Positions 1 through 64,000 of a stretch of 64,000 nt of DNA are shown here, piece after piece. Each line of letters opens with the position of its first letter. Positions within the stretch are counted from its first letter, which is position 1. Position numbers and translations under genes: made by a program. The notes under the pieces were generated by a model that saw nothing but the letters and a program-made list of their open reading frames with translations, did not search any database and was not told the DNA's origin. The stretch comes from Silicimonas sp. (GTDB taxonomy: Bacteria; Pseudomonadota; Alphaproteobacteria; Rhodobacterales; Rhodobacteraceae): the NCBI GenBank assembly GCA_013002465.1, contig JABDJO010000018.1:1-64000 (forward strand), written 5' to 3'.

Positions 1-25
1 GCGCAGCAAAGCTGCGGCGATACCA

Positions 26-1192
26 TCATACAGCGTTTTTCAACGCATCCGCCAGATCGGTCTTTTCCCAGGAAAACCCACCATCGGCCTCGGGCGGGCG
101 CCCAAAATGACCGTAGGCCGCCGTGCGCTGGAAAATCGGACGGTTCAGCGACAGGTGCTGGCGAATGCCGCGGGGGCTGAGATCCATTACCTTGGACACC
201 GCTTCTTCAATCTTTTCGTCGGGCACCTGGCCCGAACCGAACGTGTCGGCATAGATCGACAGGGGTTTTGAGACCCCGATGGCATAGGACAACTGGATCA
301 GGCAGCGTTCGGCCAGCCCCCCCGCCACAACGTTCTTGGCCAGATAACGTGCCGCATAGGCCGCCGAACGGTCGACCTTGGTCGGGTCCTTGCCAGAGAA
401 CGCACCGCCCCCATGCGGGGCAGCGCCGCCGTACGTGTCGACAATGATCTTGCGCCCGGTGAGGCCCGCGTCGCCATCGGGGCCGCCAATGACGAATGTG
501 CCCGTGGGGTTGACCCACCATTCGGTGGCAGAGGTAATCCAGTCGGCGGGCAGAACCTCGCGGATGTAGGGTTCGACAATGTCGCGGATGTCGTCCGAGC
601 TTTGATCTTCGCTGGCGTGCTGAGTCGACAGGACGATCGAGGTGATCTCGACAGGTTCGCCGTTTTCATAGCGCAGCGAGATTTGCGATTTGGCGTCCGG
701 GCGCAGGTCGGGTTCGGCCCCGGATTTCCGCACTTCGGTCAGGCGCTTCAGGATGGCATGAGCATAGTGGATCGGAGCCGGCATCAATTCGTCGGTTTCA
801 TTCACGGCATAACCGAACATGATCCCCTGATCCCCAGCACCTTCGTCCCTGTTGCCGCCGCCATCGACGCCCTGGGCAATATGGGCCGATTGCGCGTGCA
901 AGTGGTTTTCCACCTTCATGTTGGCCCAGTGAAAGCCCTTTTGTTCGTAACCGATGTCGCGAACGCAGTCGCGCGCGATCTGTTCAACTTGCTGCGTGAC
1001 ATGCCCGGGGCCGCGGACTTCGCCGCCGATCACCACGCGGTCGGTGGTTGCGAAGGTTTCGCAGGCAACGCGTGCCTCGGCTTCTTCTTTCAGGAAGGCA
1101 TCTAGCACGGCGTCCGAAATACGGTCGCAAACCTTGTCGGGGTGGCCTTCCGAGACGCTTTCCGACGTAAAGGTATAGTTCTGGCGGTTCAT
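26..1192 (-). CDS. metK: S-adenosylmethionine synthetase
   Basis: Cytoplasmic enzyme making S-adenosylmethionine from ATP and methionine. The 388-residue product has the usual family length. Near the N-terminus it carries the ATP-binding region ([12 protein letters not shown]), followed later by [12 protein letters not shown] and the glycine-rich [17 protein letters not shown] start it at the ATG ending at 1192, because the sequence from there ([12 protein letters not shown]) matches the family N-terminus and GGAG lies about 8 nt upstream. A longer reading from 1222 would run through the riboswitch. Transcription is leftward. The leader contains a SAM/SAH-type riboswitch, so expression is probably shut down by its own product. 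Confidence 0.97.
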
Positions 1193-1195
1193 AGA

Positions 1196-1243
1196 GGTGC
1201 TCCATTGCAAAAATCGCGCCACGTCAGGAAGCCGTTGTGGCGT
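1196..1243 (-). promoter_or_regulatory. SAM/SAH riboswitch in the metK leader
   Basis: On the minus strand the metK leader forms a 6-bp stem from cgccac (1242-1237) and gtggcg (1222-1217). The loop is aacggcttcctgac. The loop sequence ggcttcc (1233-1227) is complementary, with one bulged U, to the ggagc at 1203-1199 that contains the metK Shine-Dalgarno. This stem, conserved loop and pseudoknot with the ribosome-binding site are the layout I recall for the SAM/SAH riboswitch class known upstream of metK in Rhodobacterales. Ligand binding would hide the ribosome-binding site and lower translation. The identification rests on recalled consensus, not on a covariance-model search. Confidence 0.88.
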
Positions 1244-1262
1244 TCAGAGGCGGTTACGACGT

Positions 1263-2771
1263 TCATTGCCCATTTGCAATGGCGTTGCGCCATCCGGTCC
1301 ATGTGAGTGCGCCGAGCATGAACAATAGAACAACGGCGACGGGAATGTCGCCAGTTCGGGAATACAGTGTCGGCGGCAAGGACACTGGCAGTTGCGCGTC
1401 CCGATATCCGGCTTTGCCGAGGGGCAGCGAGATCTTGATCTCGCCCCTTGCGTCAATCACGGCAGAAACCCCCGTATTGGCGACCCTGACCAGCGGAAGC
1501 CCTTGTTCAACAGCCCGAAACCGGGCCTGTTGCAGGTGCTGGTAGGGGCCCGAGAATGTTCCAAACCAGGCGTCGTTGGTGATTTGCAACAGATAATCGG
1601 GGCGCTCGGGGCTGGCGTGGATGTGCTGAGGAAAGATGGCTTCGTAACAGATCAACGGCAGGGCGCGCCCGATGGGCGTGTCGATCAGATGCACCGACGG
1701 TCCGGGGCTGAAGCCATAACCATCGCGGGCGGCGAAGCTTTTTAATCCGACAATGCGGGCCAGTTGCCCGAAGGGGATGTATTCACCGAAGGGCACGAGG
1801 TGGACCTTGTCATAGGTCTGCGTCACCTTGCCGCCCCTTTCGACGGTGATCAGGGCATTGTGATTGCGCCCTTGGTCGCTGCGGTTGATGCCGGTGACGA
1901 CCGGGATGCCATCGGCGGCGCTCGCAAGGCGCGACAGAACACTGTCGGCCCGGTCTAGGCGGTACGGGATGGCGGTTTCCGGCCAGATGATCAGGTCGGG
2001 CGGGACCTCTCCCTTGTCGTCCTGGGTGAAGGTGATCATTCGCTCGACAAAAAGGTGGGCCTTTTCGGGATCCCATTTTTCATGTTGCGGTGCATTTGGT
2101 TGAACCAGGCGAATTTTCTTGTCCTGGTCGTTGTCGTCGCCGTCGCGCGCCAGTCCGGTGGCAAAAAGCGCGGCGATTGCGACGAGCGAAAGGCCCGCAA
2201 ACGAAAGGCGTCTGGTTCGGGTTTGCCCGAGCGAGGGAAACGACACGATCAGGAGTGTCAATGCGGTGAGGCCGAACGGGCCAACAAGCGCGGCGGTCAG
2301 GCGCACAGGCGTTTCGGTCCAGACATAGGCAGGCAAGGCCCAGGGAAAGCCCGTCAGCACATAGCCACGGGCCAACTCGGCCAGCGCAAGGGCAAGGGCA
2401 AAGCCGATGGGCCGAGGCGGGCATTTGGTCGACACCCATCCGGCAAGACCCCAGAAAAGCGCAAGGCCCGCAGCAACGAAAACAAGTGCAAAAGGCGCCA
2501 TCCAGCCATGGCGGGCCACATCGACCAGAAAGGGCTGAACGATCCAGTGAAGTGCGATGGCGAAATAGCCAACCCCGCCAGCCCAGGCCAGCACCGATGC
2601 CCGCCCGGCCAGGGGCTCGATAGAAACCAACCAAACCAGCCATGCCAATGCCAGTAGCGCCACCGGCCAAAGATCGAAGGGCGCATGCCCCAGGGCGGCC
2701 AGCGCACCGGCCAGGACAGAAAGCAAGAATTTTCTGCGAAAATTCATCGCGCCGACCCAACGGGGTCGCAT
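1263..2771 (-). CDS. lnt: apolipoprotein N-acyltransferase
   Basis: Inner-membrane enzyme that adds the third acyl chain to lipoproteins, the last step of lipoprotein maturation. The 502 residues comprise about six N-terminal membrane segments (residues 10-210) followed by a periplasmic nitrilase-type domain. Catalytic landmarks are a Glu in IIWPETAIPY, a Lys in YDKVHLVPFGEY and a Cys in LICYEAIFP, the expected Glu-Lys-Cys triad. The start at 2771 has AAGGA five bases upstream, better than the internal ATG at 2747. The gene lies just upstream of metK on the same strand, but the riboswitch between them suggests metK is controlled separately. Confidence 0.95.
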   Translation of the reverse strand: MRPRWVGAMNFRRKFLLSVLAGALAALGHAPFDLWPVALLALAWLVWLVSIEPLAGRASVLAWAGGVGYFAIALHWIVQPFLVDVARHGWMAPFALVFVAAGLALFWGLAGWVSTKCPPRPIGFALALALAELARGYVLTGFPWALPAYVWTETPVRLTAALVGPFGLTALTLLIVSFPSLGQTRTRRLSFAGLSLVAIAALFATGLARDGDDNDQDKKIRLVQPNAPQHEKWDPEKAHLFVERMITFTQDDKGEVPPDLIIWPETAIPYRLDRADSVLSRLASAADGIPVVTGINRSDQGRNHNALITVERGGKVTQTYDKVHLVPFGEYIPFGQLARIVGLKSFAARDGYGFSPGPSVHLIDTPIGRALPLICYEAIFPQHIHASPERPDYLLQITNDAWFGTFSGPYQHLQQARFRAVEQGLPLVRVANTGVSAVIDARGEIKISLPLGKAGYRDAQLPVSLPPTLYSRTGDIPVAVVLLFMLGALTWTGWRNAIANGQ

Positions 2772-3039
2772 GGCAATCCTTGGCAGGTCATGGGACCCCT
2801 TGGCTCGATTTCCTCGCCGACAGGTTTAGGGAATTTTGCGAGCCTGTGTAACCCTCTGCAATGACGTCACCTTGGCCGTCGCCAGCAATAGAGGCAGCGT
2901 TCTATGGCGCGAAGTCTGCTGTGTGACCCAAACCTTGGAGTTGGCGATGTCGGAAAGAACCAAATTTGTCCCGAAATGACATTGGAGGGCCAAGTCGGGC
3001 AAGAATGCTGGTCTTCCTGTATGTCGCGCGCACCTTGTC

Positions 3040-3900
3040 TTAATTCCGAAGCGCCTTGATAACGGCCGAGGTTTCCTGGCTTCCGAACCCGGCCGCTTGC
3101 GCCCTTTTCACCCAGGACGCCATCAAATCCGGCAGTTCGCTGTTTATTCCGGCGTCATTGGCTTGCTGTTGCATCTGGCGCACGGCCGCCCAGGCGACAT
3201 CGACCGATGCGCCAGAGTCACCAATTGTGTCGAATGTTCCGTTGCCAATCGTTTCGGTCAATGACACGGCGCGGTCACCAGGCGGCAGGATTGCAGTAAA
3301 TTCCGAGACGGGCACACCTTCGGATTCGCACACAAGCGCGCCGTGGATCGAACCAAAGATGATTCCCAATGTGCGCGACAGAAACGCCAGATCGACCGTC
3401 GAAGGTGCCTTTATGTTTGGCCCAAGGTAGCGAAGCCCGCCTGCCAACTTCCGAAGATCGTCGCTGCATTCATCGAAGTCCTGCTCTTGGCCTGCGACAA
3501 CGATTTTCCCGGTATCCGTTCCGATGTTGCCTGGCCAGCACAAGATCGCCCCGGCCAGGAACGATGCCTTTCGTTCGGTAAACCAGCTTTGCGCGTCGGC
3601 GGCCTCTTTGGGCGACGCGGTGCTAAGTTCAACGATGGTCCGTGTGGCCAAAACGTCCTGAGCACCATTGTTGTCAAAAAGCGCTTTTGTGGCGCTGTAT
3701 CCGGGCAGGCAGATAATGACCTTGGGGCTTGCCGCAATCGCGTCGTGAATGCTTGCCGCCGCCCTTGCGCCTGCCGCGATGAGGGGCTTGGTTTTCTCTG
3801 GCGACCGATTCCAAACCGTCACCTCGCGACCCGCTTTGATCAACGTCCTTGCAAGCGCTGCACCCATTGCGCCAAGTCCAATTACCGTAATGTCGGACAT
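3040..3900 (-). CDS. NAD(P)-dependent reductase of the 6PGDH/imine-reductase type (copy 1)
   Basis: A 286-residue protein with an N-terminal Rossmann fold, dinucleotide motif VIGLGAMGAALA at residues 5-16, and VWNRSPEK after strand 2, as in NADPH-binding beta-hydroxyacid dehydrogenases. The C-terminal half is helical and resembles the imine-reductase/reductive-aminase C-domain rather than 3-hydroxyisobutyrate dehydrogenase. It is a paralogue of the next gene upstream (4013-4879), with matching length and a shared N-terminal pattern. The 112-bp gap between them could hold a promoter. The substrate cannot be deduced, so I give no symbol. Confidence 0.82.
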   Translation of the reverse strand: MSDITVIGLGAMGAALARTLIKAGREVTVWNRSPEKTKPLIAAGARAAASIHDAIAASPKVIICLPGYSATKALFDNNGAQDVLATRTIVELSTASPKEAADAQSWFTERKASFLAGAILCWPGNIGTDTGKIVVAGQEQDFDECSDDLRKLAGGLRYLGPNIKAPSTVDLAFLSRTLGIIFGSIHGALVCESEGVPVSEFTAILPPGDRAVSLTETIGNGTFDTIGDSGASVDVAWAAVRQMQQQANDAGINSELPDLMASWVKRAQAAGFGSQETSAVIKALRN

Positions 3901-4012
3901 GAATGATCCCTTTTATGAATGACGTTCCAATTCACCAGGCCGGGTCCCGCCGAGCGAGTCCAATTGGCGATTTAGCACCTGGTCACACGCGCCACCAAAT
4001 GGCGATGACTGC

Positions 4013-4879
4013 TCAAGCATTCGCAGACAGCATCTCGACCAGTACGGTCAGGTCCTTTGCAGCCAAGCCCTTGTCTATCCCGCTTTGCGTCAGATCGCGC
4101 ATCAAACGGGGAAAGTCGTCAGCCGTGCCGGTGGATTCGAAAGTTGAGAGAACATCGTTCAGTGCCGCAAGATAGACGGCCAGCGTTGCTTCGGATTTGT
4201 CATAGCTTTGGGCGGGGACAGTGCGGCGAAAAGTTTCCGCGTACGATCCAGCCATGCCAAGTGTGACCGGAAGTTGTGCCGCGAAAACCTCCATCGGGAC
4301 ACCTGCCCTGCGACATACGGCACCGCCGTAGATCATTCCGAACATGAAGCCCTGTCGCGCCGTGAACATGGCTGCAAATAATCCGGGAACGGCGGCAGGT
4401 GTGGTTCCGACGTGGTCGGATGCGCCGCCCATGGTGCGTATGATGTCGCCGCATTTATCCCAAACGTTGTTCGGGCTTGCACAAAGTATTGAGGTTTCTG
4501 CCTTTCCGATCCCGGACGGATAGGCGTTGATCATCCCAATCAACCAATCGGCCCCGGCTTCGGTCAGAACATCGACCAGTTCCTCGGCCTCTTCCGCGCC
4601 GCCGGTGGAAAGGTCGAGAATGGTTTTTCCTGTCAGTTTTCCAGATACCGGCCGCAGAAGTTCGGTTACCGTTTCGTGGTTCTTCAGGCATGAAACGGCG
4701 ATATCGCTTGCGGCAAGGGCATCTTCAACGGAAAGAGCAATCTCGGCGCCCGCTTCGGCGAGAGGTTGTGCCTTCTCGGCAGACCGGTTCCAGACCGTTA
4801 CCGATCGCCCGCTGGCCAGCAGAGACTTTGCCAAAGCGGTGCCCATGTTGCCCAACCCAAGTACTGAAACGTCTGACAT
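4013..4879 (-). CDS. NAD(P)-dependent reductase of the 6PGDH/imine-reductase type (copy 2)
   Basis: A 288-residue paralogue of the 3040-3900 product. It has VLGLGNMGTALAKSL near the N-terminus, the VWNRSAEKAQPLAEAGA motif and an all-helical C-terminal domain ending in AAKDLTVLVEMLSANA. The ATG ending at 4879 aligns with the start of copy 1; a longer open frame to 5020 adds 47 residues with no family similarity. The two genes look like a local duplication that has since diverged considerably. About 190 bp separate this start from the CorC-like gene. Substrate unknown; imine, ketone and hydroxyacid chemistry are all possible in this superfamily. Confidence 0.82.
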   Translation of the reverse strand: MSDVSVLGLGNMGTALAKSLLASGRSVTVWNRSAEKAQPLAEAGAEIALSVEDALAASDIAVSCLKNHETVTELLRPVSGKLTGKTILDLSTGGAEEAEELVDVLTEAGADWLIGMINAYPSGIGKAETSILCASPNNVWDKCGDIIRTMGGASDHVGTTPAAVPGLFAAMFTARQGFMFGMIYGGAVCRRAGVPMEVFAAQLPVTLGMAGSYAETFRRTVPAQSYDKSEATLAVYLAALNDVLSTFESTGTADDFPRLMRDLTQSGIDKGLAAKDLTVLVEMLSANA

Positions 4880-5069
4880 GTTCCTGACCCCCATCAAGTC
4901 TCTTGCCGCAAACCCCGGTTCGCAGCGCATGTGTCCCTGACATCCCGGGACGCCTGAACACCTTAGGGGAGTATGGTGGCTTTTTGTGAATAAGTTTCCG
5001 CGACCGCTGGTGTATGACAACCGGCGATGTTGGAGCGGGCTTCAGGTGCGGCCACACGGTCGCTGTATT

Positions 5070-5951
5070 CTATTCAGCCGCCTTTGCGAGGTTCAAGCGA
5101 ACACGTAAGCGCTTGATCCGGCGAGGGTCGGCATCGACGACTTCGAAATCAAGCCCATCGGGGTGTTTCACAACTTCGCCCCGGGCCGGCACGCGACCGG
5201 CCAGCATGAAGACAAGACCGCCAAGCGTGTCGATTTCCTCTTCATTTTCGGCGAAAACCAGTTTCTGACCGATGGCCTGTTCAAACTCGTCTATCGGTGT
5301 GCGGGATTGGGCCAGGAAGCATCCCGGCGACTCTTCCGTCCAAAGCGCGTCTTCGCCCGGGTCGTGCTCGTCCTCGATCTCGCCAATGACCTGTTCGATC
5401 AGGTCCTCGATCGTCACAAGGCCGTCGACACCGCCGTATTCGTCGATCACCAGCGCCATGTGCATCCGGTCAGTCTGCATCTTTTGCAACAGAACACCGA
5501 TAGGCATCGAAGGCGGCGCGTAAAGCAGGGGGCGGAGCATCTTTGCAAGAGCAAAGCGTTCGCCGGTGCCATTGAAGCCGTGTTTCAGGGCGAGGTCTTT
5601 CAGGTGGACCATGCCAATTGGCGTGTCCAGCGTATCCTTGAACACCGGCAGACGTGTCAATCCGCTGTCGCGGAAGACATCGACCAGGTCTTTCTTCTTG
5701 ATGTCGGATGGGACCGCGATGATTTCCACTTTGGGTATCATCACGTCTTCGACCCTGAGCCGGGTCAGATTGGCCAAACTGCCGCTGGGACTGTTGCCCG
5801 CCGATACCATGACCGGGGCATCGACGCCCTCGTCCTGATCGGAATTTCCACCGAGGGCCGTCAACCATCTTGTAAGAAGGCCCTTGTTACTGTCGTCTTC
5901 CACTTGCGCGCCATGCGCTGCGTTAGAAGATTCGTCGCCGTTGTCTCCCAT
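5070..5951 (-). CDS. CorC/HlyC-type CBS-domain protein
   Basis: A 293-residue soluble protein of the CorC/HlyC family, often annotated as hemolysin or magnesium/cobalt efflux protein. After an acidic N-terminus (1-65) comes a CBS pair (about 68-195), with VEDVMIPKVEIIAV opening the first CBS and MHMALVIDEYGGVDGLVTIE in the second. The CorC_HlyC transporter-associated domain follows (about 205-290). It stands 12 bp downstream of ybeY on the same strand, the usual neighbour in many proteobacteria (ybeY-ybeX). The name ybeX/corC would fit, but function in ion export or ribosome biology is not settled by the sequence. Confidence 0.9.
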   Translation of the reverse strand: MGDNGDESSNAAHGAQVEDDSNKGLLTRWLTALGGNSDQDEGVDAPVMVSAGNSPSGSLANLTRLRVEDVMIPKVEIIAVPSDIKKKDLVDVFRDSGLTRLPVFKDTLDTPIGMVHLKDLALKHGFNGTGERFALAKMLRPLLYAPPSMPIGVLLQKMQTDRMHMALVIDEYGGVDGLVTIEDLIEQVIGEIEDEHDPGEDALWTEESPGCFLAQSRTPIDEFEQAIGQKLVFAENEEEIDTLGGLVFMLAGRVPARGEVVKHPDGLDFEVVDADPRRIKRLRVRLNLAKAAE

Positions 5952-5963
5952 TCATCCTTTCCA

Positions 5964-6470
5964 TCAACTATCGGGCCCCGTCTGCCCGTTCACCATATAT
6001 GGGTCCGGCACACCAAGCTTGCAAAGTATTGCCGTTTCAAGCGATTCCATCAAGTCGGCATCGCGGTTCCGTTCGTGATCGTAGCCCAAAAGATGCAACA
6101 CTCCATGAACGATCAAGTGGGTGACATGATGGTCGGGCGGGATTTCGCCGGTTTCGGCCTCGGACATGCAGGTTTCATAAGACAGCGCAATGTCCCCAAG
6201 TTCGGTATCGCCTGAGGGCGGCAAGGGTATCGCGCCGGCGGTGTCGGGGCTGCGATCTTCGGACGGCCATGAGAGCACGTTGGTGGCCTTGGGCTTGTTG
6301 CGGAAAACGGCGTTCAGTTGCGCAATTCGGGCGTCGTCGCAGCCAAGGACCGTGACCTCCCAGACCTCGGGATCAAGACCGAGGTGGTCAAGCACCGCAG
6401 GCACGGCAGTTGCGGCCAAGCCTTCCAGCCCCTTCCAGCGGGCGTCCTCTATGATGATATCGACGCTCAT
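5964..6470 (-). CDS. ybeY: endoribonuclease YbeY (rRNA maturation factor)
   Basis: Zinc-dependent endoribonuclease involved in 16S rRNA 3'-end processing and ribosome quality control. The 168-residue product has the UPF0054 signature HLIVHGVLHLLGYDH, whose three histidines (H-x3-H-x5-H) bind zinc. NVLSWPSED lies in the middle. I start it at the ATG ending at 6470 (MSVDIIIEDARWK), which gives the usual family length; a longer frame to 6707 overlaps the divergent gene on the plus strand. It is followed 12 bp later by the CorC-like gene, so the two are probably co-transcribed. The phoH gene that often precedes ybeY is absent here. Confidence 0.95.
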   Translation of the reverse strand: MSVDIIIEDARWKGLEGLAATAVPAVLDHLGLDPEVWEVTVLGCDDARIAQLNAVFRNKPKATNVLSWPSEDRSPDTAGAIPLPPSGDTELGDIALSYETCMSEAETGEIPPDHHVTHLIVHGVLHLLGYDHERNRDADLMESLETAILCKLGVPDPYMVNGQTGPDS

Positions 6471-6516
6471 GACCGGGGGGTCTACACGGAAGGTGCTGGG
6501 GACGCTAGGATGCGAC

Positions 6517-6882
6517 ATGGCTGGTTCATCAAACGCGTTTCGCGATGCCCTTGGTGCGATTTGTGAGCACCTTCCCGGTTCCGAGGTGTCGGATCCTTGG
6601 GGCGGGGGCCATGACGCCTGGAAAGTGGGTGGCAAGATGTTCGCTTGCATCGGGGCGACCCTGCCTGGTGTGGCCGTGAAGACGGCCGATTTCGAGACTG
6701 CGGCCATGCTGATCGACGCCGGTGTTGGGGTGAAGGCGCCCTATTTCCACCGAAGCTGGGTTCTGCTGCCCGAAGACGTGGACCGGGATGAGATGCGCCA
6801 CCGGGTCGTCACGTCTTACGACATCGTGCGCGGCGGACTGACCAAGAAGGTGCAGGCGGCCTTGCCCGAGCGGGGCCCCTGA
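6517..6882 (+). CDS. MmcQ/YjbR family protein
   Basis: A small 121-residue cytoplasmic protein of the MmcQ/YjbR family, which has a CyaY-like fold and is often described as DNA-binding without firm function. Typical features are the early SDPWGGGHDAWKVGGKMFA, the central KTADFETAAMLIDAG, and YFHRSWVLLPEDV ahead of a C-terminal helix (SYDIVRGGLTKK). The ATG at 6517 is chosen because family similarity begins there, although the open frame extends upstream. It is divergent from ybeY (46 bp apart), so the two presumably share a short bidirectional promoter region. Confidence 0.85.
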   Translation: MAGSSNAFRDALGAICEHLPGSEVSDPWGGGHDAWKVGGKMFACIGATLPGVAVKTADFETAAMLIDAGVGVKAPYFHRSWVLLPEDVDRDEMRHRVVTSYDIVRGGLTKKVQAALPERGP

Positions 6883-6910
6883 GTGCTTGAAATTCGGGCC
6901 GGTTTTCGTC

Positions 6911-7831
6911 ATGTCGGCGTTGATGAACAGCGAAACCTCTTATGCCGACTGGATTGCCGTGGACTGGGGCACGTCGAACGCGCGTGCCTGGGCCATGCGG
7001 GGTGACGAGGCCGTGGCCCATGCGACCTCGGATGCCGGGATGGGATCGCTGGCGCCAGATCAGTTCGAACCAGCCTTACTGGCGATGATCGAGCCTTGGC
7101 TGGGGCGGGCGCGGATGCCGGTCGTGGCGTGCGGAATGGTTGGTGCCAAACAGGGCTGGTGCGAGGCCGCCTATGCCGCTGTCCCCTGCCCGCCTGTCGG
7201 CGGCGCACCCGCGCGCCCTGAAACCAGGGACAGCCGGCTGGACGTGGCGATTTTGCCCGGTTTGTCGCAAAGCGGGCCAGCCGATGTGATGCGCGGCGAG
7301 GAAACCCAGATCGCGGGGTTTCTGGCCCAGGACCCGGATTTTGACGGGGTGTTGTGCCTGCCGGGGACGCACACCAAGTGGGCTCAGATTTCAGCCGGTG
7401 AGGTGGTGAGTTTCCGCACTTTCATGACGGGCGAATTATATGCGCTGATCTCAGGCCAATCGGTGCTGCGTCATTCGGTGGGCGAAGGTTGGGACGAGGA
7501 CGCCTTTGGTGACGCCCTGAGCGACGCCATGGCGCGGCCCGAGGCGATGGCCAACCGGTTTTTTTCGCTGCGCGCCGAAAGCCTGTTGACGGGATTGCCA
7601 CCGGGGGCCGCCACCGCACGGCTGTCAGGATTGTTGATCGGCGCCGAACTTGCTGCCGCACGCCCCTATTGGTTGGGCCAGCGGATCGCCATGATCGGTA
7701 CCGCACGGCTGACAGGCATCTATGGCACCGCTTTGACTTTGCAGGGTGCCCAGCCCGAGACAACGGATGCCACCAATATCACGCTGGCAGGATTGACCGC
7801 CGCCTATCACCGATTGAAGGACACACCATGA
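6911..7831 (+). CDS. dgoK: 2-dehydro-3-deoxygalactonokinase
   Basis: Sugar-acid kinase that phosphorylates 2-dehydro-3-deoxygalactonate in the DeLey-Doudoroff galactose pathway. It is about 306 residues long. The N-terminal phosphate-binding loop is [16 protein letters not shown], the central loop is [12 protein letters not shown], and MRGEETQI lies between them, all typical of DgoK. The ATG codons at 6911 and 6923 are both possible starts; neither has a strong Shine-Dalgarno. The stop overlaps the start of the next gene (ATGA), so it is translationally coupled to dgoA, which uses its product. The assignment is helped strongly by that neighbour. Confidence 0.92.
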
Positions 7832-8430
7832 GCCGTCCCCTTATCGCCATCCTCAGGGGCATCGACCCTGACGAGGCTGTCGCCGTTGCCGAAGCTCTTG
7901 TCGAAGCAGGGATCGACCGTATCGAGGTGCCGTTGAACTCGCCCTCGCCGTTCTTGTCGATCGAACGCATGGCTGGTGCTGTCGGGGATCAAGCACTGAT
8001 CGGCGCGGGCACGGTTCTGACCCAGGCCCAGGTGCGCGACGTGAAAGCGGCCGGTGGCGCTTTGGTGGTGTCGCCGAACTGCGACGAGGACGTCATCCGG
8101 GCGACCAAGGCCGAAGACATGCAGAGTTTCCCCGGTGTACTGACACCATCGGAATGCTTTGCTGCGCTGAAATTCGGTGCCGATGGGCTGAAGGTCTTTC
8201 CCGCCTTCCAGATGGGCCGGGACGGGTTGATGGCGCTGCGGGCGGTTCTGCCGGTGGAATGCCAGGTTTTCATGGTTGGCGGTGTCGGACCCGAAAACTT
8301 CGGCGAATGGCGCCGTGCCGGGGCCAATGGGTTCGGGCTGGGCAGTTCGCTTTACAAGCCCGGCGATGCAGCGTCCGACATTTTTGTGAAAGCGCGCGAC
8401 ATGGTTGCCGCCTGGGACGCCTTGCAGTGA
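7828..8430 (+). CDS. dgoA: 2-dehydro-3-deoxy-6-phosphogalactonate aldolase
   Basis: Class I aldolase cleaving 2-dehydro-3-deoxy-6-phosphogalactonate to pyruvate and glyceraldehyde 3-phosphate. The 200-residue beta/alpha barrel belongs to the KDPG/KDPGal aldolase family. It has the catalytic Glu in [11 protein letters not shown], the Schiff-base Lys in [18 protein letters not shown] near the middle and the phosphate-binding VGGVGPENF at the C-terminal side. The start overlaps the dgoK stop by ATGA and its stop overlaps the next start by GTGA, so the three genes form a tightly coupled set. Coupling to dgoK favours the galactonate rather than gluconate isomer. Confidence 0.92.
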
Positions 8431-9284
8431 GCAATGTATTCGACGCGACCCCGTGCGAGTTAGGCGAGGGTCCGTTGTGGCACCCCGAACGGCAACAGCT
8501 TTTCTGGTTTGATGTCAACGCGTTCCGGCTTTTGACACAAGAAGGCGGCAAAACGCGGATCGTGCAGTTCAACGAATACGTCTCGGCCGCCGGGTGGGTC
8601 AGCGATACTGAATTGCTGATCGCCTCGGAATCCCGGCTGTTCCTGTTCGACATCGACCGCGAGCGTAAAGAGGACGTGGAAGGTTTGGAATCCGACAACT
8701 TGCGGACCCGGTCGAACGACGGGCGCGGCGATCCATTCGGCGGGTTCTGGATAGGCACCATGGGCAAGGACAAGGCGAAAGGCGCGGGCGCGATCTACCG
8801 ATATTATGACGGCGCGTTGCGTCAGCTTTACTCGGGGGTCACCATCCCCAATGCCATTTGTTTTGCGCCCGGCGGCAAGCGCGCTTATTTCACCGATACA
8901 CCCACGCAGAAGGTCATGGCGCAAAGCCTGGATGCAGACGGCTGGCCCGAGGGCGAAGCAGAGGTGTTCCTTGACCTTCGCGATGCCGGCCTGTTTCCCG
9001 ATGGCGCCGTCGTGGACGCCGATGGTAATTTCTGGAATGCGCAATGGGGGGCCTGGCGGGTGGCCTGTTATTCGCCCGAAGGGGAATTCCTGCGGGCGGT
9101 CGGGTTTGACGCCGCGAATACCTCTTGCCCGGCCTTTGGCGGTGCTGACCTGAGCCGCTTGTACTGCACCTCGGCACGCGAGGAATTGAGCGAGGCGGCG
9201 CTTGGACGGTCCGACAAGCATGGCATGACATTTGAAGCGCCCGAAGTTGGCCGCGGTCAGGCCGAGCATCGCGTGCAGCTTTGA
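8427..9284 (+). CDS. SMP-30/gluconolactonase family sugar lactonase
   Basis: A six-bladed beta-propeller lactonase of the SMP-30/gluconolaconase/LRE family, about 285 residues. Family landmarks are [12 protein letters not shown] with the metal-binding Glu, the Asn/Asp-rich [21 protein letters not shown], and [19 protein letters not shown]. It starts with GTG at 8427, overlapping the dgoA stop in a GTGA. In this set it would open the sugar lactone, most simply galactonolactone, to the aldonic acid. Arabinolactone or gluconolactone are alternative substrates in the family, so I leave the symbol empty. Confidence 0.88.
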
Positions 9285-9353
9285 TCGCGGCTCTGGACAG
9301 TGCGATGAGCATCGGCGACGGTTCGGACCACCACCATGAGAAAGGGATCATGA

Positions 9354-9749
9354 ATGGATCAGTCGCCTGAAGCTGTCATTGATTTGGCCAGAAAATACAC
9401 GGCGGCGTGGTGTGCCCATTCAGCGGAAGAGGTGACCTCTTTCTTTTCGGACGACGCCCAATTCATCATCAATCGCGGCGAGCCCTGGATTGGGCATGGC
9501 GGTATTGCCGAAATGGCCACCGGGTTTTTCACCGATGTTCCGGACCTGCTGTTGATCAGCGATGATGTGCGGTGCTCGGGCGATCACGCCATCAATGTCT
9601 GGACGTTCACTGGTCATCATGCCGATACCGGCAATGCGGTCGAAGTGCGCGGCTGGGAGGAATGGACCATCGGGCCGGATATGAAGATCACCCTGTCGAA
9701 GGGCTGGTACGATGCCGACGGTTATGCCCGACAGGTGGCGGGCGACTGA
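9354..9749 (+). CDS. NTF2-like/SnoaL-like domain protein
   Basis: A 131-residue single-domain protein with the cone-shaped NTF2-like (SnoaL-like) pattern. An N-terminal helix (PEAVIDLARKYTAAWCAHSAEEV) is followed by FFSDDAQFIINRGEP, then strands containing FTGHHADTGN and VRGWEEWTI. Members include isomerases, cyclases and hydrolases of small polar molecules, and the active-site residues here do not identify the reaction. It follows the lactonase gene by 69 bp on the same strand and precedes the RraA-like gene by 22 bp, so it probably belongs to the same catabolic operon. Confidence 0.78.
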   Translation: MDQSPEAVIDLARKYTAAWCAHSAEEVTSFFSDDAQFIINRGEPWIGHGGIAEMATGFFTDVPDLLLISDDVRCSGDHAINVWTFTGHHADTGNAVEVRGWEEWTIGPDMKITLSKGWYDADGYARQVAGD

Positions 9750-9771
9750 CAATTCACAGGGGACCAATGAT

Positions 9772-10470
9772 ATGATCGAAGCTCCGGCCAATCTGACGAT
9801 CAAGGCGACGTTACGGCGGCCCAGCGAGGCTCAGATCGCGGCATTTCAGGGCTGCCCCACCGGGTTTGCCGTTGACGCGATGATGGGCCGGGGGGCCTTG
9901 TCCCCGGCCATTCAGCCGATCGGCGGCGGGCGTGATCTGCGGTGCGTGGCCGCTGGCCCGGCGCTGACGGCCGACTGCGGTCCGGCGGATGTTCTGGCGT
10001 CATTTGCAGCGCTCAAGTTCCTGCGTCCGGGCGACATCGTGGTCGCCGCCCACGGCGGGCACCGCGATGCGGCGGCCCTGGGAGATCGCCTTGCGGGCAT
10101 GATGAAGAACGGCCGCGCGGCGGGGTTCGTCACCGACGGGCCGGTGCGCGATTATGACGGGATCATTCCCGTCGACCTGCCGATCTGGTGCGCCGGTGTG
10201 ACGCCCGCTTCGCCGCACATGTCGGGGCCGGGCTCGGTCGGGTTTCCGGTTCAGATCGGCGGGCAAGAAGTTGAAACAGGTGACATGATCGTGGCCGACA
10301 GGGACGGCGTGGTCGTGGTTCCCTTCGAGCAGTTGGATGCGGTCATCGCCAAGCTTGACCATATCCGTGCGCTGGAACGCGACCTGGATGCAAAGGTCGC
10401 CAACGGTCTGGTCGTGCCCGACTGGGTCGAGGAATACCTGGCGAGCGACCAGACCGAGGTGACGGACTGA
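9772..10470 (+). CDS. RraA-like protein / putative 4-hydroxy-4-methyl-2-oxoglutarate-type aldolase
   Basis: A 232-residue member of the RraA/HMG-aldolase fold. The core has RPGDIVVAAHGGHRDAA, GRAAGFVTDGPVRDYDGI and ADRDGVVVVP. The Arg-Asp pair in the TDGxxRD segment is the metal/substrate site of pyruvate aldolases of this family. The start at 9772 follows an aggggacc Shine-Dalgarno region. It ends 23 bp before the convergent glycosyltransferase gene. With dgoK, dgoA and a lactonase upstream it may cleave or decarboxylate an oxo-acid from the same substrate class; this is inference from context only. Confidence 0.8.
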   Translation: MIEAPANLTIKATLRRPSEAQIAAFQGCPTGFAVDAMMGRGALSPAIQPIGGGRDLRCVAAGPALTADCGPADVLASFAALKFLRPGDIVVAAHGGHRDAAALGDRLAGMMKNGRAAGFVTDGPVRDYDGIIPVDLPIWCAGVTPASPHMSGPGSVGFPVQIGGQEVETGDMIVADRDGVVVVPFEQLDAVIAKLDHIRALERDLDAKVANGLVVPDWVEEYLASDQTEVTD

Positions 10471-10493
10471 GGCGGGCAAAAAAGAGGATCGGG

Positions 10494-12641
10494 TCACTCT
10501 ACGGTGAAGAAAAAGTCTTCCTTGGGATCTCGCTCGGCAATCTCGTCGGGGATCAAGTGGGGGCCGAGGAAGTGAACGCGTGCGCCGAACCTGGTTGTCA
10601 TCCGGGACAGGTTTTCCAGTCTGGGCGACGTGATCGAGGCGTAGAGGGCGGCGTGGTCGGGATCGGCCAGAAGCGTTTTGATGCGGTCCCTGTGCCAGTC
10701 TACTGCCGCCCGATGGGCATCGGCCACGCCCGGCAATGCTAAAAGCCGATCCATTTCGGCTGCTCGGGCCGCATCAAGACGCCGGATCGAGCGGTCTTCC
10801 TCGGCGTTGTGGTTCATGCGGAACCAATAGGCTTCGCCCTGATCCCTGGTGGTGTGGTTAACCCGGCCCCGGTCGCGTTTCACAAGGAAGCTTTCGGCGC
10901 TGCGCACGGCGTAGTGGTTGATCGACACCATGTCATAGCCCCAGTTTGCCTTGCTGACACGCCAGCAAGCCCGCCAGGTGTTCGCAGGGATGCCTCGGCC
11001 TGATCCGTCAACCCAGCGCATCTGGCCTTGCGCCGCCTTATCGACGCCCTTGGGCCGGTGGACTCCCATCCGGCGAAACAGACCGGCGTTGCGATAGATC
11101 GTTTTGAACGCCCAGGCCTGAAGCGGGCGCGGTGCATATTGCGGGGCGGCATGAGGGAAAAGTTCGGTCACCGGGCGGTCTTCGAACCGGTGGCGGTCGG
11201 CATTGCCAAACAGCCGCCAGGGCATCGAGATCACATGCGCATCTGGTACCGCTTCCAGAAGGTCGCTGATCCGACCATTGCCCTTGTGGATATTGATATA
11301 TTCGTCGACGTCGAGGGTCAGAAGCCAATCGGCACTCTGGACAACACTTTCCTGCTCGGCAGCACGGAACGCGGCATATTGTGGGACTTTGCCGGTTTCA
11401 CGATAGGGGTTATCGCGGCGGATTACGCCGGCGCCGGACAACAGATCAAGCAGGCGCTCGGTGCCATCCGAACAATCGTTTGTATAAACAAGGTGGTGGT
11501 CCACCCCGATGGCACGATTGTGGGCCAGCCAATCAAGGACAAACGGGCCTTCGTTTTTCATCGCCGTGACGATGGTTACCCGATCCGTGTCGGGTCTTGG
11601 CGGCAAGGTGATTGATTGTGGCAGACGTAAGGGGCTGGCGTCGAATGCCCGGGCCATTTGGTCAAGCAACGTGGTGTCTTCGACAAGGTCGGATTTCTGC
11701 ACAAGCGCGTTGACCGGGGCGCCAGGAAACACGACCCCCATGCAGCGGCGAAACTGCACAGGAGCGGCATCCACGGCCGGCGTACCGGCCACACGCACAG
11801 GTCTCCAAAGTGCTTCGGGCGGCATAGCCTTTGGGGCGGCTGCCCAACTGGAAAGCCATCGCTGTTCGCCGCGACGCAGAGCGATATGATCGGAGTGTGG
11901 CGCGGGCTTGTTCCGGCGCAATCGCCAGGGGTAAACCTCGGTTCCCTGAAGCATGAGACATTGGCCAGGTGCAACATGGACGCGGTCGAAAACAGAACCG
12001 TCGACATCAGGCATCAAAAGGTCGGCTAAATCGAGAAACGCAACCGCCCGGGCAGCAGATAAAAAACGATGCCGAAGCAGTTCATAGATCGCCAGCTGAC
12101 CTAAGGGTGCGTGCCAGGGATCTTGGGGCGGCATCGTGCGTGACGGGGCCGCCGGTGCCAGGGCTGTGTGGCGGGCATCGGGTGCTTCGGCAAGACCAAG
12201 GGGGTGGCTGGCCGACACGACCAGGACCTGTTCTGCGGGATCAAGTGCGGTCAGGCGGTCTGCGAAATCTGCCTGTTCAGGGGGGTCGCGATCGAAGATC
12301 AGCGCTGCTTCGGCCCCGTGTTCCTTGGCATGATAGGCCATCCAATCAACTGCCGCTTCGGGTGTTTCGCCATTTCGGAAGGCGACCATGACGTCTTTGT
12401 CGCGGAAGTGATCCAACTCGGCGCGATGCGCATCGCATTCAACACGCGGTGGCAGATAGGCCAGCAAACTTTGTCCCAACGCCCGGATCGCAACGTCTTC
12501 CAGTTGCAATGCGGCATGCAAAGCATCGGGCGAAGTTCCAGCCGGGACTGCAAGCACGACGTGGTCATCCGTGCGAACCGCGCCAAGAAGGTCGAGCGGG
12601 CCGATTTTGACTGGCGCGAACTGTCGCTTTTGGACGGCCAT
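10494..12641 (-). CDS. large glycosyltransferase with a duplicated, partly degenerate GT2-like domain
   Basis: A 715-residue protein with no clear membrane segments. The C-terminal half (about residues 353-620) is a GT2/GT92-like transferase: VTIVTAMKNEGPFVLDWLAH opens it and LLTLDVDEYINI supplies the metal-binding DxD. The N-terminal part (about 83-235) shows the same order of motifs in weaker form, MVAFRNGETPEAAVDWMAY and later AFLDLADLLMP, where the DxD is lost. Its ATG overlaps the preceding stop as TGATG, so it is coupled to the 12641-13462 gene. The acceptor is unknown; a surface glycan role is likely by family. Confidence 0.78.
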   Translation of the reverse strand: MAVQKRQFAPVKIGPLDLLGAVRTDDHVVLAVPAGTSPDALHAALQLEDVAIRALGQSLLAYLPPRVECDAHRAELDHFRDKDVMVAFRNGETPEAAVDWMAYHAKEHGAEAALIFDRDPPEQADFADRLTALDPAEQVLVVSASHPLGLAEAPDARHTALAPAAPSRTMPPQDPWHAPLGQLAIYELLRHRFLSAARAVAFLDLADLLMPDVDGSVFDRVHVAPGQCLMLQGTEVYPWRLRRNKPAPHSDHIALRRGEQRWLSSWAAAPKAMPPEALWRPVRVAGTPAVDAAPVQFRRCMGVVFPGAPVNALVQKSDLVEDTTLLDQMARAFDASPLRLPQSITLPPRPDTDRVTIVTAMKNEGPFVLDWLAHNRAIGVDHHLVYTNDCSDGTERLLDLLSGAGVIRRDNPYRETGKVPQYAAFRAAEQESVVQSADWLLTLDVDEYINIHKGNGRISDLLEAVPDAHVISMPWRLFGNADRHRFEDRPVTELFPHAAPQYAPRPLQAWAFKTIYRNAGLFRRMGVHRPKGVDKAAQGQMRWVDGSGRGIPANTWRACWRVSKANWGYDMVSINHYAVRSAESFLVKRDRGRVNHTTRDQGEAYWFRMNHNAEEDRSIRRLDAARAAEMDRLLALPGVADAHRAAVDWHRDRIKTLLADPDHAALYASITSPRLENLSRMTTRFGARVHFLGPHLIPDEIAERDPKEDFFFTVE

Positions 12642-13462
12642 CAAATGACCTTCGTGCCGGGCAATGTGCGAATTGCATCCAGATCGTCGGCAAATCGTTG
12701 ATCAAGCAGTGTTTGGGTTATCTTTTCAATCCCAAGCAAGGTCTGAACCTCGATCACCGAAGGGTGCCGGGCAAACGACAGGTAAATTTCCTCAAGGTTT
12801 TTTGCATTGGGCGCCCCTGTTTCCAGCATGCGATCCAGTACGGCGATGCCAGTTTCCGAAAGCCTGGCGCGCAGCAGTCCCAGCGGATCGAGCACCTTCG
12901 CCGCCCCTCCAAACACCAGTTCCAGAACCGTTTCCGATTGTATGACCGCGCCGTCGGGCGTCAGCACAAATAGGTCGGCATCCGGCAGGGCCTGTCGAAT
13001 TTCACGGACCAGATCGGCCCAGCTTAGGTCGTACAGAGTTTCCCACGAGGTTTCTCGGACCCGCGCCTCCAGAGTGTCGGACCCCGATGCCATGAAGAAC
13101 CGTGGCAGGCTGTCGGGCAGGATCACGATGCGTGCGGTCTTGGCGATCTGGCCTAATCCGAACAAAAGCCGTTCGGCATCCGGAAACATTTCGCGCCCGT
13201 GGAGCCCGGCCTGCGGCGGCCCCAAAAGATTGACCGCCGACATCACCGTGGGTGTGGCGGTTTCGCGTCGGAAAGCCACCTGCCGGTCGTTGAGAGGTTC
13301 GCCAGGATCCAGGCAACGCCTGAGAAACGGCGATGCGACCCGGCTGGGAAGTGCCTTTAACCCCGCTTTGCCCAAAGCCTGACGATGAGTCCTCACAAGG
13401 GCATTCAAGTCAAGCGCAAGGCGGCTTTGCGGGCCAATGATCAGAGTAAGTTCCGTCGACAT
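12641..13462 (-). CDS. uncharacterized protein, possible sulfotransferase-like fold without P-loop
   Basis: A 273-residue protein I do not recognise with certainty. The N-terminus (TLIIGPQSRLALDLNALVR, then HRQALGKAGLKALPS) runs parallel to the start of bacterial sulfotransferase-like proteins such as the one at 33402-34403, where LHIGGAKCGSSAIQAYL stands at the same place. Here the glycine/serine P-loop residues are missing. It is coupled on both sides by one-base TGATG overlaps, downstream to the large glycosyltransferase and upstream to the 85-residue gene. A non-catalytic partner of the glycosyltransferase is possible, but this is conjecture. Confidence 0.6.
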   Translation of the reverse strand: MSTELTLIIGPQSRLALDLNALVRTHRQALGKAGLKALPSRVASPFLRRCLDPGEPLNDRQVAFRRETATPTVMSAVNLLGPPQAGLHGREMFPDAERLLFGLGQIAKTARIVILPDSLPRFFMASGSDTLEARVRETSWETLYDLSWADLVREIRQALPDADLFVLTPDGAVIQSETVLELVFGGAAKVLDPLGLLRARLSETGIAVLDRMLETGAPNAKNLEEIYLSFARHPSVIEVQTLLGIEKITQTLLDQRFADDLDAIRTLPGTKVI

Positions 13463-13719
13463 CAGCCCCGAAAAACGCTGTCAATTTCGGATCGAGCCGC
13501 TTGAAAAGCGTCGTTCATCGTCAGGAATGACGCATGGGGACGTTCGGCCAGCAACGACACGACGCCTGCCAATTCACGGCGCTGGTTTTCCTCGACAAGG
13601 TCGATTTCAAACTCATGGGCCGAGATGCGCATCGGTCCAAGCCGTTCGACCGCTGCAATCACATTGCGAACTGTCATATCGGGTGTGATCGCCAGCTTTT
13701 TCAAAGCGTCCCTGCTCAT
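13462..13719 (-). CDS. small uncharacterized protein
   Basis: An 85-residue predicted soluble, mostly helical protein with no recognised domain. It has an N-terminal segment PDMTVRNVIAAVERLG, a central acidic stretch EFEIDLVEENQRRELA and a C-terminal SFLTMNDAFQAARSEID. The start at 13719 is chosen because GGATGCTCCC precedes the ATG and the stop is coupled by TGATG to the 12641-13462 gene; the open frame continues upstream without similarity. It heads a three-gene unit ending in the large glycosyltransferase. Function unknown. Confidence 0.6.
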   Translation of the reverse strand: MSRDALKKLAITPDMTVRNVIAAVERLGPMRISAHEFEIDLVEENQRRELAGVVSLLAERPHASFLTMNDAFQAARSEIDSVFRG

Positions 13720-13878
13720 GGGAGCATCCTGTCGCGATTGTGCGTAAGGGTCCAGTGAGTTTCCCGTCCCTGCGGCATGATCGCGCGGAAAAGATGGTGC
13801 ACAACGCCTCGTGCTGGCGATGATCCCGGATCCATGTGTCGCCTGCGCCCGTTGCGAACGCACAGTTCGAACGCGAGC

Positions 13879-14307
13879 TCAGACGATTTCGACCAGTTCG
13901 ATCTGGAAGGTCAGGTTCTTGCCCGCAAGGGGGTGGTTGGCGTCAAGTACCACGGTTTCGTCGCTGACTTCAGCCACGGTCACCATGATCGGTTGCCCGG
14001 TCGGCCCGGAAAGCTGCAGCCGTGTGCCAAGATCGAGGGGAACGTCGTCAGGCACCTTGTCGCGGGGGAAGCTTTGCAGGCCATTTGGATCGTGCTGGCC
14101 GTAGGCATCGTCGGCCTCGATCTCGACGGTTTGGGATGCCCCGACTGCCATGCCCGAGACGGCCTTGTCAAAGCCGGGGATGACCTGACCCGAGCCAAGG
14201 GTGAATTCCAGCGGGTCGCGACCAGCCGAGCTGTCGAAGGTCGTGCCATCGTCAAGCGTTCCGGTATAGTGAATGCGGACCGTGTCTCCGGTCTTGGCGT
14301 CAGTCAT
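13879..14307 (-). CDS. FKBP-type peptidyl-prolyl cis-trans isomerase, SlyD-like
   Basis: A 142-residue folding catalyst of the FKBP type. The N-terminal FKBP part has VRIHYTGTLDDGTTFDSS and PLEFTLGSGQVIPGFDKA. An insert-in-flap region follows (VEIEADDAYGQHDPN), typical of SlyD-like proteins. The metal-binding histidine-rich tail of Escherichia coli SlyD is absent, as the protein ends in LTFQIELVEIV. No signal peptide is visible, so it should act in the cytoplasm. It is divergent from the HAD gene across a 212-bp intergenic region and separated from the next minus-strand gene by 160 bp. Confidence 0.92.
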   Translation of the reverse strand: MTDAKTGDTVRIHYTGTLDDGTTFDSSAGRDPLEFTLGSGQVIPGFDKAVSGMAVGASQTVEIEADDAYGQHDPNGLQSFPRDKVPDDVPLDLGTRLQLSGPTGQPIMVTVAEVSDETVVLDANHPLAGKNLTFQIELVEIV

Positions 14308-14519
14308 TTGATTTCTTTCGTTTTGAAATTTTCAGTTGGCGCGCCCTAACCGAACATGTCCGCGCGCGAGTGTAAACTCTTGCCCGCCCGCGCTCAGGGG
14401 CCGCGACCGGTTCCCTGCAATGTCTTATCCGTTGGTTCGGCGAATTTGGGGGGTCGAAACCGGGCTTTTCACCGCCTGCTGGCCATGACACTCTTTGGTC
14501 CGGATATGAGGAGCCGCCC

Positions 14520-15206
14520 ATGCCTGTAACAACCTGTGTGTTCGACGCCTATGGCACGCTTTTCGACGTGGCCGCCGCCGCGCGGATCGCGGCCGAGCAG
14601 CCGGGGCAGGAACATCTGGCCAAGGTCTGGCCAAGGTTGGCGGCGGACTGGCGCACGAAGCAGCTTCAGTACACCTGGTTGAGGGCGGTCACCGGCGAGC
14701 ATATTCCGTTCTGGCAGGTCACGCAGGACGGGCTGGATTGGGCGATGGAAGCCAGTGGGCTGGATGACCCTGTATTAAGAGAAACTCTCCTGGCGCTTTA
14801 CTGGGAGCTTCCGGCCTATCCAGAAGTTCCGGAAATGCTTAAGGCGCTGAAGGACAATGGGTACTCCACGGCGATCTTGTCGAACGGATCGCCTGACATG
14901 CTGGATGGCGCTGTCGATTTTGCCGACATTCGGGCCTTGTTGGATGCGGTTCTTTCAGTCGAGGACGTGGGCATCTTCAAACCTGCGGCAAAGGTCTATG
15001 ACATGGTTGGCACGCGGTTTGGCACCACTCCTGAACAGGTGTTGTTCGTGTCGTCGAACGGCTGGGATGCGGCGGCGGCAGCGGGCTATGGATTTCAGAC
15101 CGTCTGGGTCAATCGCGCGGGCGAGCCTCAGGACCGACTGGCGGCGCGCCCGGGGCATGTATTAAGCGATCTGAGCACTGTACCCGAATTGGCGAAGGCC
15201 CTTTGA
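14520..15206 (+). CDS. haloacid dehalogenase type II (HAD superfamily)
   Basis: A 228-residue HAD-superfamily hydrolase of the L-2-haloacid dehalogenase subfamily. The nucleophile Asp lies in CVFDAYGTLFDV at the N-terminus, followed by a helical cap. Motif II is AILSNGSPDML, motif III is the Lys in GIFKPAAKVY, and the acidic site is represented by SSNGWDAAAAAGYGFQTVWVNR, all characteristic of type II dehalogenases. The substrate could be a short haloacid or a phosphate ester. Its stop overlaps the start of the alpha/beta hydrolase as TGATG, giving a coupled hydrolase pair ahead of the threonine dehydratase. Confidence 0.9.
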   Translation: MPVTTCVFDAYGTLFDVAAAARIAAEQPGQEHLAKVWPRLAADWRTKQLQYTWLRAVTGEHIPFWQVTQDGLDWAMEASGLDDPVLRETLLALYWELPAYPEVPEMLKALKDNGYSTAILSNGSPDMLDGAVDFADIRALLDAVLSVEDVGIFKPAAKVYDMVGTRFGTTPEQVLFVSSNGWDAAAAAGYGFQTVWVNRAGEPQDRLAARPGHVLSDLSTVPELAKAL

Positions 15207-16030
15207 TGCCAAGTTTCAACGCTTCTGACGGAACCCGACTGCACTATACCGACGAAGGCCATGGTCTGCCCATTCTGGCGCTTTCCGGTCTGTCGCGGAA
15301 TGGCAGCGACTTTGACTATCTGGCGCCGCATTTGCCGGATGGCATCCGCTTTCTGCGCCTTGACTATCGCGGGCGCGGCAAGTCCGAATGGTCAGGTCCT
15401 GAAACCTATACCATTCCGACCGAAGCGGGGGACGCTTTGGCACTGATGGACCATCTGGGTCTTGACCGTGTGGCCATCCTTGGAACGTCGCGCGGGGGGC
15501 TTCTGGCCATGGCTCTTGCCGCCACTGCGCAAGCCCGGCTGACCGGCGTCTGTCTTGTCGATATCGGCCCCGAGATTGCCGAAACCGGAATCGACGTCAT
15601 TCGCAATTACATCGGGCGCAATCCCCCTCAGAAGACCTATGAGGAAGCGACTTCGATGCGGGCCGCGTTGTTGACCGGGTTTGAGGGCGTGCCTGAAAGC
15701 CGGTGGGCGGAAGAGGTGAGAAAACACTATATCGAGACCCCCGAGGGGCTGCAGATCAACTATGACCCTGCGCTGCGCGAGGCGGTTCTTGCCACGGCCG
15801 AGGCTCCGGCCCCGGACCTTTGGCCGCTGCTCGATTGCTTGGCCGGGCTTCCGCTGGCGCTGATCCGGGGGGCGAACTCGGATTTGCTGGCCGTTGAGAC
15901 CGCCGACGAGATGCAGCGCCGTCGCCCCGACATGATCCGAGTGGATGTGCCGGATCGCGGGCATGTGCCCTTTCTTGACGAACCCGAAGCGCTGGATGCG
16001 CTGCACCGATGGATTGAGGGCCTGACATGA
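15206..16030 (+). CDS. alpha/beta-fold hydrolase
   Basis: A 274-residue alpha/beta hydrolase. The oxyanion region is LPILALSGLSRNGSDF, the nucleophile elbow is AILGTSRGGLLAM (Ser), LRLDYRGRGKSEW precedes it, and the catalytic His is in RVDVPDRGHVPFLDEPEA near the end. The Asp is probably in the LALIRGANSDLLA region. The ATG at 15206 overlaps the HAD stop by one base, and its own stop is in an ATGA overlap with the next gene. The substrate cannot be assigned; esters and carbon-carbon bonds are both possible in the family. Confidence 0.88.
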   Translation: MPSFNASDGTRLHYTDEGHGLPILALSGLSRNGSDFDYLAPHLPDGIRFLRLDYRGRGKSEWSGPETYTIPTEAGDALALMDHLGLDRVAILGTSRGGLLAMALAATAQARLTGVCLVDIGPEIAETGIDVIRNYIGRNPPQKTYEEATSMRAALLTGFEGVPESRWAEEVRKHYIETPEGLQINYDPALREAVLATAEAPAPDLWPLLDCLAGLPLALIRGANSDLLAVETADEMQRRRPDMIRVDVPDRGHVPFLDEPEALDALHRWIEGLT

Positions 16031-16998
16031 ACATCGACAAGATCACCGCCGCCGCCGACCGTATCCGGGGCCACGCGGTTCGCACGCCTTTGCTCAGCGC
16101 TCCATTGCTCAATGAAACGGCGGGGCGGCGCATTTTCGTAAAGGCCGAGTGCCTGCAGAAAACCGGATCGTTCAAGTATCGCGGAGCGCGGTCGGCGACT
16201 ACGGCACTGGAGCCTGACATCCGGTCGCGCGGTGTTCTGGCGTTTTCATCCGGTAACCATGCCCAAGGGGTTGCTCTTGCAGCGCGTGAATTGGGTATTC
16301 CCGCAGTCATTGTCATGCCCGAGGATGCGCCGAGCCTGAAAATCGCCAACACCCGTGCTTACGGTGCCGAAGTCGTACTGTATGACCGCGAAATAGAAAG
16401 CCGGGAAGACATCGGGTCCGCATTGGCCGAACAGCGCGGCCTGTCGCTGATCAAACCCTTTGACAATGAAGAAGTGATCGCCGGTCAGGGAACGACGGGG
16501 TTGGAAATTGCCGCACAGGCCCAGGAACTGGGAATCGAAAAGGCCGATGTTCTGGTTTGTTGCGGCGGCGGCGGCCTGACCTCGGGGATATCCCTCGCGC
16601 TTGAGGCAAAGGCCCCTCACTTGCGCCCCCGCCCTGTGGAACCCGAAGGATTTGACGACGTGGCCCGGTCGCTGGCTGCAGGCAGCATACAATCCAACAA
16701 GGCCATGTCGGGGTCGATCTGCGATGCCATTGTCACGCCTGCGCCTGGGAAAATGACCTTCCCGATCATGCAACGGTTGTGCGGCCCCGGGATTGTGGTG
16801 TCGGACGATGAGGCGCAGCGCGCCATGGCATTGGCTTTCTCGCGGCTGAAACTTGTGCTGGAACCTGGCGGCGCGGTGGCACTGGCGGCAGCACTTTTTC
16901 ACAGCGAGGGCGACCGTGATGTCATTGCCGTGGCCACGGGTGGTAACGTCGATGTGGCGGTCTTCCAATCCGCGCTTCAGGCGTTTGGTGAAAGTTGA
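16027..16998 (+). CDS. threonine/serine dehydratase (PLP-dependent)
   Basis: A 323-residue fold-type II PLP enzyme of the threonine dehydratase/serine racemase group. The PLP-binding Lys is in KTGSFKYRGA, the substrate loop is FSSGNHAQGVALAA, and the phosphate-binding glycine loop is VCCGGGGLTSGISLA. There is no C-terminal ACT-like regulatory domain, so it matches the short catabolic form (320-330 residues) rather than biosynthetic IlvA. The start overlaps the preceding stop as ATGA. It would deaminate threonine or serine to the 2-oxo acid. Serine racemase-type activity is an alternative. Confidence 0.88.
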   Translation: MNIDKITAAADRIRGHAVRTPLLSAPLLNETAGRRIFVKAECLQKTGSFKYRGARSATTALEPDIRSRGVLAFSSGNHAQGVALAARELGIPAVIVMPEDAPSLKIANTRAYGAEVVLYDREIESREDIGSALAEQRGLSLIKPFDNEEVIAGQGTTGLEIAAQAQELGIEKADVLVCCGGGGLTSGISLALEAKAPHLRPRPVEPEGFDDVARSLAAGSIQSNKAMSGSICDAIVTPAPGKMTFPIMQRLCGPGIVVSDDEAQRAMALAFSRLKLVLEPGGAVALAAALFHSEGDRDVIAVATGGNVDVAVFQSALQAFGES

Positions 16999-17057
16999 TT
17001 GACCCTGCCTACTAACTTCGCCCAGACTGGTGAGCGAACAAGGTGCAGGAGTCTCGA

Positions 17058-17846
17058 TTGACCATCCTTCAGCTGTCCGACGTCGATCTTCACTATCGCC
17101 TGGATGGAAACCCCGATGGGCCCGCCGTTGTGTTTGCCAATTCGCTTGGCACCGACCTGAGGCTGTGGGATCCGGTCATGCGCTTTCTGCCCGACAGTCT
17201 ACTTTGTGTTCGATACGACAAGCGGGGTCATGGGTTGTCCGCCTGTCCACCGCCGCCCTATTCCATGGGGTCGCTGGTACGCGATGCCGAGATGTTGCTG
17301 GATCATTTGAACCTGCGCGACACCGTCTTTGTCGGCTGTTCAATCGGCGGCATGATTGCCCAGGGTTTGGCGGTCAAAAGGCTGGATCAGGTGCGCGCCA
17401 TGGTGCTCTGCAACACGGGCGCCAAGATCGGGACCGTCGAAATGTGGCAGGACCGGATTGCCACCGTGAAAGAAGGCGGGATCGAAGCCATTGCCGATGC
17501 AGTGATGGATCGCTGGTTTTCCAAAGAATTCCGTTCGACCGCCGAGTTGATCGCATGGCGCAACATGCTGACACGGCAGCCCGATGCGGGATATGTGGGG
17601 TGTTCGGCTGCGATTTCGGGCACCGATTTCTTTGAAACGACGGCCAGCCTGACCCTGCCGACCCTGGCCATTGCAGGCAGCGAAGACGGCGCCACGCCCC
17701 CTGACTTGGTTCGGGAGACCGCAGCGCTTGTGAAAGGAAGCCGCTTTCATTTGATCCGGGGTGCTGGGCATTTGCCAATGGTCGAAAAGCCCGAGATTTT
17801 TTCCGACCATCTGAGCACATTCCTGAAGGAGATCGGCCATGAATGA
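17058..17846 (+). CDS. pcaD: 3-oxoadipate enol-lactonase
   Basis: Alpha/beta hydrolase of the beta-ketoadipate pathway, opening 3-oxoadipate enol-lactone to 3-oxoadipate. It has VVFANSLGTDLRLWDPV, the nucleophile Ser in FVGCSIGGMIAQGLA, and the terminal His in IRGAGHLPMVEKP. I place the start at the TTG at 17058, because AGGAG lies six bases before it and the protein then begins MTILQLSDVDLHY; a GTG at 17043 is the alternative. It is the first gene of pcaDCHGB and overlaps pcaC by 8 bp. The assignment is supported by the four pca genes that follow. Confidence 0.93.
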   Translation: MTILQLSDVDLHYRLDGNPDGPAVVFANSLGTDLRLWDPVMRFLPDSLLCVRYDKRGHGLSACPPPPYSMGSLVRDAEMLLDHLNLRDTVFVGCSIGGMIAQGLAVKRLDQVRAMVLCNTGAKIGTVEMWQDRIATVKEGGIEAIADAVMDRWFSKEFRSTAELIAWRNMLTRQPDAGYVGCSAAISGTDFFETTASLTLPTLAIAGSEDGATPPDLVRETAALVKGSRFHLIRGAGHLPMVEKPEIFSDHLSTFLKEIGHE

Positions 17847-18219
17847 GCGCTTCGACAAGGGCATGGCGATCCGGCGCAAAGTTCTGGGCGATGCACACGT
17901 GGACCGGGCCGAGGCCGCCAAGACGGAATTCGACGCCGCCTTTCAAGAGATGATCACCGAAGGCGCCTGGGGGACCCTTTGGGCGCGCGATACGATCCCG
18001 CTTCGCGAACGCTCGATGCTGACGGTTGCGCTGCTTGCCGCGACCGGCAACTTCGAGGAACTTGAAATGCACCTCCGGGCGACTGCCAACACGGGCACCA
18101 GCCAGCAGGATGTTCTTGAGGCCCTGTTGCATGTGGCGGTCTATGCCGGGGTGCCGAAGGCCAACCATGCTGTCAGGATCGCCAAGGCCGTTTTCTCTGA
18201 TCTGGATAGAGATACATGA
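17839..18219 (+). CDS. pcaC: 4-carboxymuconolactone decarboxylase
   Basis: A 126-residue enzyme of the CMD/AhpD-like fold that converts 4-carboxymuconolactone to 3-oxoadipate enol-lactone. Family features are IRRKVLGDAHVDRA at the N-terminus, GAWGTLWARDTIPLRERSM, and a C-terminal HVAVYAGVPKANHA. It overlaps pcaD by 8 bp and pcaH by 4 bp, so it is part of one translational unit. In some bacteria PcaC is fused to PcaD (PcaL); here the two are separate but overlapping. Confidence 0.95.
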   Translation: MNERFDKGMAIRRKVLGDAHVDRAEAAKTEFDAAFQEMITEGAWGTLWARDTIPLRERSMLTVALLAATGNFEELEMHLRATANTGTSQQDVLEALLHVAVYAGVPKANHAVRIAKAVFSDLDRDT

Positions 18220-18941
18220 CCGGCGGTGGCCTTCTGCCACGCGACCGGGCCGTTCAGCCCGCAGCACTTACGCCGGAATACAAGACTTCGGTCACGCGCA
18301 GCCCGCGATCGCCGCTGTTGACACTGGACAGCACGGTGACCGAGGAAACCGGTCCGGTTTTCGGCCACGACATCATAGGGCCGTTGGACAACGATCTGAT
18401 CAACAATTTCACGCAAGGGGCGAGTTTGGCGAATGGTGAACGAGTTCTGATCCACGGACGCCTGAGCGATCAGAACGGGCGTGCGGTTCCCGGTGCCCTG
18501 ATCGAGATCTGGCAGGCCAATGCGGGTGGGCGCTATCGCCATGCCAATGACAGCTATTTCGCCCCGCTTGATCCGAACTTCGGCGGCTGCGGACGCACGC
18601 TGACCGACGATGATGGGAACTATCGCTTCATGACGATCCGTCCGGGTGCCTATCCCTGGCCCAATGGTCCCAATGCCTGGCGGCCGATGCACGTTCACTT
18701 TTCGCTGTTCGGGGCAGCATTCGGACAGCGGCTGATAACCCAGATGTATTTCGAGGGTGATCCCTTGATTGATCTTTGCCCAATCGTGGCGGCTATTCCC
18801 GACCAGCGCCAGATTGATCGGCTGGTTGCCCATCTGGACATGTCCCAGGCACAATCGATGGATCATCTTGCCTATCGGTTTGACATCACCTTACGCGGGC
18901 GAAACCAGACAATGTTCGAAAACCGCCCGGAGGGAATGTAG
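18216..18941 (+). CDS. pcaH: protocatechuate 3,4-dioxygenase beta subunit
   Basis: The iron-bearing subunit of protocatechuate 3,4-dioxygenase, which cleaves protocatechuate between its hydroxyl groups to 3-carboxymuconate. The 241-residue protein has GALIEIWQANAGGRYRHAND, then LDPNFGGCGRTLTDDDG, and the C-terminal ligand region GAYPWPNGPNAW followed by RPMHVHFS. The Tyr of AYPW, the two His of HVHF and the Tyr of GRYRH match the family's Fe(III) ligands. It overlaps pcaC by ATGA and is followed by the alpha subunit gene one base after its stop. Confidence 0.97.
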   Translation: MTGGGLLPRDRAVQPAALTPEYKTSVTRSPRSPLLTLDSTVTEETGPVFGHDIIGPLDNDLINNFTQGASLANGERVLIHGRLSDQNGRAVPGALIEIWQANAGGRYRHANDSYFAPLDPNFGGCGRTLTDDDGNYRFMTIRPGAYPWPNGPNAWRPMHVHFSLFGAAFGQRLITQMYFEGDPLIDLCPIVAAIPDQRQIDRLVAHLDMSQAQSMDHLAYRFDITLRGRNQTMFENRPEGM

Positions 18942-18942
18942 G

Positions 18943-19527
18943 ATGGCGCGCCGGCCCGATCCTGATCCCGAAACCGCAAGCCAGACCGCCGGACCATATG
19001 TTCACATCGGCTGTCTGCCCAGTGTCGCCGGGTTTCACGCGGTCTTTGACGGCGACCTTGGCGCTTCACCGATCATCGAAGGCGCCAAAGGCGATGTGAT
19101 AACGGTCGAAGGCAAGATTTTCGACGGCTACGGAGACCCGTTGCTGGACGGAATGATCGAGACCTGGCAGGCGGACGCGAAGGGTCTTTATGCGGGTCAG
19201 GCGGGGGCCGATCCCAAGGTGCCGGGATTTGGACGGCGGGCGACAGATGCCGAGACCGGCGCATTCTCGTTCCGAACAATCCGCCCCGGTGCGGCCAAGG
19301 GACAGGCGCCGCATATCGCCTTCTGGATCGTTGCGCGAGGGATCAATATCGGGCTTCTGACCCGCCTTTACTTCCCCGAAGACAATCACAGCGACGACCC
19401 GATTTTAAGCAGAATAGAAACGGCAGAGCGGGCGAAAACGCTGATAGCCGCAAAGATTGGCGATGCGGCGTATCGGTTCGACATCCGGTTGCAGGGCGAC
19501 GGCGAAACGGTTTTTCTGGATATGTGA
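18943..19527 (+). CDS. pcaG: protocatechuate 3,4-dioxygenase alpha subunit
   Basis: The 194-residue partner of PcaH in the mixed-subunit dioxygenase. It has TASQTAGPYVHIG near the N-terminus, LLDGMIETWQADAKGLY in the fold's core and HIAFWIVARGINIGLLTRLYF near the end. The alpha subunit does not carry the full set of iron ligands, as expected. The ATG at 18943 starts after the pcaH stop with AGGGA just upstream. It is followed by a 127-bp gap to pcaB. Confidence 0.96.
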   Translation: MARRPDPDPETASQTAGPYVHIGCLPSVAGFHAVFDGDLGASPIIEGAKGDVITVEGKIFDGYGDPLLDGMIETWQADAKGLYAGQAGADPKVPGFGRRATDAETGAFSFRTIRPGAAKGQAPHIAFWIVARGINIGLLTRLYFPEDNHSDDPILSRIETAERAKTLIAAKIGDAAYRFDIRLQGDGETVFLDM

Positions 19528-19654
19528 CGGGGGATATACTGGCGATCCCTGGCGATGTTGCCATCCACGCAGAAACCGAAGCAATTTCTGTGGTCTTACA
19601 GCCATATTGAATGCTAATTCCAAGACATGATCTATTGCTGACAAGGTCTTGCCG

Positions 19655-20980
19655 ATGCCCGCTTCCCCAACTGACAGTCTAATCTATGGAAAGCTTTTCG
19701 GTGATGCCGCGGTCGGTCAGTTGTTCACCGATACCGCCGAGGTGCGTGCCATGATGCTGGTCGAGGGTGCCCTTGCCCAGGTGCAGGGGCGTTTGGGGAT
19801 GATCCCCGAAACCTCGGCGGCCGCCATTCAACGCGCCGCGATGGAAATCCAGATCGACCCGGGCGGGCTGGCCGAAAGCGTGGCCGCGAATGCCGTCGTC
19901 GTGCCAGCGTTGGTGGACGCCTTTCGCGAAGCCATGCAGGCGCCCGAACACAGTGCGTATCTGCATTGGGGGGCGACCAGCCAGGATATTATGGATACCG
20001 GGTTGGCGCTGAGATTGCGTCAGGCGTTGACGATTATCGAAGAACGATTGGACCGGGTGATCCTGGGTCTCGCCGATCTGGCCGAGGCCCACGCGGAAAC
20101 GCCGATGGTAGCGCGCACCTATGGACAGGCTGCGGTTGTCACATCCTTCGGTGCGGTGGTGGCCGATTGGGGCCGCCCCCTGATCCGCCACCGCGAGCGG
20201 TTGCAGGGTGTCCGTTCCGACGTCGAACTGGTCAGCCTGTCGGGCGCAGCGGGCACCTTGTCGGTCATGGAAGGCCGCGGGGCCGAAATCAGGTCGGAAC
20301 TTGCCAAGGCACTAGCGCTTTCCGACCCAGAATCAAGCTGGCACAGCACGCGCGACGGCATCGCCGCTTTGGGTGCTTGGCTGACGGGTTTAACGGGATC
20401 GCTGGGCAAGATCGGCGAAGACCTGTTGATCCTCACGCAATCAGGCGTTTCGGAGGTTTGCTTGGGCCGGGGCGGTGGATCGTCAACCATGCCGCAAAAA
20501 TCCAACCCGGTGGCGCCATCGGCGATCTCGGCTATTGCGCGCCAGGCGGTCGGGTTGAATACGGTCATTCAATCGGCCCTGCCCCACCGGCAACAACGCG
20601 ACGGCGCGGCCTGGCTATCGGAATGGCTGTGCCTGCCGCAACTGATCATCCTGACCGCCCGGTCGCTTGCCATGACAGACGCTTTGGACGTCGCGCCGGA
20701 CATCCAGGCCATGACCCGGCATATCGAGGCCACTGACGGCATGATCTTTGCCGAGGCTTTGACCTTTGCCCTTGCCCGCACCATGCCGCGTCCCGAGGCT
20801 CAGGCCGAGGTCAAACGGTTGATTGCAACAGCACGGGACAAAGGATTGCCCCTGCAATCCATTGTTCAGGAGTCCCACGAAGACCTGAAGTCTTCTGAAA
20901 TTTTCAATCCAGAACATAACCTTGGCACTTCCCCCCAAGACGCGCGACGTTTCGCCAAGGTCGCACGCCTCGAAAAATGA
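19655..20980 (+). CDS. pcaB: 3-carboxy-cis,cis-muconate cycloisomerase
   Basis: A 441-residue enzyme of the fumarase/aspartase superfamily converting 3-carboxymuconate to 4-carboxymuconolactone. The superfamily signature is GGGSSTMPQKSNPVAPS. Other landmarks are YLHWGATSQDIMDTGLALR in the active site and RTYGQAAVVTSFG in the central helical bundle. I use the ATG at 19655; a TTG six bases earlier would add two residues. The 127-bp gap after pcaG may carry a secondary promoter, but gene order and function indicate the same operon. Confidence 0.94.
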   Translation: MPASPTDSLIYGKLFGDAAVGQLFTDTAEVRAMMLVEGALAQVQGRLGMIPETSAAAIQRAAMEIQIDPGGLAESVAANAVVVPALVDAFREAMQAPEHSAYLHWGATSQDIMDTGLALRLRQALTIIEERLDRVILGLADLAEAHAETPMVARTYGQAAVVTSFGAVVADWGRPLIRHRERLQGVRSDVELVSLSGAAGTLSVMEGRGAEIRSELAKALALSDPESSWHSTRDGIAALGAWLTGLTGSLGKIGEDLLILTQSGVSEVCLGRGGGSSTMPQKSNPVAPSAISAIARQAVGLNTVIQSALPHRQQRDGAAWLSEWLCLPQLIILTARSLAMTDALDVAPDIQAMTRHIEATDGMIFAEALTFALARTMPRPEAQAEVKRLIATARDKGLPLQSIVQESHEDLKSSEIFNPEHNLGTSPQDARRFAKVARLEK

Positions 20981-21036
20981 ACTAATCGGTTCACTTTTGT
21001 CTTTTCCGGTCGCCGGTCCTGGCATATGAAGCCGGG

Positions 21037-22239
21037 ATGCGACTGACACTGACATTCATCCTGACAACCGTGGTCATCGATGCCATGGGCATAGGGTTGA
21101 TCATGCCAGTGATGCCGGCGCTCATGCGCGAAATCGGAGGTATCTCGCTGGCTGATGCGGCCATCTGGGGTGGCGTGCTGACGACAGTATTTGCGGTGAT
21201 GCAGTTTCTCTTCGGGCCAATCGTCGGGTCCCTATCTGATCGGTTCGGGCGCAGACCTGTGCTTCTTGGGTCATTGTTCGTGATGGCGCTGGATTATCTG
21301 GTGATGGCACTGGCGCAAACGTTCTGGCTGCTGCTGATTGGCCGGATCGTGGGAGGTGTGACCGCCGCCACGCAATCAACGGCAACTGCGGCCATAGCCG
21401 ACATCACGCCGCCCAACGAAAAAGCCGCGCGCTTTGGGCTGATCGGAGCTGCGTTCGGGGTCGGGTTTGTTCTGGGCCCCCTTTTGGGCGGGATTCTGGG
21501 TGAATACGGCACCCGGGCACCATTTTATGCCGCCGCAGCGCTTGCTGCGTTGAACATGGGCCTGGGGTATTTCGTGATGCCGGAAACCGTGACCGACCGC
21601 ACCCGCCGAGAGTTCACTTTCGCGCGGGCCAATCCCCTGGGCGCTTTCGCGCAGGTCGGTCTTAACCCAGAATTGCGGCGGCTTTTGATCCTGTTCTTTC
21701 TCTATCAGGTCGCCTTCTTCGTTTACCCCGCGATCTGGTCCTATTTCACGACCGAGCGTTTCGGCTGGAGCGAAAGCATGATCGGTTTGTCGTTGGCGGC
21801 CTTTGGCGTGTCGATGGCGGTGGTTCAGGGCGGTTTGATCCGCGTGATCCTGCGATGGCTGGGTGACCGGGGTGCCTTGCTTTACGGGTTGATCTTCAAC
21901 GTCCTGGCCTTCGCGGTCATGGCGTTTGTCACCAGCGGAACACTGGCCCTGATGCTGACCCCTCTGACGGCCTTGGGGGCCGTGGTAACACCAGCACTTC
22001 AGGGGATCATGTCGCGGCAGACCCCCGACGATAGTCAGGGCGAGCTTCAGGGCGTGCTTGCCTCGACCTCGGCCCTGGCCACCATCCTGTCACCATTGTT
22101 GATGACCTGGGTCTTCGCCCAGTTTGTCCATGCAGATGCAGCTGTCTATCTGCCCGGAGCGCCGTTTCTGGTGTCCATGGGTCTGTCACTGGCCTGTATT
22201 GTGGTTCTTCTGTTACCGCTGCGCCTGCGAGCAGCGTAA
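21037..22239 (+). CDS. MFS transporter of the TCR/Tet type
   Basis: A 400-residue inner-membrane proton antiporter with about 12 membrane helices. It has the drug:H+ antiporter-1 signature: GLIMPVMPALMREIGG in helix 1, FGPIVGSLSDRFGRRPVLLG as the loop 2-3 motif A, and GAAFGVGFVLGPLLGG as motif C in helix 5. The closest familiar proteins are tetracycline-resistance type exporters, but many members in environmental bacteria are of unknown substrate. It starts 56 bp after pcaB on the same strand. Export of an aromatic compound is possible but unsupported. Confidence 0.9.
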   Translation: MRLTLTFILTTVVIDAMGIGLIMPVMPALMREIGGISLADAAIWGGVLTTVFAVMQFLFGPIVGSLSDRFGRRPVLLGSLFVMALDYLVMALAQTFWLLLIGRIVGGVTAATQSTATAAIADITPPNEKAARFGLIGAAFGVGFVLGPLLGGILGEYGTRAPFYAAAALAALNMGLGYFVMPETVTDRTRREFTFARANPLGAFAQVGLNPELRRLLILFFLYQVAFFVYPAIWSYFTTERFGWSESMIGLSLAAFGVSMAVVQGGLIRVILRWLGDRGALLYGLIFNVLAFAVMAFVTSGTLALMLTPLTALGAVVTPALQGIMSRQTPDDSQGELQGVLASTSALATILSPLLMTWVFAQFVHADAAVYLPGAPFLVSMGLSLACIVVLLLPLRLRAA

Positions 22240-22317
22240 TCCTTTTCCGGGATGTCGCTTTCCGGCTTGCTTGTCGATTGCACCCACAGCACCTTTCCCG
22301 ACAAACGGGAGAAACAC

Positions 22318-23394
22318 ATGGCACGTATCCGGGCGGCAGTTTGCCACACATTCAATGAGCCTTTGGAGATCGAGGAACTTGATCTGGCTCCGCCTGACCG
22401 GGGCGAGGTCGAGGTGACGCTTGGCGCGTGTGCTATATGTCATTCCGATATCACCTATGCCAGCGGGGCATGGGGCGGAGACCTGCCTGCGGTCTATGGC
22501 CACGAAGCGGCGGGCGAGATCACGGCATTGGGCGACGGAACAACCGGGTATAAACTGGGTGACAGGGTGCTGGTTACGCTTTTGAAATCCTGCGGCACTT
22601 GCCCGTCTTGCACCAGCGGCGCGCCCGTCATCTGCTCTGGAGCCGAAGCCGCCGCGCCGCTTTCCAGACCGAATGGTGGCAAGGTTTTGCAGGCCATGAA
22701 CTGCGGAGCCTTTGCCGAAAAGGTCGTGGTTCATCACAGCCAGATCGCCAAGATTCCAGACGCGATCCCCTACGATGTCGCCTCGCTGATGTCCTGCGGT
22801 GTGATTACCGGCGTGGGCGCGGTTGTAAATGCCGCAAGGTTGACGGCAGGTGAGGACGTGGTGGTGATCGGTGCGGGCGGTGTCGGGCTTAATGCCATCC
22901 AAGGCGCGCGCCTTGCCGGGGCGCGGCGGATCGTGGCCGTCGATATGCTGGGCGAAAAGCTGGACGATGCGCTTGAATTCGGCGCGACCCATGGCGTTCT
23001 GGCCAGCGATTCCGCCCCTTGGGACCGCGTGCATCAGACCCTGGGGCGCGGCGCAGACGCGGTTTTCGTGACTGTCGGCATTGCTCGCGTGTACGATGAT
23101 GCACCGAAATACCTGGCCCCCGGAGGCCGCGTTGTGCTGGTGGGAATGCCGCCGACGGGCGCGTTGTCGTCCTATGAGCCAGACACACTGGCCAGCAAGA
23201 ACCAATCGCTTGTGGGCACAAAAATGGGCAATACGGTTCTGGCGCGCGATATTCCCTGGCTGACGGATGCCTATCTGCAAGGCCGTCTGAAGCTGGACGA
23301 GCTGATTTCAAATCGTTGGAGCCTGGACGAGATCAACGATGCAATAGCACACACGAAATCGGGCAAGGCGCGTCGCAACGTGATTGTCTTTTAG
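22318..23394 (+). CDS. zinc-dependent alcohol dehydrogenase family protein
   Basis: A 358-residue medium-chain dehydrogenase/reductase. The catalytic zinc ligands are in ACAICHSDITYAS and YGHEAAGEI; the structural zinc site is CGTCPSCTSGAPVIC. The cofactor-binding motif is VVVIGAGGVGLNAIQGA, followed by the acidic-rich VDMLGEKLDDA, which suggests NAD(H). It begins at the ATG at 22318 with GGGAG seven bases upstream. It is 78 bp from the MFS gene and converges with the frameshifted GNAT gene. Substrate unknown; some members act on glutathione adducts or aryl alcohols. Confidence 0.9.
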   Translation: MARIRAAVCHTFNEPLEIEELDLAPPDRGEVEVTLGACAICHSDITYASGAWGGDLPAVYGHEAAGEITALGDGTTGYKLGDRVLVTLLKSCGTCPSCTSGAPVICSGAEAAAPLSRPNGGKVLQAMNCGAFAEKVVVHHSQIAKIPDAIPYDVASLMSCGVITGVGAVVNAARLTAGEDVVVIGAGGVGLNAIQGARLAGARRIVAVDMLGEKLDDALEFGATHGVLASDSAPWDRVHQTLGRGADAVFVTVGIARVYDDAPKYLAPGGRVVLVGMPPTGALSSYEPDTLASKNQSLVGTKMGNTVLARDIPWLTDAYLQGRLKLDELISNRWSLDEINDAIAHTKSGKARRNVIVF

Positions 23395-23432
23395 CGCCGA
23401 TACGACTTAGACCCGCCGCCATAGATTTTTGG

Positions 23433-23871
23433 TCAATCGCAGAAGGTGTACATGACAAGGCCCTCGGTTTCCTCGGCATTGAACTTGCGATAAAGGCCAC
23501 GCGCGGGTGTGTTGTCGACTTCCGTTGCCAGCCAGATCTCTTCGCACCCCCGGTCGCGGGCCAACTCGATGATCCGCTGAAGCAGACGGCTGGCAATGCC
23601 CCGCCTTTGGTAATCCTCAGACACGCCGACTTCTTGCACAAAAAACGGCAGTTGGTTTGTCGGGGTGCATCAGCACAGTACCACTGGCAAAGCCGACCAC
23701 TTCGCCCATGTCCAAGGCCACAACCAGTTCGTTCACACGGGTCGCGAGAAAGGCGTAGGCCCGCGTGGGATCGACTTCGTTGTCGAATGTCCCCGGACGC
23801 ACGCGATCCAGAATATACGCATCCTCTGGACCGAGGTTGCGAATGGTGATTGGGTGCCCAGACATACCCAC
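23433..23871 (-). pseudogene. GNAT acetyltransferase interrupted by a frameshift
   Basis: Two open frames on the minus strand together make one GNAT protein. The first (start about 23871) encodes MSGHPITIRNLGPEDA through GFASGTVLMHPDKPTAVF; the second continues VQEVGVSEDYQRRGIASRLL to the end, including the acetyl-CoA loop RRGIAS. They are joined across a run of six T on the minus strand (23645-23640). Removing one T gives AVFVQEVGV, the sequence expected for the family, and a product of about 146 residues. The family resembles the aminoglycoside 3-N-acetyltransferase-I group. Whether this is a real loss, a slippery site or a sequencing error cannot be told. Confidence 0.82.
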
Positions 23872-23896
23872 CCCTGAACAAAAGGACGCTTACACC

Positions 23897-25123
23897 GTGA
23901 AACTCGCTGATCTCGACGTGATTGTCACGGCCCCTCCGCCACCTGGCTGGGGTGGGCAATACTGGCTTCTGGTAAAGGTGACGACAGACACCGGAGTAAC
24001 CGGATGGGGCGAATGTTATGCAAGCTCGGTCGGGCCCGAAGCCATGACTGCGGTGATCCGGGACGTCTTTCAGCGCCACATGGCGGGTGAATCGCCCGAG
24101 AACGTCGAACTGATGTACCGCCGCGCCTACTCCAGCGGGTTCACACAGCGCCCCGATCTGACGGTCATGGGCGCGTTCTCCGGTCTTGAGATGGCGTGTT
24201 GGGACATTCTTGGCAAGGACCGGGATTGCCCGGTCTGGGCTTTGCTGGGGGGCAAGGTCAATGACCGTGTGCGTGCCTATTCCTACCTTAACCCCCTAAA
24301 AACGCACAAACTGCCCGAGTTCTGGGGCGATGCGGATATGGCTGTGGAAAGCGCCCTGGATTTGGTATCGCGTGGCTATACTGCTGTGAAGTTCGACCCC
24401 GCTGGCCCCTATACGATCCGCGGCGGGCATCAGCCATCGCTTTACGATATCGAAACCTCGGCCCGGTTCTGTGCCAAAATCCGCGAGGCTGTCGGGCCGA
24501 AAGCCGATCTGTTGTTCGGCACCCATGGCCAGTTCACCGCCGCCGGGGCGATCCGGTTGGCCGAGGCCATTCAACCCTATTCGCCGCTTTGGTTCGAAGA
24601 ACCCGTGCCGCCCGATGCGCCAGAGGCAATGGCCAAAGTGGCCAGTGCCGTTTCGATCCCCGTCGCAACTGGCGAGCGTCTGACAACAACTGTCGAGTTC
24701 GCCGGCGCGCTTGCCCATGGCGCTTCGATCCTGCAGCCCGCCTTGGGGCGTGCCGGGGGTATCTGGCAGGGCAAGAAGATCTCGGTCCTGGCCGAAGCCG
24801 CCGGTGCCCATATGGCGCCACATCTATATGCCGGACCGATAGAGTGGGCAGCAAACATACATCTATGTGTATCAATTCCAAACTTGCTGATCGCCGAAAC
24901 GATAGAAACCCCGTTCCACGACCAATTGATCAAGGGCACCATCCGCGTCGAAGACGGTTACATCCCAGCACCGACCGCGCCCGGTCTTGGCATCGAGGTG
25001 GATGAGGACCTGGCCCGCGCCCATCCATTCACCGGCACCGGCCTGCATCTTGAGATGCAAAGCGAACCCGTCCGTTATGATGCGCCGCAGCTATTTGCAG
25101 GGGGCGCGCCAGTCAAGATCTGA
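23897..25123 (+). CDS. mandelate racemase/muconate lactonizing enzyme family dehydratase
   Basis: A 408-residue enolase-superfamily protein, probably a sugar-acid dehydratase. The N-terminal capping domain is followed by the barrel, with the base Lys in GYTAVKFDPAGPY and the C-terminal-domain features LWFEEPVPPDAPEAM (metal Glu), ATGERLTTTVEF (Glu) and GAHMAPHLYAGPIEW (His). The start is GTG at 23897, with AAGGA about ten bases upstream, giving MKLADLDVIV. A galactonate dehydratase-type role would complement dgoKA some 14 kb away, but substrate specificity in this family cannot be read from sequence. It diverges from the GNAT pseudogene by 25 bp. Confidence 0.88.
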   Translation: MKLADLDVIVTAPPPPGWGGQYWLLVKVTTDTGVTGWGECYASSVGPEAMTAVIRDVFQRHMAGESPENVELMYRRAYSSGFTQRPDLTVMGAFSGLEMACWDILGKDRDCPVWALLGGKVNDRVRAYSYLNPLKTHKLPEFWGDADMAVESALDLVSRGYTAVKFDPAGPYTIRGGHQPSLYDIETSARFCAKIREAVGPKADLLFGTHGQFTAAGAIRLAEAIQPYSPLWFEEPVPPDAPEAMAKVASAVSIPVATGERLTTTVEFAGALAHGASILQPALGRAGGIWQGKKISVLAEAAGAHMAPHLYAGPIEWAANIHLCVSIPNLLIAETIETPFHDQLIKGTIRVEDGYIPAPTAPGLGIEVDEDLARAHPFTGTGLHLEMQSEPVRYDAPQLFAGGAPVKI

Positions 25124-25129
25124 AGGCAC

Positions 25130-25786
25130 TCAGACTTCCAGGGCTTTTCGGTGCGCGCGAATAGCCTCGGTCAAGTCGCCGTACCAGGCGGCGTTACCGT
25201 CTTCGATGACCACCCCGGCGTCACAGACCCGTTTCAGGAACCCGAAACTGTGCGACACGACAACCGCGCTGCGATTGGCCAGACGCTCGGCCAGCGCTGC
25301 CTCGCATTTTTCGCGGAATGCAGCGTCGCCAACTGCCGTCACTTCGTCGATCAGATAGGTGTCAAAACCGATTCCCATCGAAAGAGCGAACCCCAAACGG
25401 GCGCGCATACCCTGGCTATAGCTGCGGACCGGAAGGCGAAACTTGTCACCCAGCTCTGAGAACTCCTGCACGAAATCAATAAGTTGATCGCTATCGACCC
25501 CATAAATGCGGGCCACGAATCGGGTGTTCTGGACGCCGGTGAGATCGCCGTGGAAACTGCCCGCGAACCCCACCGGCCAGGACACGCTGCCCGCCATCTC
25601 GATCCGACCCGAGTTTGGCCGCATGGACCCGGCGATCATTTGCAAGAGGCAGGATTTGCCCGCGCCGTTCCGGCCAAGAAGTGCCACCGTCATGCCGTCG
25701 GGAAATCCAAGCGTGACATCGTCGGCCACACAGGTTTCAACGCCGCCCGTATAGAAGGATTTCGAAACATTGATCAGACGGATCAT
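25130..25786 (-). CDS. polysaccharide ABC exporter ATP-binding protein (KpsT-like)
   Basis: A 218-residue ATPase for surface polysaccharide export, lacking the carbohydrate-binding tail of Wzt. Walker A is LLGRNGAGKSCLLQM, the signature is RSYSQGMRARLGFALSM, and Walker B is FDTYLIDEVTAVGD, followed by the switch His in VVVSHSFGFLK. The SMGIGFDTYLIDE wording is typical of KpsT/CtrD. The ATG at 25786 overlaps the stop of the KpsE-like gene as ATGA, so the two are coupled. It would pair with the KpsM-like permease encoded divergently at 27041. Confidence 0.93.
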   Translation of the reverse strand: MIRLINVSKSFYTGGVETCVADDVTLGFPDGMTVALLGRNGAGKSCLLQMIAGSMRPNSGRIEMAGSVSWPVGFAGSFHGDLTGVQNTRFVARIYGVDSDQLIDFVQEFSELGDKFRLPVRSYSQGMRARLGFALSMGIGFDTYLIDEVTAVGDAAFREKCEAALAERLANRSAVVVSHSFGFLKRVCDAGVVIEDGNAAWYGDLTEAIRAHRKALEV

Positions 25787-26955
25787 CGCCGATCCCGGAT
25801 ACTGTAGAACACAAGAACCGAAATGCCCCAAAGTGCGATCGACAAGAATGCCAGCACTCCCAAAAGCTCGAAGGTCTTTGGATACTTCGAGGCTTCGGCC
25901 AAAGTCGGGCGAATATAGGCCGCCAGATAACGGCTTTTCCGCCGCGCTTCGGCCAGGGCCTGGTCATAGGTCACAAGGGCCGCCGTATAGGCCTGTTCGG
26001 CAAACTGCCGGTCGACGGCCAGACGCTCGAACTCGGCCAACACCGTTGCATAATCGTCGCCTGCATCCCCTGCACCGCCGACGCCCAGCTTGCGGCGCTC
26101 GTCGTCGATCCGGGCTTCTATAACAGCGATCCGGCGGTCCGCTTGTGTGATGCGCGGATCGTTTGACCGGGTGCTTTCGCGCAAGAGATCGGCACTGATC
26201 AATGCCTCGGCCAACTGCTGTTCCAGCGTCGACAAAAGCCCCATCTGGCCTTGCAGATCGGCGGTCGGATCAACGATCTGCGTACGCGAGCGAAAGGCCG
26301 TCATCGCCTCGCGCGCGAGCTTCAAGCGCTCGACGGCCCGTTCCAGTTCGTCCTTGGCAAAGGCTATCGCATCTTCCTGGGCGATGGCTGACAGGTCGTC
26401 TATCAGCCGGGCGCTTTCGTCGAAAATACCGGTCGCGATGGTGCGTGCGTCTTCCGGGGAGAAGGCCAGCACACGCACCTCGATCAACTCGGTCGACGTG
26501 TCATAGGTCACGCGCACCATGCGGTTCCAGTAATCCTGCAGGTCTTCGATCGTGCCGGTCGTGTCGTAGGCAAAAATCGGGTCGCGGGCGGGTTTGGAAA
26601 ATAGCGCCGTTAGATCAATGCGCGTTTGAAGCACTTCGACCATTTCCTGGCTGGAAATGAACTCGTAAAGAATGTCGCTGTCCGAACTGCCGGTGCTGGC
26701 AACATCCGCAATTCCGCCGAACAGTTCTATCGGCGTTGCCGCCTCTTCCTTCCTGACCGAGAACCCGACGGTCGACGCAAATTGATCCGCAGCGATGGTC
26801 ACCAGATACCAGGCAGCCAAGGCAAGGGGCACCACAACCAGTAAAAGAAATCCAGCGAAAACACCGATATGCCGGGCCCGGGGCCGTGCCGGATCGGCTG
26901 GTGGGCGAAGGACAGAGATCCGCGCATTGGGCGCGGTTTTTTCAGGCATGGCCAT
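25783..26955 (-). CDS. capsule export inner-membrane protein (KpsE/CtrB-like)
   Basis: A roughly 390-residue polysaccharide co-polymerase-type protein spanning the periplasm. A membrane segment lies at about residues 30-52 (HIGVFAGFLLLVVVPLALAA), followed by ADQFASTVGFSVRKEE, long coiled-coil helices rich in Arg and Glu (about 180-330), and a second membrane segment near the C-terminus (LLGVLAFLSIALWGISVLVF). This matches KpsE/CtrB/BexC, which link the ABC transporter to the outer-membrane exporter. The start is uncertain among a GTG at 26973 and ATGs at 26955 and 26949. It is divergent from the KpsM-like gene; no KpsD-type outer-membrane gene is present here. Confidence 0.9.
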   Translation of the reverse strand: MAMPEKTAPNARISVLRPPADPARPRARHIGVFAGFLLLVVVPLALAAWYLVTIAADQFASTVGFSVRKEEAATPIELFGGIADVASTGSSDSDILYEFISSQEMVEVLQTRIDLTALFSKPARDPIFAYDTTGTIEDLQDYWNRMVRVTYDTSTELIEVRVLAFSPEDARTIATGIFDESARLIDDLSAIAQEDAIAFAKDELERAVERLKLAREAMTAFRSRTQIVDPTADLQGQMGLLSTLEQQLAEALISADLLRESTRSNDPRITQADRRIAVIEARIDDERRKLGVGGAGDAGDDYATVLAEFERLAVDRQFAEQAYTAALVTYDQALAEARRKSRYLAAYIRPTLAEASKYPKTFELLGVLAFLSIALWGISVLVFYSIRDRR

Positions 26956-27040
26956 GGCAATTTGTCCGTTCACGTCTTTGCAAGTTTTTCACGATATTTG
27001 TCTCGGAATTGTTAAAGGGGGCCGAACGATTCAAGTGGCT

Positions 27041-27835
27041 GTGACTGACCCAATGCCACCGCAGGTGCCACGACGCCTTCGAACCGGGCGTTCGATCTTT
27101 GCGTTGATGCTGCGCGAAATGGTGACAACCTATGGGCGCTCGCCCGGCGGATACCTTTGGGCCGTGCTGGAACCGATTGCGGCCATTGCACTTTTGTCTT
27201 TTGCCTTTTCGCTGGCATTCCGTTCCCCGACCCTCGGGGTCAGCTTTCCCCTGTTCTATGCCACGGGATATCTGCCGTTCATGCTGTTTCATGACGTGTC
27301 GGGAAAGACAGCAACCGCGATCCGCTTTTCGCGCCCTTTGTTGAGCTTTGGTGCCCTGACCTGGGTTGACGTTGTGATCGCGCGATTTTCCTTGAACCTG
27401 TTCACTCACCTTGTGACGGCCGGACTTGTGATTGTCGGGCTCATGGCTTTGTTCGACACACGCGCGGCACTGGCCATCCCCGCTATCGCCCTCGCCTTGA
27501 TCATGGTGGCGGTGCTGTCGGGCGGCATCGGTCTTTTGAACGCCTACCTGTTTCTTGCTTTCCCGGCCTGGGAACGCATCTGGACGGTGCTGACACGCCC
27601 GCTTTTTATCGTTTCCGGCGTGTTTTTTGTGTTCGAGGACTTGCCGCACGAGGTTCGCGATATCCTTTGGTTCAATCCTGTGTTCCATGTCACCGGTGTC
27701 ATGCGACGCGGGTTTTATCCGACTTATCCGGCCGATTATGCGGAGCCTTTGTTCGTAATAGGTATTGGGCTGTTTTCTGCCGTCATCGGACTCTTGCTTC
27801 TGTCGCGCCATGGCGACGGGTTGGTTCACAAATGA
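27041..27835 (+). CDS. polysaccharide ABC exporter permease (KpsM-like)
   Basis: A 264-residue ABC-2 type permease with six membrane helices, family of KpsM/Wzm. RSIFALMLREMVTTYGRSPG at the N-terminus, then GYLWAVLEPIAAI and WFNPVFHVTGVMRRGFYPTY near the C-terminus, are conserved in this group. The start is uncertain: GTG at 27041 gives the usual length, and ATG at 27053 is possible; AAAGGGGG lies upstream at 27015-27022. The gene diverges from the KpsE/KpsT pair and its stop overlaps the next glycosyltransferase start as ATGA. It should form the channel for a surface glycan. Confidence 0.92.
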   Translation: MTDPMPPQVPRRLRTGRSIFALMLREMVTTYGRSPGGYLWAVLEPIAAIALLSFAFSLAFRSPTLGVSFPLFYATGYLPFMLFHDVSGKTATAIRFSRPLLSFGALTWVDVVIARFSLNLFTHLVTAGLVIVGLMALFDTRAALAIPAIALALIMVAVLSGGIGLLNAYLFLAFPAWERIWTVLTRPLFIVSGVFFVFEDLPHEVRDILWFNPVFHVTGVMRRGFYPTYPADYAEPLFVIGIGLFSAVIGLLLLSRHGDGLVHK

Positions 27836-28833
27836 CGCGCAATATTAAGGAATTCGTTAACCACGGTGACATGGTTGGCGCCGCTGTCAGAAAAAATGGC
27901 GAAATAGGCGCCGACCATGTTTGTATCCTTTTGGGTCTGTACAACGGCGCGTCGACCCTGGGCGTCCAACTGGACAGCATCGCATCGCAAACTCACCTGG
28001 ACTGGTCGCTGATCATCTCGGACGACGGCAGTCAGGATGACTGGATTGAAATCGTGTCGCGCTTCCGTGATCGCCACGATCCTGATCGAACCTGGATCAC
28101 CCAGGGGCCGCGGCGCGGATTTGCGCGGAATTTCCTGGCCCTTGCCGAAATGGCTGGCCCCCTGGTGCCTTATGCCGCCTTTTGCGATCAGGACGATGCG
28201 TGGATGGATCAAAAACTTGCACGCGCCCTGGCGCACCTGAAATCGGTGCCGGTCCACCAGCCTGCGCTTTATTGTGGTCGAACCATTGTTTGCAGTTCGG
28301 ACCTGACACCTTTGCGGGCATCACCATGCTTTGGGCGATCGCCACAGTTTGCAAACGCGCTGGTCCAGAACATTGGCGGAGGTAATACAATGGTGCTGAA
28401 CCGTGCGGCATTGGATTTGGTCCAGGATACCGCAAGACTGGCGGATGATGTGATCTCGCACGACTGGTGGATCTATCAGTTGGTGACCGGCGCAGGTGGC
28501 ACGGTATTCTATGACAGAAAACCGACCGTGCTCTATCGTCAACATGATCGAAACCTGGTGGGTGCGAACGATACATTCCGAGCCTCGCTTTATCGGATTG
28601 GCCAACTTTTCGCGGGTAGATACCGGACGTGGAACGCAGCCAATACCAATGCGCTGCAACGGGCGCGTCATTGGCTAACGCCTGAGGCGCGAACCACTTT
28701 GGATGCATTTGCGACCGCGCGCCGGGGCAATTTGCTAGAACGCTTGCGGGCGCTGTGGCTGTCGCGCGTATGGCGGCAAACGCGCCGGGGGACCGCCGCG
28801 CTTTGGTTGGCCGCGCTTATTGACCGGCTATAG
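27832..28833 (+). CDS. glycosyltransferase family 2 protein
   Basis: A 333-residue GT2 enzyme. The nucleotide-sugar half opens with VCILLGLYNGASTLGVQLDS and SLIISDDGSQDDW. The metal-binding segment is YAAFCDQDDAWMDQKL, and a later VGANDTFRASLYR region closes the catalytic domain. This arrangement is typical of rhamnosyl- and related transferases for cell-surface glycans. It starts inside the KpsM-like stop (ATGA), so glycan assembly and export are coupled at this point. Sugar and acceptor are unknown. About 200 bp without recognised features separate it from the convergent sugar-phosphate transferase gene. Confidence 0.9.
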   Translation: MTRNIKEFVNHGDMVGAAVRKNGEIGADHVCILLGLYNGASTLGVQLDSIASQTHLDWSLIISDDGSQDDWIEIVSRFRDRHDPDRTWITQGPRRGFARNFLALAEMAGPLVPYAAFCDQDDAWMDQKLARALAHLKSVPVHQPALYCGRTIVCSSDLTPLRASPCFGRSPQFANALVQNIGGGNTMVLNRAALDLVQDTARLADDVISHDWWIYQLVTGAGGTVFYDRKPTVLYRQHDRNLVGANDTFRASLYRIGQLFAGRYRTWNAANTNALQRARHWLTPEARTTLDAFATARRGNLLERLRALWLSRVWRQTRRGTAALWLAALIDRL

Positions 28834-29030
28834 GTGCTGGCCGGTTGCGATCCGTCTGTGGACAATGCAATTTTCTTTGAGTGTTTTTGTCTGTGGATGT
28901 CGGATGGACACCTGACCCGAAATCAAACACACACTCTTCATCGCGCTTCAACCATCCAACGGCCTTCATCGCTTGGCGCTCTCGCCGCACAGAATCCGAT
29001 TGATACCAATAAGTGCGCGAAGTGCCCGGT

Positions 29031-29714
29031 CTAGTCTTCCAAAGGGCGCAACAGGGCATACCGGACATCGCCGGTGCGTTCCCGGGCCTGTGCGCGCGGC
29101 AGTTTGGGAAAAGACAATCGGGAAAAAGTTCGCCACAGGATGATCAGGTTCAGGCCAAGGCCACGGCGGCGACGGTAGATCAGGTCAAGCCGTGCTTTCA
29201 CCGGAATACATCGGCGGCGATAAACCGCGTCGGTTTCATCAGCGGTCCGGCAGCGGGCCAAAAGCCGTTCTTCCCGAGCGTGCAGGGTTACAGTGGCAAG
29301 CCCGGTGATGCCGGGCGGCGTCCGATCCAGAACCTTCCGATAAAGCTCCGGAAAGTCCTCGACATATCTGCGAAGCGGCGGTCGGGGACCAATAAAGCGA
29401 ATGTCACCGCGCAGAACGTTGAAGATCTGGGGCAGTTCATCCAGCCGGTACGTTCTGAGAAACCGTCCAACTGGCGTCACCCGATTCTTTTGATCGCCCC
29501 CCAGTGCGGTGACGGGGGCAGAGCGTTCCAGCGGAGTCATCGTTCGGATCTTCAAAAGACTGAATGCTTGGCGTCGTGTCTTCATACGTTCGGAAGCAAA
29601 GAAAAAGGGGCGCCCCTGCAGCGGCACGACAATCAGGTACAGACATCCCAACAGGAACAGAACCACCGGCAGCAACAGAAGGGCAAAGAACTGATCAAGG
29701 CTAACGTATCGCAT
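29031..29714 (-). CDS. undecaprenyl-phosphate sugar phosphotransferase (initiating glycosyltransferase)
   Basis: A 227-residue bacterial sugar transferase (PF02397-type) that attaches the first sugar phosphate to the lipid carrier. It has one N-terminal membrane segment (about residues 8-30, FFALLLLPVVLFLLGCLYLI), then FSLLKIRTM, LRTYRLDELPQIFNVLRGD, FIGPRPPLRRYVED and PGITGLATVT, all hallmarks of the WbaP/PglC catalytic domain. It is much shorter than WbaP, which has extra N-terminal helices. It is divergent from the large 29843 glycosyltransferase gene (128 bp). It would start the glycan for which the Kps-like exporter is present. Confidence 0.93.
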   Translation of the reverse strand: MRYVSLDQFFALLLLPVVLFLLGCLYLIVVPLQGRPFFFASERMKTRRQAFSLLKIRTMTPLERSAPVTALGGDQKNRVTPVGRFLRTYRLDELPQIFNVLRGDIRFIGPRPPLRRYVEDFPELYRKVLDRTPPGITGLATVTLHAREERLLARCRTADETDAVYRRRCIPVKARLDLIYRRRRGLGLNLIILWRTFSRLSFPKLPRAQARERTGDVRYALLRPLED

Positions 29715-29842
29715 TTTCGATCCTAGGTGCAGTCAGAAACACTCCGACTCGCTTCCCTGTATGTTTCGCAACAATCGGTAAGAAAACTCTTACTGCCATC
29801 AGTCAACCAAGCATTAACCCTAAGCCGATAAATGCCATCGTC

Positions 29843-32275
29843 ATGGATTTTCGTCGCCTGAAGTCGGTGCCCAGACTGGCGCGCAACCTTGTCGAAATCC
29901 TTCTGGACCGGCGCGCCGCCGTCACGGTGACCAACCTGTCAATTCGCTCTGATCAAAGGGAAATTGGCCTCGTGCGCCGCCTGATTTGGACCAGACGAAC
30001 TGTCGTGGTTGCCGGGGCGGCAAAGGGTGCCGATGTGGCGTTTGCATTTGACGGGCGCAAGCCCCTTGAGGTCAGCGGTGAAAGCTTCAAGGTCGATCTA
30101 TTGCGCCCGGAGAAATCCACACCTCTTACTCTGACAGTCCAATACCAGGGTGAGATGGCCAGCCTTTGCCTCACTCCTCCGGGCATTGTGCGCGAACTGC
30201 TGGCGCGTCTTGGCGCCTTTCCAAAGGTGGCGGCCGACATCGTCTTGGAAGTTCCAGCGATCTTCCGTTTTCTGGTTCGGCGCGACCCTTCGTCGGTGAC
30301 ATACCTTCGCCAACGATTTGAGCTGACCGATTCCTTGGCAAGTTTTCCCGTGCCGAGAGACCTTTTCGGAGCGACCACCCCGCGCTTCCCAAAGGACCCT
30401 CCGATCATTGTGCTGCCGATCTTTGACGCTTTCGATGATGTTTCCCAACTTCTGGATCACCTGCCCGGCAGCCTGGAAATGGACCATCGGTTGGTGCTGG
30501 TTAATGATGGGTCGAGCGATCCACGAATTGGCGAGCGCGTTCGCGCCTTTCAGATGGCGCATCCCGACAGAACCCAAGTGATCCAGTTTGACCAGAACCA
30601 GGGATTTGTGGCCGCGGCGAATGCAGGATTGCGGGCCGCCGCTGCAGTTTCGAACGGTCATGCGGTTTTGTTGAACAGCGATACACTTTTGCCGAAGGGT
30701 TGGCTTTCCCGGCTGCTTGCTCCGATCCTTGACGATCCGACGGTGGCCTCTGTTACCCCTTTGTCAAATACCGCCGAAATCCTGTCTGTTCCCGGTCAAG
30801 GTTTGGTTGAGATGCCTGAGGCGAGCATGGTCGCGGCTATGGACAATGTCGCCTCAGGCTTTTCTCCGGTGCGCTCGACCGTGGATATTCCAACCGGAAT
30901 CGGGTTTTGCATGGCCATGAACCGGACTTTTCTCGACCGGATCGGTGCATTCGATCCGACCTTTGGTCGGGGCTATGGCGAAGAAGTGGATTGGTGCCAG
31001 AAGGCCCGTGCAGTGGGCGGGCGGCATGTGGCGGCAACCAACCTGTTCGTCGGACATCGCGGCGGCGCGAGTTTTGGTTCCACGGAAAAAACAGCACGGA
31101 TCGAGGCCGCTGGGCGGATCATTTCGGCACGCTATCCAAGGTACGACAGCGATGTTCAAGCCTGGTGTCGCAGTGCGCCTATCGCAGCACAGCGGTTGGC
31201 GGTTTCGATCGCCTGGTTGGCACAGGTAAGCACTGCGCCTGTGCCGATATTTTTGGGGCATTCGCTCGGCGGCGGCGCCGAAGCGGCACTGGCGGGCGAG
31301 GTGTCGGAACTGCTTGCAGCGGGGGCGCCCGGTGCGATCGTTTTGCGTGTCGGAGGCCGGGCAGCGTGGCAGGTGGAATTGATCGGGGCGGGCGGGCAAC
31401 AGGTCGGTGAAGTTGCGGATCTTGAGCTGCTTTTTCGGCTTCTGAAACCGATCGCGAAAAGGAAAGTCGTTTATTCTTGTGGTGTTGGAGCAACGTCGCC
31501 GGTAGAATTACCCCAAGTTCTGCTGGCACTTTGCACCAAGGACGCACGGCTTGAAATTCGCCTGCATGACTTTTTTCCGATAAGCCCGTCGTGGAATTTG
31601 TTGGGTTCTGATCATCGTTACACCGGTCCCCCGCCTATGGATTCCAAGGATCCCGTTCATGGCATTCAAGGGTCATTTGGATCGAAATCCGTTACACACC
31701 GTGCTTGGCGCGAAGCTTGGGGCAAGGCCGTGACCCGCGCCGATCAGATCACCGCCTATTCGGTTTCATCCGCAACCATTTTTCAGGCGGCCTATCCTTT
31801 GGCAGAGGGTAGGATGCATGTCGCGCCCCATCGCCTGCGCAACCTGCCCGGCATTCTGCCGCCCGGAGGCAAAACCATCGGCGTTTTGGGAGGCATCAAC
31901 CGTGCTAAGGGGGCAGATGTTATCACACGTTTGTCCCGATCCGGGTCCAACTCCAGGATTGTCGTGATTGGTGAGGTCGACGGTGCATTTCGATTGTCGC
32001 ACCCCAATCTGGTGCATGGACGCTATGAGCCATCACAAATCGCAGAACTGGCCGAATATTACGACGTGGGATTGTGGTTGGTGCCGTCAATTTGTCCCGA
32101 GACGTTTTCATTCGCGACGCACGAGGCCCTTGCGACGGGACTTCCGGTTGTGTCGTTTGACCTTGGCGCGCAGGCAGATGCGCTTTCAGAAGCCGCGAAT
32201 GGTCATGTGTTTCGGGGAAATCCTGAGGATATCGCCGGGCTATCCGCTCACATCAACGAACTGATGCATACCTAA
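29843..32275 (+). CDS. bifunctional glycosyltransferase: GT2 domain plus GT4-like domain
   Basis: An 810-residue cytoplasmic protein. After about 180 residues without clear homology comes a GT2 domain (about 185-410) with HRLVLVNDGSSDPR, HAVLLNSDTLLPKGWL, the acceptor loop FDPTFGRGYGEEVDWCQKA and GHRGGASFG. The C-terminal half (about 460-800) looks like a GT4/GT-B transferase: IFLGHSLGGGAEAALAGEV at the start and the nucleotide-binding region FSFATHEALATGLPVVSFD near the end. Two linkages could thus be made by one protein. The stop codon overlaps the convergent DUF707 stop by 3 bases at 32272-32275. Confidence 0.87.
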   Translation: MDFRRLKSVPRLARNLVEILLDRRAAVTVTNLSIRSDQREIGLVRRLIWTRRTVVVAGAAKGADVAFAFDGRKPLEVSGESFKVDLLRPEKSTPLTLTVQYQGEMASLCLTPPGIVRELLARLGAFPKVAADIVLEVPAIFRFLVRRDPSSVTYLRQRFELTDSLASFPVPRDLFGATTPRFPKDPPIIVLPIFDAFDDVSQLLDHLPGSLEMDHRLVLVNDGSSDPRIGERVRAFQMAHPDRTQVIQFDQNQGFVAAANAGLRAAAAVSNGHAVLLNSDTLLPKGWLSRLLAPILDDPTVASVTPLSNTAEILSVPGQGLVEMPEASMVAAMDNVASGFSPVRSTVDIPTGIGFCMAMNRTFLDRIGAFDPTFGRGYGEEVDWCQKARAVGGRHVAATNLFVGHRGGASFGSTEKTARIEAAGRIISARYPRYDSDVQAWCRSAPIAAQRLAVSIAWLAQVSTAPVPIFLGHSLGGGAEAALAGEVSELLAAGAPGAIVLRVGGRAAWQVELIGAGGQQVGEVADLELLFRLLKPIAKRKVVYSCGVGATSPVELPQVLLALCTKDARLEIRLHDFFPISPSWNLLGSDHRYTGPPPMDSKDPVHGIQGSFGSKSVTHRAWREAWGKAVTRADQITAYSVSSATIFQAAYPLAEGRMHVAPHRLRNLPGILPPGGKTIGVLGGINRAKGADVITRLSRSGSNSRIVVIGEVDGAFRLSHPNLVHGRYEPSQIAELAEYYDVGLWLVPSICPETFSFATHEALATGLPVVSFDLGAQADALSEAANGHVFRGNPEDIAGLSAHINELMHT

Positions 32276-33405
32276 CCGGCTGTCATGTCACGATCTGTTC
32301 CATAGGCTTGCATCAAGGCCCAAAGTTCGGCCTTTGCATTGATTCCGTGGCGGCGCAGGTACGAATAATACGCCCCGCCCGACTGATCGACGGGGCGCGC
32401 ATGGGTGGCAACCACGTCGTCCAGAATGGCAATCCGGCCACCGGCGTCACCGACAATCTTGCCCCAGGCCAGATCCAAACCGAAACCACTCACGGACAGG
32501 CCAAGGGTAACGGCACACCGCCGCAATGCCTGACGAGAAAACACGGGCATCATGATCTCGACGGCGGACAATGGCCGGGGGCCCGGCTGACCGGATTGGG
32601 AATAGAGCGCGGGCCAGTTGCAGGAGGAATCTTCAGACAAAGACATCTGGGCCAGGTCCAGATCATGGGAACGACAAGCGCGGAACAAGCGGTTCAGCGC
32701 GTCGCAACATGTTGAAATGTCATCGTCAAGAAACAGCACGTGGTCATAGGGTTCAAGGATATCCCTGTACCGGGTCCAGAATTGGTGCAGCGCTGTGAAC
32801 TTGGTTCCCTTCTGAAAAAAGACATAGTCCCCAAACCCAGGCCGGAAGCCCTCGGCATCGTAGTAATTGACCAGCAGATCCCACTCGCGCCCGTCGTCAT
32901 CGAACCAGGAATGTGCAAGCGAACCACGACCACATTGCAGGACAACAAGGGCGTTTCGCTGTACGGCGGGGCGCCGGATACGATGGGCCAGGCAGGTGAT
33001 CGAGTTCATGAAGCTTTGCTGGCATTGCCTCAGATCCAACTGCGAGTCATAGACACCAAGGGCAACAGAGCGATGTCCGGACAGGATCAGGTCATATATC
33101 ACCCCACCTGACAGCCTCGTTGCTTCGCGATAGCGATGGATATCCACAAACGGTGACGGGTCGCGACCCTCATGCCGTCCGATTTCAAGATAGTGAAGAT
33201 AAGGGGCCGGATGTGACACCCAGTCAGGATTTTGCCATGCATACCAATCGGTTGTGAAAAACCGTGTTGGGTTCAGCTTGTCAGCCAGACCGTGAGTTAG
33301 ATAGTATGTCTGCGGGTCCTTACTCGACATTTGGGATTGTGTGGCCAAATAATCCCTGTCGATCGGAATGCTGTCACTCGTGGACGGCGCCCTTTCTGCC
33401 GTCAT
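32272..33405 (-). CDS. DUF707-like protein with an N-terminal WY/NPD-type repeat
   Basis: A 377-residue protein. The N-terminal part has one copy of the repeat seen in surface-glycan transferases, FFTTDWYAWQNPDWVSHPA followed by YLHYLEIGRHEGRDPSPF. The rest (about 140-370) resembles DUF707, a GT-like family: NALVVLQCGRGSLAHSWF, DYVFFQKGTKFTALHQFW, HVLFLDDDISTCCDALNRLF with a DDD motif, and GFGLDLAWGKIVGDAGG. DUF707 members are poorly characterised; a glycosyltransferase role is suggested by the DxD motif and neighbours. The start overlaps the 33402-34403 stop by ATGA, and it is the last gene of its run. Confidence 0.75.
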   Translation of the reverse strand: MTAERAPSTSDSIPIDRDYLATQSQMSSKDPQTYYLTHGLADKLNPTRFFTTDWYAWQNPDWVSHPAPYLHYLEIGRHEGRDPSPFVDIHRYREATRLSGGVIYDLILSGHRSVALGVYDSQLDLRQCQQSFMNSITCLAHRIRRPAVQRNALVVLQCGRGSLAHSWFDDDGREWDLLVNYYDAEGFRPGFGDYVFFQKGTKFTALHQFWTRYRDILEPYDHVLFLDDDISTCCDALNRLFRACRSHDLDLAQMSLSEDSSCNWPALYSQSGQPGPRPLSAVEIMMPVFSRQALRRCAVTLGLSVSGFGLDLAWGKIVGDAGGRIAILDDVVATHARPVDQSGGAYYSYLRRHGINAKAELWALMQAYGTDRDMTAG

Positions 33406-34403
33406 GTCTGCCGCTCTGCCTTTTTAGCCAGCGCGTAAACACAGCGCGTCAGCATCGCGATATCATCTGACATCTTCTGCGCCTCAGAAACCTCCAGCAC
33501 CTCGGTCGGCTTTGGCGCGGGGAACAACGGCGCGTCGCCAAATTCCGGCATGAAGCGCGATTTCAAAGCCTCGTTTTCGTCTTCGTAACGGGCCATAATC
33601 CGGTGCCGGGTCTCAAGGCTCAACAGCGAAGATGCAGAACCCTGTTTCAACGCCTCTTTGCCAAGCAGTCGCACCATGACGTCGTAGAACCGATTGTCAT
33701 GCTGATCCTTGAAGACGTCGTTCACACGATGCGCAAGACGTGCCAAAGCTTCGTCGAATGACGGGTTTGCCGCCCGCACAAGAGGCGACAAGCCGTCTTG
33801 ATCCACGGAAATCACATCGAAAAAATCGGCCACAACATCGCGATCTTTCAACCTGTCGCGGGTGAACGGGCGCACCGAAATTCTGTCGTCCCCAAAAGCA
33901 TCGGCCCAGGGCGCGATCATCGAATACCAGCACCCGACACGCCCGACGCGGTCTGCAAGGAACGCATCGACAGTATCGAACAGTTTCAGATGCCACTGCT
34001 GCCAACTGCTGATCAGAAAATCATCCTGGCGACGCACATAAAACACGATCTGCGACGCCCGGTTCCCACACGCACGGCGAAGCGTGTTCGCCAACGACGG
34101 ATGATTACAGAGATTCTCCGCGCTTAGTACGATCTTTCGGTGATCCGATTGGTCCGAATTGTTCAGAAGGTCGCCTAGTCGCGAGGCAAGCGCGCCGCCA
34201 TCCATCCCGCCGGTCGCGGCATCTTCGAAAGCCCAAATCTGTTCGCCGGTCACCTCAGACGTGAAATCAAGTGTTTTTCCCGGAACGGCGATGCCCCGCT
34301 TGGCCAGGGCATCCGCGTTCTGACGCAGATAAGCCTGGATCGCCGAACTTCCACATTTGGCGCCACCAATGTGAAGCACAATGCCGGTTTCACCCTGCGG
34401 CAC
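33402..34403 (-). CDS. sulfotransferase-like P-loop protein
   Basis: A 333-residue protein beginning GETGIVLHIGGAKCGSSAIQ after the start, where GGAKCGSS is a P-loop-like PAPS-binding motif of bacterial sulfotransferases. Downstream, KIVLSAENLC and QIVFYVRRQDDFLISSWQQW match the second PAPS-binding region and the following helix. I start at GTG (34403), because AAAGGAGG lies seven bases before it; the longer reading from 34430 would place that Shine-Dalgarno inside the gene. It overlaps the upstream glycosyltransferase gene by 14 bp and the DUF707-like gene by ATGA. It might sulfate a glycan; activity is unproven. Confidence 0.82.
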   Translation of the reverse strand: MPQGETGIVLHIGGAKCGSSAIQAYLRQNADALAKRGIAVPGKTLDFTSEVTGEQIWAFEDAATGGMDGGALASRLGDLLNNSDQSDHRKIVLSAENLCNHPSLANTLRRACGNRASQIVFYVRRQDDFLISSWQQWHLKLFDTVDAFLADRVGRVGCWYSMIAPWADAFGDDRISVRPFTRDRLKDRDVVADFFDVISVDQDGLSPLVRAANPSFDEALARLAHRVNDVFKDQHDNRFYDVMVRLLGKEALKQGSASSLLSLETRHRIMARYEDENEALKSRFMPEFGDAPLFPAPKPTEVLEVSEAQKMSDDIAMLTRCVYALAKKAERQT

Positions 34404-36945
34404 GCGACAACCTCCTTTGGACCATTTCACGCAGATCGTCAGCTTCGGATCGCGCGCTTGCCAATTCCTGGCGCAACCACGTCAGTTCCTCGGCCTGCGC
34501 GCCTTCGGCGGCGCTACGCATTTCCAGCCGCGCCATGTCGTACCGGCGGGAAAACAGCTCGGACGACATCGCACCCATTCTTGAAAAGTGTTCTTGCAAC
34601 ATCGTCTGAAGCGCCGGGTCCGAGCGCGTTGCACGGGCCAGTTCCATCAACGGTTCCGGCGCCTCTGACCCGATGCAAGCCAGGCCCAGACCCTGTGAAT
34701 GGCGAAACTCAATCGTCGGATGTTCGGCGACCAGTTCTTCCCATATCCGCCATACCCCGAAGTCCCCTTCGTGGACGTGGATGTCGTGAAGCATAAGCAT
34801 CCCGGAATTTGAGAGCTTGGGCATCCAGTCATCGAGCACGACCTTCAGCCCGTCATAGTCGTAGAACCCATCAAGGTGCAGCAAGTCGATAGAGCCCTTG
34901 GCGAACCGGTGCTGCGCCTGTTCCTGCCCCATGCGGAGATGCCCGGAAAAGTCCGCGTATTTGCGCGCGAGGAACAGAAAATCCTCGTACACGTTCTGAA
35001 AATCCTCGGAACGCTCCGACTCGACCGCCCAGGATGACACCGCGATGGCCTCGCTTGCAAAACCGCCCTGAAGAACGGCCTGACCAAAGGCGAAGAAACT
35101 CGCCCCGCGAAGTGTGCCCAGTTCGACATATCGGCGCGGTTTGCACAGGGCGGCCACGGCGAACATGAACGGGATGTGCCCGGACCAGTCCGAGGCCACG
35201 AGATCGTCGATATCGCGATACGAGGCGCGCATCAGGTCCTTCAGAGCATCGTTGGTCGCGGTCCTTTTGCTGGCCTTCCGCTTTCGGGGTAACGGGCAAT
35301 ATTCCGGTCCGACTTCGGCACGAACAAGTGCAGTTCCGTTGGTTTTCAACCGGGTTGCCGAAAGCGTATCCTGGCTGGCCGCCTTTGAATAATCCACCGC
35401 CAGTATGCGCATCAATTGTTCACCAAGGGGGCGACTTTCCGGCGCTGACAAGCCGGGGTCGGCCCAGGCAAGATTGTAGGTCGCCTGTTGATAGCCTGCC
35501 GCCAGAAGTTCGCTTTTTGACAAGGGCAGGATTGCATCCTTGGGTTCGCTGTACCGGTCGATAACAGCATTCAGGTGGTCCGCGGTCAGCGACGTGCCCG
35601 CAGTTGCTTCCTTCATCTGGTACCGGTGAGTGCCCTGGCCCTTGTCCCGTCCGGCGCCAATTTTCTGATAGGCCAGCACACCCTGATTCAATTTAAGCAC
35701 CAGTTGATCCGATGATCTGACCGGCAGGTGCAATAGTGGAAAATCCACTTCGAATGACGGCAACTCAAGCCCGTTCAATGTCTCGATCAATGCATGATTG
35801 CCCTGAGCGACCAGAGTTCGGTCCAGAGCGATCCGTCGGGGCTGAAAAGCAATCTTGCGAAACGGACTGGGCGCCGGGGGTGAAAGAAACGAGGTGTCAC
35901 CCGTGATTGTGGTTTCGCCATCCCAATAGGTATCGGGAATCAGATTGCACCAATGCATCGCGATGACCGGGCATTTCTGAAAACGCTCCAACCCTTCCAG
36001 GAACTCTGCGCGCGATGAAAAGGGAAGAAACTCGTCGGCATCAAGGAAGAAAAGCCAATCGACGTCGCGCAGTTGCGGCCGGTCCCGCACCACGTGGGTC
36101 ATGGTAACCGACTGAATATAAGAAGGCTCTTTAAGTGTCAGGCACTCGACGCGGTGATTTTCCCCGGCCAAGGCGGCCAGGTATTCGGCTGTGCCATCGT
36201 CCGAGCAATGATCGACGATCACAATCTCATCGAACAAGGCAATCAGATGGGCGGTAAACACGCGGATGATATCGGCTTCGTTCCGGACCATGGCGACAAC
36301 ACCAAGCCTGGGCCGGGTGGCCACATCGGTTTCATCAACCAGAACCGGGCGCAGCGAAGGGGTCACCCGACGCCCCTCGCGGCAACCAGTCAGAAGATAG
36401 TGGACGAACGGGTTTTGACCGCTTTCGGCCACGTCACGATTATCGCGCAGATATTGTTCCACCGAAAACCACTTGGCCGGGTCCCGGCCCTGCCGCCAGC
36501 CTGGGCCCATGAAATGCGCAAAGTGGTCGGCATCTTCGGGCAAATCCGGATTGGTATCGCGGTAATGCGCCGTGTTGAATGCAGCGCGCAGCCGGGCATC
36601 GGCTTCGTCACCCAGACTTGAGCTCATCAGACCTGAGGGACGACCGTGGGTGTCGCGAACCATGCGCCCTTCGAACTGACCGAACCTTAGGTAATGCAAC
36701 AGGGCGATTGCGCCGGATTCGCGCACGTCTGGATTGTCGGCAAGATACGCACCGGTCGAAAACCGGGGGCCGGGATTATGCCCCTTGTCGGCGCCGACCT
36801 TCAAAAAATATGCAAGAGCCTTTTCAGCGGATCCGGCGGCCGGATACCGCTCTGCATACCAGTCGGCGTCGAACAGGCCAGACTCCCGGATCAGTTTGTC
36901 TTGATCCAGTATGCGCCGACCGCCGTCGATCAATTTGGTCAGCAT
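34390..36945 (-). CDS. fusion: WY/NPD repeats, GT2 glycosyltransferase, class I methyltransferase
   Basis: An 851-residue multidomain protein. Residues 25-95 and 123-195 are repeats of the FDADWYAERYP ... NPDVRESG ... HYLRFGQFEGR kind, also present in the DUF707 gene. Residues about 213-345 form a GT2 domain (VVAMVRNEADIIR, EIVIVDHCSDDGTAEYL, DWLFFLDADEFLPF). Residues about 590-760 form a Methyltransf_24-like domain (YVELGTLRGASFFAFG, IDLLHLDGFYDYDGL, LMLHDIHVHEGDFGVW). A coiled coil ends the protein (about 800-845). The ATG at 36945 follows the RTX stop by four bases. It probably builds and methylates a glycan. Confidence 0.85.
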   Translation of the reverse strand: MLTKLIDGGRRILDQDKLIRESGLFDADWYAERYPAAGSAEKALAYFLKVGADKGHNPGPRFSTGAYLADNPDVRESGAIALLHYLRFGQFEGRMVRDTHGRPSGLMSSSLGDEADARLRAAFNTAHYRDTNPDLPEDADHFAHFMGPGWRQGRDPAKWFSVEQYLRDNRDVAESGQNPFVHYLLTGCREGRRVTPSLRPVLVDETDVATRPRLGVVAMVRNEADIIRVFTAHLIALFDEIVIVDHCSDDGTAEYLAALAGENHRVECLTLKEPSYIQSVTMTHVVRDRPQLRDVDWLFFLDADEFLPFSSRAEFLEGLERFQKCPVIAMHWCNLIPDTYWDGETTITGDTSFLSPPAPSPFRKIAFQPRRIALDRTLVAQGNHALIETLNGLELPSFEVDFPLLHLPVRSSDQLVLKLNQGVLAYQKIGAGRDKGQGTHRYQMKEATAGTSLTADHLNAVIDRYSEPKDAILPLSKSELLAAGYQQATYNLAWADPGLSAPESRPLGEQLMRILAVDYSKAASQDTLSATRLKTNGTALVRAEVGPEYCPLPRKRKASKRTATNDALKDLMRASYRDIDDLVASDWSGHIPFMFAVAALCKPRRYVELGTLRGASFFAFGQAVLQGGFASEAIAVSSWAVESERSEDFQNVYEDFLFLARKYADFSGHLRMGQEQAQHRFAKGSIDLLHLDGFYDYDGLKVVLDDWMPKLSNSGMLMLHDIHVHEGDFGVWRIWEELVAEHPTIEFRHSQGLGLACIGSEAPEPLMELARATRSDPALQTMLQEHFSRMGAMSSELFSRRYDMARLEMRSAAEGAQAEELTWLRQELASARSEADDLREMVQRRLSRAAG

Positions 36946-36949
36946 GGCA

Positions 36950-39037
36950 TCATGCCCCAAAGTCAAAGTCGGTGGAATCGAGCGGCCCGGTATACCCCGT
37001 CAGGATAATTGTTTCGGCACCTGCGGTGATCGTGGTCGAAGCCCCGACCGACACAGAAAGATCGCCAAATCCGCTGACCCCGGAAACGCCTGAAACGTCG
37101 ATCAGGTCAATGCCGTCTTCCCAGTCGTTGATGCGATCAGTGCCGGCACCATCGGATATGATGAACGTGTCAAACCCGGTGCCACCCAGCATCACATCAT
37201 CGCCGCCGGGGCCACCATCAAGTGTGTCGCTGCCATCGTTTCCGAAAATGGAATCCGCCCCAGTGCCACCGGTAAAGCTGTCATTTCCACCATTGGCCCA
37301 CATGAACAATGCTTGCGTGTAAGCGCTTGCATCGACAATCTCCGCCCCGGCCGCGCCATCAATTCGTTCGATCCCTGACCATGTGCCATCAATGGTCATC
37401 GAAAGTGCCGCCTTGACCAAAACGACCCTGTCGTAGCCCGCCCCGCCGTCCGAAACACGGTCACCGCTATCGCCCAGATAAAACCAGTCGTCCCCGGAAC
37501 CGCCTTCATAAAGGTCGTTTCCGTTGTCGCCCCACAAGAAGTCATCGCTGTCGCCGCCACGAAGCGTATCGTTGCCTTCATTGCCGAACAGCAAGTCTGA
37601 TCCGGCGCCGCCAATCACCAGGTCATCGCCAGCGTTGCCATTGATCGACATGCCAATGCTGACCGAAGTGGCGTCGATGGTGTCATTGCCGACGCTTGCC
37701 GTAAGCCTTTCAATCCCGCTCCACCCCGATAGCGTAAGATTGATCGAGGTCACCGAAGCGTCGATGCGCGCACGGTCCAACCCGTCGCCGCCGATCGCCA
37801 CATCGCCGTTCTCCGAGATGAAAAACACATCGTCGCCAGCACCGCCATTCATGGTATCACTTCCGGCATCACCAGCCAGAATGTCGATGCCGCCGTTGCC
37901 AACAAGGCTGTCATCGCCCGCACTGCCAAAAAGCTGGTCGCCATCGGTGCCGCCGATCAGAGTGTCGGCCCCATCGCCACCCTGAAGCCGAACGGACAGA
38001 ATGTATCCAGATGCGTCAAATCGGTCATCGCCCGTATTTCCATCGATCCGCTCAACCCCGGTCCAGGCCGCCACATTGGCGTCGACACCCGCAGTGTTTG
38101 TGATTGTCACCCGGTCGAACTCACTGCCACCGATAACGACATCACCAGAATCATCGACATAGAAGTAATCGTTGCCTTGCCCGCCTTCCATGCGGTCGGC
38201 ACCGCCGTTGCCAAACAGAAAATCCTTCTTGGCCCCGCCGATCAGTGTATCTGCGCCATCACCACCTTCCAGGGTGTCTTCCTCGGCGCCGCCAATCAGG
38301 CTGTCGTCGCCATCCTGCCCAAGGATCTTGATCGCTGACCCGTAGCCTGATGCGTTGATCGTGTCGTTCCCGCTGCCCCCATCGACACGCTCGACCCCTG
38401 ACCAGGCACCAATTGAAAGCGAAAGGCCTGCGCTGGTGTCGACGATAACACGGTCGGTGCCAGTTCCGGCGTCAACGCTATCACCAGGATTGTCGACGAA
38501 AATGAGATCGTCGCCCGCTCCGGACGAGAGGCTATCGGCCCCACTTCCGCCGATCAGCGTGTCGTTTCCGGCGCCGCTGATCAGTGTGTCGGCACCGCCG
38601 AGGCCGGACAGAGAGTCGTCGCCCAAATCCGATGTCAGCAGATTGGAGAAAGAGCTGCCAACCGCATCCAGATCAAAGTCACCAATCAGTTGAAAGTTCT
38701 CGATCCCTGCAAGCGTATCGACGCCAACACCGGGAGTTTCCACGATGTAATGGGTGCCACTTCCGAGATTGACATAGACTGATATCGACTGTGGTGTCTC
38801 GCCGCTCAGATCCTCGATCAGGGTATCGTTACCGCTGCCGCCATCCAGGCTGTCGTTGCCATCGTTCGATCCGCTGGTCAGCCAGAACGTGTCGTCGTCT
38901 TCGTCGCCGGAAATCGTGTCATCGCCCGCACCGTCAAAAATGACGTCATCGCCAAGGCCCCCAAAGACCAGATCGTTCCCAATGCCGGCAAAAATCGTGT
39001 CGTTGCCAAGACCGCCGTTGATCGTGTCGTCGCTCAT
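36950..39037 (-). CDS. RTX (hemolysin-type calcium-binding) repeat protein
   Basis: A 695-residue, acidic, Gly/Asp-rich protein made almost wholly of RTX nonapeptides (GGxGxDxLx), starting at residue 1 with no catalytic domain. A WSGVER-type segment recurs at residues 212, 325, 439 and 553, a 113-114-residue period that divides the protein into long modules. The C-terminus (about 640-695, FGDLSVSVGASTTITAGAET to the end) looks like a type I secretion signal region. No ABC/MFP/TolC secretion genes are in the window. It sits between a GT4 gene and the GT2-methyltransferase gene in one run, so it is probably secreted and bound to the matrix. Confidence 0.88.
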   Translation of the reverse strand: MSDDTINGGLGNDTIFAGIGNDLVFGGLGDDVIFDGAGDDTISGDEDDDTFWLTSGSNDGNDSLDGGSGNDTLIEDLSGETPQSISVYVNLGSGTHYIVETPGVGVDTLAGIENFQLIGDFDLDAVGSSFSNLLTSDLGDDSLSGLGGADTLISGAGNDTLIGGSGADSLSSGAGDDLIFVDNPGDSVDAGTGTDRVIVDTSAGLSLSIGAWSGVERVDGGSGNDTINASGYGSAIKILGQDGDDSLIGGAEEDTLEGGDGADTLIGGAKKDFLFGNGGADRMEGGQGNDYFYVDDSGDVVIGGSEFDRVTITNTAGVDANVAAWTGVERIDGNTGDDRFDASGYILSVRLQGGDGADTLIGGTDGDQLFGSAGDDSLVGNGGIDILAGDAGSDTMNGGAGDDVFFISENGDVAIGGDGLDRARIDASVTSINLTLSGWSGIERLTASVGNDTIDATSVSIGMSINGNAGDDLVIGGAGSDLLFGNEGNDTLRGGDSDDFLWGDNGNDLYEGGSGDDWFYLGDSGDRVSDGGAGYDRVVLVKAALSMTIDGTWSGIERIDGAAGAEIVDASAYTQALFMWANGGNDSFTGGTGADSIFGNDGSDTLDGGPGGDDVMLGGTGFDTFIISDGAGTDRINDWEDGIDLIDVSGVSGVSGFGDLSVSVGASTTITAGAETIILTGYTGPLDSTDFDFGA

Positions 39038-39085
39038 GCCCGTCCCGGTGCTGACCTCACAGGGAAGGTTTCTCGCGAATTTTCG

Positions 39086-40297
39086 TTAATAGGTCGTTAC
39101 CGCGTCTTCGATCAGGGCGCGTTGGCGTTGCAGGCAGAGCTTAAGATCATAACGCTTGACCACCGTGTTGCGAGCGGCGCTGCGCAGGTGATCGACGCGG
39201 TCGCGCTCGGCCAGGGCCATGGCGGCGCGCTCGGCGATGGCATCGGTATCGAAGAAGTCGACCAACCAACCGTTCTGCCCATCAGCAATGACTTCTTCGA
39301 CCGGAGGAGTCGCTGAGCCAATCACGAAGGCTCCCGCAGCCATCGCTTCAAGCATCGACCAGCTTAAAACGAACGGGTATGTCAGATACAGGTGTACAGA
39401 CGAAACCTGAAGCAGCTTCAGGTAGTCTGCATAGGGAATGCGCCCGGTGAATGTCACCCGATCCGGTAGGGCACCAACCTCGGCCAGCATGGCGTCGCGC
39501 CAGGTGCCGCCGCCTTTGGGGCGGCCGCCATAACTGACGTCGTCACCTCCAACGATGATCACGCGCGCCTTGGGACGTCTTTCAAGAAGGGCTGGCAACG
39601 CGCGCATGAACGTATGAAACCCGCGATATGGTTCAAGGTTGCGCGACACATAGGTCAAAACCTCGTCTTCCCGGGTCAGCCGGGTGCCGTCTGGCAATGT
39701 GAAACTTGCTTTGGGGTCAGGCCGTATGGTTTCGGTGTCGATGCCATCATGGATCACCTTAATCTTTGGGCGATACACTTTGGGAAACTGGTCGCGTTGC
39801 CAATTGGTGGGGCTATAAGCGAAATCCGCGGCCTCGATCGCAAGAAGATGCTGCGACGCACGGGTGCGAGAGCGCAACAAGGCGTCGGGACCGGTATCGA
39901 ATTCAGGATCGAATCCGACATCCGCTCCGCGCCCGTTGTAGTAGAATTCACAGAGCGAGATCAGAGGAACCTCGGGCCAGACATCCTTGAGATAAAGCGT
40001 CTCGCCCCAACCGGGATTGCCGATCATGACGTCGGGTTGAAATCCTTGCCGTTTCAGTTTGAATCCAAGCCGGGCGACCGCCTGACCGTTCAGCACAGCC
40101 GCTTCGGTACCAGCCAGATAGGGGTGGATTTTCGGGGTCACCTTCCGGTGCGGTTCATACTCCAGCCGTTTGACGCCCTGCGGCGTCGGCTTGCCGGGCT
40201 GGCCGATGAAAAGTACCTCGTGCGCATCCGCCGCAAGAGCTGGCGTGAGGTGCTTGAATTGCCCAGGACAATTCTGATGAACGAACAATAACTTCAC
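39086..40297 (-). CDS. glycosyltransferase family 4 protein
   Basis: A 403-residue GT-B enzyme. The N-terminus is KLLFVHQNCPGQFKHLTPAL, the donor-binding domain has EVLTYVSRNLEPYRGFHTFM and ARVIIVGGDDVSYGG, and the C-terminal loop is SWSMLEAMAAGAFVIGS with PPVEEVI. The wording closely matches exopolysaccharide GT4 enzymes that begin with a long N-terminal domain. I start at GTG (40297), with GGAG upstream; an upstream reading to 40345 adds residues without similarity. It is the first gene of the minus-strand run ending in the DUF707-like gene, 48 bp ahead of the RTX gene. Confidence 0.9.
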   Translation of the reverse strand: MKLLFVHQNCPGQFKHLTPALAADAHEVLFIGQPGKPTPQGVKRLEYEPHRKVTPKIHPYLAGTEAAVLNGQAVARLGFKLKRQGFQPDVMIGNPGWGETLYLKDVWPEVPLISLCEFYYNGRGADVGFDPEFDTGPDALLRSRTRASQHLLAIEAADFAYSPTNWQRDQFPKVYRPKIKVIHDGIDTETIRPDPKASFTLPDGTRLTREDEVLTYVSRNLEPYRGFHTFMRALPALLERRPKARVIIVGGDDVSYGGRPKGGGTWRDAMLAEVGALPDRVTFTGRIPYADYLKLLQVSSVHLYLTYPFVLSWSMLEAMAAGAFVIGSATPPVEEVIADGQNGWLVDFFDTDAIAERAAMALAERDRVDHLRSAARNTVVKRYDLKLCLQRQRALIEDAVTTY

Positions 40298-40405
40298 GCA
40301 CACTCCGCTCTGGCGACCGTCATGGCAAGACATGCATTGGACCACGGGGACTATTGCAAAGTCGCCCCACTATTGTCCATCGGCAGTCCGTAAGCCCTGT
40401 CTGGC

Positions 40406-41440
40406 CTAGGAGTACAGCGCCCGCACCTGAGCAAACGACATCAGCCGTTTCGATTTTTCGTCCCATAATTGCAGTCGGGCGTTGGCCAGGCTTTCCCGGA
40501 TCGTCATGCGATTGCCCTCGGCAAGTTCAGCATGATCCCGCAGCACTTCAGGCAAGCGATAGAACGGGATGCGGCTGTGAAGATGATGCACGTGGTGAAT
40601 GCCGATATTGGCGCTCATCCATTGCAGCACACGGGGCAGCACATAATGCGAACTGCCGTGCAACGCCGCGTCGTGCAGTTGCCAGTCTTCTTCTGAATCC
40701 CATTGGGTGTTTTCAAACTGGTGCTGCACATAAAACAGCCAAAGACCTGCTGTCGCCGCCAAAAGTGTCGACGGCAGGAACACCAAAACGATCGGCGCAA
40801 AGCCACCAAAGTAATAGACAATGGCAAGCGCGACTAGAATAGCGGCGTTCGTTGCCATGGCACTGATCCAGTAGCGGGCATTGGTCATGAACCCCAATGG
40901 CAAACGGTTCTGCAGGAAAAACAAATAACTCGGGCCAAGCCCGAACAAAATGAATGGATTTCGGTAAAGCCGGTACATCAGGCGATCAAACGGCGCCAGG
41001 GCCTGGTATTCGGCAACCGTCAACGTGTGAATATCGCCCATGCCACGGCGCCCCAGGTTGCCGGAGGCGCTGTGATGGGTCGAGTGCGAGTGCCGCCAGA
41101 CATCGTAGGGCGTCAGCGTCAGCACCCCAAGCACACGGCCCAGCCAGTCATTGGCCGCCCGGTTCTTGAAAAACGCGCCGTGTCCGCAATCGTGCTGGAT
41201 GGCAAATAGCCGAAGCAGGAAACCGGCGTTCAAGACAGAAAGGGCGAAGGCAATCCAGTAACTGACCGACAGCGACCAACATGCCAGACCCCAAAGTACA
41301 AGAAACGGCCCCATGCTGATCGAGATTTCAAACAGGCTGCGCCCGGTGCTTGGTTCGCGATATTCGGATAGGATTCTGACCCAGTCACGTGGAGCAATCT
41401 CGCCGGTCTGCTGCCGGGACGTCTCGGAATTATCGAACAT
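40406..41440 (-). CDS. fatty acid desaturase
   Basis: A 344-residue integral membrane di-iron desaturase. Three histidine boxes are HDCGHGAFF (about 84), HSTHHSASGNL (about 118) and HHVHHLHSRIP (about 284), separated by paired hydrophobic helices, as in acyl-lipid desaturases. The second and third boxes have the extra histidines typical of this class. It could adjust membrane fluidity or modify a lipid-linked glycan, but its place at the edge of the glycan island may be accidental. About 110 bp separate it from the GT4 start upstream on the map. Its promoter would lie in the AT-richer 41441-41480 stretch. Confidence 0.92.
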   Translation of the reverse strand: MFDNSETSRQQTGEIAPRDWVRILSEYREPSTGRSLFEISISMGPFLVLWGLACWSLSVSYWIAFALSVLNAGFLLRLFAIQHDCGHGAFFKNRAANDWLGRVLGVLTLTPYDVWRHSHSTHHSASGNLGRRGMGDIHTLTVAEYQALAPFDRLMYRLYRNPFILFGLGPSYLFFLQNRLPLGFMTNARYWISAMATNAAILVALAIVYYFGGFAPIVLVFLPSTLLAATAGLWLFYVQHQFENTQWDSEEDWQLHDAALHGSSHYVLPRVLQWMSANIGIHHVHHLHSRIPFYRLPEVLRDHAELAEGNRMTIRESLANARLQLWDEKSKRLMSFAQVRALYS

Positions 41441-41771
41441 GCGCCTGCTTATTTTTTTAGTTGCTTTCGCCTAGATATACGAATGTTCACGCAGAGCAAT
41501 GAATATCCGGTTTCCAATGCCAAAGTTTCCTTGAACACTGACAACTTGATCGCACTTGAACCCGGTCGGTCGGCCTTCGGTCGGCGAACGGCGGTCCTGC
41601 GAAGACTTGAACCCCGAACCTGCCAACCAGAAGTCTCAAGGTTAACGGTTTCTTCTAACTTCGCACGTTATTTGAAACGTTCAAAACGCCATATTTTGCT
41701 AAGCCAGACAGCGCTCTAATTGTCGATGGGCTTCGCGTTGCGTGAAGGCTAAGTGAAAGCCAGAAACCAAA

Positions 41772-41861
41772 GTGGAGTTGGAATTGACCAAGTCAAGAAT
41801 TGACGCCCTGAAACCCATAAAGGCTACCTTCGCGGTCAGGGACGCGGAAATTCCGGGGTTC
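41772..41861 (+). pseudogene. remnant of a tyrosine-type phage integrase (DUF4102-like N-terminus)
   Basis: The translated segment ELTKSRIDALKPIKATFAVRD, continuing AEIPGF, matches the typical DUF4102 beginning of P4-family integrases (LT...IDALKP...D.E.PGF). After PGF the reading frame stops resembling the family, so only about 30 codons remain and no recombinase catalytic domain follows. It is therefore a decayed fragment, probably left by an integrated element. Confidence 0.6.
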
Positions 41862-41991
41862 TCGCTTCCGCTTGCCTCGGTGCAAAGGCAATCTGCTCAT
41901 CGCCAAATCGGGTCTTCGGCATCGGTACACTTTTCCTCTTGCCAGAAATGTACCCGAAATCAGCACTCAGTTCGGACCGGTTTCAGGGGTC

Positions 41992-42081
41992 AATACCAAC
42001 CGCCACTCGACCATTGACTATCTAAGCCCTATGACAATCGAGGAGCGAGCGATGAAAGCTTATGTTGCCGTCTCCGAAAAC
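41992..42081 (+). pseudogene. remnant of an IS3-family transposase C-terminus
   Basis: The stretch translates to NRHSTIDYLSPMTIEERAMK, which matches the terminal HS-x-(I/L)-x-Y-x-SP segment of IS3-family OrfB transposases, ending some 30 codons later. No DDE catalytic core is found upstream, and no terminal inverted repeats were recognised. It is a fragment, 130 bp after the integrase remnant. Confidence 0.5.
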
Positions 42082-42175
42082 GGCAGCAGGACGCAGGTAT
42101 CGACAATATCAAGCTCGTGCGCCTGTACTTTGGCAGCCGCTTTCAGGCGCCGGTGCGAATAAAGAAAGACCCAGG

Positions 42176-43531
42176 ATGGAACTTGTCGGCGTACACGCGA
42201 CAACCCTTGAAGATATCGCGGTCGTTTGTCTGATCGCTGCAGTCGCGGGGCTGGCGCTTGTCCGAATTGGTCAGCCTCCCATGGTTGGCTACATCCTCGC
42301 TGGCGTGATATTCGGCCCGACCGGGTTTGGCTTCATCAGCAGTTCGGACGGGATTACGATCCTTGCTGAACTGGGCGTACTTCTTCTCCTTTTCCTGATC
42401 GGATTAGAGCTTTCGCTGCGGGCATTCGTGCTTGTTCTGCGGCCTGCTCTGGTCGTTCTCGCGGGTCAACTGACGTTCGCGCTTGGGATCACGGCGATAT
42501 TTGGCGCGATCCTTGAATGGAGTTTGGAGCAGATTTTGCTCCTCGGTTTCATCGTGGCGGTATCATCAACCGCTGTTGCGATCAAAATCCTTGAGGAAAT
42601 CGAGGAACTTAGAACCGAAACCGGGCGCATAACCGTCGGTGTGATGATCGCACAAGACATTGCGCTTGTTCCGATGCTGGTTCTTGTCGAAGCTTTCGGC
42701 AAGGAGACGGTTTCTGCTCGTAACGTCGTCTTGCTGATCACATTGGCGATGGCTTTGTTGGGCGGATTGATCTGGTTCCTAAGCCGCCCGGGAAAACTGA
42801 AATTGCCGTGGTCAGACCGGCTGACGGGCAGGCCCGAACTTATCATTCTGGCATCGCTTGCGGCCTGTCTCTCGGCTGCGACGGCCACGGGCGTTCTGGG
42901 CTTATCGCCTGTTTACGGGGCTTTCCTGGCTGGCCTGGTTCTGGCCAACTCGACACTCCGTGCGGAAATCATCGAGGCGACCTATCCCGTCCAGGCGATT
43001 CTGGTCTTTGTGTTCTTCCTGTCGGTCGGCTTGCTGATCGACCTCAGCTTCATCGTCAGCAATTGGCAGGTCGTCGTCAGTTTCGCAGCCGCCGTCGTTA
43101 TCCTGAAATCCGTTTTGAACGTTGGCCTGATCAAGTTCTCCGGTTTCAAGTGGGAAACTGCACTTCCTGCCGGACTTGCAATGGCCCAGATCGGTGAATT
43201 CTCGTTCATTCTGGCGGCAGTCGGTGTGAAGAACGGTGTTCTCGACACAGAGACATACAAACTTGCGCTGTCCGTCATTGCCGCGACATTCGTGATCTCT
43301 CCGATCTGGATGAACGCCGTCAGACGGTTCGATGCCGTGACCAGCCGACATTTGAACAGCCTGGGTGAATGGTTGTCAGCAAGTTATTCGTCAGAGCTTG
43401 TAGAATTGGACAAAGGTCGCACGGCAGTCGCAAGAACCTGGGCGGCGCTGCGAAACAAGCGGCAGAAAGATACGCGCACAAAAGGACAGACCGATGCCGC
43501 GTCCCCGGCGAAAGATAACCCGACGGATTGA
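42176..43531 (+). CDS. CPA2-family cation:proton antiporter (membrane domain only)
   Basis: A 451-residue polytopic membrane protein with about 12 helices, of the monovalent cation:proton antiporter-2 family (KefB/KefC type). Conserved segments are GQPPMVGYILAGVIFGPTGFG, LLLFLIGLELSLRAF, and IVAVSSTAVAIKILEE near the ion site, with LAMAQIGEFSFILAAVGV later. The TrkA-N nucleotide-binding domain of full-length Kef proteins is absent and the tail is short and hydrophilic. The ATG at 42176 follows an AGG-type site and gives a start just before helix 1. It probably exchanges K+ or Na+ for protons. Confidence 0.88.
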   Translation: MELVGVHATTLEDIAVVCLIAAVAGLALVRIGQPPMVGYILAGVIFGPTGFGFISSSDGITILAELGVLLLLFLIGLELSLRAFVLVLRPALVVLAGQLTFALGITAIFGAILEWSLEQILLLGFIVAVSSTAVAIKILEEIEELRTETGRITVGVMIAQDIALVPMLVLVEAFGKETVSARNVVLLITLAMALLGGLIWFLSRPGKLKLPWSDRLTGRPELIILASLAACLSAATATGVLGLSPVYGAFLAGLVLANSTLRAEIIEATYPVQAILVFVFFLSVGLLIDLSFIVSNWQVVVSFAAAVVILKSVLNVGLIKFSGFKWETALPAGLAMAQIGEFSFILAAVGVKNGVLDTETYKLALSVIAATFVISPIWMNAVRRFDAVTSRHLNSLGEWLSASYSSELVELDKGRTAVARTWAALRNKRQKDTRTKGQTDAASPAKDNPTD

Positions 43532-43779
43532 ACCTGCGTGGCATCTGAACCCGACTACATTGCCAAGAATGCTTATTGCCCGAGATGGGCGGCGCGCGGA
43601 GCGGGAAAACGCTTGGAATGAGGGAACGGCCGCGGCCCATGTCGGCACTCGAATTGCCGAGGTCTGGTAGCGTTCTTGAAAGGCGATTCCAAAAAACCAC
43701 CAGGCACGCTGTGACGTCAGTCACAGACAGGCATCTGACCCTTGGTACAGACTTCCTTCAAAACAAGGGAGACGGTCAA

Positions 43780-43848
43780 TTGAACGAATTCAACCTAAGC
43801 CTGATTGCGGGCGCAACCGTTCTGGTGGTTCTTGTTCTGCTTAGCTGA
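43780..43848 (+). CDS. possible 22-residue membrane peptide
   Basis: A short open frame begins with TTG at 43780 after a good AAGGGAG (43765-43771) eight bases upstream. It encodes a peptide of 22 residues, N-terminus MNEFNLSLIAG, then a hydrophobic stretch ATVLVVLVLLS. It could form one membrane helix. It lies between the antiporter and leuB, on its own. The Shine-Dalgarno and the clean hydrophobic helix support it, but no homologue can be checked here. Confidence 0.35.
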   Translation: MNEFNLSLIAGATVLVVLVLLS

Positions 43849-43869
43849 CAAGGGACAACCGGAATAAGG

Positions 43870-44976
43870 TCAAAGGCTGGCGCTCAGCTTGGCAACAATC
43901 GCATCGCCCATGGCAACGGTGCTGACCGGGGTGCCACCTTCGGGGCCCATCAGGTCAGGCGTGCGCAGCCCGTCCGCCAGAACTGCCTCGACGGCATCTT
44001 CCAGCCGCTTGGCTTCTTCGCCCTGATCGAAACTATAGCGCAAGGCCATGGCAAAACTCAGGATACAGGCGATCGGGTTGGCCTTGCCCTGCCCGGTAAT
44101 ATCAGGTGCCGAGCCGTGGACCGGTTCGTAAAGCGCCTTCGGGCGGCCGTTGGCCATGGGTGCCCCAAGCGAGGCCGAGGGCAACATGCCAAGCGAGCCC
44201 GTCAGCATCGCGGCAAGATCTGACAAGAGATCTCCGAACAAGTTGTCGGTGACGATCACGTCGAACTGCTTGGGCCAGCGGGTAAGCTGCATCGCACCTG
44301 CGTCGGCGTACATGTGAGAGAGTTCAACATCCGGATATTCGGCCGCGTGAACTTCGGTCACGACATCGCGCCACAGAACGCCGGACTCCATGACGTTGGC
44401 CTTTTCCATCGAACAAACCTTGTTGTCGCGCTTTCGAGCAAGTTCAAAGGCCGATCGGGCGACGCGCGCGATTTCGCTTTCCGTATAACGCTGTGTGTTG
44501 ATCCCGACCCGTTCGTTGCCTTCCTTGATGATGCCGCGCGGTTCACCGAAATAGACACCGGAAGTCAGCTCGCGAACGATCATGATATCCAGACCACCGA
44601 CCACATCGGCCTTCAACGACGAAAAATCCGCCAAGGCGTCAAAGCACTGCGCCGGGCGCAGGTTTGCGTAAAGGTCCATTTCTTTTCGAAGCCGCAAAAG
44701 TCCCCGCTCGGGCTTCACGCTGAAATCCAGATCGTCGTACTTCGGACCACCGACGGCGCCCAGAAGAACCGCGTCCACCTCTTGCGCCCTGGCCATTGTT
44801 TCATCGGTCAAGGGCGTTCCGTGTGCGTCAAAGGCCGCACCGCCAACCAGGTCTTCGCTCACGTCAAATGACAGGCCACGGTTGGCCCCATACCAGTCGA
44901 TGACCTTTCGTACCTCGGTCATGACTTCGGGGCCGATGCCATCGCCGGGCAGGATTAAAAGCGAAGGATTGCTCAT
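43870..44976 (-). CDS. leuB: 3-isopropylmalate dehydrogenase
   Basis: NAD-dependent enzyme of leucine biosynthesis, oxidising and decarboxylating 3-isopropylmalate. The 368-residue dimeric-type protein has [14 protein letters not shown] at the start, [17 protein letters not shown] with substrate-binding arginines, [16 protein letters not shown], and the Mg2+-binding region [20 protein letters not shown]. The C-terminal [20 protein letters not shown] is the nucleotide-binding signature. Length and motifs are complete. leuC and leuD lie about 5-8 kb away on the same strand. Confidence 0.97.
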
Positions 44977-45030
44977 GTTGACGTCTCCGGAGTTGATCGA
45001 AGGCGGGCGTAGCGCGGCAGGGTGATAGCG

Positions 45031-45927
45031 TCAAGCGTCGCAGGTCGCGGCAAGCCGTTTGGCCAGAAGCTGCCAGACTGCGTCTACCCGCGGCGCGCGC
45101 CGAACGGCTTCGTGCGCGGTCAGCCATACACCCAATCGCGGCAGTGGCACGTCGATCTCGATCTGCTCCAGCATCGCATCCCGCCTTCCCGCCAGAACGG
45201 GCCCAAACCCCAGGCCCGCACCTGCGCGGATCAACTCCCAGACCACTGTTTGATTGTCACAGCGCACAGGAAAGAAATCGCGCCCGATATTGAAACCGAC
45301 GGCATTGAACTCGCGCACCATTTCCTCGTTCCGGTCATAGCCGACGAAATCATGATCCATCATGTCACCGGCACCAATCGGAAACCCCTTGCGCCGGATG
45401 TAGGATTGCGACGCAAACAGCCCCAACTGGATATCTCCGACGTGGACCGTCACCATATCCAGTTGCGTCGGGCGGTACATCCGCACCGCAATGTCTGCTT
45501 CGCCAAACAAGAGGTTGTCACTGGCATCATTGGGAACCAGTTCGATCTGAATGTCGGGCAACGTCTCGCGCAGCTCGGTGATGAGCGGTGGCAAATAATA
45601 CTGCGATGAAAACACGCTTGCCGTGATCCTTACCGTTCCGCTCAGATCGCTTGTACGGCCCGACGCATTCAGGCGCAGCGCCTCGGCGGCTTCACGCATG
45701 GCACCTGCATGTCCAAGAAGCGCCGCACCCTGATCGGTCAACGCCATGCCACGCGCCTGACGTTTGAACAATGCAACCCCCAGGTCCTGTTCCAATGTCT
45801 GGATGTGCCGCCCGACTGTGGGTTGAGTCAGCCCCAACCTGCGTGCCGCCGCCGACAGCGACCCGGTTTCGGCAACCGACAGAAACGTCTGAACCAGAGA
45901 CCAGTCAAGGTGTTGCAAAGCACTCAT
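45031..45927 (-). CDS. LysR-type transcriptional regulator
   Basis: A 298-residue regulator. The N-terminal winged helix-turn-helix (residues about 10-65) reads FLSVAETGSLSAAARRLGLT, with QPTVGRHIQTLEQDLG continuing it. The effector-binding domain follows. A slightly longer start at 45939 is equally possible. It is divergent from the epimerase-like gene (about 90 bp between starts), so it probably controls that neighbour; the intergenic region has a perfect ATTCGAAT palindrome at 45972-45979 that may be part of the operator. The effector is unknown. Confidence 0.88.
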   Translation of the reverse strand: MSALQHLDWSLVQTFLSVAETGSLSAAARRLGLTQPTVGRHIQTLEQDLGVALFKRQARGMALTDQGAALLGHAGAMREAAEALRLNASGRTSDLSGTVRITASVFSSQYYLPPLITELRETLPDIQIELVPNDASDNLLFGEADIAVRMYRPTQLDMVTVHVGDIQLGLFASQSYIRRKGFPIGAGDMMDHDFVGYDRNEEMVREFNAVGFNIGRDFFPVRCDNQTVVWELIRAGAGLGFGPVLAGRRDAMLEQIEIDVPLPRLGVWLTAHEAVRRAPRVDAVWQLLAKRLAATCDA

Positions 45928-46019
45928 GCAAAAATGCATATCACAGGTTTGATTTCTGGCAATTCCGAAAACTATTCGAATGGCTCAATAAGCATCCCGA
46001 CACCGTAAGGGAGCATATG

Positions 46020-46934
46020 ATGTCTGGCACAGTTCTTATTCTTGGCGCATCGGGTCGATTTGGCAGCCATACAGCGGAGGCATTCTGGAATGCCGGTTGG
46101 CGTGTGCGGGTCTTTGACCGGAACGGAGGCGATCTGTCCAAAGCCGCCAAAGGTGCGGACGTCATCGTCAATGGATGGAATCCGCCCTATCACCACTGGA
46201 AACGTCAGGTTCCGGCCTTGACCGACAAGGTGATTGGTGCCGCGAAATCCTCCGGCGCGACCGTCATCATTCCGGGCAACAACTATGGCTATGGCCCGGG
46301 CATGCCGCCGCTGATTACAAGTGACACGCCGCAGTGCGCCATAAACCCTCTTGGTCGTATCCGCATCGCCATGGAGCGGGCTTATCGGGCCGCTGGTGTT
46401 CGGACCATCGTGGTGCGCGCCGGCGATTTCATCGACACCAAATCATCGGGGAATTGGTTCGACCTGGTAATCACGGCCAAGCTGGCCAAAGGAAAAGTTG
46501 TTGCTCCGGGCGATCTTACTATGGCGCACGCATGGGCCTATCTTCCCGATCTGGCCAGGGCCACCGTCGAACTTGCCGCGAAACGTGACATGCTGAACCC
46601 GTTTCACGAAGTGCTTTACCCGGGGTTCACGCTCAGCATGGCCGAAATTTCACAACTGATCGAAACCGCGCGTGGCGAAGATTTGACATTGACCCGGATG
46701 TCCTGGGCGCCGCTTTGGGCGCTTGCACCGGTGTGGCCCAAGGCCCGGAAGTTGATCGAGATGCGTTATCTCTGGGACACTCCGCACGCGCTCGACGGAA
46801 CCGATTTCGACCGGTTATTGCCTCGCTTCCGCATGACCGATCCGCTGACCGCCATCGCGAGCGCTGTCGGGCAAGGTGACATCCACCCAGACCAGTCTAT
46901 GGCGCGAGGCAACCTGGACATCGCGGCCGAATAG
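46020..46934 (+). CDS. NAD(P)-dependent epimerase/NmrA-like reductase
   Basis: A 304-residue Rossmann-fold protein of the extended SDR/NmrA type. The dinucleotide motif is VLILGASGRFGSHTAEAF near the N-terminus, followed by VIVNGWNPPYHHWKRQVP and VIIPGNNYGYGPGMPPLI. The tyrosine-lysine catalytic pair of classical SDRs is not obvious. I use the ATG at 46020, since AGGGAG is six bases before it; an ATG three bases earlier would add one Met. It is divergent from a LysR gene, which may regulate it. Its end overlaps the convergent EEP gene by 120 bp. Confidence 0.8.
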   Translation: MSGTVLILGASGRFGSHTAEAFWNAGWRVRVFDRNGGDLSKAAKGADVIVNGWNPPYHHWKRQVPALTDKVIGAAKSSGATVIIPGNNYGYGPGMPPLITSDTPQCAINPLGRIRIAMERAYRAAGVRTIVVRAGDFIDTKSSGNWFDLVITAKLAKGKVVAPGDLTMAHAWAYLPDLARATVELAAKRDMLNPFHEVLYPGFTLSMAEISQLIETARGEDLTLTRMSWAPLWALAPVWPKARKLIEMRYLWDTPHALDGTDFDRLLPRFRMTDPLTAIASAVGQGDIHPDQSMARGNLDIAAE

Positions 46935-47930
46935 ATGATCAACGGGTGGCCAGAAGACGCCGCTGTCCAAAACGTCTAAGGTGCGCGAAGGCAAAACATA
47001 GTCGACACGCAAATTGCCGGGACGGTTATTGGCATCGCCCCAATCGACAGTGTCCAGCGACGGATCGCCCACGTGTCGGGCATTGATACCGCCATCTTCA
47101 ATCGTTGCCTGGGACGCACCTTCGCTGGTTGGTTTTGGGTCGTAGATCAGGGGATGCCGCAACAGGGTCTGCAAGGCCTCTGGACGTCCATTGCCATCTA
47201 CCGGATCAAGGTTGGCGAAACCCGCGATCACAAAAGTGCTGGGCGGCGAAAGCCCCAGACCGTCTTCCAGGTACCTAAGCCAGATCGCCGCTTCGTCGTG
47301 ATTTCGGCGCCCATTCCGATCTTCCGGCCCGTCGAAGACCGGAGGCGTTGCATGCCATACCAGAAGATGGATCAGGTGTCCGCCCGTGACTTCGACCGGC
47401 AAATCCCAGTGGCCGGTTGTGCTCAGGCGCTGCACGTCCGGGGTCCCTTCTGGCGCGATGTGCCCCGGCAGGTCGGTCCAGCGCATGGCGCTGAAATCCC
47501 GGGCAAGGGTGTGCCGGATCGGCCAGCGTGACAATACGGCAAGGCCGCCCTGCCCCTTGTACGCCGCATAGCCCTGAGCATCCCCTGGACCGCCGATCCG
47601 GCCATTGCCATCCAGGTCGACCCCGCTTGGCACACCACGATTGGGAAGGAGCGCAAAATGATGTGGATACCCCCCGATCCGCTTGGCCAGCGCCGCCAAT
47701 GCGGTGGAGTTCAGATCATAGTCGATATCCGCCAGCACCAGAACATCGGCGTTTGACGCACGAATGATCTGAATGACCGCTTCGACCTGAGGATCGTCCT
47801 TAGACAAGGTATCGCGCAACAAAAGCCCCGGGCCGTCCCGCGATAGTTCGGTATGGAAAGTGGCAATCCGAACTTGCTCGGCCATCAAGGGAGACCCCAG
47901 AATGACCGCGAAAACCCCGTAAAGGATCAG
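46815..47930 (-). CDS. secreted endonuclease/exonuclease/phosphatase-family protein
   Basis: A protein of about 370 residues with the EEP fold (ADVLVLADIDYDLN, a GGPGDAQGYAAYKGQG insert, SAMRWTDLPGH, FVIAGFANLDPVDGNG and RVDYVLPSRTL). The N-terminal LILYGVFAVILGSPLMAEQV is a signal peptide, but it has no ATG, GTG or TTG ahead of it; a CTG at 47930 overlapping the upstream stop as CTGA is the likeliest start. The internal ATG at 47885 would remove the signal peptide. It is coupled to the membrane protein gene and overlaps the convergent gene's 3' end by 120 bp. Substrate unknown. Confidence 0.75.
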   Translation of the reverse strand: MILYGVFAVILGSPLMAEQVRIATFHTELSRDGPGLLLRDTLSKDDPQVEAVIQIIRASNADVLVLADIDYDLNSTALAALAKRIGGYPHHFALLPNRGVPSGVDLDGNGRIGGPGDAQGYAAYKGQGGLAVLSRWPIRHTLARDFSAMRWTDLPGHIAPEGTPDVQRLSTTGHWDLPVEVTGGHLIHLLVWHATPPVFDGPEDRNGRRNHDEAAIWLRYLEDGLGLSPPSTFVIAGFANLDPVDGNGRPEALQTLLRHPLIYDPKPTSEGASQATIEDGGINARHVGDPSLDTVDWGDANNRPGNLRVDYVLPSRTLDVLDSGVFWPPVDHLFGRDVQVASRHRLVWVDVTLPDSARDGGQRIGHAEARQ

Positions 47931-48865
47931 ACGGGCAAAAGCCCCGCGTTGCCCTCGTCTTGGCTGGACAGTTTGCGCTTTTCGGTGATCAGCGATGCAA
48001 TCCGCCCCATGGCGATGCCCCGCATGAACAGCGATGCCGGAAGAAATGCCCATGCCGCAACCGTCCAGATCAAGGTCTGCGGACTATCCAATGACACCGC
48101 GCCGAACAACGACGTGGCCGACTTGATGACCGCCGGTGTCAGAAATGGCAGCAAAAACCCTAAGGCAATGTTAAAACGCGCATCCCGCTCCAACCGCTCA
48201 ACGACATCGCCTCCGGCTGTGGGGTCGAATGTGGGCAGATTGATCCAGACGTTGAAACTGCCACGGCGCAGCGGCCAACTCAGCACCCGCTGCAGCACGA
48301 TGAAGACCAGAAGCGTCAGAAGCGATATCAGATAAGACAGTCCGGCCGAATCCCGCACCATATGCACATGTTCGACCGAGGCATCCGCGGGCAGCATCAG
48401 AACAACCAGGCGCACCGGCGAATAGGGGAAATCAATGGCCTTGCCGATGGCAGATGCCACAGCCGCGACCGCATCGGTCATAGGCGTGGGGTCAATGCCG
48501 CCGCGCGCCATGAACGACAAGAGAATGATCGTTGCAAAAAGCGATCCGAACCTGATCCTGTTGAACGGCGGTGCATCGCGAAACTCGACCAGACCGGGAT
48601 AAGAAGACGCATATTCAAAGAACGTCAGCCCCGCCCCGAACAGGGCCACAAGCGTAACGATCTGCGACACATCCGTGGTTGTGCCGGGCAAGATCAACGA
48701 CGGAGTCGCGATCAGAAGTATGACAAGGAACGCGCGAATGGCCGCGCCGACCAGGCGAGTTATCACTGCTTCTGCCTCATATTGCAGCGAACCAGGATTT
48801 CCCCAACCCGCTGCGTTTTTATCTGGTTCCGTCGGTTCTGACGATCTGCCATAGTTTTGCCCCAA
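47927..48865 (-). CDS. uncharacterized multi-spanning membrane protein
   Basis: A 312-residue protein with about five to six hydrophobic helices: AAIRAFLVILLIATPSLIL, VTLVALFGAGLTFFEYA, FGSLFATIILLSFMA, YLISLLTLLVFIVLQRVL, LGFLLPFLTPAVI and WTVAAWAFLPASLF. The N-terminal 25 residues are hydrophilic. It starts with TTG at 48865 with AAGG five bases upstream. No family is recognised. Its stop overlaps the presumed CTG start of the EEP gene, so the pair is co-expressed. Its position between leuD and leuB does not suggest a role in leucine synthesis. Confidence 0.75.
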   Translation of the reverse strand: MGQNYGRSSEPTEPDKNAAGWGNPGSLQYEAEAVITRLVGAAIRAFLVILLIATPSLILPGTTTDVSQIVTLVALFGAGLTFFEYASSYPGLVEFRDAPPFNRIRFGSLFATIILLSFMARGGIDPTPMTDAVAAVASAIGKAIDFPYSPVRLVVLMLPADASVEHVHMVRDSAGLSYLISLLTLLVFIVLQRVLSWPLRRGSFNVWINLPTFDPTAGGDVVERLERDARFNIALGFLLPFLTPAVIKSATSLFGAVSLDSPQTLIWTVAAWAFLPASLFMRGIAMGRIASLITEKRKLSSQDEGNAGLLPV

Positions 48866-48968
48866 TTTTGCCTTGTTGCAGCCATCACAGCAATAACCAG
48901 TGAAAACTGGATGAATTTCTGGGCAATTTCGTGGTCGGAATGGTGCGACTTTGCATCAATTCACTTAC

Positions 48969-48996
48969 AAAAAAGGGCCATCCCGAAGAATGGCCC
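48969..48996 (-). terminator. rho-independent terminator of leuD
   Basis: On the minus strand gggccat and atggccc form a 7-bp stem (48996-48990 and 48981-48975) with an 8-nt loop, followed by TTTTTT (48974-48969). It lies 24 bp after the leuD stop. Confidence 0.85.
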
Positions 48997-49019
48997 AACA
49001 TATTGTGGATTGTCTGGGT

Positions 49020-49628
49020 TCAGACCCAAGGACGAGACGTCGCCGTTTTTGCCTCGTATGCGTCGATTGAGGCGGCGGCGTTTTCGACAGTCAGCCCGAT
49101 ATCGTCCAATCCATTCAACAGACAGTGCTTTTTGAACGGGTCCACATCGAACGAGATGGTGCCCCCATCAGGGCCCGTGATCGTCTGAGCCTCAAGGTCG
49201 ACCGTGACCACGGCATTGGCACCACGCTCGGCATCATCCATCAACTTGTCGACGTCTTCCTGAGGCAGCTTGATCGGCAGAATGCCGTTCTTGAAACAGT
49301 TGTTATAGAAAATGTCGGCGAAGCTGGTCGAAATCACGCAGCGAATGCCGAAATCCAGAAGCGCCCACGGCGCATGCTCCCGGCTGGAACCACACCCGAA
49401 ATTGTCACCAGCCACAAGTATCTGGGAGTCACGATAGGCTGGCTGGTTCAGGACGAAATCCTCGACCTCATTGCCTTCCCTGTCAAACCGCATTTCATCG
49501 AACAGGTTTGCCCCAAGCCCGGTGCGCTTGATGGTTTTCAGGAACTGCTTTGGGATTATCATATCCGTGTCGATATTCACCAGCGGCATCGGCGCAGCTA
49601 TTCCGGTGAGGGTCGTAAAACGCTCCAT
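49020..49628 (-). CDS. leuD: 3-isopropylmalate dehydratase small subunit
   Basis: A 202-residue subunit of isopropylmalate isomerase, which works with LeuC. Motifs are [17 protein letters not shown] at the N-terminus, [19 protein letters not shown] with the YGSSREH-like loop, and [19 protein letters not shown]. The start is at 49628 with AGGAGC upstream. It is separated from leuC by the VPLPA-CTERM gene and a 1-kb gap, so the usual direct leuCD order is broken, but direction is the same. A strong terminator follows its stop. Confidence 0.97.
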
Positions 49629-49696
49629 TCAGGCAGCTCCTGCTAAGGTCGTGATCCGGGGCTCTATGCCAAATTCCGCCCGCAAACCCAAGCACA

Positions 49697-49726
49697 AAAA
49701 AATAGCCGCGCCCGAAGGGGCGCGGC
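49697..49726 (-). terminator. strong terminator after the VPLPA-CTERM gene
   Basis: A 9-bp GC-rich stem, gccgcgccc with gggcgcggc (49705-49713 and 49718-49726), encloses a four-base loop and is followed on the minus strand by a run of T (A at 49696-49702 on the plus strand). It lies 23 bp after the stop of the gene at 49749. Confidence 0.85.
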
Positions 49727-49748
49727 CTGTTTCGAATTGTTGACTGGC

Positions 49749-50540
49749 TTAGGCCGACGCGCGCTTGCGCTTCAGCGCAGCCATTCCACCAATGCCCGCC
49801 AAAAGCAGCCAGCCAGCGGCCGGAAGCGGCACTTCGGACGGCAATTCAGTGACCAGCAATTGACCAACCAGAATGGCTTCGTTCTCAAGACCTTCCTGAG
49901 TACGGAAGAAATCCAGCGTTTCCTCACCATAACGGAAGCCCGAGATCCCGAAGGTGTACTCCATCCCATCCAGGATGACGGTCTCGCTCAGACTTTCATT
50001 CAAGACTGCGGTAACTTGATCGTTACAACCAAATGACCCATTGACCCCTGTCCCAGTCGCATCACCATACTTGCAGATCCCGCCAGATTGACCGGGTCCG
50101 TCGAAGTTTGGTGTTTCGTCGTGGTCAAACGTATAGACTTGGCTCAACGAATAGTCGTTGCCATCAATCGACAGTTCGAAATTGACGTTGAGATTGGCAG
50201 ACGTAATCCACGATGCAACCGAAGGCCAGTTCCAGACCGCGAAATTGTCATGGGTGAACACACCCAGATCGAATTCCGTGCCCAAAGCTGTATCAACGAC
50301 GATTGGCGGTGGAATCAGACCCTGGAACGAATAGCCGCTCTGGTTGACATCATCTACCGGGTCGCCCCACTTGATTTCCGAATAGGAGCCTGAACCTGAC
50401 GAGTTCAAGCCAAGAACGCCACCGGGTGTGGTACTGACCCACTCACCTGAAACGCTATTGATCGTCACAACGGCGGCCATACCCGCCGAAGCGAACATAC
50501 TCAGAGCCACGGATGCGGCTACTGTTTGCAGCTTAATCAT
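49749..50540 (-). CDS. VPLPA-CTERM sorted secreted protein
   Basis: A 263-residue exported protein. The N-terminus is a signal peptide (MIKLQTVAASVALSMFASAG). The C-terminus has the VPLPAAGWLLLAGIGGMAAL segment followed by KRKRASA, the three-part VPLPA-CTERM sorting signal (motif, membrane helix, basic tail) recognised by an exosortase of the XrtD type in Rhodobacterales. The mature part is acidic and Gly/Ser-rich with no known enzymatic domain; it has one close Cys pair (GGICKYGDATGTG, GSFGCND). No exosortase gene is in the window. It is a single-gene unit with its own terminator. Confidence 0.9.
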   Translation of the reverse strand: MIKLQTVAASVALSMFASAGMAAVVTINSVSGEWVSTTPGGVLGLNSSGSGSYSEIKWGDPVDDVNQSGYSFQGLIPPPIVVDTALGTEFDLGVFTHDNFAVWNWPSVASWITSANLNVNFELSIDGNDYSLSQVYTFDHDETPNFDGPGQSGGICKYGDATGTGVNGSFGCNDQVTAVLNESLSETVILDGMEYTFGISGFRYGEETLDFFRTQEGLENEAILVGQLLVTELPSEVPLPAAGWLLLAGIGGMAALKRKRASA

Positions 50541-50702
50541 TGGGATATACCCCGCAAATTACCTATCGCGGTTGCCGCGGAACAGGACGCAACACGCATA
50601 CTCACATTACACTGGGTCGTCACAGCGGACCCTCACAAATCGGAATATGTCACAATTGGGGCGGCATTCCAAACCGATAGGGGCAATTGCCGTCGCATCG
50701 TG

Positions 50703-50735
50703 ATGTAATCGTTACATTATCAACTTACTGTTGAT
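50703..50735. repeat. two adjacent short inverted repeats
   Basis: A perfect ATGTAA-TCG-TTACAT palindrome (50703-50717) is followed two bases later by ATCAAC-TTACT-GTTGAT (50719-50735). They lie between the stop of leuC and the start of the VPLPA-CTERM gene. They could be an operator for the latter; neither has a T run, so a terminator is less likely. Confidence 0.5.
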
Positions 50736-50771
50736 CAGTTCTGTAACAATACGCCGCTTTTTCGCCCCGAA

Positions 50772-52178
50772 TCACATCAAATCACGCACATCGGTCAAGC
50801 GCCCTGTCACCGCCGCGGCCGCGGCCATACCGGGGCTTAACAAGTGCGTGCGACCCTTATATCCCTGTCTTCCCTCGAAATTCCGGTTCGAGGTCGAAGC
50901 GCAGCGCTCGCCAGGGCTAAGTTGATCGGGGTTCATCCCAAGGCACATCGAACACCCGGCCATCCGCCACTCGAAACCTGCCTCTTGCAGTTTTTGCGCG
51001 ATACCTTCTTCTTCGGCCTGCAGGCGCACGAGGCCCGAACCCGGCACGATCATGGCCCGCAAGCCGTCCTTGACGCGACGACCGTCCATGATGGCGGCCA
51101 CCTCGCGCAGGTCTTCGATCCGACCGTTGGTGCATGACCCGATGAAGACCGTGTCGATTTCAACCTCCGACAGCTTTTGTCCCGGCGTCAGCCCCATGTA
51201 ATCCAGAGATCGACGCGCCGCTTCGACCTTGCCGCCTTCAAAATCCTCGGGGCTGGGAACGACCCCGGTAATGGGCAGAACATCCTCCGGAGAGGTCCCC
51301 CAGGTCACAACCGGCGGGATGTCCTCGGCATTCAGCCGCAGGACCTTGTCATAATGCGCGCCTTCGTCCGAATTCATCGTCGACCAGTAATCAACGGCCA
51401 TTTCCCACTGACCGGCCTTCGGCGCGTGAGGGCGCCCTTTGACATAGGCATAGGTCTTTTCGTCTGGCGCAATCAGTCCCGCGCGCGCACCGCCTTCGAT
51501 CGCCATGTTGCAGACGGTCATCCGGCCTTCCATCGTCAGATCCCGGATCGCGCTGCCGGCGTATTCGATCACATGGCCCGTGCCACCCGCTGTTCCGGTT
51601 TCTCCGATGATCGACAACGTGATGTCCTTTGCGGTCACGCCCGGAGCCAGCGATCCCTCGACCTCGACCAGCATGTTTTTCGACTTCTTTTGAATCAACG
51701 TCTGTGTTGCCAACACATGCTCGACCTCGGACGTTCCAATACCATGAGCCAAAGCGCCAAACGCACCATGGGTGGCCGTGTGGCTGTCGCCGCAAACGAT
51801 GGTCATGCCGGGTTGGGTCCAGCCTTGTTCCGGCCCGACAATATGAACGATGCCCTGACGATCGTCGTCGATGTCATAAATCTCGATCCCGAACTCGGCG
51901 GCATTCTGGCGCAATGCCTCAACCTGAATGCGCGATTGTTCGTCCTTGATGCCCTCAAGGCGCGTCGGATCGGTCGGCACATTGTGATCCGGCACCGCCA
52001 CGGTCTTTTCGGGCGCCCGCACCTTGCGACCTGCCATCCGCAGCCCTTCAAAGGCCTGCGGGCTTGTCACCTCGTGAACCAGGTGCCGGTCAATATATAG
52101 ACGGCAGGTGCCATCTTCGGCCTCGTGGGCAACGTGATCATCCCAGATCTTGTCATATATTGTGCGTGGTGCGGTCAT
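50772..52178 (-). CDS. leuC: 3-isopropylmalate dehydratase large subunit
   Basis: A 468-residue aconitase-family subunit with a [4Fe-4S] cluster. The ligand cysteines are in [18 protein letters not shown] and [31 protein letters not shown] is the family signature. The ATG at 52178 gives [16 protein letters not shown], a common N-terminus in alphaproteobacteria, with AGGAAA upstream. A longer frame to 52208 adds ten residues without support. It catalyses the isomerisation of 2- to 3-isopropylmalate together with LeuD, encoded about 1.1 kb downstream. Confidence 0.97.
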
Positions 52179-52496
52179 GGTCGGGTTTCCTATTGGGAAT
52201 TGGGCCATCGGCCCGGACAGGGAGGCAGGAACGCAGCGGTCTATAGATGCGCCAAAACGGCCCGTGCAGCGCCGAAAAAGCGCCAGGGCAGCCGCGCCCG
52301 ATCATCCATGTCGAAAAAGCGAGTCATGAAACGCGTGATACAGCCCCTTGCAGGCCGGAACAAGCACAAGCCCATACCGAACAGAAACGCTACCCCGCCC
52401 AAGGATTGGGCGGGGCATCACTGGTCAGGAGCACATGATCTGCAAATCACGCTCGTGATAGAAGGTAATTCCTAAAGAGCGATTAAAATTTTCCGC
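52179..52496. other. 318-bp intergenic region between leuC and apt
   Basis: No gene is recognised here. It contains the leuC promoter and leader region and a 10-bp stem, listed separately at 52393-52415. A 22-codon frame on the minus strand around 52265-52310 has only a few leucine codons and I see no attenuator structure around it. Confidence 0.5.
52393..52415. repeat. 10-bp GC-rich inverted repeat, possible terminator of apt
   Basis: Arms ccccgcccaa (52393-52402) and ttgggcgggg (52406-52415) enclose a three-base loop gga. It lies about 80 bp downstream of the apt stop and upstream of leuC. No T run follows in either direction, so termination would be weak or rho-assisted. Confidence 0.55.
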
Positions 52497-53039
52497 TTAT
52501 GCGCCCTCGAATTCGCACAGGACGTGAACATCCATGCCAAGCGCCTCCAGCTTTGTGCGACCGCCCAATTCGGGCAGGTCTATAATGAAGGCGCAACCGA
52601 TGATATCGGCCCCCATGCGTTCCAAAAGCTTGATCCCCGCCTCGGCGGTCCCGCCCGTGGCCAGAAGATCATCCACCACCAGAACCTTTTCCCCGGCTTC
52701 AACGGCGTCGTCATGAACCTCCATGATCGCCTCGCCGTACTCCAGCTTGTAATCCTGGCTAAGTGTGGCGCCCGGCAATTTGCCCTTCTTGCGGATCGGC
52801 ACGAACCCAACCGACAACTGATGCGCTATGGCGCCACCAATTATGAACCCGCGTGCTTCAAGCCCTACGACCTTGTCGATCTGCTCGCCTGCATAGGGAT
52901 GAAGCAACTGATCAACGCAAATGCGAAAGCCCCGCGGGTCGGCGAAAAGAGTGGTCACATCGCGGAACATGATGCCGTCGTGCGGGAAATCGACAATCGT
53001 GCGGATGTAATCCTTTACGGTTTTCTTTCGGTTCTCCAT
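52497..53039 (-). CDS. apt: adenine phosphoribosyltransferase
   Basis: A 180-residue purine salvage enzyme turning adenine and PRPP into AMP. The family N-terminus [30 protein letters not shown] in the base-binding part, and the PRPP motif [18 protein letters not shown] are all present. The ATG at 53039 gives the usual length; an upstream frame to 53129 adds nothing recognisable and overlaps the divergent gene. The mtnP gene lies about 0.8 kb away and its adenine product would be the substrate. Confidence 0.96.
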
Positions 53040-53109
53040 CTCGCACCCTATCTTGTAACGTGAGCCATCGAACCGGCTTAGATGGAAAAAAGCAAGGCAG
53101 ATCGCGGCC

Positions 53110-53853
53110 ATGAAATTCAAGCCCGTCAATCTGATACTGTTGATCCTTCTGCTGGTTGCGGCCAGCTTCGGTCAGGTTCTGCAAAAAAGGCTTAACGCAC
53201 CGGACGACCTTGCCTTCGAGCAGATCGACGGCCTTCCGGGTTGGCGGCAAACCCAATTCAGGGATGTGACCCTACCCGGCGGCAATGCCGCAGGCGCGGT
53301 GTTTCTTGGTATCGGGGAAGGCGACGCCCGGGACAAACTGACACCCGCAGCCCTTTGCCGGGTTCTTTATCCGACCCAAGGGCAAAGGGTTCCCGCGGCC
53401 TATTTCGCCGACGTGAACTGCCCGAACTGCCAAAGTCTCGAATTGAAACTTGATGCCCGCCTCGATCGACTTGATCTCAACCGGATCGAACTGCCGCTTC
53501 TTGGGCGGTCTTCTGAGATCGCCGCAAGAGCGATCCTGGCAACTCGGCTTCACGACCCCGAGGGGCGCGTCTGGCCCAAGGTGGCGGCCAAGCAGTCCGG
53601 CATTCGCCTTGGCACCTCTATGCGGGCCCTCTTGGAACAAGTCGGCCTCGACCCGGACCGGATTCAGGCTGACATGAACGGCCCCAAGGTGGCGGCCCTG
53701 CTGGAAACCAATTTCTCGGCGGCAGATACGCTGGGGATCTGGGGCACGCCTGCGCTGACCATCGGATCGACCCTGATCATGGGCGACCTGAAAATCGAAA
53801 CCCTCGACCGCCTGATCGAGCTGGAAGCGACGCGAGAAAACAGCGGTTGCTAA
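53110..53853 (+). CDS. thioredoxin-fold (DsbA-like) protein, membrane-anchored
   Basis: A 247-residue protein with an N-terminal membrane anchor or signal ([16 protein letters not shown]) and a periplasmic thioredoxin-fold domain. A CxxC active site is seen in [18 protein letters not shown], and [17 protein letters not shown] carries the cis-proline loop. The helical insert between them fits a DsbA-like arrangement. It may act in disulfide exchange in the periplasm. Its TAA stop overlaps the convergent mtnP stop (TAG) in a 4-bp overlap. Family assignment is by motif order; the N-terminal 100 residues are not recognised. Confidence 0.7.
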
Positions 53854-54728
53854 CCCAGAACCCGCCCGGCCACGGCGCCAAGCTTGGCCACCAGCGCGGG
53901 GTCGCGATTTTCCGGCTGCGTCAAGACGGCGTATTCAAGTGCGCGATCGCACCCGTGGGGACAGGGCGCGCGATCCGCACCAAGACGCGCAGGCAGACCG
54001 GCAGCCAAAACCCGGCCTTTTTCCGCGTTGCCCATAAGCGTCTTGATGATCTCGGTCACATCAACCTCGCCGTGATCCGGATGCCAACTGTCGTAATCGG
54101 TGATCATGGCCACGCTGGCATAACAAAGCTCGGCCTCGCGGGCGAGCTTGGCCTCGGGCATATTGGTCATGCCGATCACATCGCAGGCCCAGACTTCTCG
54201 GTACATCTTCGACTCGGCCAGAGTCGAAAATTGCGGCCCCTCCATTGCCAGGTATGTGCCGCCCCGGTGAACCTTGGCTCCTGCTGCCTCGGCCGCATCG
54301 GCCGCCACCTGACCCAACCGATCACAGGTGGGATGCGCCACGCTTACATGCGCCACGCAGCCGGTCCCGAAGAAGCTTTTTTCGCGCGCGAACGTCCTGT
54401 CGATGAACTGGTCCACGATGACGAAATCGCCCGGTGCCATGTCGTCACGAAAAGATCCGCAAGCCGAGACGCTGACAACATCGCTGACCCCCAATTGCTT
54501 CAAGGCGTCGATATTGGCGCGATAGGGCACGGTGGTCGGTGAATGCACATGACCCCGACCATGGCGCGGCAGGAAAGCCATTTCGACCCCGTCCAACCGA
54601 CCGGTCAGGATCTGATCCGAGGGCACGCCCCAGGGGCTGTCGACCGTCACCCAATGGGCGTCGTCCAGACCGTCAATTTCATAAATTCCGCTGCCGCCAA
54701 TTACGCCAATCCTGGTGGTTTCGCCCAT
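53850..54728 (-). CDS. mtnP: S-methyl-5'-thioadenosine phosphorylase
   Basis: A 292-residue purine nucleoside phosphorylase-family enzyme that splits methylthioadenosine into adenine and methylthioribose 1-phosphate. The N-terminus is IGVIGGSGIYEIDGLDDAHW, followed by FLPRHGRGHVHSPTTVPYRA and a core of CGSFRDDMAPGDFVIVDQFI. MEGPQFSTLAESKMYRE and VIGMTNMPEAKLAREAELCY are family hallmarks. The ATG at 54728 matches the family start; the longer frame to 54893 adds 55 unrelated residues. It closes the adenine recycling loop with apt. Confidence 0.95.
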   Translation of the reverse strand: MGETTRIGVIGGSGIYEIDGLDDAHWVTVDSPWGVPSDQILTGRLDGVEMAFLPRHGRGHVHSPTTVPYRANIDALKQLGVSDVVSVSACGSFRDDMAPGDFVIVDQFIDRTFAREKSFFGTGCVAHVSVAHPTCDRLGQVAADAAEAAGAKVHRGGTYLAMEGPQFSTLAESKMYREVWACDVIGMTNMPEAKLAREAELCYASVAMITDYDSWHPDHGEVDVTEIIKTLMGNAEKGRVLAAGLPARLGADRAPCPHGCDRALEYAVLTQPENRDPALVAKLGAVAGRVLG

Positions 54729-55039
54729 GGCCCGCCCTTTCGTGGTATCGCAACCGACAGTAGAAAGCCGACCATGGATGAGCAACCGCAGACAAAGAAA
54801 AACCTCTGCCATTGGCAGAGGTTTTGTCCCTCGCCCCGAACTAGGGGTTCCCCGGTACCGCGGGCTGGGTGGGGGCTGTTGAATCCACGGCACCGGGGAT
54901 AGCGTTTGTCGCTACAGGGATCTGAATGACGCTCAACTGCGGCAACAAGAGGAACCGGATCGGCCCGCAGAGGGGTTTTTTTGTGGCGAAGTTGCGGCGA
55001 GGCTTGATTCGCACCGGTTCCACGGGCAGGATTCGGCCC
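54729..55039. other. 311-bp intergenic region upstream of mtnP and DUF2794
   Basis: Divergent mtnP and the DUF2794 gene share this region, which should contain their promoters. It holds the hairpin listed at 54799-54825 and a T run at 54976-54982. A 66-codon minus-strand frame ending in APTQPAVPGNP is likely non-coding; see the rejected list. Confidence 0.5.
54799..54825. terminator. bidirectional terminator-like hairpin
   Basis: An 8-bp stem of cctctgcc and ggcagagg (54803-54810 and 54814-54821) with a three-base loop att is flanked by AAAA on the left and TTTT on the right, so it could terminate transcripts in both directions. It lies upstream of mtnP. It may be the end of an unannotated transcript or an attenuator-like element for mtnP. 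Confidence 0.65.
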
Positions 55040-55387
55040 ATGACGGTTCAAACTCCGACACCATTTCCCACATCCAGCAAGTTTCCCGAGCAGATCGCCT
55101 TTGATAGAAAGGAACTTTCGGTGATTCTGGCGCTTTACGGGCGCATGGTCGCGGCTGGAGAATGGCGCGATTATGGGATGTCTTTTCTGAAAGATGTCGC
55201 CATTTTCTCGGTCTTTCGCCGCACCGCCGAATATCCGATCTATCGGATCGAGAAACGCCCCAAATTACGCAATCGCCAAGGCATGTATGCGGTGATCGCC
55301 ATGGACGGTCATGTGCTGAAGCGCGGTCAGGATTTGAAGACCGTTCTACGGGTGCTGGAGCGCAAGCTTATTCGTGCCGTAGATTAA
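55040..55387 (+). CDS. DUF2794 family protein
   Basis: A 115-residue protein typical of DUF2794, common in Alphaproteobacteria and of unknown function. Typical are FPEQIAFDRKELSVILALYG, EWRDYGMSFLKDVAIFSVFR, then YRIEKRPKLRNRQGMYAVIA and a final KTVLRVLERKLIRAVD. The ATG at 55040 gives the family N-terminus; the upstream open frame adds 38 unrelated residues. It is divergent from mtnP and converges with the NlpC/P60 gene. Confidence 0.88.
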   Translation: MTVQTPTPFPTSSKFPEQIAFDRKELSVILALYGRMVAAGEWRDYGMSFLKDVAIFSVFRRTAEYPIYRIEKRPKLRNRQGMYAVIAMDGHVLKRGQDLKTVLRVLERKLIRAVD

Positions 55388-55453
55388 GGGCTTTTCCGCT
55401 CTGAGTTGCGCGATCCCACGATGGATACTCGGATAGATGAGGACCTGTTTGGT

Positions 55454-56314
55454 TCAGTCTGTCAGCGGCGCGGGCCTTAGACGCGATGTTTCCGGGCCGG
55501 TGTCGCTGGCTGCAATACGGGCAAGTGCCGGTTCGATTGGTTCTTCCGCCACCATCATGTGATGGGCATTGGCATGGATCATCGTTGTCGGGCCGGTCGC
55601 CATGGCCGTGTGGCCCTTCCAGAAAATCAGGTCGCCACCCTTTAACGGGCGGTCACGGTCCAACGAAGTGCCCGCCATGGTTTCGATCAGATCGCTGTCT
55701 CCTGGGCAGGGCCAACCGCAGGCCAGAAAGGCCGCCTGAACCAGCCCCGAGCAATCAATACCACGCCCCGAGTTACCGCCCCAGACATAGGGTGTGCCCA
55801 GAAACAGACGTGCAACACTGACCGGATCGGCGGCGGTTTCGCTGATCTCCCTTAGGTGACAACTCGGAACGTAGCCCGCATCCTGATCGAGCCGGGACCA
55901 GTCACCTTCGGTCCCGGTTACCGCAAGCATGGACCCAAGATATAGCGATTGGCAGGGACCGGCACATTTCAGATCAGCCTGGGGAAGGCGATAGGTCTCG
56001 CGCACCGCCACCACATGGTTGACCGCAGGTACCTCGCCCAGATCGCTGGCTTTGACATAGCCGCAATAGCCATCGCGCGCGGCATAGCCGAAGGCGTGGC
56101 CAGTCCGAGGATCACCGACCGTTTCAAGCACGACAAAAATCTGTCCAAAGAGCAACTCGCGGTCTATTGAGCCACCGGGACTGCGCAGGATCGGCGTAGT
56201 GGCGACCTTCGCCACCCTATCTTCACCGCTGACAAAGCGGTCTGCCGTGACCTTGCCTTTCAGCGTGACATGGGCAACCCGGCCGTTCGCCGGTGTGCAG
56301 CGCGGATCACTCAT
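55454..56314 (-). CDS. NlpC/P60 family peptidase with SH3-like domains
   Basis: A 286-residue cell-wall-type hydrolase. Two SH3-like segments lie in the first 160 residues (YGYCGYVKASDLGEV and DAGYVPSCHLREI). The NlpC/P60 domain follows (about 165-270): TPYVWGGNSGRGIDCSGLVQ contains the catalytic Cys, KGHTAMATG the His and MIHANAHHM the third polar residue. No signal peptide is seen in the first residues. The start overlaps the leucyl aminopeptidase stop by ATGA; the pair may process muropeptides together (D,L-endopeptidase then aminopeptidase). Confidence 0.87.
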   Translation of the reverse strand: MSDPRCTPANGRVAHVTLKGKVTADRFVSGEDRVAKVATTPILRSPGGSIDRELLFGQIFVVLETVGDPRTGHAFGYAARDGYCGYVKASDLGEVPAVNHVVAVRETYRLPQADLKCAGPCQSLYLGSMLAVTGTEGDWSRLDQDAGYVPSCHLREISETAADPVSVARLFLGTPYVWGGNSGRGIDCSGLVQAAFLACGWPCPGDSDLIETMAGTSLDRDRPLKGGDLIFWKGHTAMATGPTTMIHANAHHMMVAEEPIEPALARIAASDTGPETSRLRPAPLTD

Positions 56315-57693
56315 CCCAACATCCCAGGCAAGGCGTCATAAAGCGCCCGTATCCCCTGCCCAGTACCCCCTTTCGGGCGACCAGGGGCCGCAGTTGGCGT
56401 CCAGCCAAAAATGTCGAAATGCATGTAGCGGGGCGTCTCGGTGACAAAGCGGCGAAGGAACAACGCCGCGGTGATCGAACCTGCAAACCCGCCCTTTGGC
56501 GCATTGTCCAGATCGGCGATGCTGGGTTCGATCATCTTTTCATACGGATCCCAGAACGGCAGGCGCCAGACCGGATCGCGGACGGTCCGAGCAGTCATTT
56601 CCAGGGCCTCGGCGTCTTTGTCGGACGTGGCGTAAAAGGGGGCAAGATCGGGTCCGACCGCCACTCTTGCGGCGCCGGTCAGTGTCGCCATCGACACGAT
56701 CAGATCGGGCGAGCCTTCGTCAGCCAGGGCCAGCGCATCGGCCAGAACCAGGCGACCCTCGGCATCGGTGTTGTTGATTTCGACGGTCAGCCCCTTGCGC
56801 GAGGTCAGGATATCGCCGGGTCGGAACGCATCACCGGCCACCGAGTTTTCCACCGCAGGGATCAGAACTCGCAGCCTGCAGGCCGTGTTCCCTGACATCA
56901 ACATCCGCGCCAGGCCCAGAACGTTCGCCGCGCCGCCCATGTCCTTTTTCATCAACCCCATCGAAGCACCGGGTTTCAGGTTCAGTCCGCCGGTGTCAAA
57001 GCACACGCCCTTTCCAACCAGGACAAGCAACGGGCCGTCCGACCCCCAGGTGATGTCAATCAGCCGTGGCTGGCGCGGGCTGGCGCGACCGACCGCGTGG
57101 ATCATGGGAAAGTTCTGATCCAACAAATCCTGCCCCTTCAGAACCGCAATATCGGCCTGAAACTCATCCGCCAACGCGTGGGCAGCGGCCTCAAATTCGT
57201 CCGGTCCCATGTGCGAAGCGGGCGTGTTGATCAGATCGCGCGCCAATGCCTCGCCAGAAGCGATGCTTTCAAGCCGTGCGGCATCGACACCTGCCGGTGC
57301 AACAAGCCCGGCCTTGGGGGCGGGCGCTTTGGCGAAACGGTCGAACCGATAGCCAGCCAGCAGCCAGCCCAAGGCGGCTTCTTCCAGTGCATCACCCGTC
57401 AGATCGGTGTCGAGCGACCAAACGCCTTCGGGCAATTTTCCGCGCAGGCCAGCCGTGACAAACCGGCTGCGCGCGCGATCCTTAGCGCCCCCCAATCCGC
57501 CCACGGCGGACTTGATCCCGCCATCACCCGGGATAAGCAGAACAGCCCCTGCAGAGGCTTCGAAACCGGCTTGATCGACCCAAGCCCGATCTTGCGAATC
57601 TAGCGTCGCCAGCCAGTCATCAAGGCCATCTTTCGCAACCAGGGTCAGTGGCCGCGCGTCAGTTGTGGCGGCTGCAAATGTCAGTGCGCTCAA
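56311..57693 (-). CDS. leucyl aminopeptidase family metallopeptidase (M17)
   Basis: A 460-residue M17 aminopeptidase. The N-terminal domain is short and diverged; the C-terminal catalytic domain has VLVGKGVCFDTGGLNLKP, the lysine in SMGLMKKDMGGAANVLG, and the zinc/active-site segment NTDAEGRLVLADALALAD. Length is near the family norm (about 460-500). It is translationally coupled to the NlpC/P60 gene. It could remove N-terminal residues from peptides, including cell-wall fragments. PepA and PepB-like subfamilies are not separated by what I can see. Confidence 0.93.
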   Translation of the reverse strand: MSALTFAAATTDARPLTLVAKDGLDDWLATLDSQDRAWVDQAGFEASAGAVLLIPGDGGIKSAVGGLGGAKDRARSRFVTAGLRGKLPEGVWSLDTDLTGDALEEAALGWLLAGYRFDRFAKAPAPKAGLVAPAGVDAARLESIASGEALARDLINTPASHMGPDEFEAAAHALADEFQADIAVLKGQDLLDQNFPMIHAVGRASPRQPRLIDITWGSDGPLLVLVGKGVCFDTGGLNLKPGASMGLMKKDMGGAANVLGLARMLMSGNTACRLRVLIPAVENSVAGDAFRPGDILTSRKGLTVEINNTDAEGRLVLADALALADEGSPDLIVSMATLTGAARVAVGPDLAPFYATSDKDAEALEMTARTVRDPVWRLPFWDPYEKMIEPSIADLDNAPKGGFAGSITAALFLRRFVTETPRYMHFDIFGWTPTAAPGRPKGGTGQGIRALYDALPGMLG

Positions 57694-57757
57694 AGGGGGA
57701 TCTCCTGCATCATGACAGGAAGCCTAAGGCAAAGGCATCCGGCTGAAAACGCCCAAG

Positions 57758-58132
57758 CTAGATTTGGTGGTAAGAGATTTCCAGCAGTGTTGCGAGCGAA
57801 GCCTCGCCCACCCGGACAAGCCGTGCAATCACGGCAGCCAAGGCCACCTCGTCCTGACCGGTAACCAGATGTTCGGCCATTGCGGCGACGACAACAAGAT
57901 CCTTCAGGCCTGTGTCACGGGCCAGCTTTCTGACCGATGCCAGTGTACCTTTCAGACGCTGAAACTCTCCGGCCGCCCAGGCCGCTTCGATCGAGGCAAG
58001 GCAGACCACCACGTCTTCAACCGCATCTTCGGCATAGGGCGCGCCGGAAATGCTGGCATCGGGCCGAGCCGCGGGCGGATCAAGCGAGATCGCCTCTCGC
58101 GGACAAAGCACTAAGATCTTGTCAGACGACAT
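57758..58132 (-). CDS. uncharacterized 124-residue protein
   Basis: A small mostly helical protein I do not recognise. It begins MSSDKILVLCPREAISLDPP, then an acidic EDAVEDVVVCLASIEAAWA, KGTLASVRKLARDTGLKD and a C-terminal VGEASLATLLEISYHQI. No signal peptide or membrane segment is visible. The helical pattern recalls HPt-like bundles but lacks a clear phosphorylated His motif. The ATG at 58132 is supported by an AGGGAAACC sequence upstream. It diverges from the carbonic anhydrase gene by 108 bp. Confidence 0.6.
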   Translation of the reverse strand: MSSDKILVLCPREAISLDPPAARPDASISGAPYAEDAVEDVVVCLASIEAAWAAGEFQRLKGTLASVRKLARDTGLKDLVVVAAMAEHLVTGQDEVALAAVIARLVRVGEASLATLLEISYHQI

Positions 58133-58240
58133 GGTTTCCCTTTCCCTCGACCCGTTGCAGGTGTAACTGCCGCTTTCAAATAATTGGTTGATATTCCGGG
58201 GAAAATGGTCGCAAATTGGCTCAAATTCGAGAGGATGCAC

Positions 58241-58891
58241 ATGGAACACGCGCGCCCCTTACCCAGTTATTTGGTCAAGCGATACAATGGCTGGAAGGCC
58301 ACCACATTTGCCGAGAACCAGTCCTGGTACCGTCGACTTGCCGAGGACGGCCAGCATCCGCGCGCCATGATCATTTCCTGCTGCGACAGCCGGGTGAACG
58401 TGTCGTCGATCTTTGGTGCCGACACGGGCGAATTCTTCATTCACCGCAATATCGCGAACCTGGTCCCGCCCTACAAACCTGACGGCGATCTTCACGGTAC
58501 TTCGGCAGCGATCGAATACGCAGTGACGGCGCTGAAAGTGGCGCATTTGATCGTGATCGGTCATTCTCAATGCGGCGGTGTCGCCGGATGTCATGCGATG
58601 TGTTCGGGTAAAGCCCCGGAACTTGAAGAGAAGTCCAGTTTCGTCGGGCGCTGGATGGATATCCTGCGCCCTGGATACGAACGCGTTTCCGAAGCGGCGG
58701 ATGTGTCTGATCGGGTTCGAGCCCTGGAGCACGAGGCGGTTATCGTGTCGCTGGAAAACCTGATGACGTTCCCCTTTGTCAAAAGCGCAGTCGAAGCCGA
58801 AAACATCACGCTTCACGGCCTTTGGACTGACATAGGTGAAGGGGGTCTTTTGCAGTTCCAGCCAAGGACCCGAACGTTCGAGGCTCTTTGA
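58241..58891 (+). CDS. beta-class carbonic anhydrase
   Basis: A 216-residue beta carbonic anhydrase catalysing CO2/bicarbonate interconversion in the cytoplasm. Zinc ligands and catalytic residues are seen in IISCCDSRVNVSSIFGADTG (Cys, Asp-Arg pair) and VIGHSQCGGVAGCHAM (His, Cys). The start at 58241 has GAGAGG six bases upstream; an ATG six bases earlier is possible. It ends 2 bp before a convergent small gene. Confidence 0.93.
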   Translation: MEHARPLPSYLVKRYNGWKATTFAENQSWYRRLAEDGQHPRAMIISCCDSRVNVSSIFGADTGEFFIHRNIANLVPPYKPDGDLHGTSAAIEYAVTALKVAHLIVIGHSQCGGVAGCHAMCSGKAPELEEKSSFVGRWMDILRPGYERVSEAADVSDRVRALEHEAVIVSLENLMTFPFVKSAVEAENITLHGLWTDIGEGGLLQFQPRTRTFEAL

Positions 58892-58893
58892 GC

Positions 58894-59040
58894 CTAAGCC
58901 GCTCGGCGCACCGACACAAAGACCGGATAGCCTTGAGCGCCGCGATCTTCCTGAAACTTCTGAAGGGCGCGTTTTGCGCGTTTCTGCTTTTCAGCAAGGC
59001 GGCGGCGGGCCTGGGCGACGTCGTTGATATTTCGGGCCAT
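58894..59040 (-). CDS. very small basic protein
   Basis: A 48-residue, Arg/Lys-rich, helical peptide beginning MARNINDVAQARRRLAEKQK, then a short C-terminal YPVFVSVRRAA. GGAGAA lies seven bases before its ATG, a good Shine-Dalgarno. Basic, mostly helical composition hints at nucleic acid or ribosome binding. No family is recognised. It is 55 bp downstream of another small gene on the same strand and converges with the carbonic anhydrase gene. Confidence 0.55.
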   Translation of the reverse strand: MARNINDVAQARRRLAEKQKRAKRALQKFQEDRGAQGYPVFVSVRRAA

Positions 59041-59095
59041 GTGAATTCTCCGTCGTTGTGATGTCAACCGGCGGAACTCGTAACAACTAAGGATT

Positions 59096-59317
59096 TCAGG
59101 GACGCGGCGTATAGAAAAAGACGCCACTCATGGATTGCCGAACCCGGCGAACAGGCCGAGAAAAATCCAGCGAAATGATCTTGCCGCCTTCAGCTTTTGC
59201 ATCATTTTGGGCGTTGGATCGGGTTGCTCTGGCACAATTCGCCGATCCATTCTTTTTCTGGCGCTGCTTGGCGCCTTCAATAAGCGAAAGGACTATGTCG
59301 TCGGTGATCGGCTTCAT
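59096..59317 (-). CDS. small uncharacterized protein
   Basis: A 73-residue protein with start MKPITDDIVLSLIEGAKQRQ, a Lys/Asn-rich middle and an end of VFFYTPRP. Its ATG is preceded by AAGGAG at optimal spacing, which is why I accept it. A helical N-terminal segment and a basic core are visible; no family is recognised. It precedes the 48-residue gene and could be co-transcribed with it. Confidence 0.55.
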   Translation of the reverse strand: MKPITDDIVLSLIEGAKQRQKKNGSANCARATRSNAQNDAKAEGGKIISLDFSRPVRRVRQSMSGVFFYTPRP

Positions 59318-59524
59318 GGCAGTCTCCTTCCCCGTTCTGGGTGCAAACCCAAATTCCCGGCGAATTGCGGCAAGAAGTTACGCAGAATGTGTCCGGAATG
59401 TGGCGGCCCGAAGCCGATGCTTGGGCAGGGTGCAGCATAGCGCCTTATTTTGATCGGGATTCGCGTCAGAACGCTTAAAAACCAAGGAAATCAAGTATTA
59501 GAAGGCATAATGTCGCATTAGATT

Positions 59525-59567
59525 TTCCTTTTGACGAGGCATCAACAATGACGCTCGTCAAAAGGAA
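59525..59567. repeat. 14-bp perfect inverted repeat
   Basis: Arms ttccttttgacgag (59525-59538) and ctcgtcaaaaggaa (59554-59567) surround a 15-base loop. There is no T run after it. It lies 60 bp beyond the asd terminator, in a gene-free region. It could be a protein-binding site, an mRNA-processing hairpin or a remnant of a small mobile element. Confidence 0.6.
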
Positions 59568-59627
59568 CTATGCGTGGTTTGGAACGCGGTTTTGCACTTG
59601 GCCGGGAACGAATCTATCGCTTCACTC

Positions 59628-59658
59628 AAAAAAGCTGCGGGCACCCGGTTTGCCCGCA
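59628..59658 (-). terminator. rho-independent terminator of asd
   Basis: An 8-bp stem tgcgggca/tgcccgca (59636-59643 and 59651-59658) with a 7-base loop is followed on the minus strand by TTTTTT (59633-59628). It lies just after the asd stop at 59665. Confidence 0.85.
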
Positions 59659-59664
59659 CAGAGA

Positions 59665-60687
59665 TCAGCCTTTCTTCAGGACCCGATTCCCCAAGAGTTC
59701 GGCAATCTGAACCGCATTCAGGGCAGCGCCCTTGCGCAGATTGTCCGAGACACACCAGAAGTTCAGCCCGTTCTCGATGGTCGAATCCTGACGAATACGG
59801 CTGATAAAAGTGGCAAAATCGCCGACGCATTCGACCGGCGTCGAATATCCACCGTCCTCGCGCTTGTCGACAACCATGATCCCGGGGCTTTCGCGCAGAA
59901 TGTCACGGGCCTCGTCTTCGTCCAGGAAGTCTTCTGTTTCGATGTTCACCGCTTCCGAGTGGCCAACAAAGACCGGCACGCGGACACAGGTCGCGGTAAC
60001 CTTGATCGTCTTGTCGATGATCTTCTTGGTTTCGGCGACCATCTTCCATTCTTCCTTGGTCGAGCCGTCATCCAAGAAGACGTCGATATGAGGAATGACA
60101 TTGAAGGCGATCTGCTTGGTGAACTTCACCGGAGGCTTGTCGTCGGTCGGGTTATAGATGGACTTGGTCTGATCCCACAATTCGTCGATGCCCTCTTTGC
60201 CCGCGCCCGAGACCGACTGATAGGTGCTGACCACCACGCGCTTGATCCTGGCACGATCATGCAAGGGCTTCAGAGCCACGACCATCTGCGCGGTCGAGCA
60301 ATTCGGGTTGGCGATGATGTTGCGCTTGGAATACCCCTCGATGGCATCGGGGTTCACTTCGGGCACGATCAGAGGGACGTCGGGTTCGTAACGATACAAG
60401 GACGAGTTGTCGATCACGACACAACCGGCCTTGGCCGCCTTCGGTGCATATTCTTTGGTCGGCCCTGACCCGATGGCGAACAGAGCGATGTCAAATCCGG
60501 TGAAGTCGAACGTGTCCAGATCCTTGGTCTTGAGTGTCTCGTCCCCATAGCTGACCTCGGTGCCCAGCGATTTGCGGCTTGCCAAAGCCACAACCTCGTC
60601 GGTCGGAAACTGGCGCTCGGCCAGAATGTTCAGCATTTCGCGGCCCACATTTCCCGTGGCGCCGACGACGGCGACGCGATAACCCAT
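59665..60687 (-). CDS. asd: aspartate-semialdehyde dehydrogenase
   Basis: A 340-residue NADPH enzyme at the branch to lysine, methionine and threonine, reducing aspartyl phosphate. It begins MGYRVAVVGATGNVGREML, with a Rossmann motif. The catalytic Cys is in NIIANPNCSTAQMVVALKPL, and SYQSVSGAGKEGIDEL and VRVPVFVGHSEAVNIETED follow. The ATG at 60687 is preceded by GGAGG with good spacing; a longer reading adds four residues. A terminator follows the stop. Confidence 0.97.
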   Translation of the reverse strand: MGYRVAVVGATGNVGREMLNILAERQFPTDEVVALASRKSLGTEVSYGDETLKTKDLDTFDFTGFDIALFAIGSGPTKEYAPKAAKAGCVVIDNSSLYRYEPDVPLIVPEVNPDAIEGYSKRNIIANPNCSTAQMVVALKPLHDRARIKRVVVSTYQSVSGAGKEGIDELWDQTKSIYNPTDDKPPVKFTKQIAFNVIPHIDVFLDDGSTKEEWKMVAETKKIIDKTIKVTATCVRVPVFVGHSEAVNIETEDFLDEDEARDILRESPGIMVVDKREDGGYSTPVECVGDFATFISRIRQDSTIENGLNFWCVSDNLRKGAALNAVQIAELLGNRVLKKG

Positions 60688-60766
60688 TTTTTCCTCCATT
60701 GGATGGGACGGGGCCTCTTAGCCTGTGATGGCGTACGGTTAAAGCGGAATATCCCGTGCAGCGCTG

Positions 60767-61312
60767 CTAGTCTTCGCTTTGCACCACAGGACGAAATCTT
60801 TCGACCGAGGCAACAATGGCATCGGCATCACCACCCAGACCGTGAAGCGGGATGCGAACACCGTTGTACTTTTGCCACTTTAGTTCAAGCCACCGCCAAA
60901 CCGGCAAGCGCAGGGGGGCAAGGACGCCGGGCGAGGGATCGACAATCAGCCAGTCCCGCCCGCCGTACAGGGTGTTCGGCGATTTTTCGCGGCGAATCCG
61001 ATGAACGTCTTCCCATGCCAAAGGATGCTTGAACACCAGCGGGAGGTCCACGCCTTTGGCACTGATCCGAAGGGCCACGGGCCGGTTCCACAAAAACCAC
61101 AAGGCGACACCAATCCCCGCCAGCAAGAAAAGGCAGGCCAAGGCAAGATAGACAAACTGGCGGGGTTCGCCGCGAAAACCCGGCCCAAAAGCCGCCGCAA
61201 GCAACACCAGGATCAACAGAAAAGCCAGCATTCCAGCGATAGACAAAAGAAGTGACGGACGCTGATAAAAGCACTCGGCCCGGTCTTTGTCGTCCGAGAT
61301 TGCGTCTGTCAT
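60767..61312 (-). CDS. uncharacterized membrane protein with PH-like domain
   Basis: A 181-residue protein with two N-terminal membrane helices ([20 protein letters not shown] and [20 protein letters not shown]) and a cytosolic C-terminal part that looks PH-like ([20 protein letters not shown] then [20 protein letters not shown]). The helices are separated by a short loop. It might sense or anchor at the membrane; no family name is certain. It stands between asd and the divergent rppH. The start at 61312 fits the acidic N-terminus [17 protein letters not shown]. Confidence 0.72.
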
Positions 61313-61413
61313 CTTTGCGTTCCCCTGGCCAGATTGTCCCCGATAGGCAGAAACCTACCCTAGCATATATCACCATGATGCAATCCGCGCCCAACCTCCC
61401 TAGTGTGTCCGAC

Positions 61414-61893
61414 ATGACAAAAGTTCTTCCCTATCGCCCCTGCGTCGGCGTTGTTCTTGCCAACAAGGACGGTCTGATCTTCACCGGCGAACGCATGGAT
61501 ACGCCCGGTGCATGGCAAATGCCCCAAGGCGGGATCGACCCTGGCGAAACCCCCGAAGATGCAGCCTTGCGCGAGTTGGAAGAGGAAACAGGCGTCGCCC
61601 CCGCCCTTGTCACCGTCGAAGCGGCACATCCCGACCTTGTTCTCTACGACTTGCCAGACCACCTTGTCGGCAAGCTTTGGAAGGGCCGGTATCGGGGCCA
61701 GGAACAAAGATGGTTTCTGCTGCGGTTCAAGGGCACCGACACGGACATCGACATCGCCCGCGACCACCGCGAGTTTTCCCGCTGGCGATGGTCAACGCCC
61801 GACCAGGTCCTCCGTGACATCGTTCCCTTCAAGGCCAAGGTCTATGCGCAGGTCATGGCAGACTTTCTCCATCACTTGGAGCCCGCGCAATGA
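61414..61893 (+). CDS. rppH: RNA pyrophosphohydrolase
   Basis: A 159-residue Nudix enzyme removing pyrophosphate from mRNA 5' ends and starting decay. The Nudix box [20 protein letters not shown] with following TGV is complete, preceded by [20 protein letters not shown] and [11 protein letters not shown], as in RppH/NudH. The ATG at 61414 gives the family N-terminus; upstream residues in the open frame are unrelated. The stop overlaps the next gene start as ATGA. A diadenosine polyphosphate hydrolase role is the usual alternative for this subfamily. Confidence 0.93.
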
Positions 61894-62366
61894 AGCGCCT
61901 CACATTATTGCTGGTCCTTTTTGCTGGCCCGGTCCAGGCATTGTCCTGCCTTCCCCCGGACGCCGTCGGCCTCTATGTTTACGCGCGCGACAGCGACAGT
62001 GTTTACTCGATGGTTCGCGGCAAGTTGTACTATCAGCGGGAACCAATGCGGCCCGTGCCGGACCCGACGGGTAAGGACAACGGCGTCGCCGAAAGCCCGA
62101 TCCGGCTCGTGGGCATGGGGCTCGGTCTCGATGGCTTCACCGTTCCCTTTGACCGCGATGTGACCTTGTCGCTAACCTGCCTCGGACCGTGGTGCGCCGA
62201 TATTCCCGTCACCGGCAAGGAGGTGTTCGTGACACTGCGCCACGATGGCGACAGATTTGTGATTGACCAGTCGGCCTGCAACGGAAATGCCATAGAAGCC
62301 ACGCAGGAAAGCGAAGCGCGGCTGATTACCTGCCATCGCACCGGCACGTGCGAAACAAGGTATTAG
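61890..62366 (+). CDS. uncharacterized exported protein
   Basis: A 158-residue protein with a signal peptide ([20 protein letters not shown]). The mature part has several Cys ([42 protein letters not shown]), suggesting disulfides in the periplasm. It may alternatively be a lipoprotein if the early Cys is the lipid site, but the lipobox is weak. It overlaps rppH by ATGA, though no functional link is known. No family is recognised. Confidence 0.7.
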
Positions 62367-62425
62367 GTCTGACGTGGCGACAAATCCACTTTCCCTGACC
62401 GCAGCGCCCGGATAAACCCCGCCGC

Positions 62426-63280
62426 ATGGGCAAGGAACGCATCGACACGCGCGCCATCGGGCTGGACGTCGGACTTGGCTTCGTCAAATGGCTGACGGGG
62501 GCCGAGAACCTGCACTACGGGCTGTGGACCGGGCTTGATGCCGTTGCGGAGAACACGGGTCGGGCCCAAACGGCCTATACGGACAAGCTGTTTGGCTATC
62601 TGCCCGACGGACCGCTTTCGATCCTCGATATCGGTGGCGGTGCCGGGGAAACCGCGCGCAAGCTGATCGCACTGGGCCACAAGGTCGAAATCGTCGTACC
62701 CTCGGTCGTGCTGGCCGCGCGATGCCGGGCAAACGCGCCCGAAGCACAGGTCCACGAAATGACCTTCGAAGCCTTCGAAACCGATACTCGCTACGACCTC
62801 TGCCTGTTTTCGGAAAGCTTTCAATACATCCCGCTCAACATTGCCCTTGGGAAGGCGCTGGAACTACTGAAACCCGGCGGTCACATCCTGATTGCTGATT
62901 GCTTCCGGTCCGAAGACTTTGCCCCCGACAGAGTAACCCGCACCCCGGGTGGTGGGCACCCGATCGCGGACTTTCGCGATCAGATCGCAGCACTCCCGGT
63001 TGAAACCCGAAAGGAAGAGGACATCACCGAGGCCGTCGCTCCTTCCATTGATCTGGAACAGGCGTTGTTTCATGTCTTTGGCGACGCCGTTACCCGAGTG
63101 GAAACCGAACTGGCCGAGAAACGGCCCAAATCCCGATGGCTTCTGAACCGGGCGCTAAAGATGCTGATGAGCCGACGGCGGCGCAACAGGCTCGATATCC
63201 GTTTGCGCGGGCACGAACGGACAAGTGCGGCGTTCATAAAGAACAATCGCTACCTGATCACATTGTTGGAAAAGCTCTGA
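62426..63280 (+). CDS. SAM-dependent methyltransferase
   Basis: A 284-residue class I methyltransferase. Motif I is LSILDIGGGAGETARKLIAL, followed by VEIVVPSVVLAAR, YDLCLFSESFQYIPL and LKPGGHILIADCFR. The N-terminus IGLDVGLGFVKWLTGAENLH recalls cyclopropane-fatty-acid synthase-like methyltransferases. The C-terminal 100 residues are basic and helical, without a known domain. Substrate unknown. It is 60 bp after the exported-protein gene, so it could be in the same transcript. It is the last gene before the dnaE2 upstream region. Confidence 0.85.
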   Translation: MGKERIDTRAIGLDVGLGFVKWLTGAENLHYGLWTGLDAVAENTGRAQTAYTDKLFGYLPDGPLSILDIGGGAGETARKLIALGHKVEIVVPSVVLAARCRANAPEAQVHEMTFEAFETDTRYDLCLFSESFQYIPLNIALGKALELLKPGGHILIADCFRSEDFAPDRVTRTPGGGHPIADFRDQIAALPVETRKEEDITEAVAPSIDLEQALFHVFGDAVTRVETELAEKRPKSRWLLNRALKMLMSRRRRNRLDIRLRGHERTSAAFIKNNRYLITLLEKL

Positions 63281-63528
63281 TCAAGGAACGCTCGCGGAGC
63301 CTTGTCGGCCCAATTCGGGACGAGGGACTTGGACAACTTCAAAGCCCCGCGAAACGCTAACCTTTACCCCTCGCACTCGTTACGCAGCCTACCATTTACT
63401 CGCTTCACCACTCGATACGATGTGCGGACCGACTTTCGTGACCTTCAATTGATCGGCCGATCCGCGGTGAAATGCGTCTTTGAAAAGAACCACCCCACCA
63501 TTGCGACCTGAGCCTAGGGTGACCCCTT

Positions 63529-63545
63529 GTTGACCTAGGGTCAAC
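63529..63545. promoter_or_regulatory. 17-bp palindrome, possible operator
   Basis: gttgacctagggtcaac is a perfect palindrome with 7-base arms and a 3-base centre. It contains CCTAGGGT, which occurs once more 20 bp upstream at 63513. It lies about 145 bp ahead of the dnaE2 start. Confidence 0.5.
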
Positions 63546-63574
63546 TCGTGACAGGCCAGCTAGTGTGATCCAAT

Positions 63575-63642
63575 CGTGAATCCGTGCGCTTGTGCGTGAA
63601 CTTGATCGTGAACGCAGACTGGAAAAAAGAACAAAGCGTGAA
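63575..63642 (+). repeat. four direct CGTGAA repeats upstream of dnaE2
   Basis: CGTGAA occurs at 63575, 63595, 63607 and 63637, with spacings 20, 12 and 30 bp; a near copy CGTGAC is at 63547. All are on the plus strand, in the region just before dnaE2. Such direct copies could be operators; no known family is recognised. Confidence 0.5.
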
Positions 63643-63643
63643 T
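63629..63643 (+). promoter_or_regulatory. candidate LexA (SOS) box
   Basis: gaac-aaagcgt-gaat matches the alphaproteobacterial LexA site GAAC-N7-GAAC (the complement of GTTC-N7-GTTC) except for the last base. It lies 48 bp before the dnaE2 start, a natural place for SOS control of an error-prone polymerase. Confidence 0.5.
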
Positions 63644-63690
63644 ATCATGCAAGGCAGCCAGGAATCACACGCCAATCGTCGGGAATCACC

Positions 63691-64000
63691 ATGGGCTTTG
63701 CCGAGCTTTCGGCCATGTCGAACTTTACCTTCCTTACCGGGGCCAGCCACGCCGAGGAATATATCGACCGTTCTGCCCTTCTGGGGCTTTCGGCCATTGC
63801 GATTGCCGATGTGAACTCGGTTGCAGGCATCGTGCGCGCCCATACCCGCGTGCGCGAGATCACCCGCGAGGTCAAAGAGCGTCTGACCGCCGACCTGATT
63901 GGCCCCCCCGCCCCGGTGGCGGGCTGGGAAGGCAGAACACAGGTGTTCGAAAGCTATCCCGGCAGCGCGTTCCGACAGCGCAATGGCACACTTTCGGATA
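63691..64000 (+). CDS. dnaE2: error-prone DNA polymerase (partial, N-terminus)
   Basis: The first 103 residues of a DnaE2/ImuC-type polymerase, cut by the window end. The start MGFAELSAMSNFTFLTGASH and the following EEYIDRSALLGLSAIAIADV and NSVAGIVRAHTRV match the PHP domain at the N-terminus of DnaE-type alpha subunits, with the DnaE2 wording (ASHAEEYIDRSA). The ATG at 63691 has only a weak Shine-Dalgarno. DnaE2 performs error-prone synthesis in SOS mutagenesis, usually with ImuA and ImuB. Those genes are not upstream here. Confidence 0.9.
   Translation, partial: MGFAELSAMSNFTFLTGASHAEEYIDRSALLGLSAIAIADVNSVAGIVRAHTRVREITREVKERLTADLIGPPAPVAGWEGRTQVFESYPGSAFRQRNGTLSD

What the first reader, a model, noticed from the sequence alone, without database searches (positions are those of the whole stretch)
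63529..63643. Complex upstream region of dnaE2 with palindrome, CGTGAA repeats and a LexA-like box
A 17-bp palindrome, four CGTGAA copies and GAAC-N7-GAAT lie within 115 bp, and dnaE2 lacks the usual upstream imuA-imuB. SOS control by LexA is expected, but the extra repeats point to a second regulator of this mutagenic polymerase.
Basis: partly seen in the sequence, partly recalled or inferred. Interest (0 to 1): 0.5.

Follow-up and report, generated by a model that had tools for sequence, protein, structure and literature searches.

The report
Layered control region before dnaE2
The stretch in front of this bacterium's mutation-making DNA polymerase gene holds an ordinary DNA-damage (SOS) switch plus an extra set of conserved DNA signals, shared only with its nearest relatives, that most likely bind a second regulator not yet identified.

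Summary
GTTGACCTAGGGTCAAC (63529-63545), four CGTGAA (63575, 63595, 63607, 63637) and GAAC-N7-GAAT (63629-63643) lie before dnaE2 (ATG 63691). The box is a LexA-type operator: 59 of 60 family loci carry one, the genome's lexA, recA and imuB have matching boxes, and here it fills the spacer of the only promoter match (TGGAAA-17-TATCAT). The fourth CGTGAA belongs to that box. The palindrome and other repeats form a separate module, TTGNC-N(4-6)-GGTCAA, GTGA-N7-GTGAA, then more CGTGAA, kept at nearly fixed distances from the box in the window and 4 of 60 other loci, all in one 10-row DnaE2 clade. dnaE2 without imuA-imuB is normal here. A further layer turned up: GANTC, the CcrM/GcrA methylation site, lies beside the LexA box in 53 of 59 dnaE2 and 53 of 56 imuB promoters, never inside it (16 of 99 other upstream regions have one). 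The window has one at 63662. In 22 operon-type loci the GANTC-LexA promoter is written into the coding end of imuA with locked synonymous codons. Binding and methylation are all untested.

The parts
63691..64000 (+). dnaE2, 5' part (gene continues on the contig; 1010 aa in all)
   Evidence: ORF and Pfam DNA_pol3_alpha, DNA_pol3_finger, HHH_6; start ATG 63691 by comparison with relatives, 9 of 10 of which have stops in the frame upstream
63629..63643 (+). LexA-type box GAACAAAGCGTGAAT
   Evidence: Box of this form in 59 of 60 family dnaE2 loci; matching boxes at own lexA, recA, imuB
63620..63648 (+). Predicted sigma-70 type promoter TGGAAA-N17-TATCAT; the LexA box lies in its spacer
   Evidence: Only promoter match in 63250-63760; aligned -35/-10 and box in relatives
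63530..63544 (+).
   Evidence: TTGNC-N(4-6)-GGTCAA at -98 to -100 (once -88) from the box in 4 of 60 other loci plus the window
63565..63580 (+). 11-bp direct repeat GTGATCCAATCGTGAA (holds the first CGTGAA)
   Evidence: GTGA-N7-GTGAA at the matching place in the same 4 loci; absent in the other 55 loci with a box; background 0.0006 per 300 bp
63595..63600 (+). Second CGTGAA copy (-34 from the box)
   Evidence: At -35 in L139, -34 in L146, -24 in L143
63607..63612 (+). Third CGTGAA copy (-22 from the box)
   Evidence: At -22 in L139 and L146
63662..63666 (+). GANTC site (GAATC), +33 from the box start, near the predicted transcript start
   Evidence: 9 of the 10 nearest relatives have GANTC at +26 to +35 with varying middle base
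63683..63687 (+). Second GANTC (GAATC) just before the start codon
   Evidence: Sequence; positions of extra sites vary among relatives
63578..63582 (+). GANTC (GAATC) overlapping the first CGTGAA
   Evidence: Sequence; not conserved at this place

Best explanation
The region controls a stand-alone, SOS-regulated dnaE2. (1) LexA binds GAAC-N7-GAAT inside the promoter spacer and blocks RNA polymerase until DNA damage inactivates it (inferred from a strongly conserved box and matching boxes at lexA, recA and imuB). (2) A second DNA-binding protein, most likely a dimer, docks on the palindrome TTGACC-N3-GGTCAA and extends along the GTGA-N7-GTGAA and CGTGAA half-sites toward the -35 element, modulating (probably activating) the promoter. 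Conservation of the sites is shown; the protein, its binding and its sign are inferred. (3) A GANTC site near the transcript start, as at most dnaE2 and imuB promoters of the family, makes the promoter a candidate for CcrM methylation and GcrA-linked cell-cycle control. Conservation is shown; methylation and effect are inferred.
For: LexA-type box in 59 of 60 family loci at a fixed place next to the -10, single promoter match around it, boxes at own lexA, recA, imuB, one LexA-domain gene. Palindrome-like site and GTGA-N7-GTGAA both present in the window and 4 of 60 other loci, neither in the other 55 loci with a box; background 0.002 and 0.0006 per 300 bp; CGTGAA positions match; all five in one supported 10-row clade. 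GANTC beside the box in 53 of 59 dnaE2 promoters (controls 2-14 of 59) and 53 of 56 imuB promoters (controls 3-21 of 56), against 16 of 99 other upstream regions; gcrA present in this genome.
Against: No binding, methylation or expression data. The module is missing from half of the 10-row clade. The window lacks the -35 GANTC that 36 of 59 relatives show (GACTG there), and at that place the middle base is almost always C, which could be a promoter-sequence preference. Own lexA and recA promoters show no GANTC near the box. ccrM itself was not looked for. Family loci share ancestry, so P values overstate independence.
Confidence: 0.6

Rival explanations
1. Only LexA matters: the CGTGAA copies are extra or decayed LexA half-sites (GTGAAC holds GAAC) and the palindrome is incidental.
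For: Two of the extra copies in the window read CGTGAAC, giving GAAC-N8-GAAC at 63598-63613; own lexA has three GAAC in tandem.
Against: In L139 and L146 the copies read CGTGAAA or CGTGAAG, so GTGAA, not GAAC, is conserved; spacings are 20 and 12 bp, not 11; the palindrome is kept together with the repeats.
Confidence: 0.12
2. The upstream block is a second promoter or a small RNA gene rather than an operator array.
For: Further short conserved patches lie upstream in the five genomes, e.g. GGGAC-A-GG-A and TGCGAC; a weak stem appears (z about -2.6).
Against: No Rfam match up to E=5, no second promoter match, gaps not in codon register, no convincing covariation-scale structure. The palindrome's left arm carries the same mismatch in three relatives, as in a DNA site rather than a hairpin.
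Confidence: 0.1
3. The module has no function and is shared by descent only.
For: The carriers are relatives, and some clade members lack it.
Against: Surrounding DNA has diverged (mean column identity 59%, gapped alignment) while GGTCAA, GTGA-N7-GTGAA and their spacing stay; the copies repeat one hexamer.
Confidence: 0.12
4. The palindrome is a transcription terminator of the upstream methyltransferase gene.
For: A 7-bp stem with 3-nt loop could form, and the upstream gene is codirectional.
Against: No T-run follows and the terminator scan does not report it; it lies about 250 bp beyond the stop codon; relatives keep a mismatch in one arm.
Confidence: 0.03

Closest known systems
Alphaproteobacterial LexA (SOS) operator, GTTC-N7-GTTC / GAAC-N7-GAAC
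   Same: Direct repeat GAAC-N7-GAAT in the promoter spacer; same form at own lexA, recA, imuB
   Different: Last base T instead of C, as in many of the relatives; extra module upstream
ImuA-ImuB-DnaE2 mutasome cassette (PMC12926913, passages)
   Same: DnaE2 and ImuB genes present, both with LexA-type boxes
   Different: Genes are split: dnaE2 alone, imuB alone on another contig, no imuA-like sequence in the 37 split-clade loci checked
GANTC (CcrM/GcrA) cell-cycle promoters of Caulobacter (PMC4287350, passages; PMC7987155, section 11)
   Same: GANTC at or near the core promoter; gcrA present
   Different: Combined with a LexA box that it does not overlap (0 of 59 and 0 of 56); PMC7987155 ascribes GANTC at imuA and ruvC to such overlap
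DriD / WYL SOS-independent damage regulator, site ATACGAC-N7-GTCGTAT (PMC12340889, passages)
   Same: A pseudo-palindromic activator site for DNA-damage genes
   Different: Sequence does not match TTGACC-N3-GGTCAA or CGTGAA
LysR-type regulator sites (recalled, no call)
   Same: The anchor fits T-N11-A within a dyad (63531 to 63543), with further sites toward the promoter
   Different: Anchor lies farther upstream than usual (about -120 from the predicted start) and the further sites are direct repeats

Membership tests
LexA-regulated SOS gene (Alphaproteobacteria) | GAAC-N7-GAAC-type direct repeat in the promoter | tested here: met
   GAACAAAGCGTGAAT in the spacer of the predicted promoter; 59 of 60 family loci
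LexA-regulated SOS gene (Alphaproteobacteria) | lexA present with an autoregulatory box of the same type | tested here: met
   One LexA-domain gene; three GAAC at 11 bp before it; recA box
LexA-regulated SOS gene (Alphaproteobacteria) | LexA binding and induction by DNA damage | not testable with these tools
   Needs footprint and expression data
ImuA-ImuB-DnaE2 cassette | imuA, imuB and dnaE2 in one operon | tested here: not met
   Methyltransferase gene upstream of dnaE2; imuB alone on C91
CcrM/GcrA-controlled promoter | GANTC at the core promoter, conserved in relatives | tested here: met
   GAATC at 63662; 53 of 59 dnaE2 loci; 9 of 10 nearest relatives at +26 to +35
CcrM/GcrA-controlled promoter | gcrA gene present | tested here: met
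   C124:24306-24824, E 1.5e-48
CcrM/GcrA-controlled promoter | ccrM gene present | not tested
CcrM/GcrA-controlled promoter | Methylation of the site and methylation-dependent expression | not testable with these tools
   Needs methylome and reporter data
DriD (WYL) target | ATACGAC-N7-GTCGTAT-like site | tested here: not met
   By inspection of 63281-63690 against the motif quoted in PMC12340889
LysR-type regulator target | T-N11-A dyad with the regulator known or divergently encoded | tested here: inconclusive
   Dyad fits; upstream neighbours are codirectional and no regulator is identified

The most novel reading that the evidence does not exclude
Mutasome genes of Rhodobacteraceae are gated twice: LexA derepression and a CcrM-methylated GANTC at or beside the promoter together tie error-prone synthesis to the replication state of the locus. 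In operon-type species this GANTC-LexA promoter is written into the 3' coding end of imuA under codon-level constraint and outlived the loss of imuA in split-type species. In the window's own clade an unknown regulator, acting through the palindrome and CGTGAA array, forms a third gate on dnaE2.
Probability: 0.35. Interest if true: 0.75.

Novelty: new variant of a known kind. Interest (0 to 1): 0.55.

Why it matters
DnaE2 and ImuB make mutations under stress. A second or third control layer would mean that mutagenesis is tied to more than DNA damage. The GANTC result gives a concrete test of whether damage-induced mutagenesis is linked to the cell cycle through DNA methylation in alphaproteobacteria, and it does not fit the overlap explanation given in PMC7987155 for GANTC sites at SOS genes in Caulobacterales.

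Tried and rejected
'Not conserved' (rejected): I first concluded that the palindrome and repeats were absent in relatives, from the syntenic locus L020 and the family-wide exact-palindrome search (2 hits in 393 other genomes, 3 for the reversed control; note). The nearest-relative loci overturned this.

Terminator: no T-run and no terminator match at the palindrome. Rfam: nothing up to E=5. Structured RNA: only a weak stem. N-terminal extension of DnaE2 from GTG 63592: 9 of 10 relatives have stops in that frame. Dispersed repeat: the 421-bp region matches the own genome only once. DriD and Cada2 sites: quoted motifs do not fit. A TTGACC-N3-GGTCAA regulon in the own genome: three perfect sites, and 14 sites with up to one mismatch against 7 for the reversed control, not convincing; the other two perfect sites (C106, C65) lack the GTGA repeats by inspection.

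Rows dropped: 8 of 44 loci gave no anchor; L150 of the 60 dnaE2 loci and L207, L210, L222, L237 of the 60 imuB loci had no box and were left out of the position counts; of 47 operon-orientation loci 26 gave an ImuA C-terminal reading and 22 entered the codon count.

Full report
Setting. The window is the first 64,000 bases of contig C47 of a 137-contig genome. Its nearest named DnaE2 relatives are Boseongicola-like Rhodobacteraceae MAGs. dnaE2 starts at ATG 63691 and encodes 1010 aa. Upstream on the same strand is a methyltransferase gene ending at 63280, leaving a 410-bp gap with no divergent gene.

Check of the observation. The palindrome alone is not rare, but the CGTGAA cluster is unusual: no other hexamer in the window has four non-overlapping copies in 68 bp, and 20 simulated windows averaged 0.05. 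The fourth CGTGAA belongs to the LexA-like box.

LexA layer. From (346 of 394 family genomes match, one genome per genus) I fetched 60 upstream regions from the top of the list, skipping three. GAACN7GAA[CT] occurs in 59 of 60, typically GAACAAAACGTGAAT, mostly followed at once by a TAT-type -10. In the window the box fills the 17-bp spacer of the only promoter match in 63250-63760. The own genome has three GAAC at 11-bp period before lexA, GAACAAGAAGAGAAC before recA and GAACAAATAGCGAAC before imuB. Binding is inferred.

dnaE2 without imuA-imuB. Of 30 named relatives with 62-85% DnaE2 identity, none has imuB upstream in the same direction; one (L068) has it nearby on the other strand. Operon-type loci have more distant DnaE2 (about 48-61%). 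So the split is ordinary here.

Second module. I first thought that the palindrome and repeats were private to the window, because the syntenic relative L020 lacks them and the exact palindrome is at chance level in 393 other family genomes. The nearest loci corrected this. Measured from the box start, CGTGAA sits at -54, -34, -22 in the window; -55, -35, -22 in L139; -53, -34, -22 in L146; -54 in L142; -44, -24 in L143. The patterns TTGNC-N(4-6)-GGTCAA and GTGA-N7-GTGAA both occur within 300 bp upstream of the box in the window and these four loci, and neither occurs in the other 55 relatives with a box; background rates are 0.002 and 0.0006 per 300 bp. The alignment shows GGTCAA, GTGA and CGTGAA invariant in otherwise diverged DNA. 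The five lie in one 10-row clade of the DnaE2 tree (support 100/100), whose other five rows lack the module; the tree needs three changes, for example one gain and two losses. Because copies in L139 and L146 read CGTGAAA or CGTGAAG, the conserved core is GTGAA, not the LexA half-site GAAC. The most economical reading is a dimer-binding anchor plus a tandem array leading to the -35 element. The regulator, its binding and its sign are inferred, and the known sites I compared do not fit.

GANTC layer. In the 59 dnaE2 promoters with a box, GANTC occurs within -30 to +45 of the box in 53; seven control 5-mers of like composition occur in 2 to 14; GANTC in -130 to -31 occurs in 4; inside the box in 0. 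It clusters at -12 to -10 (36 occurrences, at the upstream edge of the -35) and downstream around +19 to +37. The middle base is nearly always C at the first place (33 C, 3 G), so a promoter-sequence preference is possible there; at the second it varies freely (15 G, 10 T, 7 A, 7 C), as expected if the site as such is selected. For imuB, 60 regions were taken (344 of 394 genomes match; ten rows skipped): 56 have a box, 53 of these have GANTC in -40 to +45, 39 have the tandem GACTCGACTC, and 0 have GANTC inside the box. One control 5-mer, TGNCA, is also high at imuB (21 of 56). In 85-bp regions upstream of other genes in 29 loci the figure is 16 of 99. Fisher P values are 1e-20 and 3e-23, but the loci share ancestry, so these are indicative only. 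The window has GACTG at the -35 place, hence no site there, and GAATC at 63662 (+33); 9 of its 10 nearest relatives have GANTC at +26 to +35. The own lexA and recA promoters show no GANTC near the box. gcrA is present; ccrM was not looked for.

A promoter inside imuA. Of 47 loci with imuB in operon orientation, 26 gave a reading of the ImuA C-terminus and 22 fit DST...KNK.GT. In all 22 the codons are GAC TCG .. AAG AAC AAA .. GGA; threonine is ACT in 21 and the second threonine ACA in 19, although ACT, GGA and ACA make up 6.5%, 7.7% and 11.7% of the codons for those residues in the neighbouring imuB and dnaE2. The DNA so fixed is GACTCGACTC followed by a LexA box about 40 bp before imuB. The same elements stand free before imuB in split-type genomes such as this one, where no imuA-like sequence was found in the 37 split-clade loci checked. 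A promoter overlapping the imuA reading frame that outlived loss of imuA would explain both; this is inference.

Literature. PMC7987155 (passages and section 11) reports conserved GANTC at imuA and ruvC in Caulobacterales and attributes it to overlap with the LexA box; in the loci counted here the two do not overlap. PMC4287350 (passages) links GANTC position to timing in Caulobacter. PMC11514494 (passages) reports that depletion of CcrM in Agrobacterium raises RecA and ImuA orthologs. PMC6473078 (passages) lists predicted LexA sites in Dinoroseobacter; its main text has no dnaE2. PMC12926913 (passages) describes DnaE2 groups. I found no paper on GANTC or GcrA at dnaE2 (open-licence library only).

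Verdict. A real SOS promoter of ordinary type with two less ordinary layers.

Noticed in passing
L043, L045, L047-L049, L051, L052, L054-L056, L059-L067, L079, L080, L096 (22 loci), about 40 bp before imuB: A GACTCGACTC + LexA-box promoter lies inside the 3' coding end of imuA, with rare synonymous codons (ACT, GGA, ACA) held almost invariant.
   Followed up: partly
L101 (own C91) around 1791-1850, - strand, and 56 family imuB loci (L200-L259): imuB promoters carry a tandem GACTCGACTC 25-35 bp before the LexA box (39 of 56; own imuB too).
   Followed up: partly
L072, L074, L082, L087, L089, L094, L095, L097, L098: In more distant alphaproteobacterial loci with a box upstream of imuA, the -35-like TTGACTC (holding GANTC) precedes the box in 9 of 14 (counted from its printout).
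   Followed up: no
L018:4650-4724 (contig C47, beyond the window end): Own DnaE2 ends early (1010 aa...LTPQGVR) and some near relatives (L263, L264, L085, L265) end at about the same place while others (L260, L261, L021) run on to a ...RTDIWG-like tail: possible repeated loss of the C-terminal part.
   Followed up: no
L103 / own C106:5187-5201: An exact second copy of TTGACCTAGGGTCAA lies between a creatininase-like ORF and a DEAD-box RNA helicase gene; it might be another target of the same regulator.
   Followed up: partly
window 63511-63527: A second CCTAGGGT lies 21 bp before the palindrome's CCTAGGGT (GCCTAGGGTGACC); it is not kept in the four relatives that share the module.
   Followed up: partly
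window 63281-63528 and L260-L263: Further short patches (GGGAC-A-GG-A, TGCGAC, GAAATAC) are conserved upstream of the module in the five genomes, unexplained.
   Followed up: partly
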